Positions 1 to 35,694 of a stretch of 35,694 bases of DNA are shown here, one piece after another; the first letter of the stretch is position 1; each line of letters starts with the position of its first letter. The translations under genes and the position numbers were made by a program. The stretch comes from Chitinivibrionales bacterium (GTDB taxonomy: Bacteria > Fibrobacterota > Chitinivibrionia > Chitinivibrionales > WJMI01): assembly GCA_014728015.1 (NCBI GenBank), contig WJMI01000287.1:1-35694 (forward strand), read 5' to 3'. Below the pieces are notes generated by a model. It had not been told where the DNA came from. It saw only the letters and a program-made list of their open reading frames with translations, and searched no databases.

Positions 1-3
1 CAT

Positions 4-450
4 ATGAACTCACAAGAGATTATGGCCCAAATCCAGGGTGTCATCGACGACGCGAAAACTGCTGTCCTGGCAACATCCGATGCGCAGGGAAGACCGCATG
101 TTCGCTGGGTAACGCCGGCCATTCTCAAAGGCCATCCCGCATCGGTGTTCATGGTCACCTCCCCCGCCTTCGCGAAAGCGCATGATGTCAAGGACAACCC
201 GAAGGTCGAATGGATGTTTCAGACACGGGCCCTGGACAAAGTGATCAACGCGCGAGGCACGGTCGCGCTGCTCGATAGTCCGTCCGTGCAATCGGAGGTG
301 CTCGAGGCGGTTGGGCCGCGCCTGAGGACATTCTGGCACATTGCGAACGATCAGCACGCAATGGTGGTCCTGGAGACAGTCATTGAAGAAGCGACGTTTT
401 TTGTTCCGGCCAAAGGAACAAAGGAGACTGTTTCATTCGCGAAGAAGTAA
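4..450 (+). CDS. Pyridoxamine 5'-phosphate oxidase-family (split-barrel flavin-binding) protein
   Basis: This 148-residue protein has the pattern of small FMN-binding split-barrel proteins of the PPOX/general stress protein 26 type. The N-terminal helix is followed by AVLATSDAQGRPHVRWVTPA (residues about 20-39), which matches the usual first strands, and the middle part KDNPKVEWMF resembles the flavin-cofactor region. Family members bind FMN, F420 or heme and act as small reductases, but the substrate cannot be read here. The stop codon is two bases before the pdhA start, so it is almost certainly co-transcribed with the pyruvate dehydrogenase genes. Any promoter lies outside the window. The family call is good; the function is open. 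Confidence 0.8.
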   Translation: MNSQEIMAQIQGVIDDAKTAVLATSDAQGRPHVRWVTPAILKGHPASVFMVTSPAFAKAHDVKDNPKVEWMFQTRALDKVINARGTVALLDSPSVQSEVLEAVGPRLRTFWHIANDQHAMVVLETVIEEATFFVPAKGTKETVSFAKK

Positions 451-452
451 CC

Positions 453-1430
453 ATGGCAACGCGTGCAAGGAAAACACCGTCCCCCGACTACCGAAGTCTC
501 CTCGAGACCATGCTGCTCATTCGGCGCTTTGAGGAACGCGCGTCGCAAGCGTACGGCCTTCGGAAAATCGGCGGGTTCCTGCACCTGTATATCGGGCAGG
601 AAGCCGTAGCGACGGGCGCAATCGCCACGCTTGACCTTGCGAAAGACTACGTGGTAACCGCTTATCGCGACCACGGCCATGCCGTTGCTTGCGGCCTGGA
701 CACCAGCTCGCTCATGGCCGAGCTGTTCGGCAAAGCCACCGGGTGTTCGCGGGGAAAGGGCGGTTCAATGCATTTCTTCAATGCCGAGAAACACATGCTT
801 GGGGGAAACGGTATCGTGGGAAGCCAGATTCCCGTGGCGACCGGGGTTGCGCTGAAAATCAAGTACAAGAAAGAGGGCGGCGTTGTCCTGTGTTTCTTCG
901 GTGACGGCGCGATACATCAGGGCTCGTTCCATGAGAGCCTTAACATGGCAAGAATCTGGAACCTGCCGATTGTGTATATATGCGAAAACAACCAGTACGG
1001 GATGGGGACCGATTACCGTCGCGTGTCGGCCGTGGCCGATTTCTCGGTGATGGGCGGCTCATACGGCATCCCCGGAAAACAGGTAAACGGCATGGACGTA
1101 CTCGAAGTCTACCATGAAGTCGATGCGGCCGTGTCTCTTGCCCGGGCCGAGGGCATGCCGGGTTTCCTGGAAATCCGGACCTACCGGTACCGGGGCCACT
1201 CCATGAGCGATCCCGCGAAGTATCGTACCAAGGATGAGGTCGCATCGTACAAGGAGCAGGATCCCATTCTTCTGTTGAAGGATACTGCGTTGCGGGAGAA
1301 GCGTATTACCGATGAGGAATACACGGCCATGGATGCGCAGGCCAAGAAACAGGCCGAGGATGCCGTGCAGTTCGCGGAGAGCAGCCCGGACCCGTCGGTT
1401 GATTCGCTGTACGAAGATGTACTGGCGTGA
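453..1430 (+). CDS. pdhA: Pyruvate dehydrogenase E1 component, alpha subunit
   Basis: Cytosolic thiamine-diphosphate enzyme subunit that decarboxylates pyruvate and passes the acetyl group to the E2 lipoyl arm. The 325-residue length is typical of the alpha chain of alpha2beta2 E1. The TPP/Mg motif runs from GDG (residues 150-152) to ENN (178-180). The active-site loop YRYRGHSMSDPAKYR (about 245-259) is the one regulated by phosphorylation in mitochondrial enzymes. The segment YRDHGHAVACG (71-81) is also diagnostic. It is first in a complete E1 alpha/E1 beta/E2/E3 cluster, which favours pyruvate over branched-chain 2-oxoacids. An acetoin dehydrogenase alpha chain is the main alternative, because that family is closely related. 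Confidence 0.93.
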   Translation: MATRARKTPSPDYRSLLETMLLIRRFEERASQAYGLRKIGGFLHLYIGQEAVATGAIATLDLAKDYVVTAYRDHGHAVACGLDTSSLMAELFGKATGCSRGKGGSMHFFNAEKHMLGGNGIVGSQIPVATGVALKIKYKKEGGVVLCFFGDGAIHQGSFHESLNMARIWNLPIVYICENNQYGMGTDYRRVSAVADFSVMGGSYGIPGKQVNGMDVLEVYHEVDAAVSLARAEGMPGFLEIRTYRYRGHSMSDPAKYRTKDEVASYKEQDPILLLKDTALREKRITDEEYTAMDAQAKKQAEDAVQFAESSPDPSVDSLYEDVLA

Positions 1431-1478
1431 GTCCATGCCCCGCGGTGAAATGACAAACAAGAACACGAGCAGAATACA

Positions 1479-2456
1479 ATGCCCGAAATAACCTATCGCG
1501 AAGCTGTCCGTCAGGCCATGGATGAAGAGATGGCCCGCGACGGTAACGTTGTTCTGCTCGGCGAGGAGGTCGCGCAGTACGACGGCGCGTACAAAGTGAG
1601 CCAGGGGCTTCTGGCGAAGTACGGTCCAGAACGTGTCATCGACACGCCAATTTCCGAAGAGGGATTCACCGGGATCGGCATCGGCGCGGCCGTGGCGGGT
1701 TTGCGGCCGATTGTCGAATGGATGACATTCAACTTCTCGCTCATGGCAATCGACCAGATTTATAACAATGCGGCGAAAACCCGCTACATGTCGGGCGGAC
1801 AAATCTCGATACCCGTCGTTTTCAGGGGCCCCAACGGGCCGGCTGAATACTTGGGCTCGCAGCACTCCCAGGCGCTCCAGGCCATATACACGCACGTGCC
1901 CGGCCTCAAAGTCGTGGCGCCGTCAACGCCCTACGATGCCAAGGGACTGCTCAAGACAGCCATCCGTGACGACAATCCGGTGATCGTGCTCGAGGGCGAG
2001 CTCATGTATGCGTGGAAAGGCGAGGTGCCCGATGAGGAATATACGGTACCGTTCGGCCAGGGAACAATCAGACGCGGGGGCGGCGACATTACCCTGGTCG
2101 GTTTCTCCAAGCCCATGAGGACCATTGTCCAGGCGGCGGAGGCGCTCGCGCGGGACGGTATCGATGCCGAGGTACTGGACCTGAGGTCGCTGCGCCCGCT
2201 GGATGAGGAACTCGTTTACGGATCGGTACGCAAGACGAACCGGTGCATTGTCGTCGACGAGGCCTGGCCGGCGGCCAGCGTGGGCTCGTATATCGCGTGG
2301 CTCGTATCCAGAAACTGTTTCGACCATCTCGATGCCCCGGTCGAGCTCGTGTCCGGCGAGGACGTGCCCATGCCGTACAATCACCAACTGGAGCTTGCCG
2401 CTCAGCCCTCGGTCGATACGATCGCGGGGGCGGCGCGGCGCGCACTTTACAAGTAG
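1479..2456 (+). CDS. pdhB: Pyruvate dehydrogenase E1 component, beta subunit
   Basis: Second E1 subunit, 325 residues. It supplies the TPP pyrophosphate-side contacts and the E2-docking C-terminal domain. Residues TPISEEGFTGIGIGAAVAGLRP (about 56-77, read as two adjacent motifs) contain the conserved TPP-activating glutamate region. The C-terminal transketolase domain ends in GEDVPMPYNHQLE, typical of the PdhB/AcoB family. It lies 48 bases downstream of pdhA and 9 bases upstream of pdhC. Together with pdhA it forms the heterotetrameric E1, as in Gram-positive bacteria and mitochondria, rather than the single-chain AceE found in enterobacteria. Confidence 0.94.
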   Translation: MPEITYREAVRQAMDEEMARDGNVVLLGEEVAQYDGAYKVSQGLLAKYGPERVIDTPISEEGFTGIGIGAAVAGLRPIVEWMTFNFSLMAIDQIYNNAAKTRYMSGGQISIPVVFRGPNGPAEYLGSQHSQALQAIYTHVPGLKVVAPSTPYDAKGLLKTAIRDDNPVIVLEGELMYAWKGEVPDEEYTVPFGQGTIRRGGGDITLVGFSKPMRTIVQAAEALARDGIDAEVLDLRSLRPLDEELVYGSVRKTNRCIVVDEAWPAASVGSYIAWLVSRNCFDHLDAPVELVSGEDVPMPYNHQLELAAQPSVDTIAGAARRALYK

Positions 2457-2465
2457 GAGCCCGCT

Positions 2466-3731
2466 ATGGCCGAAAAACTCGTTATGCTCGCTCTGTCGCC
2501 CACCATGGAAACCGGCACTATCGCGAAATGGACGAAAAACGAGGGCGATACAGTGGCATCCGGCGATGTTGTCTGCGAGGTGGAAACCGACAAGGCCACC
2601 ATGGAATACGAAAGCACCGCCGACGGGACCCTGCTCAAGGTGATCGTTGGATCGGGCGGGCAGGTGAAGGTCGGTGATCCCATCGCGATTGTCGGTGAAG
2701 AAGGCGAAGACATCTCTCAGCTCCTGTCGCAGGTCGCATCCGCGTCGGCAGCAGCGTCTCCAAAGCCCGCCTCTGCTCCTTCAGAGGATTCTGCGGCCGG
2801 GCCCGCAACAAACCCCCCGCCAGAAAGTATTCCCGCGGGGCCATCCGCACAACGCCCGGCGCCACAAGCCCCGGAGGCATCCGCGGCGCCCGGCGGGGTT
2901 CTTGCTTCGCCGTTGGCCCGGCGTCTGGCTCGGGAGAAGGGCATTGATTTGCGGAGTGTTCGCGGCAGCGGCCCCGGCGGGCGCATTGTCAAGCGCGACC
3001 TGGAAACGGCGCCGGCAGGTGTTTCTCCTGTCCCGGCCGCCGGCCGCGGGGGCGGGCACATCATTCCCGTGTCTGAAAAACGAAAAGCCATTGCGGCCCG
3101 CCTGACCGGTTCGTTTCAATTCGCGCCGCACTACTACCTCAAGACAGCGGTCGATGCCGGAACACTTCTCGAAGAGCGCCGCAGAGTGAACGCGGCAGCA
3201 TCCGAGAAAGTCGGCCTGAACGCGTTTCTCATGAAGTTCGTTGCCGAAGCGCTGAAGCGCCACCCGATGGTCAACGCCTCATGGCGGGGCGAAAGCATTG
3301 TCCAGCACGCACGCATCGACATCGCGCTTGCGGTCGCGCAGCCTGACGGTCTCATCACGCCCGTCGTGCGGGACTGCGCAAGCAAGGGCATTGTCCAGAT
3401 AGACGGCGAGCTCAAAGTCCTTGTCGAACGGGCGCGGACCAACAAGCTCACGCCCGAGGAATACTCCGGAAGCACATTTACTATCAGCAATCTGGGCACG
3501 TTTGGTGTCCGCGAGTTCACCGCAATAATCAACCCGCCGGAGTCGGCGATTCTGGCGGTGGGCGAAATATCGAAGCAGGCGGTGGTTGAAGAAGGCGATC
3601 GCATATCTATCAGACCGCTGATGACACTTACGCTGTCGTGTGACCACCGTATTCTGGACGGCGCGGTGAGCGCGGCGTTTATGCAGACCGTGAAAAGTAT
3701 GATCGAGGATCCGATTAACCTTGTACTGTAA
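2466..3731 (+). CDS. pdhC: Dihydrolipoyllysine acetyltransferase, E2 of pyruvate dehydrogenase
   Basis: Core of the complex, transferring acetyl from lipoyl to CoA. It has one lipoyl domain (residues 2-80) with the lipoylated Lys43 in ETDKAT, then an Ala/Pro-rich flexible linker (about 92-145). The peripheral-subunit-binding domain spans 147-180 (ASPLARRLAREKGIDLRSV), and the acyltransferase domain runs from about 200 to 421. The catalytic motif DHRILDG has His394 and Asp398. The length of 421 residues matches single-lipoyl E2 proteins. A start 9 bases after the pdhB stop, with GGAGCC upstream, fits one operon. Confidence 0.95.
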   Translation: MAEKLVMLALSPTMETGTIAKWTKNEGDTVASGDVVCEVETDKATMEYESTADGTLLKVIVGSGGQVKVGDPIAIVGEEGEDISQLLSQVASASAAASPKPASAPSEDSAAGPATNPPPESIPAGPSAQRPAPQAPEASAAPGGVLASPLARRLAREKGIDLRSVRGSGPGGRIVKRDLETAPAGVSPVPAAGRGGGHIIPVSEKRKAIAARLTGSFQFAPHYYLKTAVDAGTLLEERRRVNAAASEKVGLNAFLMKFVAEALKRHPMVNASWRGESIVQHARIDIALAVAQPDGLITPVVRDCASKGIVQIDGELKVLVERARTNKLTPEEYSGSTFTISNLGTFGVREFTAIINPPESAILAVGEISKQAVVEEGDRISIRPLMTLTLSCDHRILDGAVSAAFMQTVKSMIEDPINLVL

Positions 3732-3805
3732 ACCGGAAGCGCCCCGAGCTTCCGCGCGTATGGTGCAGCCTTCTTTGATCGCAAGCAAAAGGAAAGGAGT
3801 CTCTG

Positions 3806-5200
3806 ATGCCTTCCACGTCCTACGATCTCGTGGTAATCGGCGCCGGGCCCGGCGGGTATGTCGGCGCAATACGGGCCTCGCAGCTCGGCATGAACGTCGC
3901 CTGCATTGAAAGAGACAAGCCGGGCGGCGTGTGCCTCAACATCGGATGCATTCCGTCCAAAGCCCTGATCCATCAGGCGGAGCTGTTCCGCGCCGCGGAC
4001 GGACTTGCCGATATGGGCGTGGCTGTCGACACCAGAAAATTCAGCTACGAATCCGTGTTCAAGAAGTCGCGTCAGGCTTCGGACACGCTGTCAAAGGGCG
4101 TTGCGTTTCTGCTCAAGAAAAACAAGATCAAGTTGATCAAGGCATCCGCGAGCGTGTCCAAGCCCGGCGAACTGAAACTCGACAACGGCGACACGCTGGC
4201 GGCAAAAAACATCCTGGTCGCGACAGGATCATCGCCGCGGGCAATACCGGGCTTTGAATTCGACGGGAAACAGGTGCTGTCGTCCGACCACGCGCTCATG
4301 CTGACAAAGCTCCCGAAATCCATGCTGATTCTCGGCGGCGGCGCAATCGGTGCGGAATTTGCCCATATTATGAACGCGTTCGGCGTGGAAGTCCATCTCG
4401 TTGAGATGCTCGATCATATCCTGCCTCTCGAAGATACCGAAATCGTGAAAGTGCTTCAGAGGAGTTTCTCCAAGCGTGGTATCACGCTGTACGAAGGCAC
4501 CAAGGCTTCGTCGCTCAAGAAAACGAAGGCCGAATGCACAGTCGAACTCGAGACCAAAGACGGCAACAAGCAGAGTGTTTCGGCCGAGCAGGTACTGGTG
4601 GTTGTCGGGCGCGCGCCCAATACGAAAGACATCGGGCTCGAGAAGATCGGCGTCGAGATTGAAAGGGGTTTCGTGAAAGCGGGCGACTACTACCAGACCG
4701 CGGCCAACGGCGTGTTCGCTGTCGGCGATATCGTGGCATCACCCATGCTGGCGCATGTGGCATCCAAGGAAGCTGAAATCGCTGTTGAATTCATGGCCGG
4801 ACATACACCGGCGCACACCCGGCTCGATCCCAATGCCGTTCCCGGCGCAGTCTACTGCGAGCCGCAGGTGGCAAGCTTCGGCTACTCCGAAGAGAAAGCG
4901 AAGGAAGCCGGGATTACCTGCGAGACCGCAACGTTCCCTTATCGCGGCGCGGGCAAGTCGGTCGCGGTCGGCAAATCCGAAGGAATGGTCAAGATCGTAT
5001 ACGATCCCGAGGTCAAGGAGATCCTCGGCGCGCATATCGTGGGCGCCGATGCCACCGAACTGATACACGAGATACTGCTCGCCAAGTCCGCGGAGCTTCT
5101 CCCCGAGGATATCGCGACCATGGTGCACGCGCACCCGACCATGTCGGAAAGCATCATGGAGGCCATGCGGGCGGTCGAGGGATGGGCGATTCACATCTGA
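3806..5200 (+). CDS. lpdA: Dihydrolipoyl dehydrogenase, E3 component
   Basis: FAD enzyme that reoxidises dihydrolipoamide with NAD+, 464 residues. The FAD motif GAGPGGYVG is at residues 12-20. The redox-active disulfide Cys43/Cys48 lies in GGVCLNIGCIPSK. The NAD-binding motif LGGGAIGAEFA sits near 177, and the C-terminal catalytic pair is His443/Glu448 in HAHPTMSE. It lies 74 bases after pdhC with AAAGGAG as ribosome binding site. It may also serve other 2-oxoacid complexes or a glycine cleavage system encoded elsewhere. It converges with the regulator gene that ends 15 bases away on the opposite strand. Confidence 0.95.
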   Translation: MPSTSYDLVVIGAGPGGYVGAIRASQLGMNVACIERDKPGGVCLNIGCIPSKALIHQAELFRAADGLADMGVAVDTRKFSYESVFKKSRQASDTLSKGVAFLLKKNKIKLIKASASVSKPGELKLDNGDTLAAKNILVATGSSPRAIPGFEFDGKQVLSSDHALMLTKLPKSMLILGGGAIGAEFAHIMNAFGVEVHLVEMLDHILPLEDTEIVKVLQRSFSKRGITLYEGTKASSLKKTKAECTVELETKDGNKQSVSAEQVLVVVGRAPNTKDIGLEKIGVEIERGFVKAGDYYQTAANGVFAVGDIVASPMLAHVASKEAEIAVEFMAGHTPAHTRLDPNAVPGAVYCEPQVASFGYSEEKAKEAGITCETATFPYRGAGKSVAVGKSEGMVKIVYDPEVKEILGAHIVGADATELIHEILLAKSAELLPEDIATMVHAHPTMSESIMEAMRAVEGWAIHI

Positions 5201-5214
5201 TCGCGGATTTCCTT

Positions 5215-6759
5215 CTACCGTCTCTTTCTCGGTGAAGCCAGCGATCCGCGGTCCAGGAGCTTGGGGACATTCCTGATATTTCCCCGGCGGTCCGCTTTCA
5301 CCGGCATGTCACCGATAAATACATGCGCGGCGGAGTAACCGAGATCGCCGAACCCGAAATCCATGGTGGAAACAGGTGTCAGGAAAAACTCCAGGTGATT
5401 GTCAAAGCTTATCAGCGTGATGTCCTCGGGCACGCGCGTGCCCACTCTGGACAGCCAGTAGTAATAATTGTGGGCGAGCCACTGGTTGACAGCGACAAGC
5501 GCGGTCACCTTGGGTGGTGACACCAGCGAGCCCAGTGAGGGTACCGTTTCGAGAAGAGCATTGCGCAGCATACTCTCCCGCTCTTCATCCGGTGCCGACG
5601 GATGTTCCCGCTCAATTTTTTTGGACAGCCGCGCTTCATGCCACGCAATCGTATTCTGGTTTTCCGCCCCGTGAAGCCAGAGCAGCTCTTCCTGACGGTA
5701 GGTCACAATGGATGGCGCAAGCGGATGTTCCGCGGCAAACTGCCGCACCAGCGCGACCCTGTCGTCGGGCCAGGGGAAGTGGCGATAGCGGACATTGGTC
5801 AGCACGCCTATCGAACGATGGCCCAGATCACAGAGCGCGGTGACCGCATCCCTGACCGCCTGGGTCTGGTTCCAGCAGCACCGGTAAAACGTGCGGGTCC
5901 CCGTGCTCCGGCGGTCGATGTCCGGCCATGAGTCATCGTGATCGAACCATAGAATGGGTTTGCCATACGTACCCAGCCATTGGACCCACTGCGCCAGATC
6001 AGGAAACTTGTTATACTGGTTTGACAGCATCAGGGTACCGCGGTACCGATCGCCAAGGTCATCGATAATCTTCTTGACAGCCTTGTCCCCGGGCGCGGCG
6101 GCATCAGCCATGTACAAATCGCCGCGTTCCACCGTTGCGTTGGCCGTGGCAATACCATACCGATCCAGCTCGGAACCCAGCGTCAGGAAAAACGGCCTGA
6201 GATGCCCGTTCTCGCAATACCTGACCCATCCCTCCCGGCTGGCCGAAAGCACGAATACGACCGGACGGAGTCTCAGCGCGGATGCCATCGATACCGGCGG
6301 GTGCGCCATTCTGCGTTCCGGGCCGACAATCCAGCGGTTGCCCTTTTTGTGCGCCAGGTCCTGTTTGCGCAGAAGCTCGAACGCTTCGCATACAGCACAT
6401 CGGGAAACATGCGTGCTGAGAGTGAAATACTCTATCTTGGGAAGGCGCTGACCGCGGCGATAGTGCCCTTCGGATATCTTGAGCTTGATATCTTCGAACA
6501 GCTTATGCGACGAGCTATCCTCGTCAACCGAACCTTCCTGGCGCCCCGCCACCACCGGGCGGCTTCCCTGCGTAACCTTGAGCACTCCCTTATCGCGAAG
6601 CACATGTATGGCCTTCAGCATGGTAACGGGTGAAACAGAATATTTTTTGGAGAGCACGTGAAGGGCCGGGAGCCGGGCGGCGGTTGTCGCGCCAATATCT
6701 TCCTCAAGCTTCCTGGCGGTTGTCAGATGCAGTGGTTGTTTCCGACGGTGTTTTGACAT
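5215..6759 (-). CDS. Tandem-GntR / LacI-type chimeric transcriptional regulator
   Basis: The 514-residue protein has two successive GntR-like winged helices. The first, about residues 12-72, contains LPALHVLSKKYSVSPVTMLKA. The second, about 84-147, contains GQRLPKIEYFTLSTHVSRCAV. A LacI/GalR-type periplasmic-binding-protein fold follows from about 165 to 500 (GHRSIGVLTN, PEDITLISFDN). GntR-LacI chimeras such as Bacillus AraR repress sugar genes and release DNA when sugar binds the sensor. The duplicated DNA-binding part is unusual. A remnant of a paralogue lies at 7929-8340. Probable targets are its own gene and the sugar transport genes nearby. The ligand is unknown; a pentose or uronate is only a guess. 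Confidence 0.85.
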   Translation of the reverse strand: MSKHRRKQPLHLTTARKLEEDIGATTAARLPALHVLSKKYSVSPVTMLKAIHVLRDKGVLKVTQGSRPVVAGRQEGSVDEDSSSHKLFEDIKLKISEGHYRRGQRLPKIEYFTLSTHVSRCAVCEAFELLRKQDLAHKKGNRWIVGPERRMAHPPVSMASALRLRPVVFVLSASREGWVRYCENGHLRPFFLTLGSELDRYGIATANATVERGDLYMADAAAPGDKAVKKIIDDLGDRYRGTLMLSNQYNKFPDLAQWVQWLGTYGKPILWFDHDDSWPDIDRRSTGTRTFYRCCWNQTQAVRDAVTALCDLGHRSIGVLTNVRYRHFPWPDDRVALVRQFAAEHPLAPSIVTYRQEELLWLHGAENQNTIAWHEARLSKKIEREHPSAPDEERESMLRNALLETVPSLGSLVSPPKVTALVAVNQWLAHNYYYWLSRVGTRVPEDITLISFDNHLEFFLTPVSTMDFGFGDLGYSAAHVFIGDMPVKADRRGNIRNVPKLLDRGSLASPRKRR

Positions 6760-6786
6760 GCCGGGACCCGCCTCTCAATAGCAATC

Positions 6787-6814
6787 AGTATAAAACTCTA
6801 GTACTAGTACGCAA
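6787..6814 (-). promoter_or_regulatory. Putative promoter of the GntR/LacI regulator
   Basis: On the minus strand a -35-like TTGCGT (6814-6809) and a -10-like TATACT (6792-6787) are separated by 16 bases. They lie 28 bases upstream of the regulator start codon at 6759. The spacing and -10 are good and the -35 is moderate. The palindrome at 6801-6810 sits in the spacer, which is where a repressor would block polymerase. Confidence 0.45.
6801..6810. promoter_or_regulatory. Palindromic candidate operator GTACTAGTAC
   Basis: A perfect 10-base palindrome, also readable as CTAGTA repeated twice at 6798-6809. It lies inside the putative promoter of the GntR/LacI regulator. GntR-family operators are built on GT...AC half sites, and the operator of Bacillus AraR, which has the same domain architecture, contains a GTACGTAC core. 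This suggests autorepression, but no second copy was noticed in front of the transporter gene at 8403. Confidence 0.4.
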
Positions 6815-6838
6815 CCAATATACATCTATGTTTGGGCC

Positions 6839-6909
6839 GAGTAGACCACGGGAACTTCCCCCGCAGCCGCTCACGGAACCGTGCGTGAACCTCTCGATTC
6901 AGGTGGCAT
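6839..6909 (-). mobile_element. Relic of a group II intron 3' end (domains V-VI)
   Basis: Read on the minus strand, 6909-6876 is 34 bases long and matches the size and layout of intron domain V. The loop part and 3' half (GAATCGAGAGGTTCACGCAC followed by GGTTC) look intact. The 5' half, which should begin GAGCCG, is degraded to ATGCCA, so the catalytic AGC triad is lost. Domain VI follows at about 6873-6841 as a GC-rich hairpin (GCGGGGGAAGTTCCCG) ending in CTACTC, the usual 3' boundary of such introns. No reverse transcriptase gene or 5' intron domains are present. It is a dead fragment left by an older insertion. Confidence 0.6.
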
Positions 6910-7028
6910 AAGGACGGAGTTATGTTTTTATATTAAGAGCGTCTTCCAGCGCACAAACCACTTTCCAGACGGTGGGTACCGCTCAAGCGGTATCGAACCT
7001 TTTTCTCACCGCAAACAAGAGGAAACAC

Positions 7029-7919
7029 GTGCAAGCCAGCGAAACGCGATCCGTTCGCCTCCCTCCCCACACGAAGGAGTACATCTCTGATGTCTCATTT
7101 TATGTGGCCCGTCATGAGACAAAAGCCGGCACGCATATGCAGCGAAGTCTGGAGTATGCGCATGTGCATCGCGGCGTGGAGCTCGGAGCGGTGCTGTCGG
7201 GCACCGGCATAGTCTATCTGGAGGACCGTCGCTATCCCATCGAACCCGGTGACGTGTATTTCGTTGACGGCATGATGGATCACGAAACAGCGGGCGATGC
7301 CGTGAGCTTCATCATCATGATAACCTCGAGTGAATCGCTGGTCGACATCCATGGCGACACACGCGGGCTCCTTCTTTTGCAGCCCTTCACCGCGCTTCGA
7401 AGCGGCGTGTCGCCGGTCTTGAAAAACCGTCGGGACTTGGTCGCGCAGCTCGAAGATGTACTGTCTTTGTCGCAGACGGGAAGTCCGCACGATCGGCTGG
7501 CGGCGTGGATCAGGACGGGACTGGTTCTCGTGGAGATCGCGCGCTCCGTGTCAGCGCACCTCACGCGCACATACGATCCCGCCTGGATGAAGGACAACGA
7601 GCTTGTCACGCGAGCCGTGCAATATATCAACCTGAATTTCGGGAAGCAATTCTCCCTGGCCGACATGGCCCGAGCCCTGAACGTGAGCGGCTCGCGGCTG
7701 TCCCACCTGTTCAAGGAGTATACCCGCATCTCTCCCATGGAATACCGGACGCAGGTGCGTATGGCCCACGCGGTGTACCGTGTCAAGAGCACCGATGACA
7801 AACTCACGGGCATTGCGGCGGACTGCGGAATCGCGAATATGTCCCTGTTTCACCGTCTGTTCAGGCGCTACCACGGCGGGACCCCGGCAGCCATGCGCCG
7901 GCGGCGCCGGACCCCCTGA
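7029..7919 (+). CDS. AraC-family regulator with N-terminal cupin sensor
   Basis: A 297-residue protein with a cupin sugar-sensing domain (about residues 35-125: EYAHVHRGVELGAVLSGTG, then PIEPGDVYFVDG). A C-terminal AraC double helix-turn-helix spans about 190-285 (FSLADMARALNVSGSRLSHL, then LTGIAADCGIANMSLFHRLF). I prefer the GTG at 7029, which has AGAGGA six bases upstream. An in-frame GTG at 6972 lacks a ribosome binding site. AraC proteins of this build usually activate sugar uptake genes. The ABC transporter at 8403 is the nearest candidate target. The gene shares its upstream region with the divergent GntR/LacI regulator. Confidence 0.85.
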   Translation: MQASETRSVRLPPHTKEYISDVSFYVARHETKAGTHMQRSLEYAHVHRGVELGAVLSGTGIVYLEDRRYPIEPGDVYFVDGMMDHETAGDAVSFIIMITSSESLVDIHGDTRGLLLLQPFTALRSGVSPVLKNRRDLVAQLEDVLSLSQTGSPHDRLAAWIRTGLVLVEIARSVSAHLTRTYDPAWMKDNELVTRAVQYINLNFGKQFSLADMARALNVSGSRLSHLFKEYTRISPMEYRTQVRMAHAVYRVKSTDDKLTGIAADCGIANMSLFHRLFRRYHGGTPAAMRRRRRTP

Positions 7920-7928
7920 GAAGCGGCA

Positions 7929-8340
7929 TCATACGAGCCGTCGATGGCTCCGTCGCGGTGGACCGATGGATCCGCGGTCGAGAAAGGTCGGCGGGCGATA
8001 GACATTGCCCCACCGGTCGGTCTTAACAGGTACGTCGCCGAGAAATATGTGCGCTGAAGCATAACCGACATCAGCGAGCGCCATGACCACCGTGGAAACG
8101 GATGTCGGTCGCAGCAGGAGGAAGTTGTCGAACCCGACTATTGAGATATCCTGTGGAATGGTCAAGCCTACCGCGCGCAACCACATGGCATAGTTGACCG
8201 CGAGCCACTGATTGGGCGCGACAATCGCCGTGTTCCTGCCCGAGATCATGGCCCGCATGGACGGGAACTGGTCAAGAAGAGTATCCCTGAGTTTTGCCCG
8301 CAGAGCGCCGGAAAGCTGCCAGCGGATATTGCGATGAAAG
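7929..8340 (-). pseudogene. Truncated paralogue of the GntR/LacI regulator (C-terminal sensor only)
   Basis: This open frame aligns with the last third of the regulator at 5215-6759: NQWLAVNYAMWL against NQWLAHNYYYWL, GYASAHIFLGDVPVKTDRWGN against GYSAAHVFIGDMPVKADRRGN, and LDRGSI against LDRGSL. The similarity can be followed upstream of the first ATG (8258) to about 8340 (residues AFHRNIRWQL matching IAWHEARL). It then ends in non-homologous sequence with a stop near 8378. Both DNA-binding modules and most of the sensor are missing, so it cannot work as a repressor. It is a decayed duplicate ending 9 bases from the AraC gene. Confidence 0.75.
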
Positions 8341-8402
8341 GCGAAGGCGGGAGGCTGACTTCCGAGTTCTGACTTCTATTCCCCGCTTCTCCACGAAACT
8401 CC

Positions 8403-9911
<1,509 letters not shown>

Positions 9912-9922
9912 TGGGACCCAAC

Positions 9923-10000
9923 CCACGGAGTCGCGGAGGTACAGAAAAGCGGGCACCGAGGTAGCTCCGGCAGACCAAAGTTCACGCTGTGTCTCCGTGG
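9923..10000. repeat. Inverted repeat CCACGGAG...CTCCGTGG in the ATPase-permease spacer
   Basis: CCACGGAG at 9923-9930 is exactly complementary to CTCCGTGG at 9993-10000, with partly matching inner sequence (CGCGGAGG near the left arm, CTGTGT near the right). The 78-base unit fills most of the spacer between the two transporter genes. It resembles the dispersed CCACGGAG-type intergenic repeats I know from other genomes. It could stabilise the upstream mRNA or be a mobile repeat copy. There is no T-run, so it is not an intrinsic terminator. Confidence 0.5.
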
Positions 10001-10027
10001 CAAACCAGTAAGCGGGAAGAGGAATAG

Positions 10028-11170
10028 ATGGGATCACAGATCGCGAAATTATGGAATGCGCTCGATAAGCGGGTGGTGTTTACGCTGTCCCTTATCGCGG
10101 CGATATGGATCGTCTTTAACATCCTGTCGGGCGGATACATACTCCGCGCCGAGAACATGGCCAACCTGTTCCGCCAGGTGACTGTTGTCGCCGTACTCGC
10201 CTGCGGCATGACACTGATAATCGTCTCCGGCCATATCGACCTGTCAGTTGGCTCGGCACTGGGGATGTTCGGCGCCGTTTGCGCCGCCATGGTAACCAAT
10301 CTTGATATCGACCCGCATTTCAGTGTTGCCACCGTGCTCCTTCTGGGATTCGCTGTCGGGTGCGTGCACGGCTCGCTCGTGCATTTTTTCAATATCCCGG
10401 CGTTCGTCGTGACCCTCGGCGGCCTCATCGCCTACCGCGGGGTCACCCAATACGTTGCCCGTCAAAGCATACCCATCCGCGTGGAATGGATAAAGGCAAT
10501 CGCCCAGGAATCGGTACCGCACTGGTTCAGCATCGGGCTGATGGTTGTCGTGCTCGCGGTCCTGGCTCTCAGTATCGTCCAAACCCGCAAACGACATACC
10601 AGGGCCCAGCTCGAGGTCAATCCGGTATGGATCGATGTGGTGAAATACCTGCTCACCGCTGGATTGATAATTGCATTTATCGCGGTAATGCTTCAGGGCG
10701 AAGGTGTACCCGTGCAGGTGGTCATTCTCCTGGCAGTCGCGACGATTATCAGCCTTGCCACACGGCTCACACCATTCGGTCACTACGTGTACGCGGTGGG
10801 CGGCAATCGCCAGGCGGCGCACTACTCGGGCATTTCAATAGCGCGCAATACCATCGGCATATTCGGCCTGATGGGTTTCCTCTCCGCGCTCGCGGGGATC
10901 ATCACGGTATCCGAGCTCAGCTCTGCCGCGCCCGATATCGGCGATCTCAAAGAGCTCGAGACCATTGCCGCATGTGTTATCGGTGGTACCAGCCTTATGG
11001 GTGGAAGCGGCACCATCGGCATGTCGGTGCTCGGCGCCCTGATCATGGCCTCTATCAAGAACGGCATGTCCATGATGGGCATCGTGGCACAAATGCAGAA
11101 GGTCATTCTCGGGTCGGTCCTGGTGATCGCAGTCGCCCTCGACCAGTGGTCGAGAAAAGCCCGCAGGTGA
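10028..11170 (+). CDS. Sugar ABC importer, permease (XylH/RbsC type)
   Basis: A 380-residue polytopic inner-membrane protein of the CUT2 permease family. Hydrophobic segments recur through the chain. The conserved permease region ACGMTLIIVSGHIDLSVGS lies at about residues 57-75, and a C-terminal block GGTSLMGGSGTIGMSVLGAL near 318-337 is typical of RbsC/XylH. The length is closer to XylH (about 390) than RbsC (about 320), because of an extra region near 175-225. AGAGGA precedes the ATG by five bases. It pairs with the ATPase at 8403. No periplasmic binding protein gene follows or precedes it in this window. Confidence 0.88.
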   Translation: MGSQIAKLWNALDKRVVFTLSLIAAIWIVFNILSGGYILRAENMANLFRQVTVVAVLACGMTLIIVSGHIDLSVGSALGMFGAVCAAMVTNLDIDPHFSVATVLLLGFAVGCVHGSLVHFFNIPAFVVTLGGLIAYRGVTQYVARQSIPIRVEWIKAIAQESVPHWFSIGLMVVVLAVLALSIVQTRKRHTRAQLEVNPVWIDVVKYLLTAGLIIAFIAVMLQGEGVPVQVVILLAVATIISLATRLTPFGHYVYAVGGNRQAAHYSGISIARNTIGIFGLMGFLSALAGIITVSELSSAAPDIGDLKELETIAACVIGGTSLMGGSGTIGMSVLGALIMASIKNGMSMMGIVAQMQKVILGSVLVIAVALDQWSRKARR

Positions 11171-11207
11171 ACCTGACCGGGCTGCTTCGAAATCCCCTCA
11201 GGTGGCC

Positions 11208-11387
11208 CTATCGGTATTGATACGGCGCAATACCGAGTGAATCGGCCGCGTTCTGGAGCCGCGGGTCAAGTGTAGCAAGCGGGGCGGCCAGTGCTCTTGC
11301 GAGAATGCAATACAGGCCATCACGGACGGTGATGTTGTTCTTGCAGGCCATGCACAATGCGCGTTCAACCAAGCGCCCGCAGCTATT
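11208..11387 (-). pseudogene. C-terminal remnant of a PIN-domain (VapC-like) toxin
   Basis: This frame has no start codon in a sensible place and ends at the TAG at 11208. Its translation contains ITVRDGLYCILARALAAPLA, then TLDPRLQNAADSLGIAP. That is the last third of a PIN RNase: the conserved Asp in the 'D.LY..LA' helix and the 'TLD..L..AA..LG' ending are both present. The N-terminal Asp-bearing strands and any partner VapB antitoxin are absent, so it is inactive. The last codons overlap an 8-base-pair hairpin (11212-11235). It occupies much of the 479-base gap between permease and kinase. The rest of that gap (11388-11649) shows only a pyrimidine-rich tract around 11511-11540. Confidence 0.55.
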
Positions 11388-11649
11388 ATGGACACTGTAT
11401 GCATAAATAATGCAACAGATATGAGCTTTCGGCCCGTACTTGCAGCATGATCACTACAGGCGGAAGGGACCGGGCCCATTGCGGTTCGTTCCCATCTGTT
11501 CCACGTCCCGCATTCTCTCCTCTTCTCCCCCCTTTTCTTTTCAGCCACACTTCGCAGGGGTTATCTTTCACACCTTGAGCATTCCGCCGCCCGCGCAGGT
11601 GGCACGATAAACCACACACTCCGCAATGCGATTCGAAGGGAGTCTAGCG

Positions 11650-12729
11650 ATGAATATCGAGTTCCGGAAAGACTGCGACTTTGCTTTGCTTGTCCCCACC
11701 AGCATGGGCGTGCGGCTGACCCCGGTAAACGGTCAGCCCGTGCACTGCAGCCAGAGCTTTGTCATGCAGGTAACGAGTGCAGAGACCAATGTGGCGAGCG
11801 TATCGTCCTACCTGGGCCTTCCGGTGAAAGTTCTGACGACCTTTGTCAAGGGAAGCCCGATAGCACGCATGATAAAAGACAACCTGGCCGGACGTCACAT
11901 GGTCTATGAGGGGGTCGAAGTGGATCAGGGCGGGCCCTGGGGGTACCGCCATCAGTTCAATATCGCCGACAGCGGCACCGGATCACGCGGGCCGCGTGTA
12001 CACAACGATCGCGCCGGCGAGGTGGGACGCACGCTCAATGTCAAGGATTTCGATCTCGAGCGGATATTCGGCAAGGAAGGTGTTCAGGTGGTGCACCTGT
12101 CCGGCCTCATCGGCGCGCTGTCGCCCGAGACCGGTACGTTCTGCCTCGAAATCGCCCGGGCCGCCAAGAAGCACGGCACGCGCATTTCTTTCGATCTCAA
12201 CCACCGGGCATCATTCTGGAAGAGGCGTGAAAAAGAACTGCACGACATTTTCGCGGAAATAGCCGGCATTTCAGACATCCTGGTCGGCAACGAAGAGGAT
12301 TTCCAGCTCTGCCTCGGCATCGAAGGGCCCGAGGCGGGCGGCAAAGACCTCGCCGCAAAAATCGAAAGCTTCAAGGGTATGATCGACAGCGCGAAGAAAG
12401 CCTATCCCAACGCACAGGTTTTTGCCACTACCCTCCGCCAAGTCGTGAGCGCCAACCATCACTTGTGGGGAGCGATCATGCGCGCCGGCGACCAGTGGCA
12501 CGTAGTTGAACCGCGCGACATCACCGTGCTTGACCGCATCGGCGGCGGCGACGGGTTCGTGGGCGGCATGGTATATGCGATTCTGAGAGGATGGGAACCG
12601 GAGAAATGGGTGCAGTTCGGCTGGGCGACCGGCGCCCTGGCCACCACACATCTCACCGACTACGGGCAGCCTTCCAACGAAGACCAGGTCTGGAGCATTT
12701 GGGAAGGTAACGCGCGGGTGAAGCGGTAG
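11650..12729 (+). CDS. PfkB-family sugar kinase, 2-keto-3-deoxygluconate kinase-like
   Basis: The 359-residue ribokinase-fold enzyme phosphorylates a sugar or sugar acid with ATP in the cytosol. The early block GVRLTPVNGQPVHCSQSF followed by AETNVASVSSYLG corresponds to the KdgK substrate-binding region. FDLNHRASFW matches the KdgK 'FD.N.R..LW' segment. GGGDGFVGG (298-306) is the PfkB signature with catalytic Asp301. The ATG at 11650 has AAGGGAG upstream and is preferred to an in-frame ATG at 11626. Its position after a sugar importer suggests it phosphorylates the imported sugar or a product of it. A KDG substrate would imply an Entner-Doudoroff-like or uronate route. Other PfkB substrates remain possible. 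Confidence 0.78.
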   Translation: MNIEFRKDCDFALLVPTSMGVRLTPVNGQPVHCSQSFVMQVTSAETNVASVSSYLGLPVKVLTTFVKGSPIARMIKDNLAGRHMVYEGVEVDQGGPWGYRHQFNIADSGTGSRGPRVHNDRAGEVGRTLNVKDFDLERIFGKEGVQVVHLSGLIGALSPETGTFCLEIARAAKKHGTRISFDLNHRASFWKRREKELHDIFAEIAGISDILVGNEEDFQLCLGIEGPEAGGKDLAAKIESFKGMIDSAKKAYPNAQVFATTLRQVVSANHHLWGAIMRAGDQWHVVEPRDITVLDRIGGGDGFVGGMVYAILRGWEPEKWVQFGWATGALATTHLTDYGQPSNEDQVWSIWEGNARVKR

Positions 12730-12755
12730 CACGCGCGGGAGTACTCCCCTCAGGG

Positions 12756-13250
12756 CTACATCTCGTATAGTCTCTCATCCCGGTGAGGCGGGCGTTTCTT
12801 CGCGACCGAGCCCTTCTTGCCGTCAAGTACAAACGGCATTTCATCGCCTTCGAGCGCATCGCCCATGCTCTCTTCGATAGCCTCAGGATCTTCCCCAGCC
12901 TCCATCCGGCTGAGTGCCTCTTCGATATTGTCCTGGTACCGGAGCCCGGTCATGTCGGAGAGCTTGCGCATGAGCTTTGCCGCCTGACGAGGATCATCTT
13001 CGTTGAGGTTTTCGGCCTCGCCGGCAAGCGACTCCATAGCGCCCATCATTTTGGACTCGTCGATTGGAAGATTGTCGAGATCGTCGCCCTTCTCTTCCGC
13101 TTTGCCTGTTACCGCAAAGAGCGACACTCGCCGGCGAAGCGTGTCCTTTTTGCATGACGGGCACAAGGGCGTCTTCTCGGTGTTCACACCACGCGAGAAA
13201 AAGCTGTATATCGTGTTACACTTCGGGCAATAGAACTCGTAGATAGGCAT
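12756..13250 (-). CDS. FmdB-type zinc ribbon protein
   Basis: A 164-residue protein starting MPIYEFYCPKC, the hallmark of FmdB/CxxC_CxxC_SSSS proteins. Cys8/Cys11 and Cys30/Cys33 would form one zinc knuckle. The long acidic, helical C-terminal part (about 45-150) is an extension beyond the 60-110 residues usual in the family. The start at 13250 has GGAG nine bases upstream; an in-frame ATG at 13334 would add residues before the conserved MPIYEF and was not used. FmdB proteins were named after a regulator of formamidase and amidase genes, but their role is generally unknown. Confidence 0.85.
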   Translation of the reverse strand: MPIYEFYCPKCNTIYSFFSRGVNTEKTPLCPSCKKDTLRRRVSLFAVTGKAEEKGDDLDNLPIDESKMMGAMESLAGEAENLNEDDPRQAAKLMRKLSDMTGLRYQDNIEEALSRMEAGEDPEAIEESMGDALEGDEMPFVLDGKKGSVAKKRPPHRDERLYEM

Positions 13251-13436
13251 AGAAATATTCTCCAGGTCGGAAACTCGTCCCAGCTTTGAAAAATATGTTT
13301 CGGACCAATGCCTCCCCCTCTGCGTCTGTTGCACTGGAATTCGCGGCCTCCAGCGCCTCGTTCTTTCGGACCTGGTAGCGAATCATCGTGAGATACCTGT
13401 CGGGATCTCCCGCGAACAGCATGCCGGCTATAACAA

Positions 13437-13958
13437 CTAGAGTTTCGCGGCCAAATGCCTGGCCCACGCCTTGATCGCATTCCAATCGCGGCCGTCTTTC
13501 ATGTCAGCCGCGATTTTGCCGGACATGAACTTCAGAAAAGGATTCAGCCGCTCGAAATCAGATCCCTGGGTCTTAATCGCTCCGCCAAACATGGCCGTGG
13601 CCAGCGGGTTTGCATCAGGCACAAGCCCGCTAATGCTGTCGACACGTTTGCGCGCGCTGTTTACGTTCTCATCGGTGGGTTCATTCATGTAGCCGCACAC
13701 GAGAAACCACGCAACCTTCTTCGAAGCGAGCTTCTTTGCATTGCGCCGCATGAACTTCCTAAAGGGACCGTTGAGCATGCCTATCATGACCGGCGTCCCG
13801 GCCACAACCGCATCGAAATCGTCAATGCTCTTTGCTTCATCAACACGGGCGACTTCGACCGCATGGCCGCCGGCTCTCAGCTCCGCGCCGATAGCTTCGG
13901 CCACCTCCCGGGTCGTGCCGGTCATGGTACCGAACGTCACCAGTACTTTCGAACTCAT
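13437..13958 (-). CDS. Flavodoxin-domain protein
   Basis: A 173-residue protein with a flavodoxin fold. The FMN phosphate loop is GTMTGTTREVA (residues 10-20), followed by the second beta-alpha unit with DDFDAVVAGTPVMIGMLNG, which resembles HemG-type flavodoxins (menaquinone-linked protoporphyrinogen oxidase family) more than classical electron-transfer flavodoxins. It is probably cytosolic and binds FMN. AAAGGA lies nine bases before the ATG. The FmdB gene follows after 186 bases in the same direction. There is no heme gene next to it, so a HemG role is not supported by context; a general FMN reductase or electron carrier is as likely. Confidence 0.8.
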   Translation of the reverse strand: MSSKVLVTFGTMTGTTREVAEAIGAELRAGGHAVEVARVDEAKSIDDFDAVVAGTPVMIGMLNGPFRKFMRRNAKKLASKKVAWFLVCGYMNEPTDENVNSARKRVDSISGLVPDANPLATAMFGGAIKTQGSDFERLNPFLKFMSGKIAADMKDGRDWNAIKAWARHLAAKL

Positions 13959-14006
13959 GGGAAAAGTCCTTTAAGCAACTGCATCCGAGTGCCTGCCAGT
14001 TCGCCG

Positions 14007-14129
14007 TCAATTTACAATAACCGACGGTTTCTTGGCAAAGGGATTTGTGCGGACGGCCAGCGAGAAGAGGTAGGGATAGCCCTTCTTGAGATGCTCCACG
14101 TAGTGCTCCTCTGCCGGACACGACGGTCT
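14007..14129 (-). pseudogene. Short coding-like remnant or small protein upstream of flavodoxin
   Basis: The frame between the in-frame stop at 14130-14132 and the TGA at 14007-14009 encodes a peptide with clear coding character: AEEHYVEHLKKGYPYLFSLA, then VRTNPFAKKPSVIVN. Third-position GC matches the real genes nearby. No ATG exists. A GTG at 14097-14099 with GAGGAG six bases before it could start a 30-residue protein. Otherwise this is the tail of a gene whose front is gone. I do not recognise the family. Confidence 0.35.
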
Positions 14130-14190
14130 TTACGTATTTTTACCAGTCCGGAAAAATGCGAGTGTTGATGCGTAGCCGAAAAGGATTTAT

Positions 14191-14610
14191 ATGAAAAGGA
14201 AGCTGGTTGTTTTTTCGATCATAGCGCTTCTTGCTACCTCGCCCGCACATGCATGGAAAGCGCTTTCGCATTATGTGACTGTTCCTGTGATCGAACTCGG
14301 CGGCGGATATGCTTCGGTGATGACACTTAAAGATGCCGAGACCGGGCCGGCCAAAGCCGCCGCGGGCACAAACCTTGGACTGCTCGGAATCAACGCGGGC
14401 CTCGGCCTGACAACGCTTCTTGTTGATGGTGAAACCGCACTTCGTCTCAGGACTGCGCATCGCATCGTGGGATTTGCCATCACAGCCGCGGGAATCTGGC
14501 TCAGTACAGCCACGAGCCTTGATGATGGTACGAAAGACAGGCACGAACGCTACGTTGCATACGGATACACGGGGTTCACCGTGGTCCCGCTCGTGTTGTT
14601 CTCATTCTGA
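14191..14610 (+). CDS. Small exported or membrane protein of unknown function
   Basis: A 139-residue protein with a clear Sec signal peptide (MKRKLVVFSIIALLATSPAHA, cleavage after residue 21). After it come hydrophobic stretches at about 61-78 (NLGLLGINAGLGLTTLL), 92-106 and near the C-terminus (GYTGFTVVPLVLFSF). The layout suggests a small inner-membrane protein with three helices. AAAAGGA is placed before the ATG. It stands alone on the plus strand between minus-strand operons. No family is recognised. The signal peptide and ribosome binding site make it a credible gene. Confidence 0.7.
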   Translation: MKRKLVVFSIIALLATSPAHAWKALSHYVTVPVIELGGGYASVMTLKDAETGPAKAAAGTNLGLLGINAGLGLTTLLVDGETALRLRTAHRIVGFAITAAGIWLSTATSLDDGTKDRHERYVAYGYTGFTVVPLVLFSF

Positions 14611-14623
14611 GCAGCCCGGAAGG

Positions 14624-15112
14624 TCAGTATTCGTCGAGGTGGTGCCACTCGGCATTCTCAAGCCACTCTTTCGGGCGCCCGATAAACTCGATCATGCCTG
14701 AGATGATCCGGGCATGGGATCGCTCCTGATCGAGGACGTCAGTCACAATCGATTTCTGTTCGGCATCTTCAAGCTTGACGAGTGCTTCCTCATAAAACTT
14801 AATGCTGCTGTTCTCGAGGGTCAGCGCCTTACGGTACACACTCTCGGCATCTTCGATTACCTCGGGCATGTCATTGTCCTTCGAGAGCCTGGCAAACGCC
14901 TCTTTGGCCGAGCCCAGTGCGCCGGAATTCTCGGCTTCAGCTTGCTGGCCCTTCTGAAGCTTGTCGAACAGGTCGTAGTGGCGTTGCTCTTCGGCCGCGA
15001 GAATCGAAAACACCCCGGAAAGCTCCTCGATGCTCGATTCTTTGGCCAGCCGCTCGTAGTACTCCTTCCCTTCCTTCTCGAATCCCTTGGCGAATTCCCA
15101 CATATCACTCAT
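14624..15112 (-). CDS. Rubrerythrin-like ferritin-family diiron protein
   Basis: A 162-residue four-helix protein with two ferritin-like Glu/His motifs: EGKEYYERL...EEQRH in the first half and LENSSIKFYEEAL...DQERSHARII in the second. These fit a diiron site of the rubrerythrin type. There is no C-terminal rubredoxin domain, so it is the short form (erythrin-like). Family members reduce peroxide or handle iron in the cytosol. The start MSDMWEF at 15112 has AAAGGA upstream and overlaps the end of the DOMON gene by eight bases, so translation is coupled. An in-frame ATG at 15205 would lie inside that upstream gene and was rejected. Confidence 0.85.
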   Translation of the reverse strand: MSDMWEFAKGFEKEGKEYYERLAKESSIEELSGVFSILAAEEQRHYDLFDKLQKGQQAEAENSGALGSAKEAFARLSKDNDMPEVIEDAESVYRKALTLENSSIKFYEEALVKLEDAEQKSIVTDVLDQERSHARIISGMIEFIGRPKEWLENAEWHHLDEY

Positions 15113-15680
15113 CAGCGGTCCTTTCGTTGACGTCCTGAAGGGTGATTTTTTTTGATGCGACCTTGCCATGCTTGAAATGAAAGCTGTCCTTCTTTCCCGC
15201 GGCAAAAATCACCGGAACGGTTTCGCCCGGCGTCAGCTTCCGGTCTTTCTCGTCACCACTATCCAACGGGATCACGAACCACATGCTCGTAACACCGTTC
15301 TTCTCGGAGCAGGACCCCTGCAGAACGTCATCGGTCCCGCCAATCGCGCTGTCAGGCTTATGCGATGTCGTGCCGGTGCCAAATTGATCGCTCACCACAA
15401 AATCGTCCCCGTCAGCGTATCCCATGATAATATTCGCGTCTTTCATTCTCTTGACAGGCTTGAAACCGACGGCTATCCAGCCTTTTGTCGGATATGATAG
15501 TGTCCCGTGAAGCCTGCCGTCTTTGATGTAATGCTCGAACACGAAATTCTCTACAGCGAGTGATACCGCGCCCCGGGACGTCGCCCCGGACAGCGCATCT
15601 CTATCGGCCCCCGTAGCTATGCCGGTCGCCCGCAGGCACATGCACAGCACAAACGCCTTCAAACATGCGGTTCGCAGCAC
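15105..15680 (-). CDS. Exported DOMON-domain protein
   Basis: A 191-residue protein with a signal peptide (cleavage near residue 24) and one DOMON domain (about 35-180). Recognisable parts are GWIAVGFKPVKRMKDANIIM, SDQFGTGTTSHKPD, and the late VIFAAGKKDSFHFKHG. DOMON domains of this type bind heme b or sugars outside the cytosol; the Met in the DANIIM segment and the late Lys/His residues could be heme ligands. It starts with GTG at 15680 (GGGGAG nine bases upstream), seven bases after the ferritin stop. Its place between ferritin and a rubrerythrin-like gene suggests redox work linked to iron, an inference from context only. Confidence 0.8.
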   Translation of the reverse strand: MLRTACLKAFVLCMCLRATGIATGADRDALSGATSRGAVSLAVENFVFEHYIKDGRLHGTLSYPTKGWIAVGFKPVKRMKDANIIMGYADGDDFVVSDQFGTGTTSHKPDSAIGGTDDVLQGSCSEKNGVTSMWFVIPLDSGDEKDRKLTPGETVPVIFAAGKKDSFHFKHGKVASKKITLQDVNERTADE

Positions 15681-15686
15681 GCCGGA

Positions 15687-16235
15687 CTACTCCCCGGCCG
15701 CTTTCATGGCAGACTCGATTCCCTTGCTGAAATCCGTGGGCACGGTTGTCTGCCGAGCTGCCAGGTCCTTGTCCACCATGAACAGCCCGTCCTTGCTGTT
15801 TCCCACCATCTCCAGACGGGCGATAATGTCGTTGTCGTTCTCCTCTTCTTCGACCTGCTCGGTCACATACCACTGAAGGAAAATATGGGTTGCATGGTCT
15901 TTTTCCGCAAGGGCCAAATCCACAAGGTCGTTGATCGATCTGGTCACGAATTTCTCATGCTCGAGGACCTTCTTGAACATGTTCAGCGGCGTGCCAAAGT
16001 CCGCCGGCGGCTCCTTAATGGCCAACACACGCGCCCGCCCCCCCTGTCGAGTGATATACTCGTAAATCTTCATTGCATGAAGCATTTCTTCGTGATACTG
16101 CGCCATCAACCAGTTGGCAAACCCCTTCAGACCCATTCCGTCGCTATACGATGACATCGCCATATAGAGATACGCCGAGTACATTTCCTTGTTGACCTGT
16201 CCATTCAGCGCCTTTTCCATTTTCTTGCTTATCAT
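15687..16235 (-). CDS. ftnA: Ferritin (bacterial non-heme type)
   Basis: A 182-residue ferritin that oxidises Fe(II) and stores iron in a 24-mer cage. The ferroxidase site is visible: Glu17 in NKEMYSAYLY, Glu50 and His53 in HEEMLHAMKI, Glu94 in the LEHEKFVTRSIND helix and Gln126 in TEQVEEE. The start at 16235 has AGGAGG six bases upstream. It is first in the operon with the DOMON and rubrerythrin-like genes. The protein ends with a short extension containing TDFSKGIESAMKAAGE that is longer than in E. coli FtnA. The family call is secure. Confidence 0.93.
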   Translation of the reverse strand: MISKKMEKALNGQVNKEMYSAYLYMAMSSYSDGMGLKGFANWLMAQYHEEMLHAMKIYEYITRQGGRARVLAIKEPPADFGTPLNMFKKVLEHEKFVTRSINDLVDLALAEKDHATHIFLQWYVTEQVEEEENDNDIIARLEMVGNSKDGLFMVDKDLAARQTTVPTDFSKGIESAMKAAGE

Positions 16236-16272
16236 TGCATTCCTCCTCTACACTTTGGCGTGTGAAAACAGA

Positions 16273-16300
16273 AAATTAATACAACGCACATAAGTATCAA
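16273..16300 (-). promoter_or_regulatory. Putative promoter of the ferritin operon
   Basis: On the minus strand TTGATA (16300-16295) and TAATTT (16278-16273) are separated by 16 bases and lie 38 bases upstream of the ferritin start. Both hexamers are close to the sigma-70 consensus. The surrounding region is A/T-rich compared with the genes. No Fur box could be recognised with confidence. Confidence 0.45.
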
Positions 16301-16575
16301 CCTATTTGTGGGGTATCCGTCCGGACACCTGCAGTACGATTCCTGATCGCTCGGGCTTCGTTCATGCCCGTATCATCGTCCCACGTGCCGCGCTGCCTGT
16401 GACGCTCACGCTCTTTCTGCGCAAGCCTGCGTATCTGGTAACCGGTGTCGCGAATGATGCCAAACAATACCCCGCACTCTTCGTCCTCCCGCTGCATGTC
16501 TCCCTTGTCTGCCAGAAACAGCAGTTCGCGCGCGCAATCTATGGCCCTCTCAATATTCTCGTTGCTTGCTCTCAT
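16297..16575 (-). CDS. Conserved small protein of unknown function
   Basis: A 92-residue soluble protein, MRASNENIERAIDCARELLF at the front and EECGVLFGIIRDTGYQIRRL in the middle. The pattern 'NIE.AI..ARELL.LAD.GD' followed by a 'C GVL.G..RD..Y.IR' helix is one I have seen in short uncharacterised helical proteins of anaerobes. The start at 16575 is supported by GGAGGCAAGGGGG just upstream; a longer reading from 16737 would begin in low-quality sequence. It ends just before the ferritin promoter region. Function unknown. Confidence 0.65.
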   Translation of the reverse strand: MRASNENIERAIDCARELLFLADKGDMQREDEECGVLFGIIRDTGYQIRRLAQKERERHRQRGTWDDDTGMNEARAIRNRTAGVRTDTPQIG

Positions 16576-16862
16576 GGCCCCCTTGCCTCCGTCAAATGCC
16601 CTATAATCTGCTACCCAGTTGCCGTAAATGCACAAAGCGTGCCAGATATGCCGTGCCCGAAAATAGCGGAAATCTGCGGATTCAGGGCAAATCAAGGCGC
16701 TGCATGGAAGGAAGGTCCTGCTCCTTCTGTCCACCAATACAGCATGTGGACTTCGGGAGCAAGACAGATCGTGGTCGCAACCACAGGCTCATCAAACGGT
16801 GGCTTTGGCCGCACACGCGGCCCCTTCGGGCGGATCACACTGAAGGAGCAAAGCGGGTAGGT

Positions 16863-17114
16863 CTAGTTCCGGGCTTTGTCCTCCATTTCCTCGAATTCTT
16901 TCTGCATCTTGCTTTCATACTTGGCATCACGCTTCTTCAGACACGCGGCCTCAAGGCTCGCGGCCTTCCCCTCGAGCATGTGGCGCTCCCGTCCGCTCGT
17001 GCGCCCCGCCTTTCGTCTCAGGCGGGTGGCCTTGTAGCATGGACTGCAGCTTCCCGCGACCAGACAGAAGGTCGCCAGGAGCGCGACCCACCGAATGCTT
17101 GATTTCCTGCGCAT
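16863..17114 (-). CDS. Small putative lipoprotein
   Basis: An 83-residue protein with an N-terminal basic-hydrophobic signal (RRKSSIRWVALLATFCLVAG) and a lipobox-like LVAGSC, so Cys would be lipidated at about residue 23. The mature part is short, highly charged and helical, rich in Lys, Arg and Glu (EAACLKKRDAKYESKMQKEF). The start at 17114 has AAAGGGAGA upstream. The 287-base gap downstream (16576-16862) holds no gene I can support; it has a GC-rich hairpin at 16807-16822 without a T-run. Confidence 0.6.
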   Translation of the reverse strand: MRRKSSIRWVALLATFCLVAGSCSPCYKATRLRRKAGRTSGRERHMLEGKAASLEAACLKKRDAKYESKMQKEFEEMEDKARN

Positions 17115-17231
17115 CACCGTCTCCCTTTTAACGCTTAAACCCACACTCGTACAGGTTTTTTGCATCTTACATTGTGAATATAGTTCGGGCCGAAGTCAAT
17201 GCTTTCGCGCAGAAGCGCCCGTTTCGCGCGC

Positions 17232-18095
17232 TTATTTGAACGCTATGGTCAGCTCTTCGGCAGGCTGAATTATCACGCCGGGCACATCCATAAGCATTGC
17301 CTGCGCCGATGCTAAATTGTCAATTTTGTCCAGGCCCAAAAGCCTCGAAGGGTCCTCTGCCTGATCGAGAATCCTGGCAAAATCGATCTTGAGCAACGTC
17401 ACACCGTCGTTTGTGCTATTGACATGAAGAGCATTCGTTTCCGTGATAGCTCCCTCGACCCGTACACGGATCCAAATGCCGAATCCGCGAAGCATTTCGA
17501 GCATGCCCGTTCCCTTTGCCGAGGTTTGCGCAACGCTGTCGGTCCCGGAAGACTTCTGTGGCCGCCTCCCGGAAGTGTCCCCCAAAGCATTGTCCTGGCG
17601 CAGTCCGCGCACTTTCAATGTAGGGACCGGCTCGGTGGAAAAAGCAAAGGTAAGCGGCTTGCGCTCGACGCTCTTCTGCATGCCGCCCACAGCCTGCATC
17701 TCCGCGGCAAGCGATTCGGGCTCTACGCCCACCCGCAATGTACGTATATCGTCAAACGCAAACACCGTACGAATTCCCGGATCGTTATTGGAGCTGGTCA
17801 CCGCCTCCGAAGAGACATACGTGACTCCCTCACCCATGCTCTGCGCTCGTTTGATGCCCTTGATTTTGTCCGGCTTGGGAGCGACATCGCCCCTCCGGTC
17901 GCCGAGTGCCTCGGCCAGCTCAACAAGGTGCCGGTCGATATACATCGTCTCGGTCACGGTCCCGCTGCCGTCACGCTTCACATACACCTCGGTGATCACT
18001 TTCATGCACCCGATATGTATCATCGCCAGGGCCGCTGCGCCCGCGAGTCCACAGCGTCGTATGCATGGCGAATAGCGTGCGAACCACACAGACAT
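17232..18095 (-). CDS. Putative lipoprotein of unknown function
   Basis: A 287-residue protein with an N-terminal hydrophobic signal and a lipobox ending at Cys30 (ALAMIHIGC). The mature protein begins with beta-rich sequence (VITEVYVKRDGSGTVTETMY), a pattern seen in lipoproteins with a repeated 'V.l..DGSG' strand near the lipid anchor. A Ser/Thr-rich low-complexity part is at about 185-200 (SGRRPQKSSGTDSVAQTSAK). The start at 18095 has AAAGGAAAAGG some distance upstream; an in-frame ATG at 18254 would overlap the next gene. It follows the STAS-like gene by 37 bases. No family is recognised. Confidence 0.65.
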   Translation of the reverse strand: MSVWFARYSPCIRRCGLAGAAALAMIHIGCMKVITEVYVKRDGSGTVTETMYIDRHLVELAEALGDRRGDVAPKPDKIKGIKRAQSMGEGVTYVSSEAVTSSNNDPGIRTVFAFDDIRTLRVGVEPESLAAEMQAVGGMQKSVERKPLTFAFSTEPVPTLKVRGLRQDNALGDTSGRRPQKSSGTDSVAQTSAKGTGMLEMLRGFGIWIRVRVEGAITETNALHVNSTNDGVTLLKIDFARILDQAEDPSRLLGLDKIDNLASAQAMLMDVPGVIIQPAEELTIAFK

Positions 18096-18132
18096 GGACG
18101 GGCCTTTTCCTTTCTCCGCTTCGCGTGATCTC

Positions 18133-18495
18133 TCAGCGTTCGAGCATGCGTTCGGCCTCTTCTCGGCTGCGCGCATATTCGGGCCTGTATGCGGTGAAAC
18201 GTTCGGCAGCCCGCAAAAACTGGGTGAATCCCATGCGGGACCTGCCGGCAACACGAATCACCCTTCCCACATGGTGGGACTTGAGGAAATCCATGACATT
18301 GCGCAAAGTACCGGCCGCGCTGAGATGGCTGAGCCGAAGCTCAGACAAATCGTTGATAACATCAAACCCGTCCCGCAGGCGGCTCACGGACGCGACAACC
18401 GCATCCACGGTCCGCTCAGCTTCTTCACGGGAAATGTTCCCCGAAAGAGTGACGTACAGCCGGTTCTTGTCCGTGTCGGCCGTAACCTCGTGCAC
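18133..18495 (-). CDS. STAS/SpoIIAA-like protein with GTG start
   Basis: A 120-residue protein with the alternating strand/helix pattern of STAS-like proteins: RLYVTLSGNISREEAERTVD, then DGFDVINDLSELRLSH and VGRVIRVAGRSRMGFTQFLR. Such domains act in anti-sigma or partner-switch regulation or as lipid or nucleotide binders. I place the start at the GTG 18493-18495, which has GGAGGT six bases upstream; this removes 61 residues that would otherwise overlap the upstream gene. It lies 38 bases after the cyclic-nucleotide-domain gene, suggesting the two work together as sensor and output. Confidence 0.65.
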   Translation of the reverse strand: MHEVTADTDKNRLYVTLSGNISREEAERTVDAVVASVSRLRDGFDVINDLSELRLSHLSAAGTLRNVMDFLKSHHVGRVIRVAGRSRMGFTQFLRAAERFTAYRPEYARSREEAERMLER

Positions 18496-18533
18496 CGGAG
18501 GACCTCCAGCCGATGATGCCGCCTCGACAGTCC

Positions 18534-19319
18534 CTATGTCAGCGACGATATGCTTACCAGTCGCTTGTTGACCTCGTTGAGCCGATACGCCAGTGTCTGC
18601 GAGAGCTTGTATATCAGTCCGGGACGGTGCTTGGCGAACAGCTCCAGATCCGGACGTTTGATGGCCTGGATGAGGCACGATGACGTCGCGATGACCGTCG
18701 CGCCGCGCTCGGTCCCGGTCAGAAAGCTCACCTCCCCGAACACTTCCCCCTCATGAACCGTTCCAATTTCCGTACCCCTGACCGTCACCGATGCTGTTCC
18801 CTCAAGCATTTCGAACAGATAATCGGGCTTATCCCCCTCCTTGATGACCGTTTCACCTGCTTTGTATTGACGCAACTCGGCATGTGGCTCGAAATCCTCT
18901 TTGATATGAAGCGAACACAAAACATGCATGATTACGTCGCTTGCATGCTGATAGGCGCTCCAGTGATCGAGCAATGCCCGGTCGGAGGCTACCAGGGAGA
19001 CAAAGCGCGTGCTCGGAATCACGCAGATTTCAGCGCCGAATTCGTTGGTAATCGCTATGCCGCCGAGCGGCTTCTCGGGAACACTGATGATATCACCGGT
19101 CGAATAGAAGCGGATGAGCTTCCCGTTGGTCAAGTATTTGAACATGCCGTTCCGGATCACGACCATCGACGAAGGGCAGGCGGCGCACAAATCGGTGCCA
19201 GCTTCAATGCTCTGTGAGGGGAATTCCTTGGCAATACTGCTGACAATGGCGGATGCAGGTAGCTTGCTTCTCTTGTAGAGGTCGACTATCTCTTCAGGTA
19301 CATCAATGATAGTCAGCAT
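18534..19319 (-). CDS. Protein with two cyclic-nucleotide-binding (CRP-like) domains, no DNA-binding domain
   Basis: A 261-residue protein. Residues about 35-110 form a degenerate cNMP-binding fold (VIRNGMFKYLTNGKLIRFYS). Residues about 150-250 form a good one: GETVIKEGDKPDYLFEMLEG and GEVFGEVSFLTGTERGATVI, which has the phosphate-binding cassette pattern FGE...R.A. No helix-turn-helix follows; the chain ends in a helix (NEVNKRLVSISSLT). It therefore resembles a regulatory-subunit type sensor rather than a CRP transcription factor. It heads a three-gene minus-strand run with the STAS-like and lipoprotein genes. Confidence 0.8.
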   Translation of the reverse strand: MLTIIDVPEEIVDLYKRSKLPASAIVSSIAKEFPSQSIEAGTDLCAACPSSMVVIRNGMFKYLTNGKLIRFYSTGDIISVPEKPLGGIAITNEFGAEICVIPSTRFVSLVASDRALLDHWSAYQHASDVIMHVLCSLHIKEDFEPHAELRQYKAGETVIKEGDKPDYLFEMLEGTASVTVRGTEIGTVHEGEVFGEVSFLTGTERGATVIATSSCLIQAIKRPDLELFAKHRPGLIYKLSQTLAYRLNEVNKRLVSISSLT

Positions 19320-19376
19320 ATGATATACGGCACGCCGCGCCCTGTGGTGGGGCGATGGAACGCGGTAGCGCGCGGG

Positions 19377-19760
19377 TCAGATTAGTTTTTCCTTGCGGAG
19401 ATCGCGTATGATCGACTCTATGGCAAACACCCCGTCATTGACAGGCTGCTCGAATTCAAATCCGGACTCATACCCGGTAGTGCCTTTCAGCGGCGTGCAC
19501 CAGCATGCCTTGGCCTCCACCTTCAGCGTGTCGCCGAAAATGCTGTCTTCGGGAAGGGGCAATCGAAGGCGATACGTCGAGTCTATCTCAAAAGGCCTCT
19601 CGCTCAGAAGCTTCATCCCTTTCTTCGAGATATCGACAACCGAGCCCACATACGACTTGGTGTCACCGTCGTACACGCGCAGATAGTAGTAGGGCTCGAC
19701 GCGTTTGAGACTTCGTTTTTCTTCAGAATTTCCGTTCCCTGATGAACGCTCGTTGGCCAT
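19377..19760 (-). CDS. PilZ-domain protein
   Basis: A 127-residue protein with one PilZ domain, the c-di-GMP binding fold. An RxxxR-like basic segment (KRSLKRVEPYYYLRV, about 14-28) precedes GSVVDISKKGMKLLSE (about 39-54), which fits the (D/N)xSxxG motif. The remaining beta-barrel strands run to about residue 105 (GYESGFEF). It is probably a cytosolic c-di-GMP effector. It lies 57 bases upstream, in transcription order, of the cyclic-nucleotide-domain gene, so both could belong to one nucleotide-signalling run. Confidence 0.8.
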   Translation of the reverse strand: MANERSSGNGNSEEKRSLKRVEPYYYLRVYDGDTKSYVGSVVDISKKGMKLLSERPFEIDSTYRLRLPLPEDSIFGDTLKVEAKACWCTPLKGTTGYESGFEFEQPVNDGVFAIESIIRDLRKEKLI

Positions 19761-19921
19761 GGCAACTCTCTTGGAGGGCGTGATCGGACCACTATTGCGG
19801 ATTGTTCCCCATAATTATAACGACTGCACACTGCAAAGTCAACCGGCGACCCGTTCTCGCGGCGCGTACCGTATTTTTCTATCGACAGCCCCGGACGATG
19901 GCTGCCAGAAAGCGGGCAGGC

Positions 19922-20608
19922 ATGGACAGCGTGCGTTTTTCAGAGCACTCGGTGGCGCGGGTAAGTGTCTTTGATGGTTTCGAGGATCTGGCCCGGCAAA
20001 CGGCAGATCTTCTTACATCCGGAAGGGTCGCCTTTTCCGGCGGACAGACTTTTGCCAAGCTGTTTCCCCAATGGGTATTAACGCGGCCGGACGTTTCCAA
20101 TGCATCCTTTTTCCCGGTCGATGAGCGACTGGTGCCGTTTAACGATCCGGCCAGCAACTGGGGAACCGCCTACAGGGGGTTTCTGGCGCCCCTGGACAAA
20201 GAACACGACAAAGAACACTGGCCGACCTCCAGACGATCATTCGCGGACATTGTCGGCAGGACGTTCGGCGATGCAGAACCCGTGTTCGACGTGGTCTTTC
20301 TGGGCGTAGGGGATGATGGCCATACAGCCAGTCTGTTTCCCGGCGGAGACTACCTGAAAGATCGCGAATCGATCGTGCTCGAGACCCGCAGCCCCAACCC
20401 TCCGCACGGCAGAGTGACCCTGGGCCCGCGGCCGCTCGTTTCAGCCGCGCGCCTCGTGACCGTCCTGGCAGGCGTGGAAAAGGGAGCCATCCTGAAACGG
20501 ATTGCCGCGAAGGATCCCACACTACCGATCGTCCGTATCCTGTCCGCCCGGGCCGAGTCGGATCTGTTTATCGAGGACCCTCTGCTGGACGCCGCGGAAG
20601 AGAGCTGA
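19922..20608 (+). CDS. pgl: 6-phosphogluconolactonase
   Basis: A 228-residue enzyme of the NagB/SOL/DevB family that hydrolyses 6-phosphogluconolactone in the oxidative pentose phosphate pathway or the Entner-Doudoroff route. Diagnostic parts are SGGQTFAKLF (39-48), the DERLVP...SN block (67-79), and LGVGDDGHTASLFPG (127-141), which contains the catalytic Asp/His region. The ATG at 19922 gives the usual family length; in-frame ATGs at 19802 and 19898 add non-conserved residues. No zwf or gnd is adjacent. It converges on the SOD gene three bases away. Confidence 0.88.
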   Translation: MDSVRFSEHSVARVSVFDGFEDLARQTADLLTSGRVAFSGGQTFAKLFPQWVLTRPDVSNASFFPVDERLVPFNDPASNWGTAYRGFLAPLDKEHDKEHWPTSRRSFADIVGRTFGDAEPVFDVVFLGVGDDGHTASLFPGGDYLKDRESIVLETRSPNPPHGRVTLGPRPLVSAARLVTVLAGVEKGAILKRIAAKDPTLPIVRILSARAESDLFIEDPLLDAAEES

Positions 20609-20611
20609 CTC

Positions 20612-21352
20612 CTATTTCCGCCGGGTTTGCTTCAGCCGGCTTTCGGCAAACTGCCAGTTCACCAGTTTGTCGAAGAACGTATCGACGTACTTCCGCCGGT
20701 TGTTCTGATAGTCGAGATAGTACGCGTGCTCCCACACATCGAGCGCCAGAAGCGGCGTGAAATAGTGATGCAGAGGCGTGTCGTGGTAGTCTGTTCTGAA
20801 TACCGCGAGCCCGTCGGGCCCGTTCACCAGAAAGACCCAGCCGGAACCGAGTTTCATGGCCTCCTCGACAAATTTTTTGCGGAATGCTTTGTACGAGCCG
20901 AACGATTTTTCGACAGCGCCCCGAACGTCAAGCTTTGTGGAGGGCTCACCCCCGCCGTCCGGTTTCATGCTCGGCCAGTAGAGGTTGTGATTATATAGCA
21001 GCACAGCCATATGGAACACGGATTCATCGCGCAGAATGCCGCCGCGGGTGGTCCCGATGAGTTCCTCGAGCGATTTGCCCTGGTATCCGGCATCCTTCTT
21101 GACCCATCCGGCCACCAGGTCGTAGTACCCCTTGTGATGCTCCTTGTAGTGAATACCAACCGTCCTGGCGGACAAATACGGTGCAAGCGCATCGACTTCG
21201 TACGGAAGATCCGGGAACGTGAGCCCCGCGCTCTTCTTCTGCGCAGCGGCATACGCGGCCCCGAGATGACCATGGAGCAGCGCGGCCGCGCCCGCGGCGG
21301 TGGTAAGCTTCACGAAACGTCGGCGGTCGAAAACTTCTGACGCGTTATTCAC
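20612..21352 (-). CDS. Tat-exported iron/manganese superoxide dismutase
   Basis: A 246-residue SOD that dismutates superoxide outside the cytosol. A twin-arginine signal (DRRRFVKLTTAAGAAALL, residues 9-26) precedes the catalytic domain. Metal ligands are His68 (GIHYKEHH), His122 (YNHNLYW), Asp205 and His209 (LDVWEHAYY). GGGEP at 133-137 is typical. At the position of the active-site Gln of MnSOD (DYHDTPL) there is a His, as in some mycobacterial and archaeal SODs. Metal choice cannot be decided here. It is last in a run with a Tat-exported Rieske-fold protein 14 bases upstream. Confidence 0.92.
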   Translation of the reverse strand: MNNASEVFDRRRFVKLTTAAGAAALLHGHLGAAYAAAQKKSAGLTFPDLPYEVDALAPYLSARTVGIHYKEHHKGYYDLVAGWVKKDAGYQGKSLEELIGTTRGGILRDESVFHMAVLLYNHNLYWPSMKPDGGGEPSTKLDVRGAVEKSFGSYKAFRKKFVEEAMKLGSGWVFLVNGPDGLAVFRTDYHDTPLHHYFTPLLALDVWEHAYYLDYQNNRRKYVDTFFDKLVNWQFAESRLKQTRRK

Positions 21353-21366
21353 AGGTCACCTCCGTG

Positions 21367-21843
21367 TTAATTTCCCCAGGTAATGGTAATGATGTTGCCT
21401 TCAATACCCGCCCAGAACGATGCAAGGTCATGCTTGAATCCCGGCTCTCCCTGAGGAGACTTCGTCATAGTGCCCCACTCATCGTATTCGGCGCCGCAAC
21501 ACGGGCACACGAACTTGGTGCCGGTGAGGTCGCCGACCTCACACTGATCGTACGGGCACTCGCTCGACAATGCCACGACGCCGGTTTGGTCAATGCGGTA
21601 CACGATTACCGGTTTGTCTTCTCCCTCGACATTGATCTTCTTTGTACCGCCGACATTCGCAAGAACAGAGTACTCTGGTAGAGATACATCAAGGGCAACG
21701 GTATCGTCGGTCGCGCCGGTAGTACCGTCGGCTTCTTTGCCGGATTTGCACGAATGAATACCTGCAAAGGTTACAGCCGCGGCCAGCACGATACGAGTAG
21801 AATCGGCAATGAATTCGCGTCGTGACCGGTTGTATTCAACCAT
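21367..21843 (-). CDS. Tat-exported Rieske-fold protein lacking both His ligands
   Basis: A 158-residue protein with a Tat signal (SRREFIADSTRIVLAAAV, residues 7-24) and a C-terminal Rieske domain. The normal motif is C-x-H...C-x-x-H. Here it reads CPYDQC (Cys96, Tyr98, Cys101) and CPCCGAEYD (Cys113, Cys115, Cys116): the first His is Tyr and the second is Cys. The rest of the fold is intact (ECPYDQCEV, then KFVCPCCGAEYDEWG). The cluster, if present, would have a different ligand set, or the Cys residues may serve as a redox disulfide or bind another metal. It is co-oriented with, and 14 bases upstream of, the exported SOD. Confidence 0.82.
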   Translation of the reverse strand: MVEYNRSRREFIADSTRIVLAAAVTFAGIHSCKSGKEADGTTGATDDTVALDVSLPEYSVLANVGGTKKINVEGEDKPVIVYRIDQTGVVALSSECPYDQCEVGDLTGTKFVCPCCGAEYDEWGTMTKSPQGEPGFKHDLASFWAGIEGNIITITWGN

Positions 21844-21914
21844 TCCCTGTTTCTCTTCTCAAAACGAAAAACCCCCGTGAAATATATAATTCGAAAAGCA
21901 TGCGATTCAGGTAA

Positions 21915-22556
21915 TTAGCGCGAGAGATCCGGATATAACTCTGCAACGCAATCCGGGCAGATCGAATGCGTGAAACCGATATTCTCGTGATCTCTCATGT
22001 AGGTTTCCACGTTCTCCCAATAGTCGCTGTCATTGCGGATTTTCTTGCATTTCGCGCAAATGGGAAGCACGCTGTGAAGCCTGGCAAGCTGGGTGACATC
22101 TTCCAATACCACCAATGCAAGCACCTGACAATTGTGCTCGATCGGCGATGAGGATATGAGCAGATAGACGTCCTCGGTCGTGTCTCCCGTGACCCGCTCC
22201 AGCCGGTACTTCTTCTTTGAGACATGATTCCCCTCGACCGCTTCACTCACGCTTCTGTTGATAGCGCAATGCTCGCAGAAGCTCCCGTGTCCGCACCCTT
22301 TGGCACTGTCGGATTCGTGAATACACATGAACGCCAATCCGGCCGTTGTCCGATATACCGTTTTGTCGCGACCATGCATCAGCGATTCCCCGGCGGCATT
22401 GGCGGCGACGATCCTGCGGTCACGATCCACAACGAAGGCCGGAGAGGGAATCGCCTCGAAAACACGGCGGGCAAGCCCGTCGCTGCCGAAGAAGCCTGTC
22501 ACTCCGCGATCGCTCGCGCTCGAACGTGGCGCATCATGTTCCCGTGCCTCATTCAT
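21915..22556 (-). CDS. PAS-domain sensor protein with C-terminal Cys-rich module
   Basis: A 213-residue cytosolic protein. A PAS domain spans about residues 28-160 (AIPSPAFVVDRDRRIVAANA at its start). It contains an inserted Cys/His patch with CGHGSFCEHCAI, which could bind metal. The C-terminal part, LPICAKCKKIRNDSDYWENV and HSICPDCVAELYPDL, is the CxxC...CxxC tail often found in PAS sensor proteins. No kinase, GGDEF or DNA-binding domain is present, so it must signal through a partner. It ends 72 bases before the Rieske-fold gene starts. Confidence 0.78.
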   Translation of the reverse strand: MNEAREHDAPRSSASDRGVTGFFGSDGLARRVFEAIPSPAFVVDRDRRIVAANAAGESLMHGRDKTVYRTTAGLAFMCIHESDSAKGCGHGSFCEHCAINRSVSEAVEGNHVSKKKYRLERVTGDTTEDVYLLISSSPIEHNCQVLALVVLEDVTQLARLHSVLPICAKCKKIRNDSDYWENVETYMRDHENIGFTHSICPDCVAELYPDLSR

Positions 22557-22578
22557 GAGAGCGGCCCTTCTGATATGG

Positions 22579-22959
22579 TCATGCGCTTGTATCCAGGAAA
22601 AGACCTTCCAGTGAAGACAAGTCCTCTATCCACTTGTCGAAATCTTCATCAGTGATATTACGTCGCACGGTTTTCTTCACCTTGCCGCTGGCATGAAGGG
22701 TGACAAGATCAATAAATACCTTCTGTCCTCCCTGATACACGCGGAACCGGTATGGCAGCCTCTTCTTTTCGAGTTCCTCGTTGGAGGCTTCGGCCCGTTT
22801 GGCCAGGGTCCTGAAATAGTCTCCCGAACGCCGTTTCTGTCTCTCTTTCCCTTCTCGCCGCCCTTCACGTTCTTCGCGGCGTTGCACCCTCTCGTATCCC
22901 CGAATCCGGCTCTCCTGAAAAACAGAGTCCACACGAAAAGAATCATCATCGCTCGCCAT
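22579..22959 (-). CDS. Hypothetical protein with charged N-terminal half
   Basis: A 126-residue protein. Residues about 20-60 are extremely rich in Arg, Glu and Lys and likely form a helix. The C-terminal half (LPYRFRVYQGGQKVFIDLVT, then ITDEDFDKWIEDLSSLEG) looks like a small folded alpha/beta domain. There is a weak resemblance to FlaG-like domains, not enough to name it. It lies 22 bases upstream of the PAS gene in the same direction, so it probably heads that operon. The 262 bases beyond it, up to 23221, are the divergent intergenic region towards the peroxiredoxin; no site in it is clear enough to annotate. Confidence 0.55.
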   Translation of the reverse strand: MASDDDSFRVDSVFQESRIRGYERVQRREEREGRREGKERQKRRSGDYFRTLAKRAEASNEELEKKRLPYRFRVYQGGQKVFIDLVTLHASGKVKKTVRRNITDEDFDKWIEDLSSLEGLFLDTSA

Positions 22960-23221
22960 TCATGGCTCGCTTTCCAGCGCTTACGCGATGTCCATAACGG
23001 TCGCCCGGTCTTCTCGCATTATGGGAACAACTACCGTGCCACAACGCTCCGTTTCGCTTGTGCGCCCGGAACACATGCTGTCACCGGTCTCCCGTAGAAT
23101 CAGTGCCTGCTGCCGTCATTACAAATATGTATTACGAGACACCCTGTACTATCTATTTTAGTGGTACGGAATGTGCAATTGTTGAAGCTGTGAGATACAT
23201 CATACCCCGGGAGAAAGCCTG

Positions 23222-23674
23222 ATGCTTGAGGTTGGCCGGCGAGCCCCGATGTTCACACTGAAAGACAGTGACGGCAATGATGTATCATTGCAGGGCCTGC
23301 GAGGCATGTGGGTGATTGTTTATTTCTATCCGAAGGATGACACACCGGGGTGCACTGCAGAAGCTGTCGAGTTCTCGGCCCTGGCCAAAGAATTCGCCGA
23401 GAAGAAGGCGATTGTCGTTGGAATCTCAAAGGACAGCGTGGAGTCGCACGACCGGTTTCGCTGCAAGCACGGCATAGGCATCACGCTTCTCAGCGACCCG
23501 GATGCGTCGGTCATCGCGGCCTACGGCGTGTGGAAGCAGAAGAAACGCTATGGCCGGATATCCATGGGTACGGTGAGGTCGACATTTCTGATTGACCCCG
23601 GCGGCGCGATCGCGGGCGTCTGGATCAATGTAAAAGCGAAAGGGCATGCCCGCGATATGCTTAAAAAGCTGTGA
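23222..23674 (+). CDS. bcp: Bcp/PrxQ-type thiol peroxiredoxin
   Basis: A 150-residue AhpC/TSA-family enzyme that reduces hydroperoxides in the cytosol with thioredoxin as reductant. The peroxidatic Cys44 is in DDTPGCTAEA. The usual Bcp resolving Cys five residues later is missing (Val49). Cys81 in DRFRCKHG lies where some atypical two-Cys Bcp proteins carry the resolving Cys. GGAGAAAG precedes the ATG. It is the first gene of a long, tightly packed plus-strand run. Confidence 0.9.
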   Translation: MLEVGRRAPMFTLKDSDGNDVSLQGLRGMWVIVYFYPKDDTPGCTAEAVEFSALAKEFAEKKAIVVGISKDSVESHDRFRCKHGIGITLLSDPDASVIAAYGVWKQKKRYGRISMGTVRSTFLIDPGGAIAGVWINVKAKGHARDMLKKL

Positions 23675-23700
23675 GCCGGACGCTGGAAAGGAATCTGCTG

Positions 23701-24075
23701 ATGAAGAATTTTGTTCCTGATCGGGCGACGATCCGCATCAAAGACCTCGCGCTGCGAACCATCATCGGGGCGAACCAGTGGGAGCGGAAGAAACGTCAGG
23801 ACATCGTCGTAAATGTCAGCATGACATTCGATCCCGCAAAGGCGGCCCGGACGGACAATCTCAGGGACACGCTCGATTACAAAAGAATCAAGCGTGACGT
23901 AATCACGCTGGTGGAGAATTCCCGATATCGCCTGATTGAGGCACTGGCGGGAAAGATCCTCAACACGGTCATGAAGCACAACCTCGTGCTTGAAGCAACG
24001 GTCCGGGTAGACAAACCTCACGCGCTTCGTTTCGCTGAATCAGTATCAGTGGAAATGCACGCGAAACGGAGCTGA
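23701..24075 (+). CDS. folB: Dihydroneopterin aldolase
   Basis: A 124-residue enzyme of tetrahydrofolate synthesis that cleaves dihydroneopterin to 6-hydroxymethyl-dihydropterin and glycolaldehyde. Visible features are IRIKDLALRTIIGANQWERK (with the active-site strand and turn), the TLDYKRIKRDV segment, and YRLIEALAGKI, which carries the conserved Glu. The ATG at 23701 has AAAGGA nine bases upstream; an earlier GTG at 23671 overlaps the bcp stop and is less likely. The stop overlaps the folK start (TGATG). Confidence 0.88.
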   Translation: MKNFVPDRATIRIKDLALRTIIGANQWERKKRQDIVVNVSMTFDPAKAARTDNLRDTLDYKRIKRDVITLVENSRYRLIEALAGKILNTVMKHNLVLEATVRVDKPHALRFAESVSVEMHAKRS

Positions 24076-24488
24076 TGAATCGCGCGATCATCGGCATCGG
24101 CTCCAATATCGATCCCGAAAAAAACATCGGGAGCGCGCGGGAGGCCCTGCGGGCCGACCCGCGGGTTTCCATCGTAAGCATTTCTCAATTCGTGACGACC
24201 AAACCCGTGGGAGACCCGGATCAGCCGGATTTTCTCAACGGAGCGGCGATGGTCGAAACGGGACTGTCTATTCACGATCTCAAGGCGCTGCTTCGCGGAA
24301 TGGAAGATCGACTGGGGCGTATACGGACGGATAACCGGTATGCACCGCGGACAATCGATCTGGACATTGTGGTGTGGAACGGAACGATCCTCGACAACGA
24401 TTATTACACCCGGACGTTCCTTCGGGATGCTGTGTCCGAGCTGGGGATTGAAGAAACGGCGTTAAAAAAGAGTTCTGAGAATGAATGA
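24075..24488 (+). CDS. folK: 2-amino-4-hydroxy-6-hydroxymethyldihydropteridine pyrophosphokinase
   Basis: Transfers pyrophosphate from ATP to hydroxymethyl-dihydropterin, the step after FolB. The 137-residue protein is at the short end of the family (about 160). Conserved blocks are IGIGSNIDPEKNI (residues 6-18), TTKPVGDPDQPDFLNGAAMV (41-60) and the metal/ATP region RYAPRTIDLDIVVW (88-101). Its C-terminus departs from the family after LDNDYY. Start and stop overlap both neighbours, so translation is coupled to folB upstream and to the beta-barrel candidate downstream. Confidence 0.9.
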   Translation: MNRAIIGIGSNIDPEKNIGSAREALRADPRVSIVSISQFVTTKPVGDPDQPDFLNGAAMVETGLSIHDLKALLRGMEDRLGRIRTDNRYAPRTIDLDIVVWNGTILDNDYYTRTFLRDAVSELGIEETALKKSSENE

Positions 24489-25317
24489 GAATGCAATATC
24501 TGGTTGCCGGCAAGTTCGATCAGGAATGCGCTCTCAGCCAATTCTCGCGGCGCTGAGTATCCTGATAGGACTCGCAGGGAACGCACAGACGCTTTCCGTA
24601 GATCTGGTGACTACCGGCGCTGGTTCCTGGATCTACATCGCAAAGGATGCCGGCTCCGAAGTGCTGTATTTCAATAAGGTTCCTGTTAATGCGTATGTCA
24701 GCTTCATGGGTTTCAAGGCGTTCGCGGGTATCCCGCTTCTGTGGAGCGTGCGTACCAAAGGCGGCGCTTATGACAACGGCCTGGTGCGGCTCGCTGATAT
24801 CAACCTGTATGTCGGCAGGCCCGTGGGGCCGCTGGAACCGCGCCTGGGCGTGAAAGTGCCCACCGGATACCGCACCGACCGGGTATGGATTGGTTCGCGA
24901 AACGTCAAACTGCAGGCTGGTTTGGGGCTGAACTCGGAAGTGCGCGAGGTTGGCAGGCTCAATGCGGCCGGGGAAGTCATGTTCGATCTGTACCTGCCCG
25001 GCCCAAACGCCCTGGCCATGTGGAAGAGCTGGGAGCTCCTCCCGTCATTCAAGATCAGCTTCAGACCCGTGGAAAGAACCAGAATCGGCCTTGAGCTGCT
25101 TGCATCGGTGAAAAGCGTCTATTGGGCACAAGACTGGCGCGAAACCACCCTGGGAACGGTCCCGAATCTCTACGGAGAGTTCGCCCTTTCCGACAGGGTC
25201 TACCTGAATCTGAAAGCAGGCGCCGGGCCGACACTCAAGAAATCCCCCGATGATGCCCGCCTGCGGCACCGCGGCAACTCAGTCAACCTTGGTATCGCGC
25301 TTAATATTTATCCATGA
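24481..25317 (+). CDS. Putative outer-membrane beta-barrel protein
   Basis: A 278-residue protein with a signal peptide (hydrophobic core LAALSILIGLA, cleavage after about residue 36, GNAQT). The mature part is rich in alternating, aromatic-terminated strands, for example GSWIYIAKDAGSEVLYFNKV, DINLYVGRPVG and GVKVPTGYRTDRVW. It ends in NLGIALNIYP, close to the hydrophobic C-terminal strand of outer-membrane proteins. GVKVPTGYRTDR resembles strands seen in 'transporter'-type barrels. The start at 24481 overlaps folK; a start at 24526 is possible. No specific family is recognised. Confidence 0.65.
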   Translation: MNENAISGCRQVRSGMRSQPILAALSILIGLAGNAQTLSVDLVTTGAGSWIYIAKDAGSEVLYFNKVPVNAYVSFMGFKAFAGIPLLWSVRTKGGAYDNGLVRLADINLYVGRPVGPLEPRLGVKVPTGYRTDRVWIGSRNVKLQAGLGLNSEVREVGRLNAAGEVMFDLYLPGPNALAMWKSWELLPSFKISFRPVERTRIGLELLASVKSVYWAQDWRETTLGTVPNLYGEFALSDRVYLNLKAGAGPTLKKSPDDARLRHRGNSVNLGIALNIYP

Positions 25318-26510
25318 ATAGACTCGCCGGCTTACTCGTTCTCATCTTCACAGCCGCGGCATCAGCCCCAGCCCAACCCCGGGGCGAATCCCTGCTCTAC
25401 CTATCGTTTCTCGAGGGGCTTGGGAGCGGTACAATGGTTGAGGGCGCTTGCGAACGAGATGAGCTCGGAACCCGCCTGCTGTCAAACTCCCGCGCGCGGT
25501 TCGAAATCCCTGCCAGGCGGGCGATCTCAAATGCCACGCTTCACATCGACTTCTATCCACCGCGCATCGACCGCTCGGGGATGCTGATGCGGCCGGGCGG
25601 CCGCGGCTGCGCCTGCGCTTTCACCATTATCACGGGCCGGCTCGTGGTAGAGCTTTCAGATCGTTGGGTGCGTGCATCCGCTCTCGATACGGAATATCTC
25701 GAGACAGATACTACGTACGCTCATATCGACACTCGCATGATCCCTGATGGCGAGGAACGGCGTTTGGAGCTCCACGTTGTAGACAGCAAGGCGCGACTCG
25801 TGGTCAACGGCATGGAAATCCTGTCGACTCCTGTGCATCATCACGATTTCCGCAGCATCATGCTTGACACATACAATCACCCCTTTGTCCTGGCGGCCCT
25901 CGCGCTCTATTCGCTCGAACCCGATTCCCTTGTTGTCAGCAGCGACAGCGGGTACGTTGATGCGCGCGCCGAGTATTTCCCGTCACGCTTCTCCGCCAAC
26001 AAAGGTATTGCCAATCACCACTTCGCGGCCTGGGAAGACGGATTGGCCGCGCCGCACGCTTTGTTCACCACGTTCGCTTCGGACAGCCAGATTCACGCGG
26101 CGCTCTACGAAGCCGGCGCCCGGCCGGGCAACAACCTTATGTACGAAACATGGTCTCGACGGGACGACAGCCTGTCCCGCGCTCCGGACCGCCGTACCAA
26201 CGGCGACCCGGTAGAAATACAAATTCGTTTCGGGAGATCGGTCTACACGGTCGACGATGTGCTTCGGGACAATCGCGGCAAGCAGTTCGAGTTCCGGTTT
26301 TCAGGCAATCTGCGGCACAGAGCCAAGTGGCGCACCGGCGGCGTGGTATGCCTGCAAAGTTGTCCGGGAGGAACAATCGGCAACCGCGCGTATACCATGC
26401 GCGATCTAGCCAAGGGCGCGTGTGGATTTGCGCCGATATCCGGACTCCCCTTTCAAGAAGGAGAAAAAGTCACTCTTCGGTTCAAACTCACAGAAAGAAG
26501 GTGGCCATGA
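25314..26510 (+). CDS. Exported two-part protein with YdjY-like domain
   Basis: A 398-residue protein with a signal peptide (cleavage near residue 20, SAPAQP). The first half (about 30-205) looks like a concanavalin/LamG-type jelly roll (TLHIDFYPPRIDRSGMLM, LELHVVDSKARLVVNGMEIL). The second half (about 215-395) matches YdjY-like domains: HHFAAWEDGLAAPHALFTTF, then IHAALYEAGARPGNN. YdjY-type proteins often occur with ferredoxins and membrane Fe-S proteins, as here further downstream. The start overlaps the barrel gene stop by four bases (ATGA) and the stop overlaps the DUF547 start likewise. Confidence 0.65.
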   Translation: MNRLAGLLVLIFTAAASAPAQPRGESLLYLSFLEGLGSGTMVEGACERDELGTRLLSNSRARFEIPARRAISNATLHIDFYPPRIDRSGMLMRPGGRGCACAFTIITGRLVVELSDRWVRASALDTEYLETDTTYAHIDTRMIPDGEERRLELHVVDSKARLVVNGMEILSTPVHHHDFRSIMLDTYNHPFVLAALALYSLEPDSLVVSSDSGYVDARAEYFPSRFSANKGIANHHFAAWEDGLAAPHALFTTFASDSQIHAALYEAGARPGNNLMYETWSRRDDSLSRAPDRRTNGDPVEIQIRFGRSVYTVDDVLRDNRGKQFEFRFSGNLRHRAKWRTGGVVCLQSCPGGTIGNRAYTMRDLAKGACGFAPISGLPFQEGEKVTLRFKLTERRWP

Positions 26511-27217
26511 AACGCGCGCTTTTGTTTCTTATCGTGTGCATCGCATCGGCCCGGGCATTCGACCCCGCATATCCCATGTATAGCGAGATTCTTTCTGAAT
26601 ACGTTTGCGATGCGGGAGTCGATTACGCCGCGCTGGTCCAGGATGCGGCGCTGGATCCCGTCCAGAAGGAGTTTACATCGCTTACCAGGCAGATGTATGA
26701 AACGCTTGGCCGCGAGGATCGAATAGCGTTCTTCGCAAACCTGTACAACTTCTATACGCTGAAACTGATTGCCGGCCACTATCCCGTCAAATCAATCAAG
26801 GAAATCGACAAACCATGGGCGCGAGAGATCGTACCGCTGTTCGGCGACTCTGTTTCTCTCGACCACGTGGAACATCAGATCATGCGCAAGCAGTTCGACA
26901 AGCCCCGAATTCATTTCGCGCTCAATTGCGCATCGCTGGGCTGCCCGGCGCTTCGGGACGAACCATATGTCGGCAACCGGCTCGATGCACAGCTCGAAAG
27001 CGCGGCAAAGGCATTCCTCACCGATACGGCCAGAAATCGCATCGAGGGCAATACACTCGTGCTCTCGAAGATACTCAAGTGGTACGGCGGCGACTTCAAG
27101 AAGAAATACGGCGGCTATGAGGAGTACGTCAAGAAAGTGCTCGGCATCACGGGCAAAGTCAAAGTGCGTTTTCTCGACTATGACTGGGACCTTAACGACG
27201 CAGACTCTTGTGACTAG
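26507..27217 (+). CDS. DUF547-family exported protein
   Basis: A 236-residue protein with a signal peptide (MKRALLFLIVCIASARA, cleavage at 17). The DUF547 domain covers about 60-185, with AFFANLYNFYTLKLI and IHFALNCASLGCPALRDEPY as the typical conserved blocks; the NCAS-LGCP motif is the family signature. The function is unknown; the fold has been compared to transglutaminase-like proteases, with the conserved Cys a possible nucleophile. The ATG at 26507 overlaps the preceding stop. A reading that starts at 26150 lies mostly inside the upstream gene and was rejected. Confidence 0.85.
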   Translation: MKRALLFLIVCIASARAFDPAYPMYSEILSEYVCDAGVDYAALVQDAALDPVQKEFTSLTRQMYETLGREDRIAFFANLYNFYTLKLIAGHYPVKSIKEIDKPWAREIVPLFGDSVSLDHVEHQIMRKQFDKPRIHFALNCASLGCPALRDEPYVGNRLDAQLESAAKAFLTDTARNRIEGNTLVLSKILKWYGGDFKKKYGGYEEYVKKVLGITGKVKVRFLDYDWDLNDADSCD

Positions 27218-27243
27218 CTGTTCCCGGTATCCCGGAGGAAATC

Positions 27244-29214
27244 CTGCGTAATTCCGCCCGCACAGCCCTATGTATCGCCCTCCCGGCCCTCTACCTCGGC
27301 TGTGCCTTCTGGATAGGGTCACGCGGCGAGCGCATTGTCGGCGATTTCCGCCTGCTGGCCGCGTATGCGCTGATGTTCGCCGGCATGCTCGCCCTGTGGC
27401 GCATGTGCCGCGGGACAAAAGCCGTGCTTGCCGTGGTCATTCTGGGCATAGTCGCGCGCATCGCTTTCTTGAATTTTCCGCATAGCGATGACGTTCACCG
27501 GTATATCTGGGAAGGCAGGATTCAGAATCTGGGGCATAATCCCTTCGCTCTCGCCCCGGATGCGCAAAAGCTGGAAACGGCACGCGACGACAATTGGGAG
27601 GGAATAAATCACAAACATGTTTCGACCAGCTACTGGCCCTTTTCTCAAATGCTGTTTCGGGCTGTCGTTTCAGCAGCACCCTCTCCCCTTGCATTCAAAA
27701 TCTTGTTCACACTGTTCGATCTCGGCATCATGCTTCTGCTTTTCGCTCTCATGCGAAGGCTGAATACCCCGCCGCATCATCTACTCCTGTATGCATTGAA
27801 TCCCCTTGTACTCGTCTATACCGCCGGGGAAGGTCATCTCGAGATAGTCGTTGCCTTCTGGCTCATGCTCTCGATGCTGGCGTATGCCAAAAGACGCTAC
27901 GCGCTCATGTACGTGAGCCTGGGGCTGGCCGTCATGACCAAGGTTCCTGCTGCGATCGTAGTCCCGTTTCTGGTAAGACGGAACAATTTGCGCCTTGCCC
28001 CGCTGTTTGGCATACCATTCCTTCTTTCTGTTCCCTATCTCACCGATGGTGTGTCATTCCTTCACGTGCCCGCCATGTTCGCCCGCGAATATCACTACAA
28101 CGGTCTCGCAGATTTTCTTCTCAGACCGATTCTCGGCGGATCAAATGTGCTCCCCGTCCTTGCCTGTCTACTGCTCATCACACTCGCCACAATCTTTCTT
28201 CTCACCACCGACAGGATACGGGCCTCCATGTATGCGCTTGGAGCCTTTCTCGTGTTCAGCACGACCGTGCATCCATGGTATCTGCTCACCATAACGCCTT
28301 TTCTTGTTCTTTACCGTTCCGGTCCGTGGCTCGCGCTGCACATCACATCAGTCGCGCTCATCTTCGTTTTTAACCCATGGGCCCGGGATCCATTTTGGCA
28401 CGCCACGAATCTGCTTATCACCTTTGAATATGTGCCTTTTGTCATCATGGGTCTCCGGGCCATGGTGACCGGGAATCGCCACGGACCGGGACATTACGGA
28501 TCCCCGCAGGATGTTTCCGTGGTAGTCCCCGCGCGCAACGAGCAGGATCACATCCGCATGTGCCTTGATTCGATACGCAACCAGGAGGGCGTGCGCGAGA
28601 TACTGGTTGTCGATGGCGGTTCTGATGATCGCACGCGCGAAATAGCCGAAGGCGCCGCGGGCACACGCGTGATTGATTCGCCGTCGGGACGCGGCGTGCA
28701 AATCCGTCGGGGAGCGCGGGAGGCTGGCGGAGACGTGGTGCTCGTCCTGCACGCGGATTCGCGGCTTCAGCCGGATGCTGTTCCCCGGGTGATCGATATT
28801 CTGAGACGGCGCCCCGATGTCGTGGGCGGCTCATTCAGCGCCCGGTATGACAGCAGCCAAACCCGTTTCCGCTTCACGGAGTTTTTGAACAACCTGCGGG
28901 CGCGCGTGTTTGGCATATCGTTCGGAGACCAGGGACAGTTCTTCAGGCGGAAGTCGATCGCAGACAGGATACCGCCGCTGCGGCTTATGGAAGATATTGA
29001 GCTGTCCTTGCTCATAAAAGAATTCGGCGCTGCGGGATTTGTGCGCGGCGGGGTCGTCAGCTCGACACGCGGGTGGGAACGCGCGGGCTACGCCAGGAAC
29101 TTCCTGAAGGTGATTTCGCTTACAACGCTCTATATCGTTCGCCGGGCGTTCGGCCTTTGCAGTAAGGACTGCGCCGATTTTGAAAGAATGTATTATGGAA
29201 AGGCCAGGGCATGA
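27244..29214 (+). CDS. GT-C membrane glycosyltransferase fused to GT2 (TIGR04283-like) domain
   Basis: A single frame of 656 residues if the CTG at 27244 is used. Residues 1-415 hold about ten membrane helices with a GT-C acidic loop, SDDVHRYIWEGRIQNLGHNPF spread over the first periplasmic loop, as in polyprenol-linked mannosyltransferase-like enzymes. Residues about 422-650 are a cytosolic GT2 domain: VSVVVPARNEQDHIRMCLDS, VLVLHADSRL (DxD-like) and LMEDIELSLLIKEFG, best matching TIGR04283. The first ATG (27373) would cut off the first helix (RTALCIALPALYLGCAFW). GGAGGA lies three bases before the CTG, so a rare CTG or ATT start is likely. The stop overlaps the next gene. Confidence 0.78.
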   Translation: MRNSARTALCIALPALYLGCAFWIGSRGERIVGDFRLLAAYALMFAGMLALWRMCRGTKAVLAVVILGIVARIAFLNFPHSDDVHRYIWEGRIQNLGHNPFALAPDAQKLETARDDNWEGINHKHVSTSYWPFSQMLFRAVVSAAPSPLAFKILFTLFDLGIMLLLFALMRRLNTPPHHLLLYALNPLVLVYTAGEGHLEIVVAFWLMLSMLAYAKRRYALMYVSLGLAVMTKVPAAIVVPFLVRRNNLRLAPLFGIPFLLSVPYLTDGVSFLHVPAMFAREYHYNGLADFLLRPILGGSNVLPVLACLLLITLATIFLLTTDRIRASMYALGAFLVFSTTVHPWYLLTITPFLVLYRSGPWLALHITSVALIFVFNPWARDPFWHATNLLITFEYVPFVIMGLRAMVTGNRHGPGHYGSPQDVSVVVPARNEQDHIRMCLDSIRNQEGVREILVVDGGSDDRTREIAEGAAGTRVIDSPSGRGVQIRRGAREAGGDVVLVLHADSRLQPDAVPRVIDILRRRPDVVGGSFSARYDSSQTRFRFTEFLNNLRARVFGISFGDQGQFFRRKSIADRIPPLRLMEDIELSLLIKEFGAAGFVRGGVVSSTRGWERAGYARNFLKVISLTTLYIVRRAFGLCSKDCADFERMYYGKARA

Positions 29215-29837
29215 ACGGTATAGCATCGGCAGCAGTGGTGTTCGCAAAGGTCCCCGGCCTGGGTATTGCGAAATCGCGCATTGCCGCGACCCACGGGCAG
29301 GAGACCGCGGAGCAGGTATATGCGGAACTGCTCGGCGCCACGGCCCGCATCGTGTCACCCCTTCCCCACCATGTCGCGTTTACCGGCGCCGATGCGCCGG
29401 GACCTCTGAAAGACATATTCGGGACAGCCTCATCCTTTTTTCAGCAATGCGATGGTGATCTGGGAAAGCGAATTCAGCACGCGTTCCAGCATCTTTTCGG
29501 CCAGGGTTACCGTGAGGTATGCGCGCTGGGATGCGATTGTCCTTCAACGCAATCATCCGATATTACCGCTGCTCTCGCTGAGGTGCGGTCAGGCACCGAT
29601 GTTGTTCTTGGCCCTGCAAGTGACGGCGGCTATTACCTGATCGCCCTGACGCGCGGCAAGGACTATGTATTTTCGGTATCGGGGTGGGGAACATCGAAGC
29701 TGCTCGGCGAAACCGTGGCGGCGATTCGGCGTCATGGTGATTCGTACAAGCTGCTTCGTGAACTCACCGACATCGATATGATGGCCGACTATCAGGCATG
29801 GAAATGCCATTCGCCGGAAAAAGGAGCTGACACATGA
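29211..29837 (+). CDS. DUF2064 / TIGR04282-type GT-A glycosyltransferase
   Basis: A 208-residue protein with a nucleotide-sugar-transferase-like GT-A fold. Typical blocks are AAVVFAKVPGLGIAKSRIAA (residues 7-26), VCALGCDCPSTQ (the usual 'GsDcP' segment, about 104-115) and VVLGPASDGGYYLIAL (130-145). TIGR04282 proteins are annotated by association with the TIGR04283 GT2 proteins in arsenosugar-type clusters; both types are adjacent here. No ArsM or ArsS gene is in this window, so an arsenic link is not supported. The start overlaps the fused transferase by four bases. Confidence 0.85.
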   Translation: MNGIASAAVVFAKVPGLGIAKSRIAATHGQETAEQVYAELLGATARIVSPLPHHVAFTGADAPGPLKDIFGTASSFFQQCDGDLGKRIQHAFQHLFGQGYREVCALGCDCPSTQSSDITAALAEVRSGTDVVLGPASDGGYYLIALTRGKDYVFSVSGWGTSKLLGETVAAIRRHGDSYKLLRELTDIDMMADYQAWKCHSPEKGADT

Positions 29838-30355
29838 AGATAGCAGTCATTGTTTTCCTCGCGCTGGTTCTTGCATCGTGCACGGGAACGAGGCCGTCGC
29901 ATATCGGCGACGGCGCACTGGCGCCTTGCCCCGGGACTCCGAACTGCGTGTCCACGAAAGCACCCGCCGACGACAGCGCTCATGCTATCGCGCCGTTAGT
30001 TTATTCGGGCTCGATGGAAGATGCCATGGCGACACTGAAAGCAGCGGTCGATTCCATGCCGCGGACCGAGCTTGTCGCGGAAACCAAAGACTATCTCTAT
30101 GTGGAATTCACCTCCGCAGTGTGGCGTTTTGTTGACGATGTTGAATTTATTTTCGACGATGAGAAAAAGGTCATTCATTTCAGGTCGGCATCACGCCTGG
30201 GGAAAAGCGATTTGGGAGTCAACCGGGCCCGGATGGAGGAAGTGCGGGCGTTATTCGAAGAAGCATCGGGTGGTGCCGCGAGCGGGAACAACACCCAAAA
30301 CAGCGAGGAACCGCCAGAACCCGGGGAAGCCCCGGCCGACACTTCCGCCAGGTAA
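29834..30355 (+). CDS. DUF1499 lipoprotein
   Basis: A 173-residue protein with a lipoprotein signal (MKIAVIVFLALVLASC, lipidated Cys16). The DUF1499 domain covers about 28-138: LAPCPGTPNCVSTKA, EFTSAVWRFVDDVEF and FRSASRLGKSDLGVNRARME are the family hallmarks. The tail (140-173) is a Pro/Glu/Ser-rich disordered stretch. Function unknown; the family often sits in membrane-stress or glycan-related clusters. ATGA overlap with the preceding gene; two bases separate it from the next. Confidence 0.88.
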   Translation: MKIAVIVFLALVLASCTGTRPSHIGDGALAPCPGTPNCVSTKAPADDSAHAIAPLVYSGSMEDAMATLKAAVDSMPRTELVAETKDYLYVEFTSAVWRFVDDVEFIFDDEKKVIHFRSASRLGKSDLGVNRARMEEVRALFEEASGGAASGNNTQNSEEPPEPGEAPADTSAR

Positions 30356-30357
30356 CC

Positions 30358-32826
30358 TTGAGTGATATTCAGCCTATGAAATTTCCTGCTCTCTACTTCA
30401 ACTGGCTCCAGAAAGATAATCCCACCGGCACGGTGGATATGCTTCCCGAGATCCGTGACGGGTTTGAGACATCGGTGCCGGGCATCTACTGCACCGGCGA
30501 CCTCACAGGCATACCGCTTATCAAGCTCGCGGCGGAATCGGGATACGACCTGATCGAGAAGCTCCATGCGGACAGCTCGTTCCGTCGTGCGCGCGAGGGA
30601 AACACCGATAGCGAGATGCTCGACCTGGTAATCTGCGGCGCGGGACCATCGGGCATGGCCGCCTGCATGCGCGCGCAGGAGCTCGGGTATACGGGAGTGG
30701 TACTCGAGTCATCGCAGAAATTCAATACGATCGTCAATTTCCCCGCCGGTAAGCCCATTTATGTGACGCCGGTCGATCCCCCCATGAAATCCGCCCTGGA
30801 TTTCAGCGACGGAACCAAGGAAACGCTTCTTGCAGAGCTCCACGAAGACATCAAGGGCAAGGACCTCCCGGTCCATGAAGGCGAAATGGTCCAACAGGTC
30901 ATTCGGGAGCAAAAGGGGTTCACGGTCAAGACAACAAAGGGCAGCTACCGGGCGCTTCGCGTAATCGTCGCAATCGGCAAAACCGGCAATGCCCGCATGC
31001 TCGATGTCCCGGGGGAAAAGCTTCCCAAGGTATTTACCAGACTTATCGATCCTGGCGAGTACCAGGATGCCGATGTTCTGGTGGTGGGCGGCGGCGACAG
31101 CGCACTCGAGGCTGCCGTGGCGCTGGCCCGGGAGGGAAACCGGGTAACGCTTTCCTACCGCAAAGCATCCTTTTCGCGTCCGAAAGAGCACAATGTAGCG
31201 GCGTTCGACACATTGGCCCGCCAAGGGAAAATCACGGCGATATTCGAAAGCACGGTCAAAGAAATCCGGGAAGACGATGTAGTGCTCAACACGAGCGAGG
31301 GTGAAAAGACGTTGCCGAACCAGGCCGTGTTCGCGCTCATCGGGACCGAAATACCCATACGGTTCTTCAGAAGATCCAATATCCGCATGGAAGGCGACCG
31401 GGATCATGCGTATTATATGAAATTTTCCGGCCTGCTTCTGTTTGCATCGGTACTCTATTTCGGCAAGAAAGCGCCAGATACGCCGGTATCGGGTTTCATG
31501 GATTTCTTCGGTCTTCCCGCAGTGTTCCTCGCGAAAACCTGGCCCAGGATGCTGAACGGTATGATCGCCTGGACGAGCTTCATGGCTTTGCTCCTGTGCC
31601 TTGGATACCTTGCCGTACACTTCGCGAAAAATGCATCACGCTATTTCAACCGGCCATGGAACTCCTTTAAATACTCCTATTATGCGGCCACGGCAGTGCT
31701 ATTTGCCTATCTTTACGTGGCCTACAAGCTGGCAGGCCAGCGCCCGGTATTCGGGGACATGGGCGGATGGTATACGCTCATGTATTCGCTGACAATCGTC
31801 GTATTCGGATTCCGGCGCGTTTTCCTCAAGCCGACAGGCTATATCACGCGCCAGACCTATGTGCTCATGGCGTTCCAGGTAGTACCGCTCTTCATCCTGC
31901 CGATGTTCATCTTCCCGTGGATGGGCACGACCGGGCTCTTCAACGACTGGATCATGCAGAACGTCTTTCCGGGCGAATCGTACTGGCGCGCATACGGGCT
32001 GATTCTCGCCTGGCCCTTGTTTATCCACAACCTTGCTATGGGAGAGCCAACGTTGTTCTGGCTGGTTGCCGGCATTGGCCAGACGTTTCTGATTATCCCC
32101 TGGCTCAATTACGTGTGGGGAAAAGGCGCCTACTGCGGCTGGATTTGTTCGTGCGGAGCGCTCGCCGAGACGCTGGGCGACGAGTATCGCACCACGGCAT
32201 TCCACGGGTCCGCGGCCAAGAAGGCGGATAACGCCGGGCAGGTCGTTCTCTGGGGAGCCGGCTTTGTGACGCTGCTTGCCTGGCTGGCCGGCTCGGGCGG
32301 AAGCCCTGCCTCTGATGTGGCGGGGCACGTGTACAACGTCGTGGTCGATATCTTCTTTGCAGGGGTTCTGGGTCTCGGTGTGTATTTCTTCTGGTCCGGC
32401 CGCGTGTGGTGCCGTTTTCTCTGCCCGCTTGCCGCGCTTATGCATATCTATACAAGGTTCTCGAAGTACCGCATCATGTCCAACAAGAAACGATGTATTT
32501 CCTGCAATATATGTACGAAGGTATGCCATATGGGTATCGATGTCATGTCGTACGCAAACAAGGGCATACCCATGAACGATGTCGAATGCGTGCGATGCAG
32601 CGCGTGCGTGGTAAACTGCCCGCTTCAGGTATTAACATTCGGAGATGTGGGCGGGGTGGACCTGGACAACTCCAAATATAAAGAGAAGTACTTCCCGCTC
32701 AAGCGCGGCTGGGAGGCCGGACTTCCGAAAGAGGATATCGAGATGCTTCTACGGGAAGAATCCGAAAAGCATCCGGAAGTTATTTCGAGTCGCGGGACAG
32801 GGGCTCGGAAGGCGGTTGCCGAATGA
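30358..32826 (+). CDS. Flavin oxidoreductase / membrane polyferredoxin fusion
   Basis: An 822-residue inner-membrane protein. Residues 8-70 carry a FAD-protein tail motif (PGIYCTGDLTGIPLIKLAAE). Residues 88-345 form a thioredoxin-reductase-like domain with FAD motif GAGPSG (94-99) and NAD(P) motif GGGDSA (244-249) but no CxxC. About nine membrane helices follow (355-700) with NapH/NosR-like Cys motifs CGWICSCGA (near 593) and WCRFLCPLAAL (near 685). Two [4Fe-4S] motifs are C713/716/719/723 and C744/747/750/754. It likely moves electrons between NAD(P)H and quinone or a periplasmic partner. It starts at TTG 30358; an ATG at 30376 is the alternative. Confidence 0.82.
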   Translation: MSDIQPMKFPALYFNWLQKDNPTGTVDMLPEIRDGFETSVPGIYCTGDLTGIPLIKLAAESGYDLIEKLHADSSFRRAREGNTDSEMLDLVICGAGPSGMAACMRAQELGYTGVVLESSQKFNTIVNFPAGKPIYVTPVDPPMKSALDFSDGTKETLLAELHEDIKGKDLPVHEGEMVQQVIREQKGFTVKTTKGSYRALRVIVAIGKTGNARMLDVPGEKLPKVFTRLIDPGEYQDADVLVVGGGDSALEAAVALAREGNRVTLSYRKASFSRPKEHNVAAFDTLARQGKITAIFESTVKEIREDDVVLNTSEGEKTLPNQAVFALIGTEIPIRFFRRSNIRMEGDRDHAYYMKFSGLLLFASVLYFGKKAPDTPVSGFMDFFGLPAVFLAKTWPRMLNGMIAWTSFMALLLCLGYLAVHFAKNASRYFNRPWNSFKYSYYAATAVLFAYLYVAYKLAGQRPVFGDMGGWYTLMYSLTIVVFGFRRVFLKPTGYITRQTYVLMAFQVVPLFILPMFIFPWMGTTGLFNDWIMQNVFPGESYWRAYGLILAWPLFIHNLAMGEPTLFWLVAGIGQTFLIIPWLNYVWGKGAYCGWICSCGALAETLGDEYRTTAFHGSAAKKADNAGQVVLWGAGFVTLLAWLAGSGGSPASDVAGHVYNVVVDIFFAGVLGLGVYFFWSGRVWCRFLCPLAALMHIYTRFSKYRIMSNKKRCISCNICTKVCHMGIDVMSYANKGIPMNDVECVRCSACVVNCPLQVLTFGDVGGVDLDNSKYKEKYFPLKRGWEAGLPKEDIEMLLREESEKHPEVISSRGTGARKAVAE

Positions 32827-33365
32827 GTGCATTTACGCAGAGGTACCTCGTCCTGGCGCTTGTGTTTGCGCACGGGCTCGTTCCTGATGCGGGTGCCCGG
32901 AGTTCAAGCGCCTATGATAAGATGACCAGGCGGCGTCACGACAGGATGCTGGAGATGTACTATGAATACAAAGTGGAGGCATTTGCCGATGTAGCGGACA
33001 TAACCGTCGAGACCCTCCTGGAAGGTCCGGCGGAAATGGGGTACGTGCTTCTGGATGCGCGCGAAAAGGAGGAGCGCGAGGTATCCATGATTCCCGGCGC
33101 TATTTCTCGGCATGAATTCGAGTCGAACCGGCGCCGCTATAAAGACTCTACCGTGGTGGTCTACTGCACAATCGGATACAGAAGCGGCGTATATGCGAAG
33201 AAGCTCAAACGCAAGGGCTTCAGAGTCTACAATCTGGTCGGCGGCGTGCTCGCGTGGGCACATGCCGGCAGAGAGTTCGTGAACGACAGTATATCAACGC
33301 GCCGGGTGCACGTATATGGCAAGAAGTGGGACCTGGCGCCCATGGACTACGAAGCGACCTGGTAG
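32823..33365 (+). CDS. Exported rhodanese-domain protein
   Basis: A 180-residue protein with a signal peptide (cleavage near residue 26, GARS). The rhodanese domain spans about 60-155 with VLLDAREKEER (76-86) and the active-site loop VVYCTIGYRSG, nucleophile Cys115. Rhodaneses move sulfane sulfur to thiols or cyanide; outside the cytosol they may repair or load Fe-S or thiol partners. It overlaps the polyferredoxin fusion by four bases (ATGA), so both are made together, which suggests the fusion's electrons serve sulfur or thiol chemistry in the periplasm. It is the last gene of the long plus-strand operon. Confidence 0.85.
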   Translation: MSAFTQRYLVLALVFAHGLVPDAGARSSSAYDKMTRRRHDRMLEMYYEYKVEAFADVADITVETLLEGPAEMGYVLLDAREKEEREVSMIPGAISRHEFESNRRRYKDSTVVVYCTIGYRSGVYAKKLKRKGFRVYNLVGGVLAWAHAGREFVNDSISTRRVHVYGKKWDLAPMDYEATW

Positions 33366-33406
33366 GATTGCCCGGCAGTACCCGCCACAGGGGAACTCAT
33401 GGTGCA

Positions 33407-34120
33407 CTATCCTCGTCGGATTTCGCCGGCGGCCTCTCCCGTCTTCTGCTTCTTCCATGCATCGGCAGATACGACAATCGTCCTCCCCTCCCACGACAGT
33501 CTCCCGGCGTTCTTGAGGCGGAGCAGAAGCCTGGAGAAAGTCTCAGGCGTCGCCCCGATCGCCGCGGCAACATCTTTCTTGGACATGTTGGGCACGATGC
33601 GGGTTTTCCGGCCGAATTGCTCTTCAAGAAACAGGAACAGACGGTCCTCGACATCGTGCGAAGTGAGATACTCAATCTGATCCGCCAGAAAGCGCATTTT
33701 CTCGAACAGGTTCCCAAGAAAATCATTGCGGAATGCCTCATCCTGAAGAAGGCATGAGAACTGGAGTTTGGGAATCTTGTACAAGTGGCTGGTCTTGAGC
33801 GCCACCGCGCTGACCGGGTACCTGTCCCGCTCGAACAGTATGGCCTCGGCAAACATCTCGCCCGCCTTGACGACCTTGATCACAATCTCCCTGCCGTCAG
33901 GCGCGCTCTTGGAGAGCTGCACGCCGCCCGCGATGAGCACGTAGATGTATTCGCCCTTGTCGCCCTGCAGAAACAGCACCTGTCTCTTGTTGAATGTCGC
34001 GGGAAGGCATATTGCGGCCAAGGCCTCCCTGCTCTGCCGTGATATGCGGTCAAACAGCGTTGTTCGTGCAAGGATTTCTTCTCTCCGGTGGTGCTCTGCC
34101 ACGCATTGTCTCCCGGACAT
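33407..34120 (-). CDS. CRP/FNR-family transcriptional regulator (DNR/NNR-like)
   Basis: A 237-residue protein with an N-terminal cNMP-type sensor domain (about 20-140; LFDRISRQSREALAAICLPA, VLFLQGDKGEYIYVLIAGGV) and a C-terminal helix-turn-helix (about 165-225) with recognition helix ATPETFSRLLLRL. The E..SR residues are those that read TTGAT boxes in FNR. It lacks the N-terminal Cys cluster of oxygen-sensing FNR, so it is closer to DNR/NNR (NO or redox sensing) proteins. It diverges from the ferredoxin-like gene; a TTGAT-N4-GTCAA box lies between them at 34186-34199. It probably controls that gene and perhaps itself. Confidence 0.87.
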   Translation of the reverse strand: MSGRQCVAEHHRREEILARTTLFDRISRQSREALAAICLPATFNKRQVLFLQGDKGEYIYVLIAGGVQLSKSAPDGREIVIKVVKAGEMFAEAILFERDRYPVSAVALKTSHLYKIPKLQFSCLLQDEAFRNDFLGNLFEKMRFLADQIEYLTSHDVEDRLFLFLEEQFGRKTRIVPNMSKKDVAAAIGATPETFSRLLLRLKNAGRLSWEGRTIVVSADAWKKQKTGEAAGEIRRG

Positions 34121-34185
34121 GGTTACGAACCATACATCAAGCAGGGCATTCCCCGGTCCGCCCCGCGGTTTTTCCTCGCCTTTTC

Positions 34186-34199
34186 TTGATCCATGTCAA
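34186..34199 (+). promoter_or_regulatory. FNR/DNR-type operator TTGAT-N4-GTCAA
   Basis: TTGATCCATGTCAA matches the FNR-family consensus TTGAT-N4-ATCAA at nine of ten positions. Its centre (34192.5) is 41.5 bases upstream of a predicted start at 34234, the class II activation position. The regulator at 33407-34120 has the matching E..SR recognition helix. Confidence 0.7.
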
Positions 34200-34221
34200 G
34201 GTCAAAAGATACATGAATCCG

Positions 34222-34234
34222 TATATTAAAAGAG
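34222..34234 (+). promoter_or_regulatory. Predicted -10 element and transcription start of the ferredoxin-like gene
   Basis: TATATT at 34222-34227 is followed seven bases later by the predicted start A/G at 34234. There is no good -35 hexamer, as expected when an FNR-type activator occupies -41.5. AGGAGG at 34253-34258 is the ribosome binding site for the ATG at 34268. Confidence 0.55.
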
Positions 34235-34267
34235 ACTGCAGAAGAAATACGAAGGAGGCAGAGCACC

Positions 34268-35113
34268 ATGAAACGGACTGTCATCAATATCAACGAAGAC
34301 AAATGCACGGGATGCGGGTTGTGCATACCGAACTGCCCGGAGGGTGCTATCCAGATGATCGACGGGAAAGCGCGGCTGGTAAGCGATCTCATGTGCGACG
34401 GGCTCGGAGCCTGCCTGGGGCACTGCCCGGAGGGGGCGATCACTACAGAGGAACGCGAGGCCGAGCCGTATGACGAGTACAAAGTTATGGAGAATATCGT
34501 CAAGGCCGGAGCGAATACCATTCAGGCACACTTGAAACACCTTACCGAGCACGGCCAGGACCACTACCTGGCGAAGGCCAAGCAATACCTGCGCGATCAC
34601 AATATCGCTCTACCTGATAACGCAAAGGAGGATACCATGAACGCGGGAGCATTTGCCGGGTGCCCGGGAGCGAAGACCATGGCATTCGCGCGTGAGGACA
34701 CTGCAGCCGCTGATGTAGTCGGCAAGCGACCGTCCGCCCTGGCCCATTGGCCGATCCAGATGCACTTGATGTCCCCCCTCGCGCCCCATTACCGCAACGC
34801 GGACATGCTTCTGGCGGCAGACTGCGTGGCCTTCTCCCTGGGTGATTTTCACAAGGACTACCTGGACGGCAAAGCGCTTGCCATTGCCTGTCCCAAGCTC
34901 GACGAAGGTCAGGAAGTGTATGTTGACAAGCTGAAAGTGTTGATCGATGAGGCCAAAATAAATACACTGACCGTGATGATTATGCTGGTGCCCTGTTGTG
35001 GCGGGCTCCTGCGCCTGGCGAAGCACGCAGCCGGTCAGTGCGAGCGTAAGGTGCCGATAAAAGCAATAGTCGTGAGCCTTCAGGGAAAGATTCTGAGCGA
35101 GGAGTGGGTGTGA
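34268..35113 (+). CDS. Ferredoxin-like Fe-S protein with Cys-rich C-terminal domain
   Basis: A 281-residue cytosolic protein. The N-terminal ferredoxin unit has one full motif (C13, C16, C19, C23) and a second with only C43, C49 and C53; the middle Cys is Leu46 (CDGLGACLGHC). The second cluster may be [3Fe-4S] or have an unusual ligand. After about residue 130 a separate domain follows with GCPGAKT, ADCVAF, IACPKLD and PCCGGLLRL, several Cys that may bind another cluster. Anaerobes carry similar proteins annotated as 4Fe-4S binding proteins. Its promoter has a CRP/FNR box. A cupin gene follows after 139 bases. Confidence 0.82.
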   Translation: MKRTVININEDKCTGCGLCIPNCPEGAIQMIDGKARLVSDLMCDGLGACLGHCPEGAITTEEREAEPYDEYKVMENIVKAGANTIQAHLKHLTEHGQDHYLAKAKQYLRDHNIALPDNAKEDTMNAGAFAGCPGAKTMAFAREDTAAADVVGKRPSALAHWPIQMHLMSPLAPHYRNADMLLAADCVAFSLGDFHKDYLDGKALAIACPKLDEGQEVYVDKLKVLIDEAKINTLTVMIMLVPCCGGLLRLAKHAAGQCERKVPIKAIVVSLQGKILSEEWV

Positions 35114-35252
35114 GCAGAGGACAGCTTGCCGCGCCGAACTCCACTGATATGCAGACCAAGCGGGGGCGAAGGCGGGAAGTCAGCGGTCAGTGGCTGGCAT
35201 GGCCGGGGCATCAAATTTCAAGCGTCAAGATTCACCGGAAAGGACAGACGAA

Positions 35253-35600
35253 ATGGCAGACACCAAACAAAAGGCTATCGATGAGAAGCTGGTGGCGAGG
35301 CGGCTGGACTATGCGGACCTGGTGGACTACAACGAAGGGTCGGTGGTCAGCCGGACTATCATTAAGAAGGGCGCGGGAACGGTGACCGTGTTTGCGTTCG
35401 ACAAGGGCGAGCGGCTGAGCACGCATTCGGCGCCTTTCGATGCCCTGTTGCAGGTGGTTGACGGTACCGCCGCGGTCACGATTGAGGAAACAGAGTATAT
35501 GGTTGACGCTCCCCGGTTCATTATCCTGCCCGCGGACAAGCCGCACGCCGTCGATGCGCCGGATCGTTTCAAAATGGCGCTGGTGATGATCAAATCATAG
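35253..35600 (+). CDS. Cupin-domain protein
   Basis: A 115-residue single cupin. Motif 1 corresponds to EGSVVSRTIIKKGAGTVTVF and GERLSTHSAPFDALLQVVDG; motif 2 to DAPRFIILPADKPHAVDAPD. His and the late His of HAVDA are possible metal ligands; the first motif has fewer His than usual. Such short cupins sit next to ferredoxin and FNR-type genes in anaerobes; the role is unknown. The ATG at 35253 has AAAGGACAG upstream; a longer reading from 35190 lacks a ribosome binding site. The 139-base spacer upstream contains a GCGAAGGCGGGA copy also found at 8341. Confidence 0.8.
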   Translation: MADTKQKAIDEKLVARRLDYADLVDYNEGSVVSRTIIKKGAGTVTVFAFDKGERLSTHSAPFDALLQVVDGTAAVTIEETEYMVDAPRFIILPADKPHAVDAPDRFKMALVMIKS

Positions 35601-35618
35601 CTCACAAGGGAGGAATGC

Positions 35619-35694
35619 ATGCGAGCACGTGTCATACCGGAAAAATGCACGGGATGCGAGCTGTGTGTTGGCACCTGTCCGGAGGTATTCAAAA
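35619..35694 (+). CDS. Ferredoxin, 5' part only (runs off the window)
   Basis: The ATG at 35619 has AGGGAGGA four bases upstream. The first 25 residues include a [4Fe-4S] motif, CTGCELCVGTCPEVF, with Cys10, Cys13, Cys16 and Cys20 in CxxCxxCxxxCP spacing. This is the start of a small ferredoxin, likely of the single-cluster type common in sulfate reducers and related anaerobes. The window ends in codon 26. It is 18 bases after the cupin stop, so probably in the same operon. Confidence 0.8.
   Translation, partial: MRARVIPEKCTGCELCVGTCPEVFK

Follow-up and report, generated by a model that had tools for sequence, protein, structure and literature searches.

By sequence and by Foldseek, the nearest described flavin core to the one considered here is that of YpdA/Bdr (TIGR04018; PDB 7a7b, 7a76), a two-domain fold in canonical order that carries Cys14 (PMC6591457). 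The thioredoxin reductase (TrxR)-type FNRs (B. subtilis FNR, PDB 3lzw; C. tepidum FNR, 3ab1) have a TrxR fold without CxxC in which FAD feeds an Fe-S carrier, and they serve as a precedent for FAD-to-ferredoxin transfer (PMC11121358). These enzymes are soluble and unpermuted, and their ferredoxin is a separate protein. On the membrane side, NapH/NosR-type ferredoxins (TIGR02163, NF046105) have CxxxCP motifs adjoining their membrane helices, as well as a C-terminal pair of [4Fe-4S] motifs.

The window, that is, the whole 35,694-nucleotide stretch of DNA that was analyzed, encodes an 822-residue protein that touches on all of these systems (Table 1). Pfam and NCBIfam profiles find a Pyr_redox_3/YpdA-like domain at residues 89–353 and a NapH-like Fe-S domain at residues 548–761. 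The latter match, together with conserved Fe-S cysteines, supports the original prediction of a NapH/NosR-like membrane polyferredoxin. The protein shares the two-domain fold of YpdA, but its flavin domain is permuted and the Cys14 site is taken by Ala, Ser, or Gly; its score against the YpdA NCBIfam model is 157 bits, far short of the 339.9 cut-off. Unlike in the TrxR-type FNRs, its Fe-S carrier is membrane-bound and forms one chain with the flavin domain. Compared with NapH/NosR-type proteins, it is extended at the front by four more helices and a flavin domain, and it scores far under the NapH and NosR cut-offs (52 bits against 213 for NapH, TIGR02163). It is likely that the 822-residue protein is an NAD(P)H-oxidizing FAD domain of the low-Mr thioredoxin reductase fold, nearest YpdA, fused to an eight-helix NapH/NosR-like polyferredoxin.

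Table 1. Positions in the window of the gene for the 822-residue protein, its parts, and its neighbors
Feature	Positions	Strand	Basis or remark
DUF547 protein	26471..27217	+	recurrent neighbor; start codon uncertain
613-aa polytopic membrane part fused to TIGR04283-type glycosyltransferase	27373..29214	+	168 bits, under 182 cut-off
TIGR04282 protein (DUF2064)	29211..29837	+	over cut-off
DUF1499 protein	29834..30355	+	ends 2 bases before the 822-aa gene
Whole gene, permuted flavin domain and NapH-like membrane polyferredoxin	30358..32826	+	822 aa
Conserved N-terminal helix YFNWLQKD, residues 13–20, outside canonical fold	30394..30417	+	conservation; helix 11–17 in model
Displaced C-terminal FAD-completing segment, residues 22–72; GD motif 47–48, strand 43–45, helix 52–71	30421..30573	+	profiles, covariation, models
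FAD domain first half; GAGPSG, residues 94–99 (30637–30654)	30616..30990	+	
NAD(P)H domain; GGGDSA, residues 244–249 (31087–31104)	31066..31320	+	
Flavin core end VFALIGTEIP	31324..31356	+	canonical tail absent beyond
Eight predicted membrane helices, residues 350–674	31405..32379	+	AF2 model, charge pattern
CGWICSC motif, residues 593–599	32134..32154	+	all three Cys invariant
WCRFLCP motif, residues 684–690	32407..32427	+	CxxxCP of NapH/NosR type
First [4Fe-4S] motif, C713 C716 C719 C723	32494..32526	+	
Second [4Fe-4S] motif, C744 C747 C750 C754	32587..32619	+	
Rhodanese-domain protein	32823..33365	+	overlaps stop codon of the 822-aa gene

Order of segments in the flavin domain

The FAD GxGxxG motif, the NAD(P) GxGxxG/A motif, and the T..PGIY..GD segment of the TrxR-like fold are all present, with the last of them displaced, such that the chain runs FAD(2)-FAD(1)-NAD rather than the canonical FAD(1)-NAD-FAD(2). 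The motif residues given in the original prediction are right (GAGPSG at 94–99, GGGDSA at 244–249, ALIGTEIP at 326–333, and ETSVPGIYCTGDLTGIP at 37–53). Beyond ALIGTEIP, helices follow from residue 350, and the Pfam and NCBIfam flavin profiles end early on this protein (288/305 and 270/316) because the C-terminal segment is missing there. Sequence comparison identifies residues 22–72 as the homolog of the C-terminal FAD-completing segment in YpdA and thioredoxin reductase-type flavoproteins. We put at roughly 95% the probability that the flavin domain is circularly permuted, with its C-terminal FAD-completing strand and helix now at the N terminus. The original prediction had proposed this arrangement, and it draws strong support from profile completion, a paste test, the mutual exclusivity of front and rear segments, covariation, and structural models.

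Taken alone against the PDB, the 55-residue front segment finds mostly flavin disulfide reductases, which it matches over the TSVPGIYAIGD stretch of their C-terminal part (best E 0.012), and a permuted copy of the domain fills the Pfam profiles to the last position with a gain of 10–13 bits. For the paste test, a canonical profile of length 323 was built from 24 unpermuted relatives. With the segment placed behind the core, this profile gives one match (4–316/323) of 258.9 bits, compared with 232.2 for the core, whereas the native order gives two matches, of 232.1 and 15.5 bits; the maximum for shuffled segments (n = 200) is 238.8. For the segments ahead of 87 permuted cores, the median score is 20 bits and every match lies at the profile tail; 435 shuffled front segments score no more than 2.5 bits. 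Rotating the whole 1–352 domain against the profile did not separate the cut points because the 1–21 insert interrupts the alignment and the summed score is blind to order, and the paste test was used instead. Among 172 distinct relatives, the segment lies only in front in 130, only behind in 38, and in both places in none; 4 are undecided, most of them having too little sequence on one side. A full C-terminal FAD segment after the core, named in the original prediction as the observation that would speak against it, was looked for, and none of the 130 permuted proteins has such a second copy.

The displaced segment retains its FAD-site residues, with Gly47 invariant, Asp48 present in 52 of 53 relatives, and Lys56 in 49 of 53. 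In a mean-field covariation analysis of the 130 permuted sequences (effective number 120), the top ten pairs include I66–Y111, V40–V217, T46–E160, and I66–L90, and the strongest couplings of the last strand are to residues 203 and 92, neighbors expected in the FAD sheet. The top 100 segment–core pairs include 19 from the set of expected contacts compared with 5.95 by expectation (p = 5.7e-6, which is optimistic because that set, based on general fold knowledge, was drawn up after a first look at the couplings). Mean pLDDT is 88 in the AlphaFold model of the full-length protein and 89 in that of residues 1–352. Strand 43–45 is retained in the 1–352 model without the membrane part; therefore, its strand partner most likely lies in the flavin domain. 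Covariation and the two models agree in predicting that the segment lies against the FAD domain. The Foldseek rmsd of the 352-residue model (~10 Å, versus ~4 Å for the full-length model) may reflect an altered orientation of the FAD and NAD domains, which would have no bearing on the permutation.

Covariation is blind to the difference between intrachain and interchain contacts, and relatives such as the TrxR-type FNRs are homodimers (PMC11121358), which leaves room for a domain swap in which each front segment fills out the FAD site in the partner subunit of a dimer. The single-chain models, however, put a confident strand and helix into the flavin domain, and the spacing from GD to GxGxxG is short and fairly constant (median 44 residues), and we consider a swap improbable. 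One could instead suppose that the motif arose by chance, or that a misassigned start puts unrelated residues before an ordinary tail-less domain, given the TTG start codon (Met7, ATG at 30376, is an alternative) and the 65 codons open upstream in the same frame, but this reading is refuted at the sequence level and scarcely credible, as the segment is kept in 130 proteins, excludes the C-terminal copy found in 38, and far outscores its shuffles.

Spread of the permutation

A scan of genome contigs yielded 70 loci, and 53 long relatives align at 30–69% identity. The original prediction had asked if the N-terminal segment always accompanies the fusion. It does: the front block (consensus YFxWLQKDxPxGxVExYPEIxxxGETSVxGxYIxGDLTGIPLLKLAAESG) is found in all 53, in diverged form in L066. 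These relatives come from Fibrobacterota, Ignavibacteriota, Planctomycetota, Lentisphaerota, Acidobacteriota, Myxococcota, Spirochaetota, and candidate phyla, among others. Overall, at least 130 related proteins, spread over many bacterial phyla, show the rearrangement.

The proposed purpose of the permutation, to let the C-terminal end of the flavin domain enter the membrane, is not borne out by these relatives. About 35 permuted proteins stop within ~40 residues of the core and carry a ferredoxin or multiheme cytochrome in front. Because permuted forms with a free C terminus exist, freeing that terminus for the membrane does not explain the permutation. A common form of ~445 residues (L103:973-2307, L121, L165-L177) consists of a short hydrophobic N terminus, a 2×[4Fe-4S] ferredoxin, and the permuted flavin domain, with the C terminus free. 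In acidobacterial proteins of ~1,100–1,190 residues (L106:1-2352, L111, L114, L138), a multiheme cytochrome c (eight CxxCH motifs in the part read), a 2×[4Fe-4S] ferredoxin, and the permuted flavin domain form one chain, again with the flavin C terminus free. These ferredoxin-flavin and multiheme cytochrome-ferredoxin-flavin forms rule out a strict tie between permutation and membrane fusion. A further type (L210:775-3264, also L213, L214, L220, and L222) has a ferredoxin, the permuted flavin domain, and a tail of ~305 residues. The L210 tail is membrane-like, with hydrophobic His-containing stretches, and looks cytochrome b-like by eye.

Three unpermuted relatives (L130-L132) were considered as candidate unpermuted membrane fusions and rejected. 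They have two cyclic nucleotide-binding domains and a C-terminal multi-[4Fe-4S] part but no NapH-like membrane part, and their segment sits in the ordinary place behind the core (38–44 bits). In a tree based on the core only, these proteins and the permuted ones form one supported clade (97/89) beside the YpdA-like proteins, and one long unpermuted branch, L112, falls inside this clade. A single permutation event is not rejected by the AU test (p-AU 0.353). At two loci (L064:4487-6846 and L057:6989-9399), the gene is split into two frames, for which a frameshift, an assembly error, and a genuine split are all conceivable; the L064 break falls at query residue 324/325, the border between flavin and membrane parts, with a short overlap between the frames.

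Our search of the open-access literature found no published permuted member of the TrxR-like fold. The fold and the NapH-like part are already known; what appears to be new is the segment order and its occurrence in several types of Fe-S fusion.

Probable electron path and gene neighborhood

CxxC is absent from the flavin domain in all 53 relatives, in agreement with the original view that this protein is not a thioredoxin reductase. With no CxxC and no equivalent of YpdA Cys14, no disulfide chemistry is expected in this domain. Arg268 is invariant and Arg274 nearly so, a pattern that we take to be that of NADPH-binding thioredoxin reductases; it suggests NADPH as substrate, and the electron donor is probably NADPH rather than NADH. 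The C-terminal half has the NapH/MauN architecture, with membrane helices, CxxxCP-type motifs, and two C-terminal [4Fe-4S] motifs, and its Fe-S cysteines are invariant bar one residue in one sequence. From the prediction of eight helices and the pattern of charges, the flavin domain is placed on one side of the membrane together with the CxxxC motifs and the ferredoxin domain, and this side is presumably the cytoplasmic one. No His is conserved within the membrane helices, making heme b unlikely.

Electron transfer from NAD(P)H through FAD to Fe-S centers would be the simplest path and is the one we think likely, given these motifs. FAD would be reduced by NAD(P)H on the cytoplasmic side. With no disulfide center present, electrons would move to the two [4Fe-4S] clusters and the CxxxCP centers at the membrane face and from there would reduce an acceptor in the membrane, either quinone or a lipid-linked substrate; TrxR-type FNRs feed ferredoxin in much the same way. 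Within its operon, the protein would supply a redox step for a DUF547/TIGR04282/TIGR04283 pathway, an assignment that we propose tentatively; elsewhere, genomes with this pathway have arsenosugar enzymes in it.

This assignment comes from the gene neighborhood. In the window, the genes from DUF547 to rhodanese lie on one strand and overlap or nearly touch from the glycosyltransferase onward. The DUF547 frame (26150-27217) remains open far upstream of the probable start codon, and a YdjY-domain gene (25314-26510) overlaps it. We took as markers arsenosugar-type genes or their usual neighbors (DUF547, TIGR04282/04283 glycosyltransferases, ArsS, and ArsM). At least one marker is found at 23 of 37 well-flanked loci (at least 3 kb on both sides; the window's own locus is included if its flanks pass), namely DUF547 at 17, TIGR04282/83-type glycosyltransferases at 13, ArsS at 7, and an ArsM-like protein at 3. 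In L018, the order runs permuted fusion protein, ArsM-like, TIGR04283/04282, DUF547-like, TIGR04169, and ArsS (TIGR04167; 427 bits against a cut-off of 300) (see review PMC12159101 for this gene context). The window has the DUF547/glycosyltransferase set and no ArsS, and its genome (94% complete) has no TIGR04167 match over the cut-off (best 30 bits against 300); thus, the product there may differ. A member from Pseudoalteromonas sp. Bsw20308 (WP_007378779.1; L223, NZ_CP013139.1 687482-707710) is encoded on a 906-kb plasmid, where a GT87-family protein lies on one side and further glycosyltransferases on the other; a DUF2064 protein is also there, and no ArsS or ArsM is annotated nearby.

It is conceivable, and we give the idea some weight, that the protein is instead a general respiratory or redox-balance enzyme whose neighbors are incidental. 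Markers are missing at 14 of the 37 well-flanked loci, and within the window's phylum the gene is patchily distributed, being present in 14 of 168 genomes. Against this idea, DUF547, TIGR04282/83, and ArsS recur adjacent to the gene across distant phyla and almost always share its strand, and a related glycosyltransferase context occurs on the Pseudoalteromonas plasmid. Electrons could also flow in reverse, with the membrane domain oxidizing menaquinol and the flavin domain reducing NAD(P)+ or a soluble partner, as NapH-type proteins are held to be parts of quinol dehydrogenases (by NCBIfam name and family knowledge). We regard reverse flow as quite unlikely because menaquinol is a weak donor for NADP+ without energy input, and no coupling subunit is seen nearby.

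Meaning of a permuted flavin module

A natural permutation in a flavoprotein with two dinucleotide-binding domains, with close unpermuted relatives extant, offers a clean case in which to test how far such enzymes tolerate rewiring. On the permuted proteins, standard profiles (Pyr_redox, YpdA) end short, and the annotated relatives that were found bear only the name 'NAD(P)-binding domain-containing protein'. The broadest proposal would be that NAD(P)H-driven Fe-S fusions (membrane polyferredoxin, ferredoxin, and multiheme cytochrome) make up a large superfamily, as yet unnamed, built around the permuted TrxR-fold module and, at the same time, that the membrane branch of this superfamily is an unrecognized enzyme of an arsenosugar/arsenolipid-like pathway that reduces a membrane-bound intermediate; this proposal is somewhat unlikely to hold as a whole. 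The repeated association with ArsS/ArsM, DUF547, and TIGR04282/04283 suggests that those pathways contain a membrane redox step for which no enzyme has been assigned.
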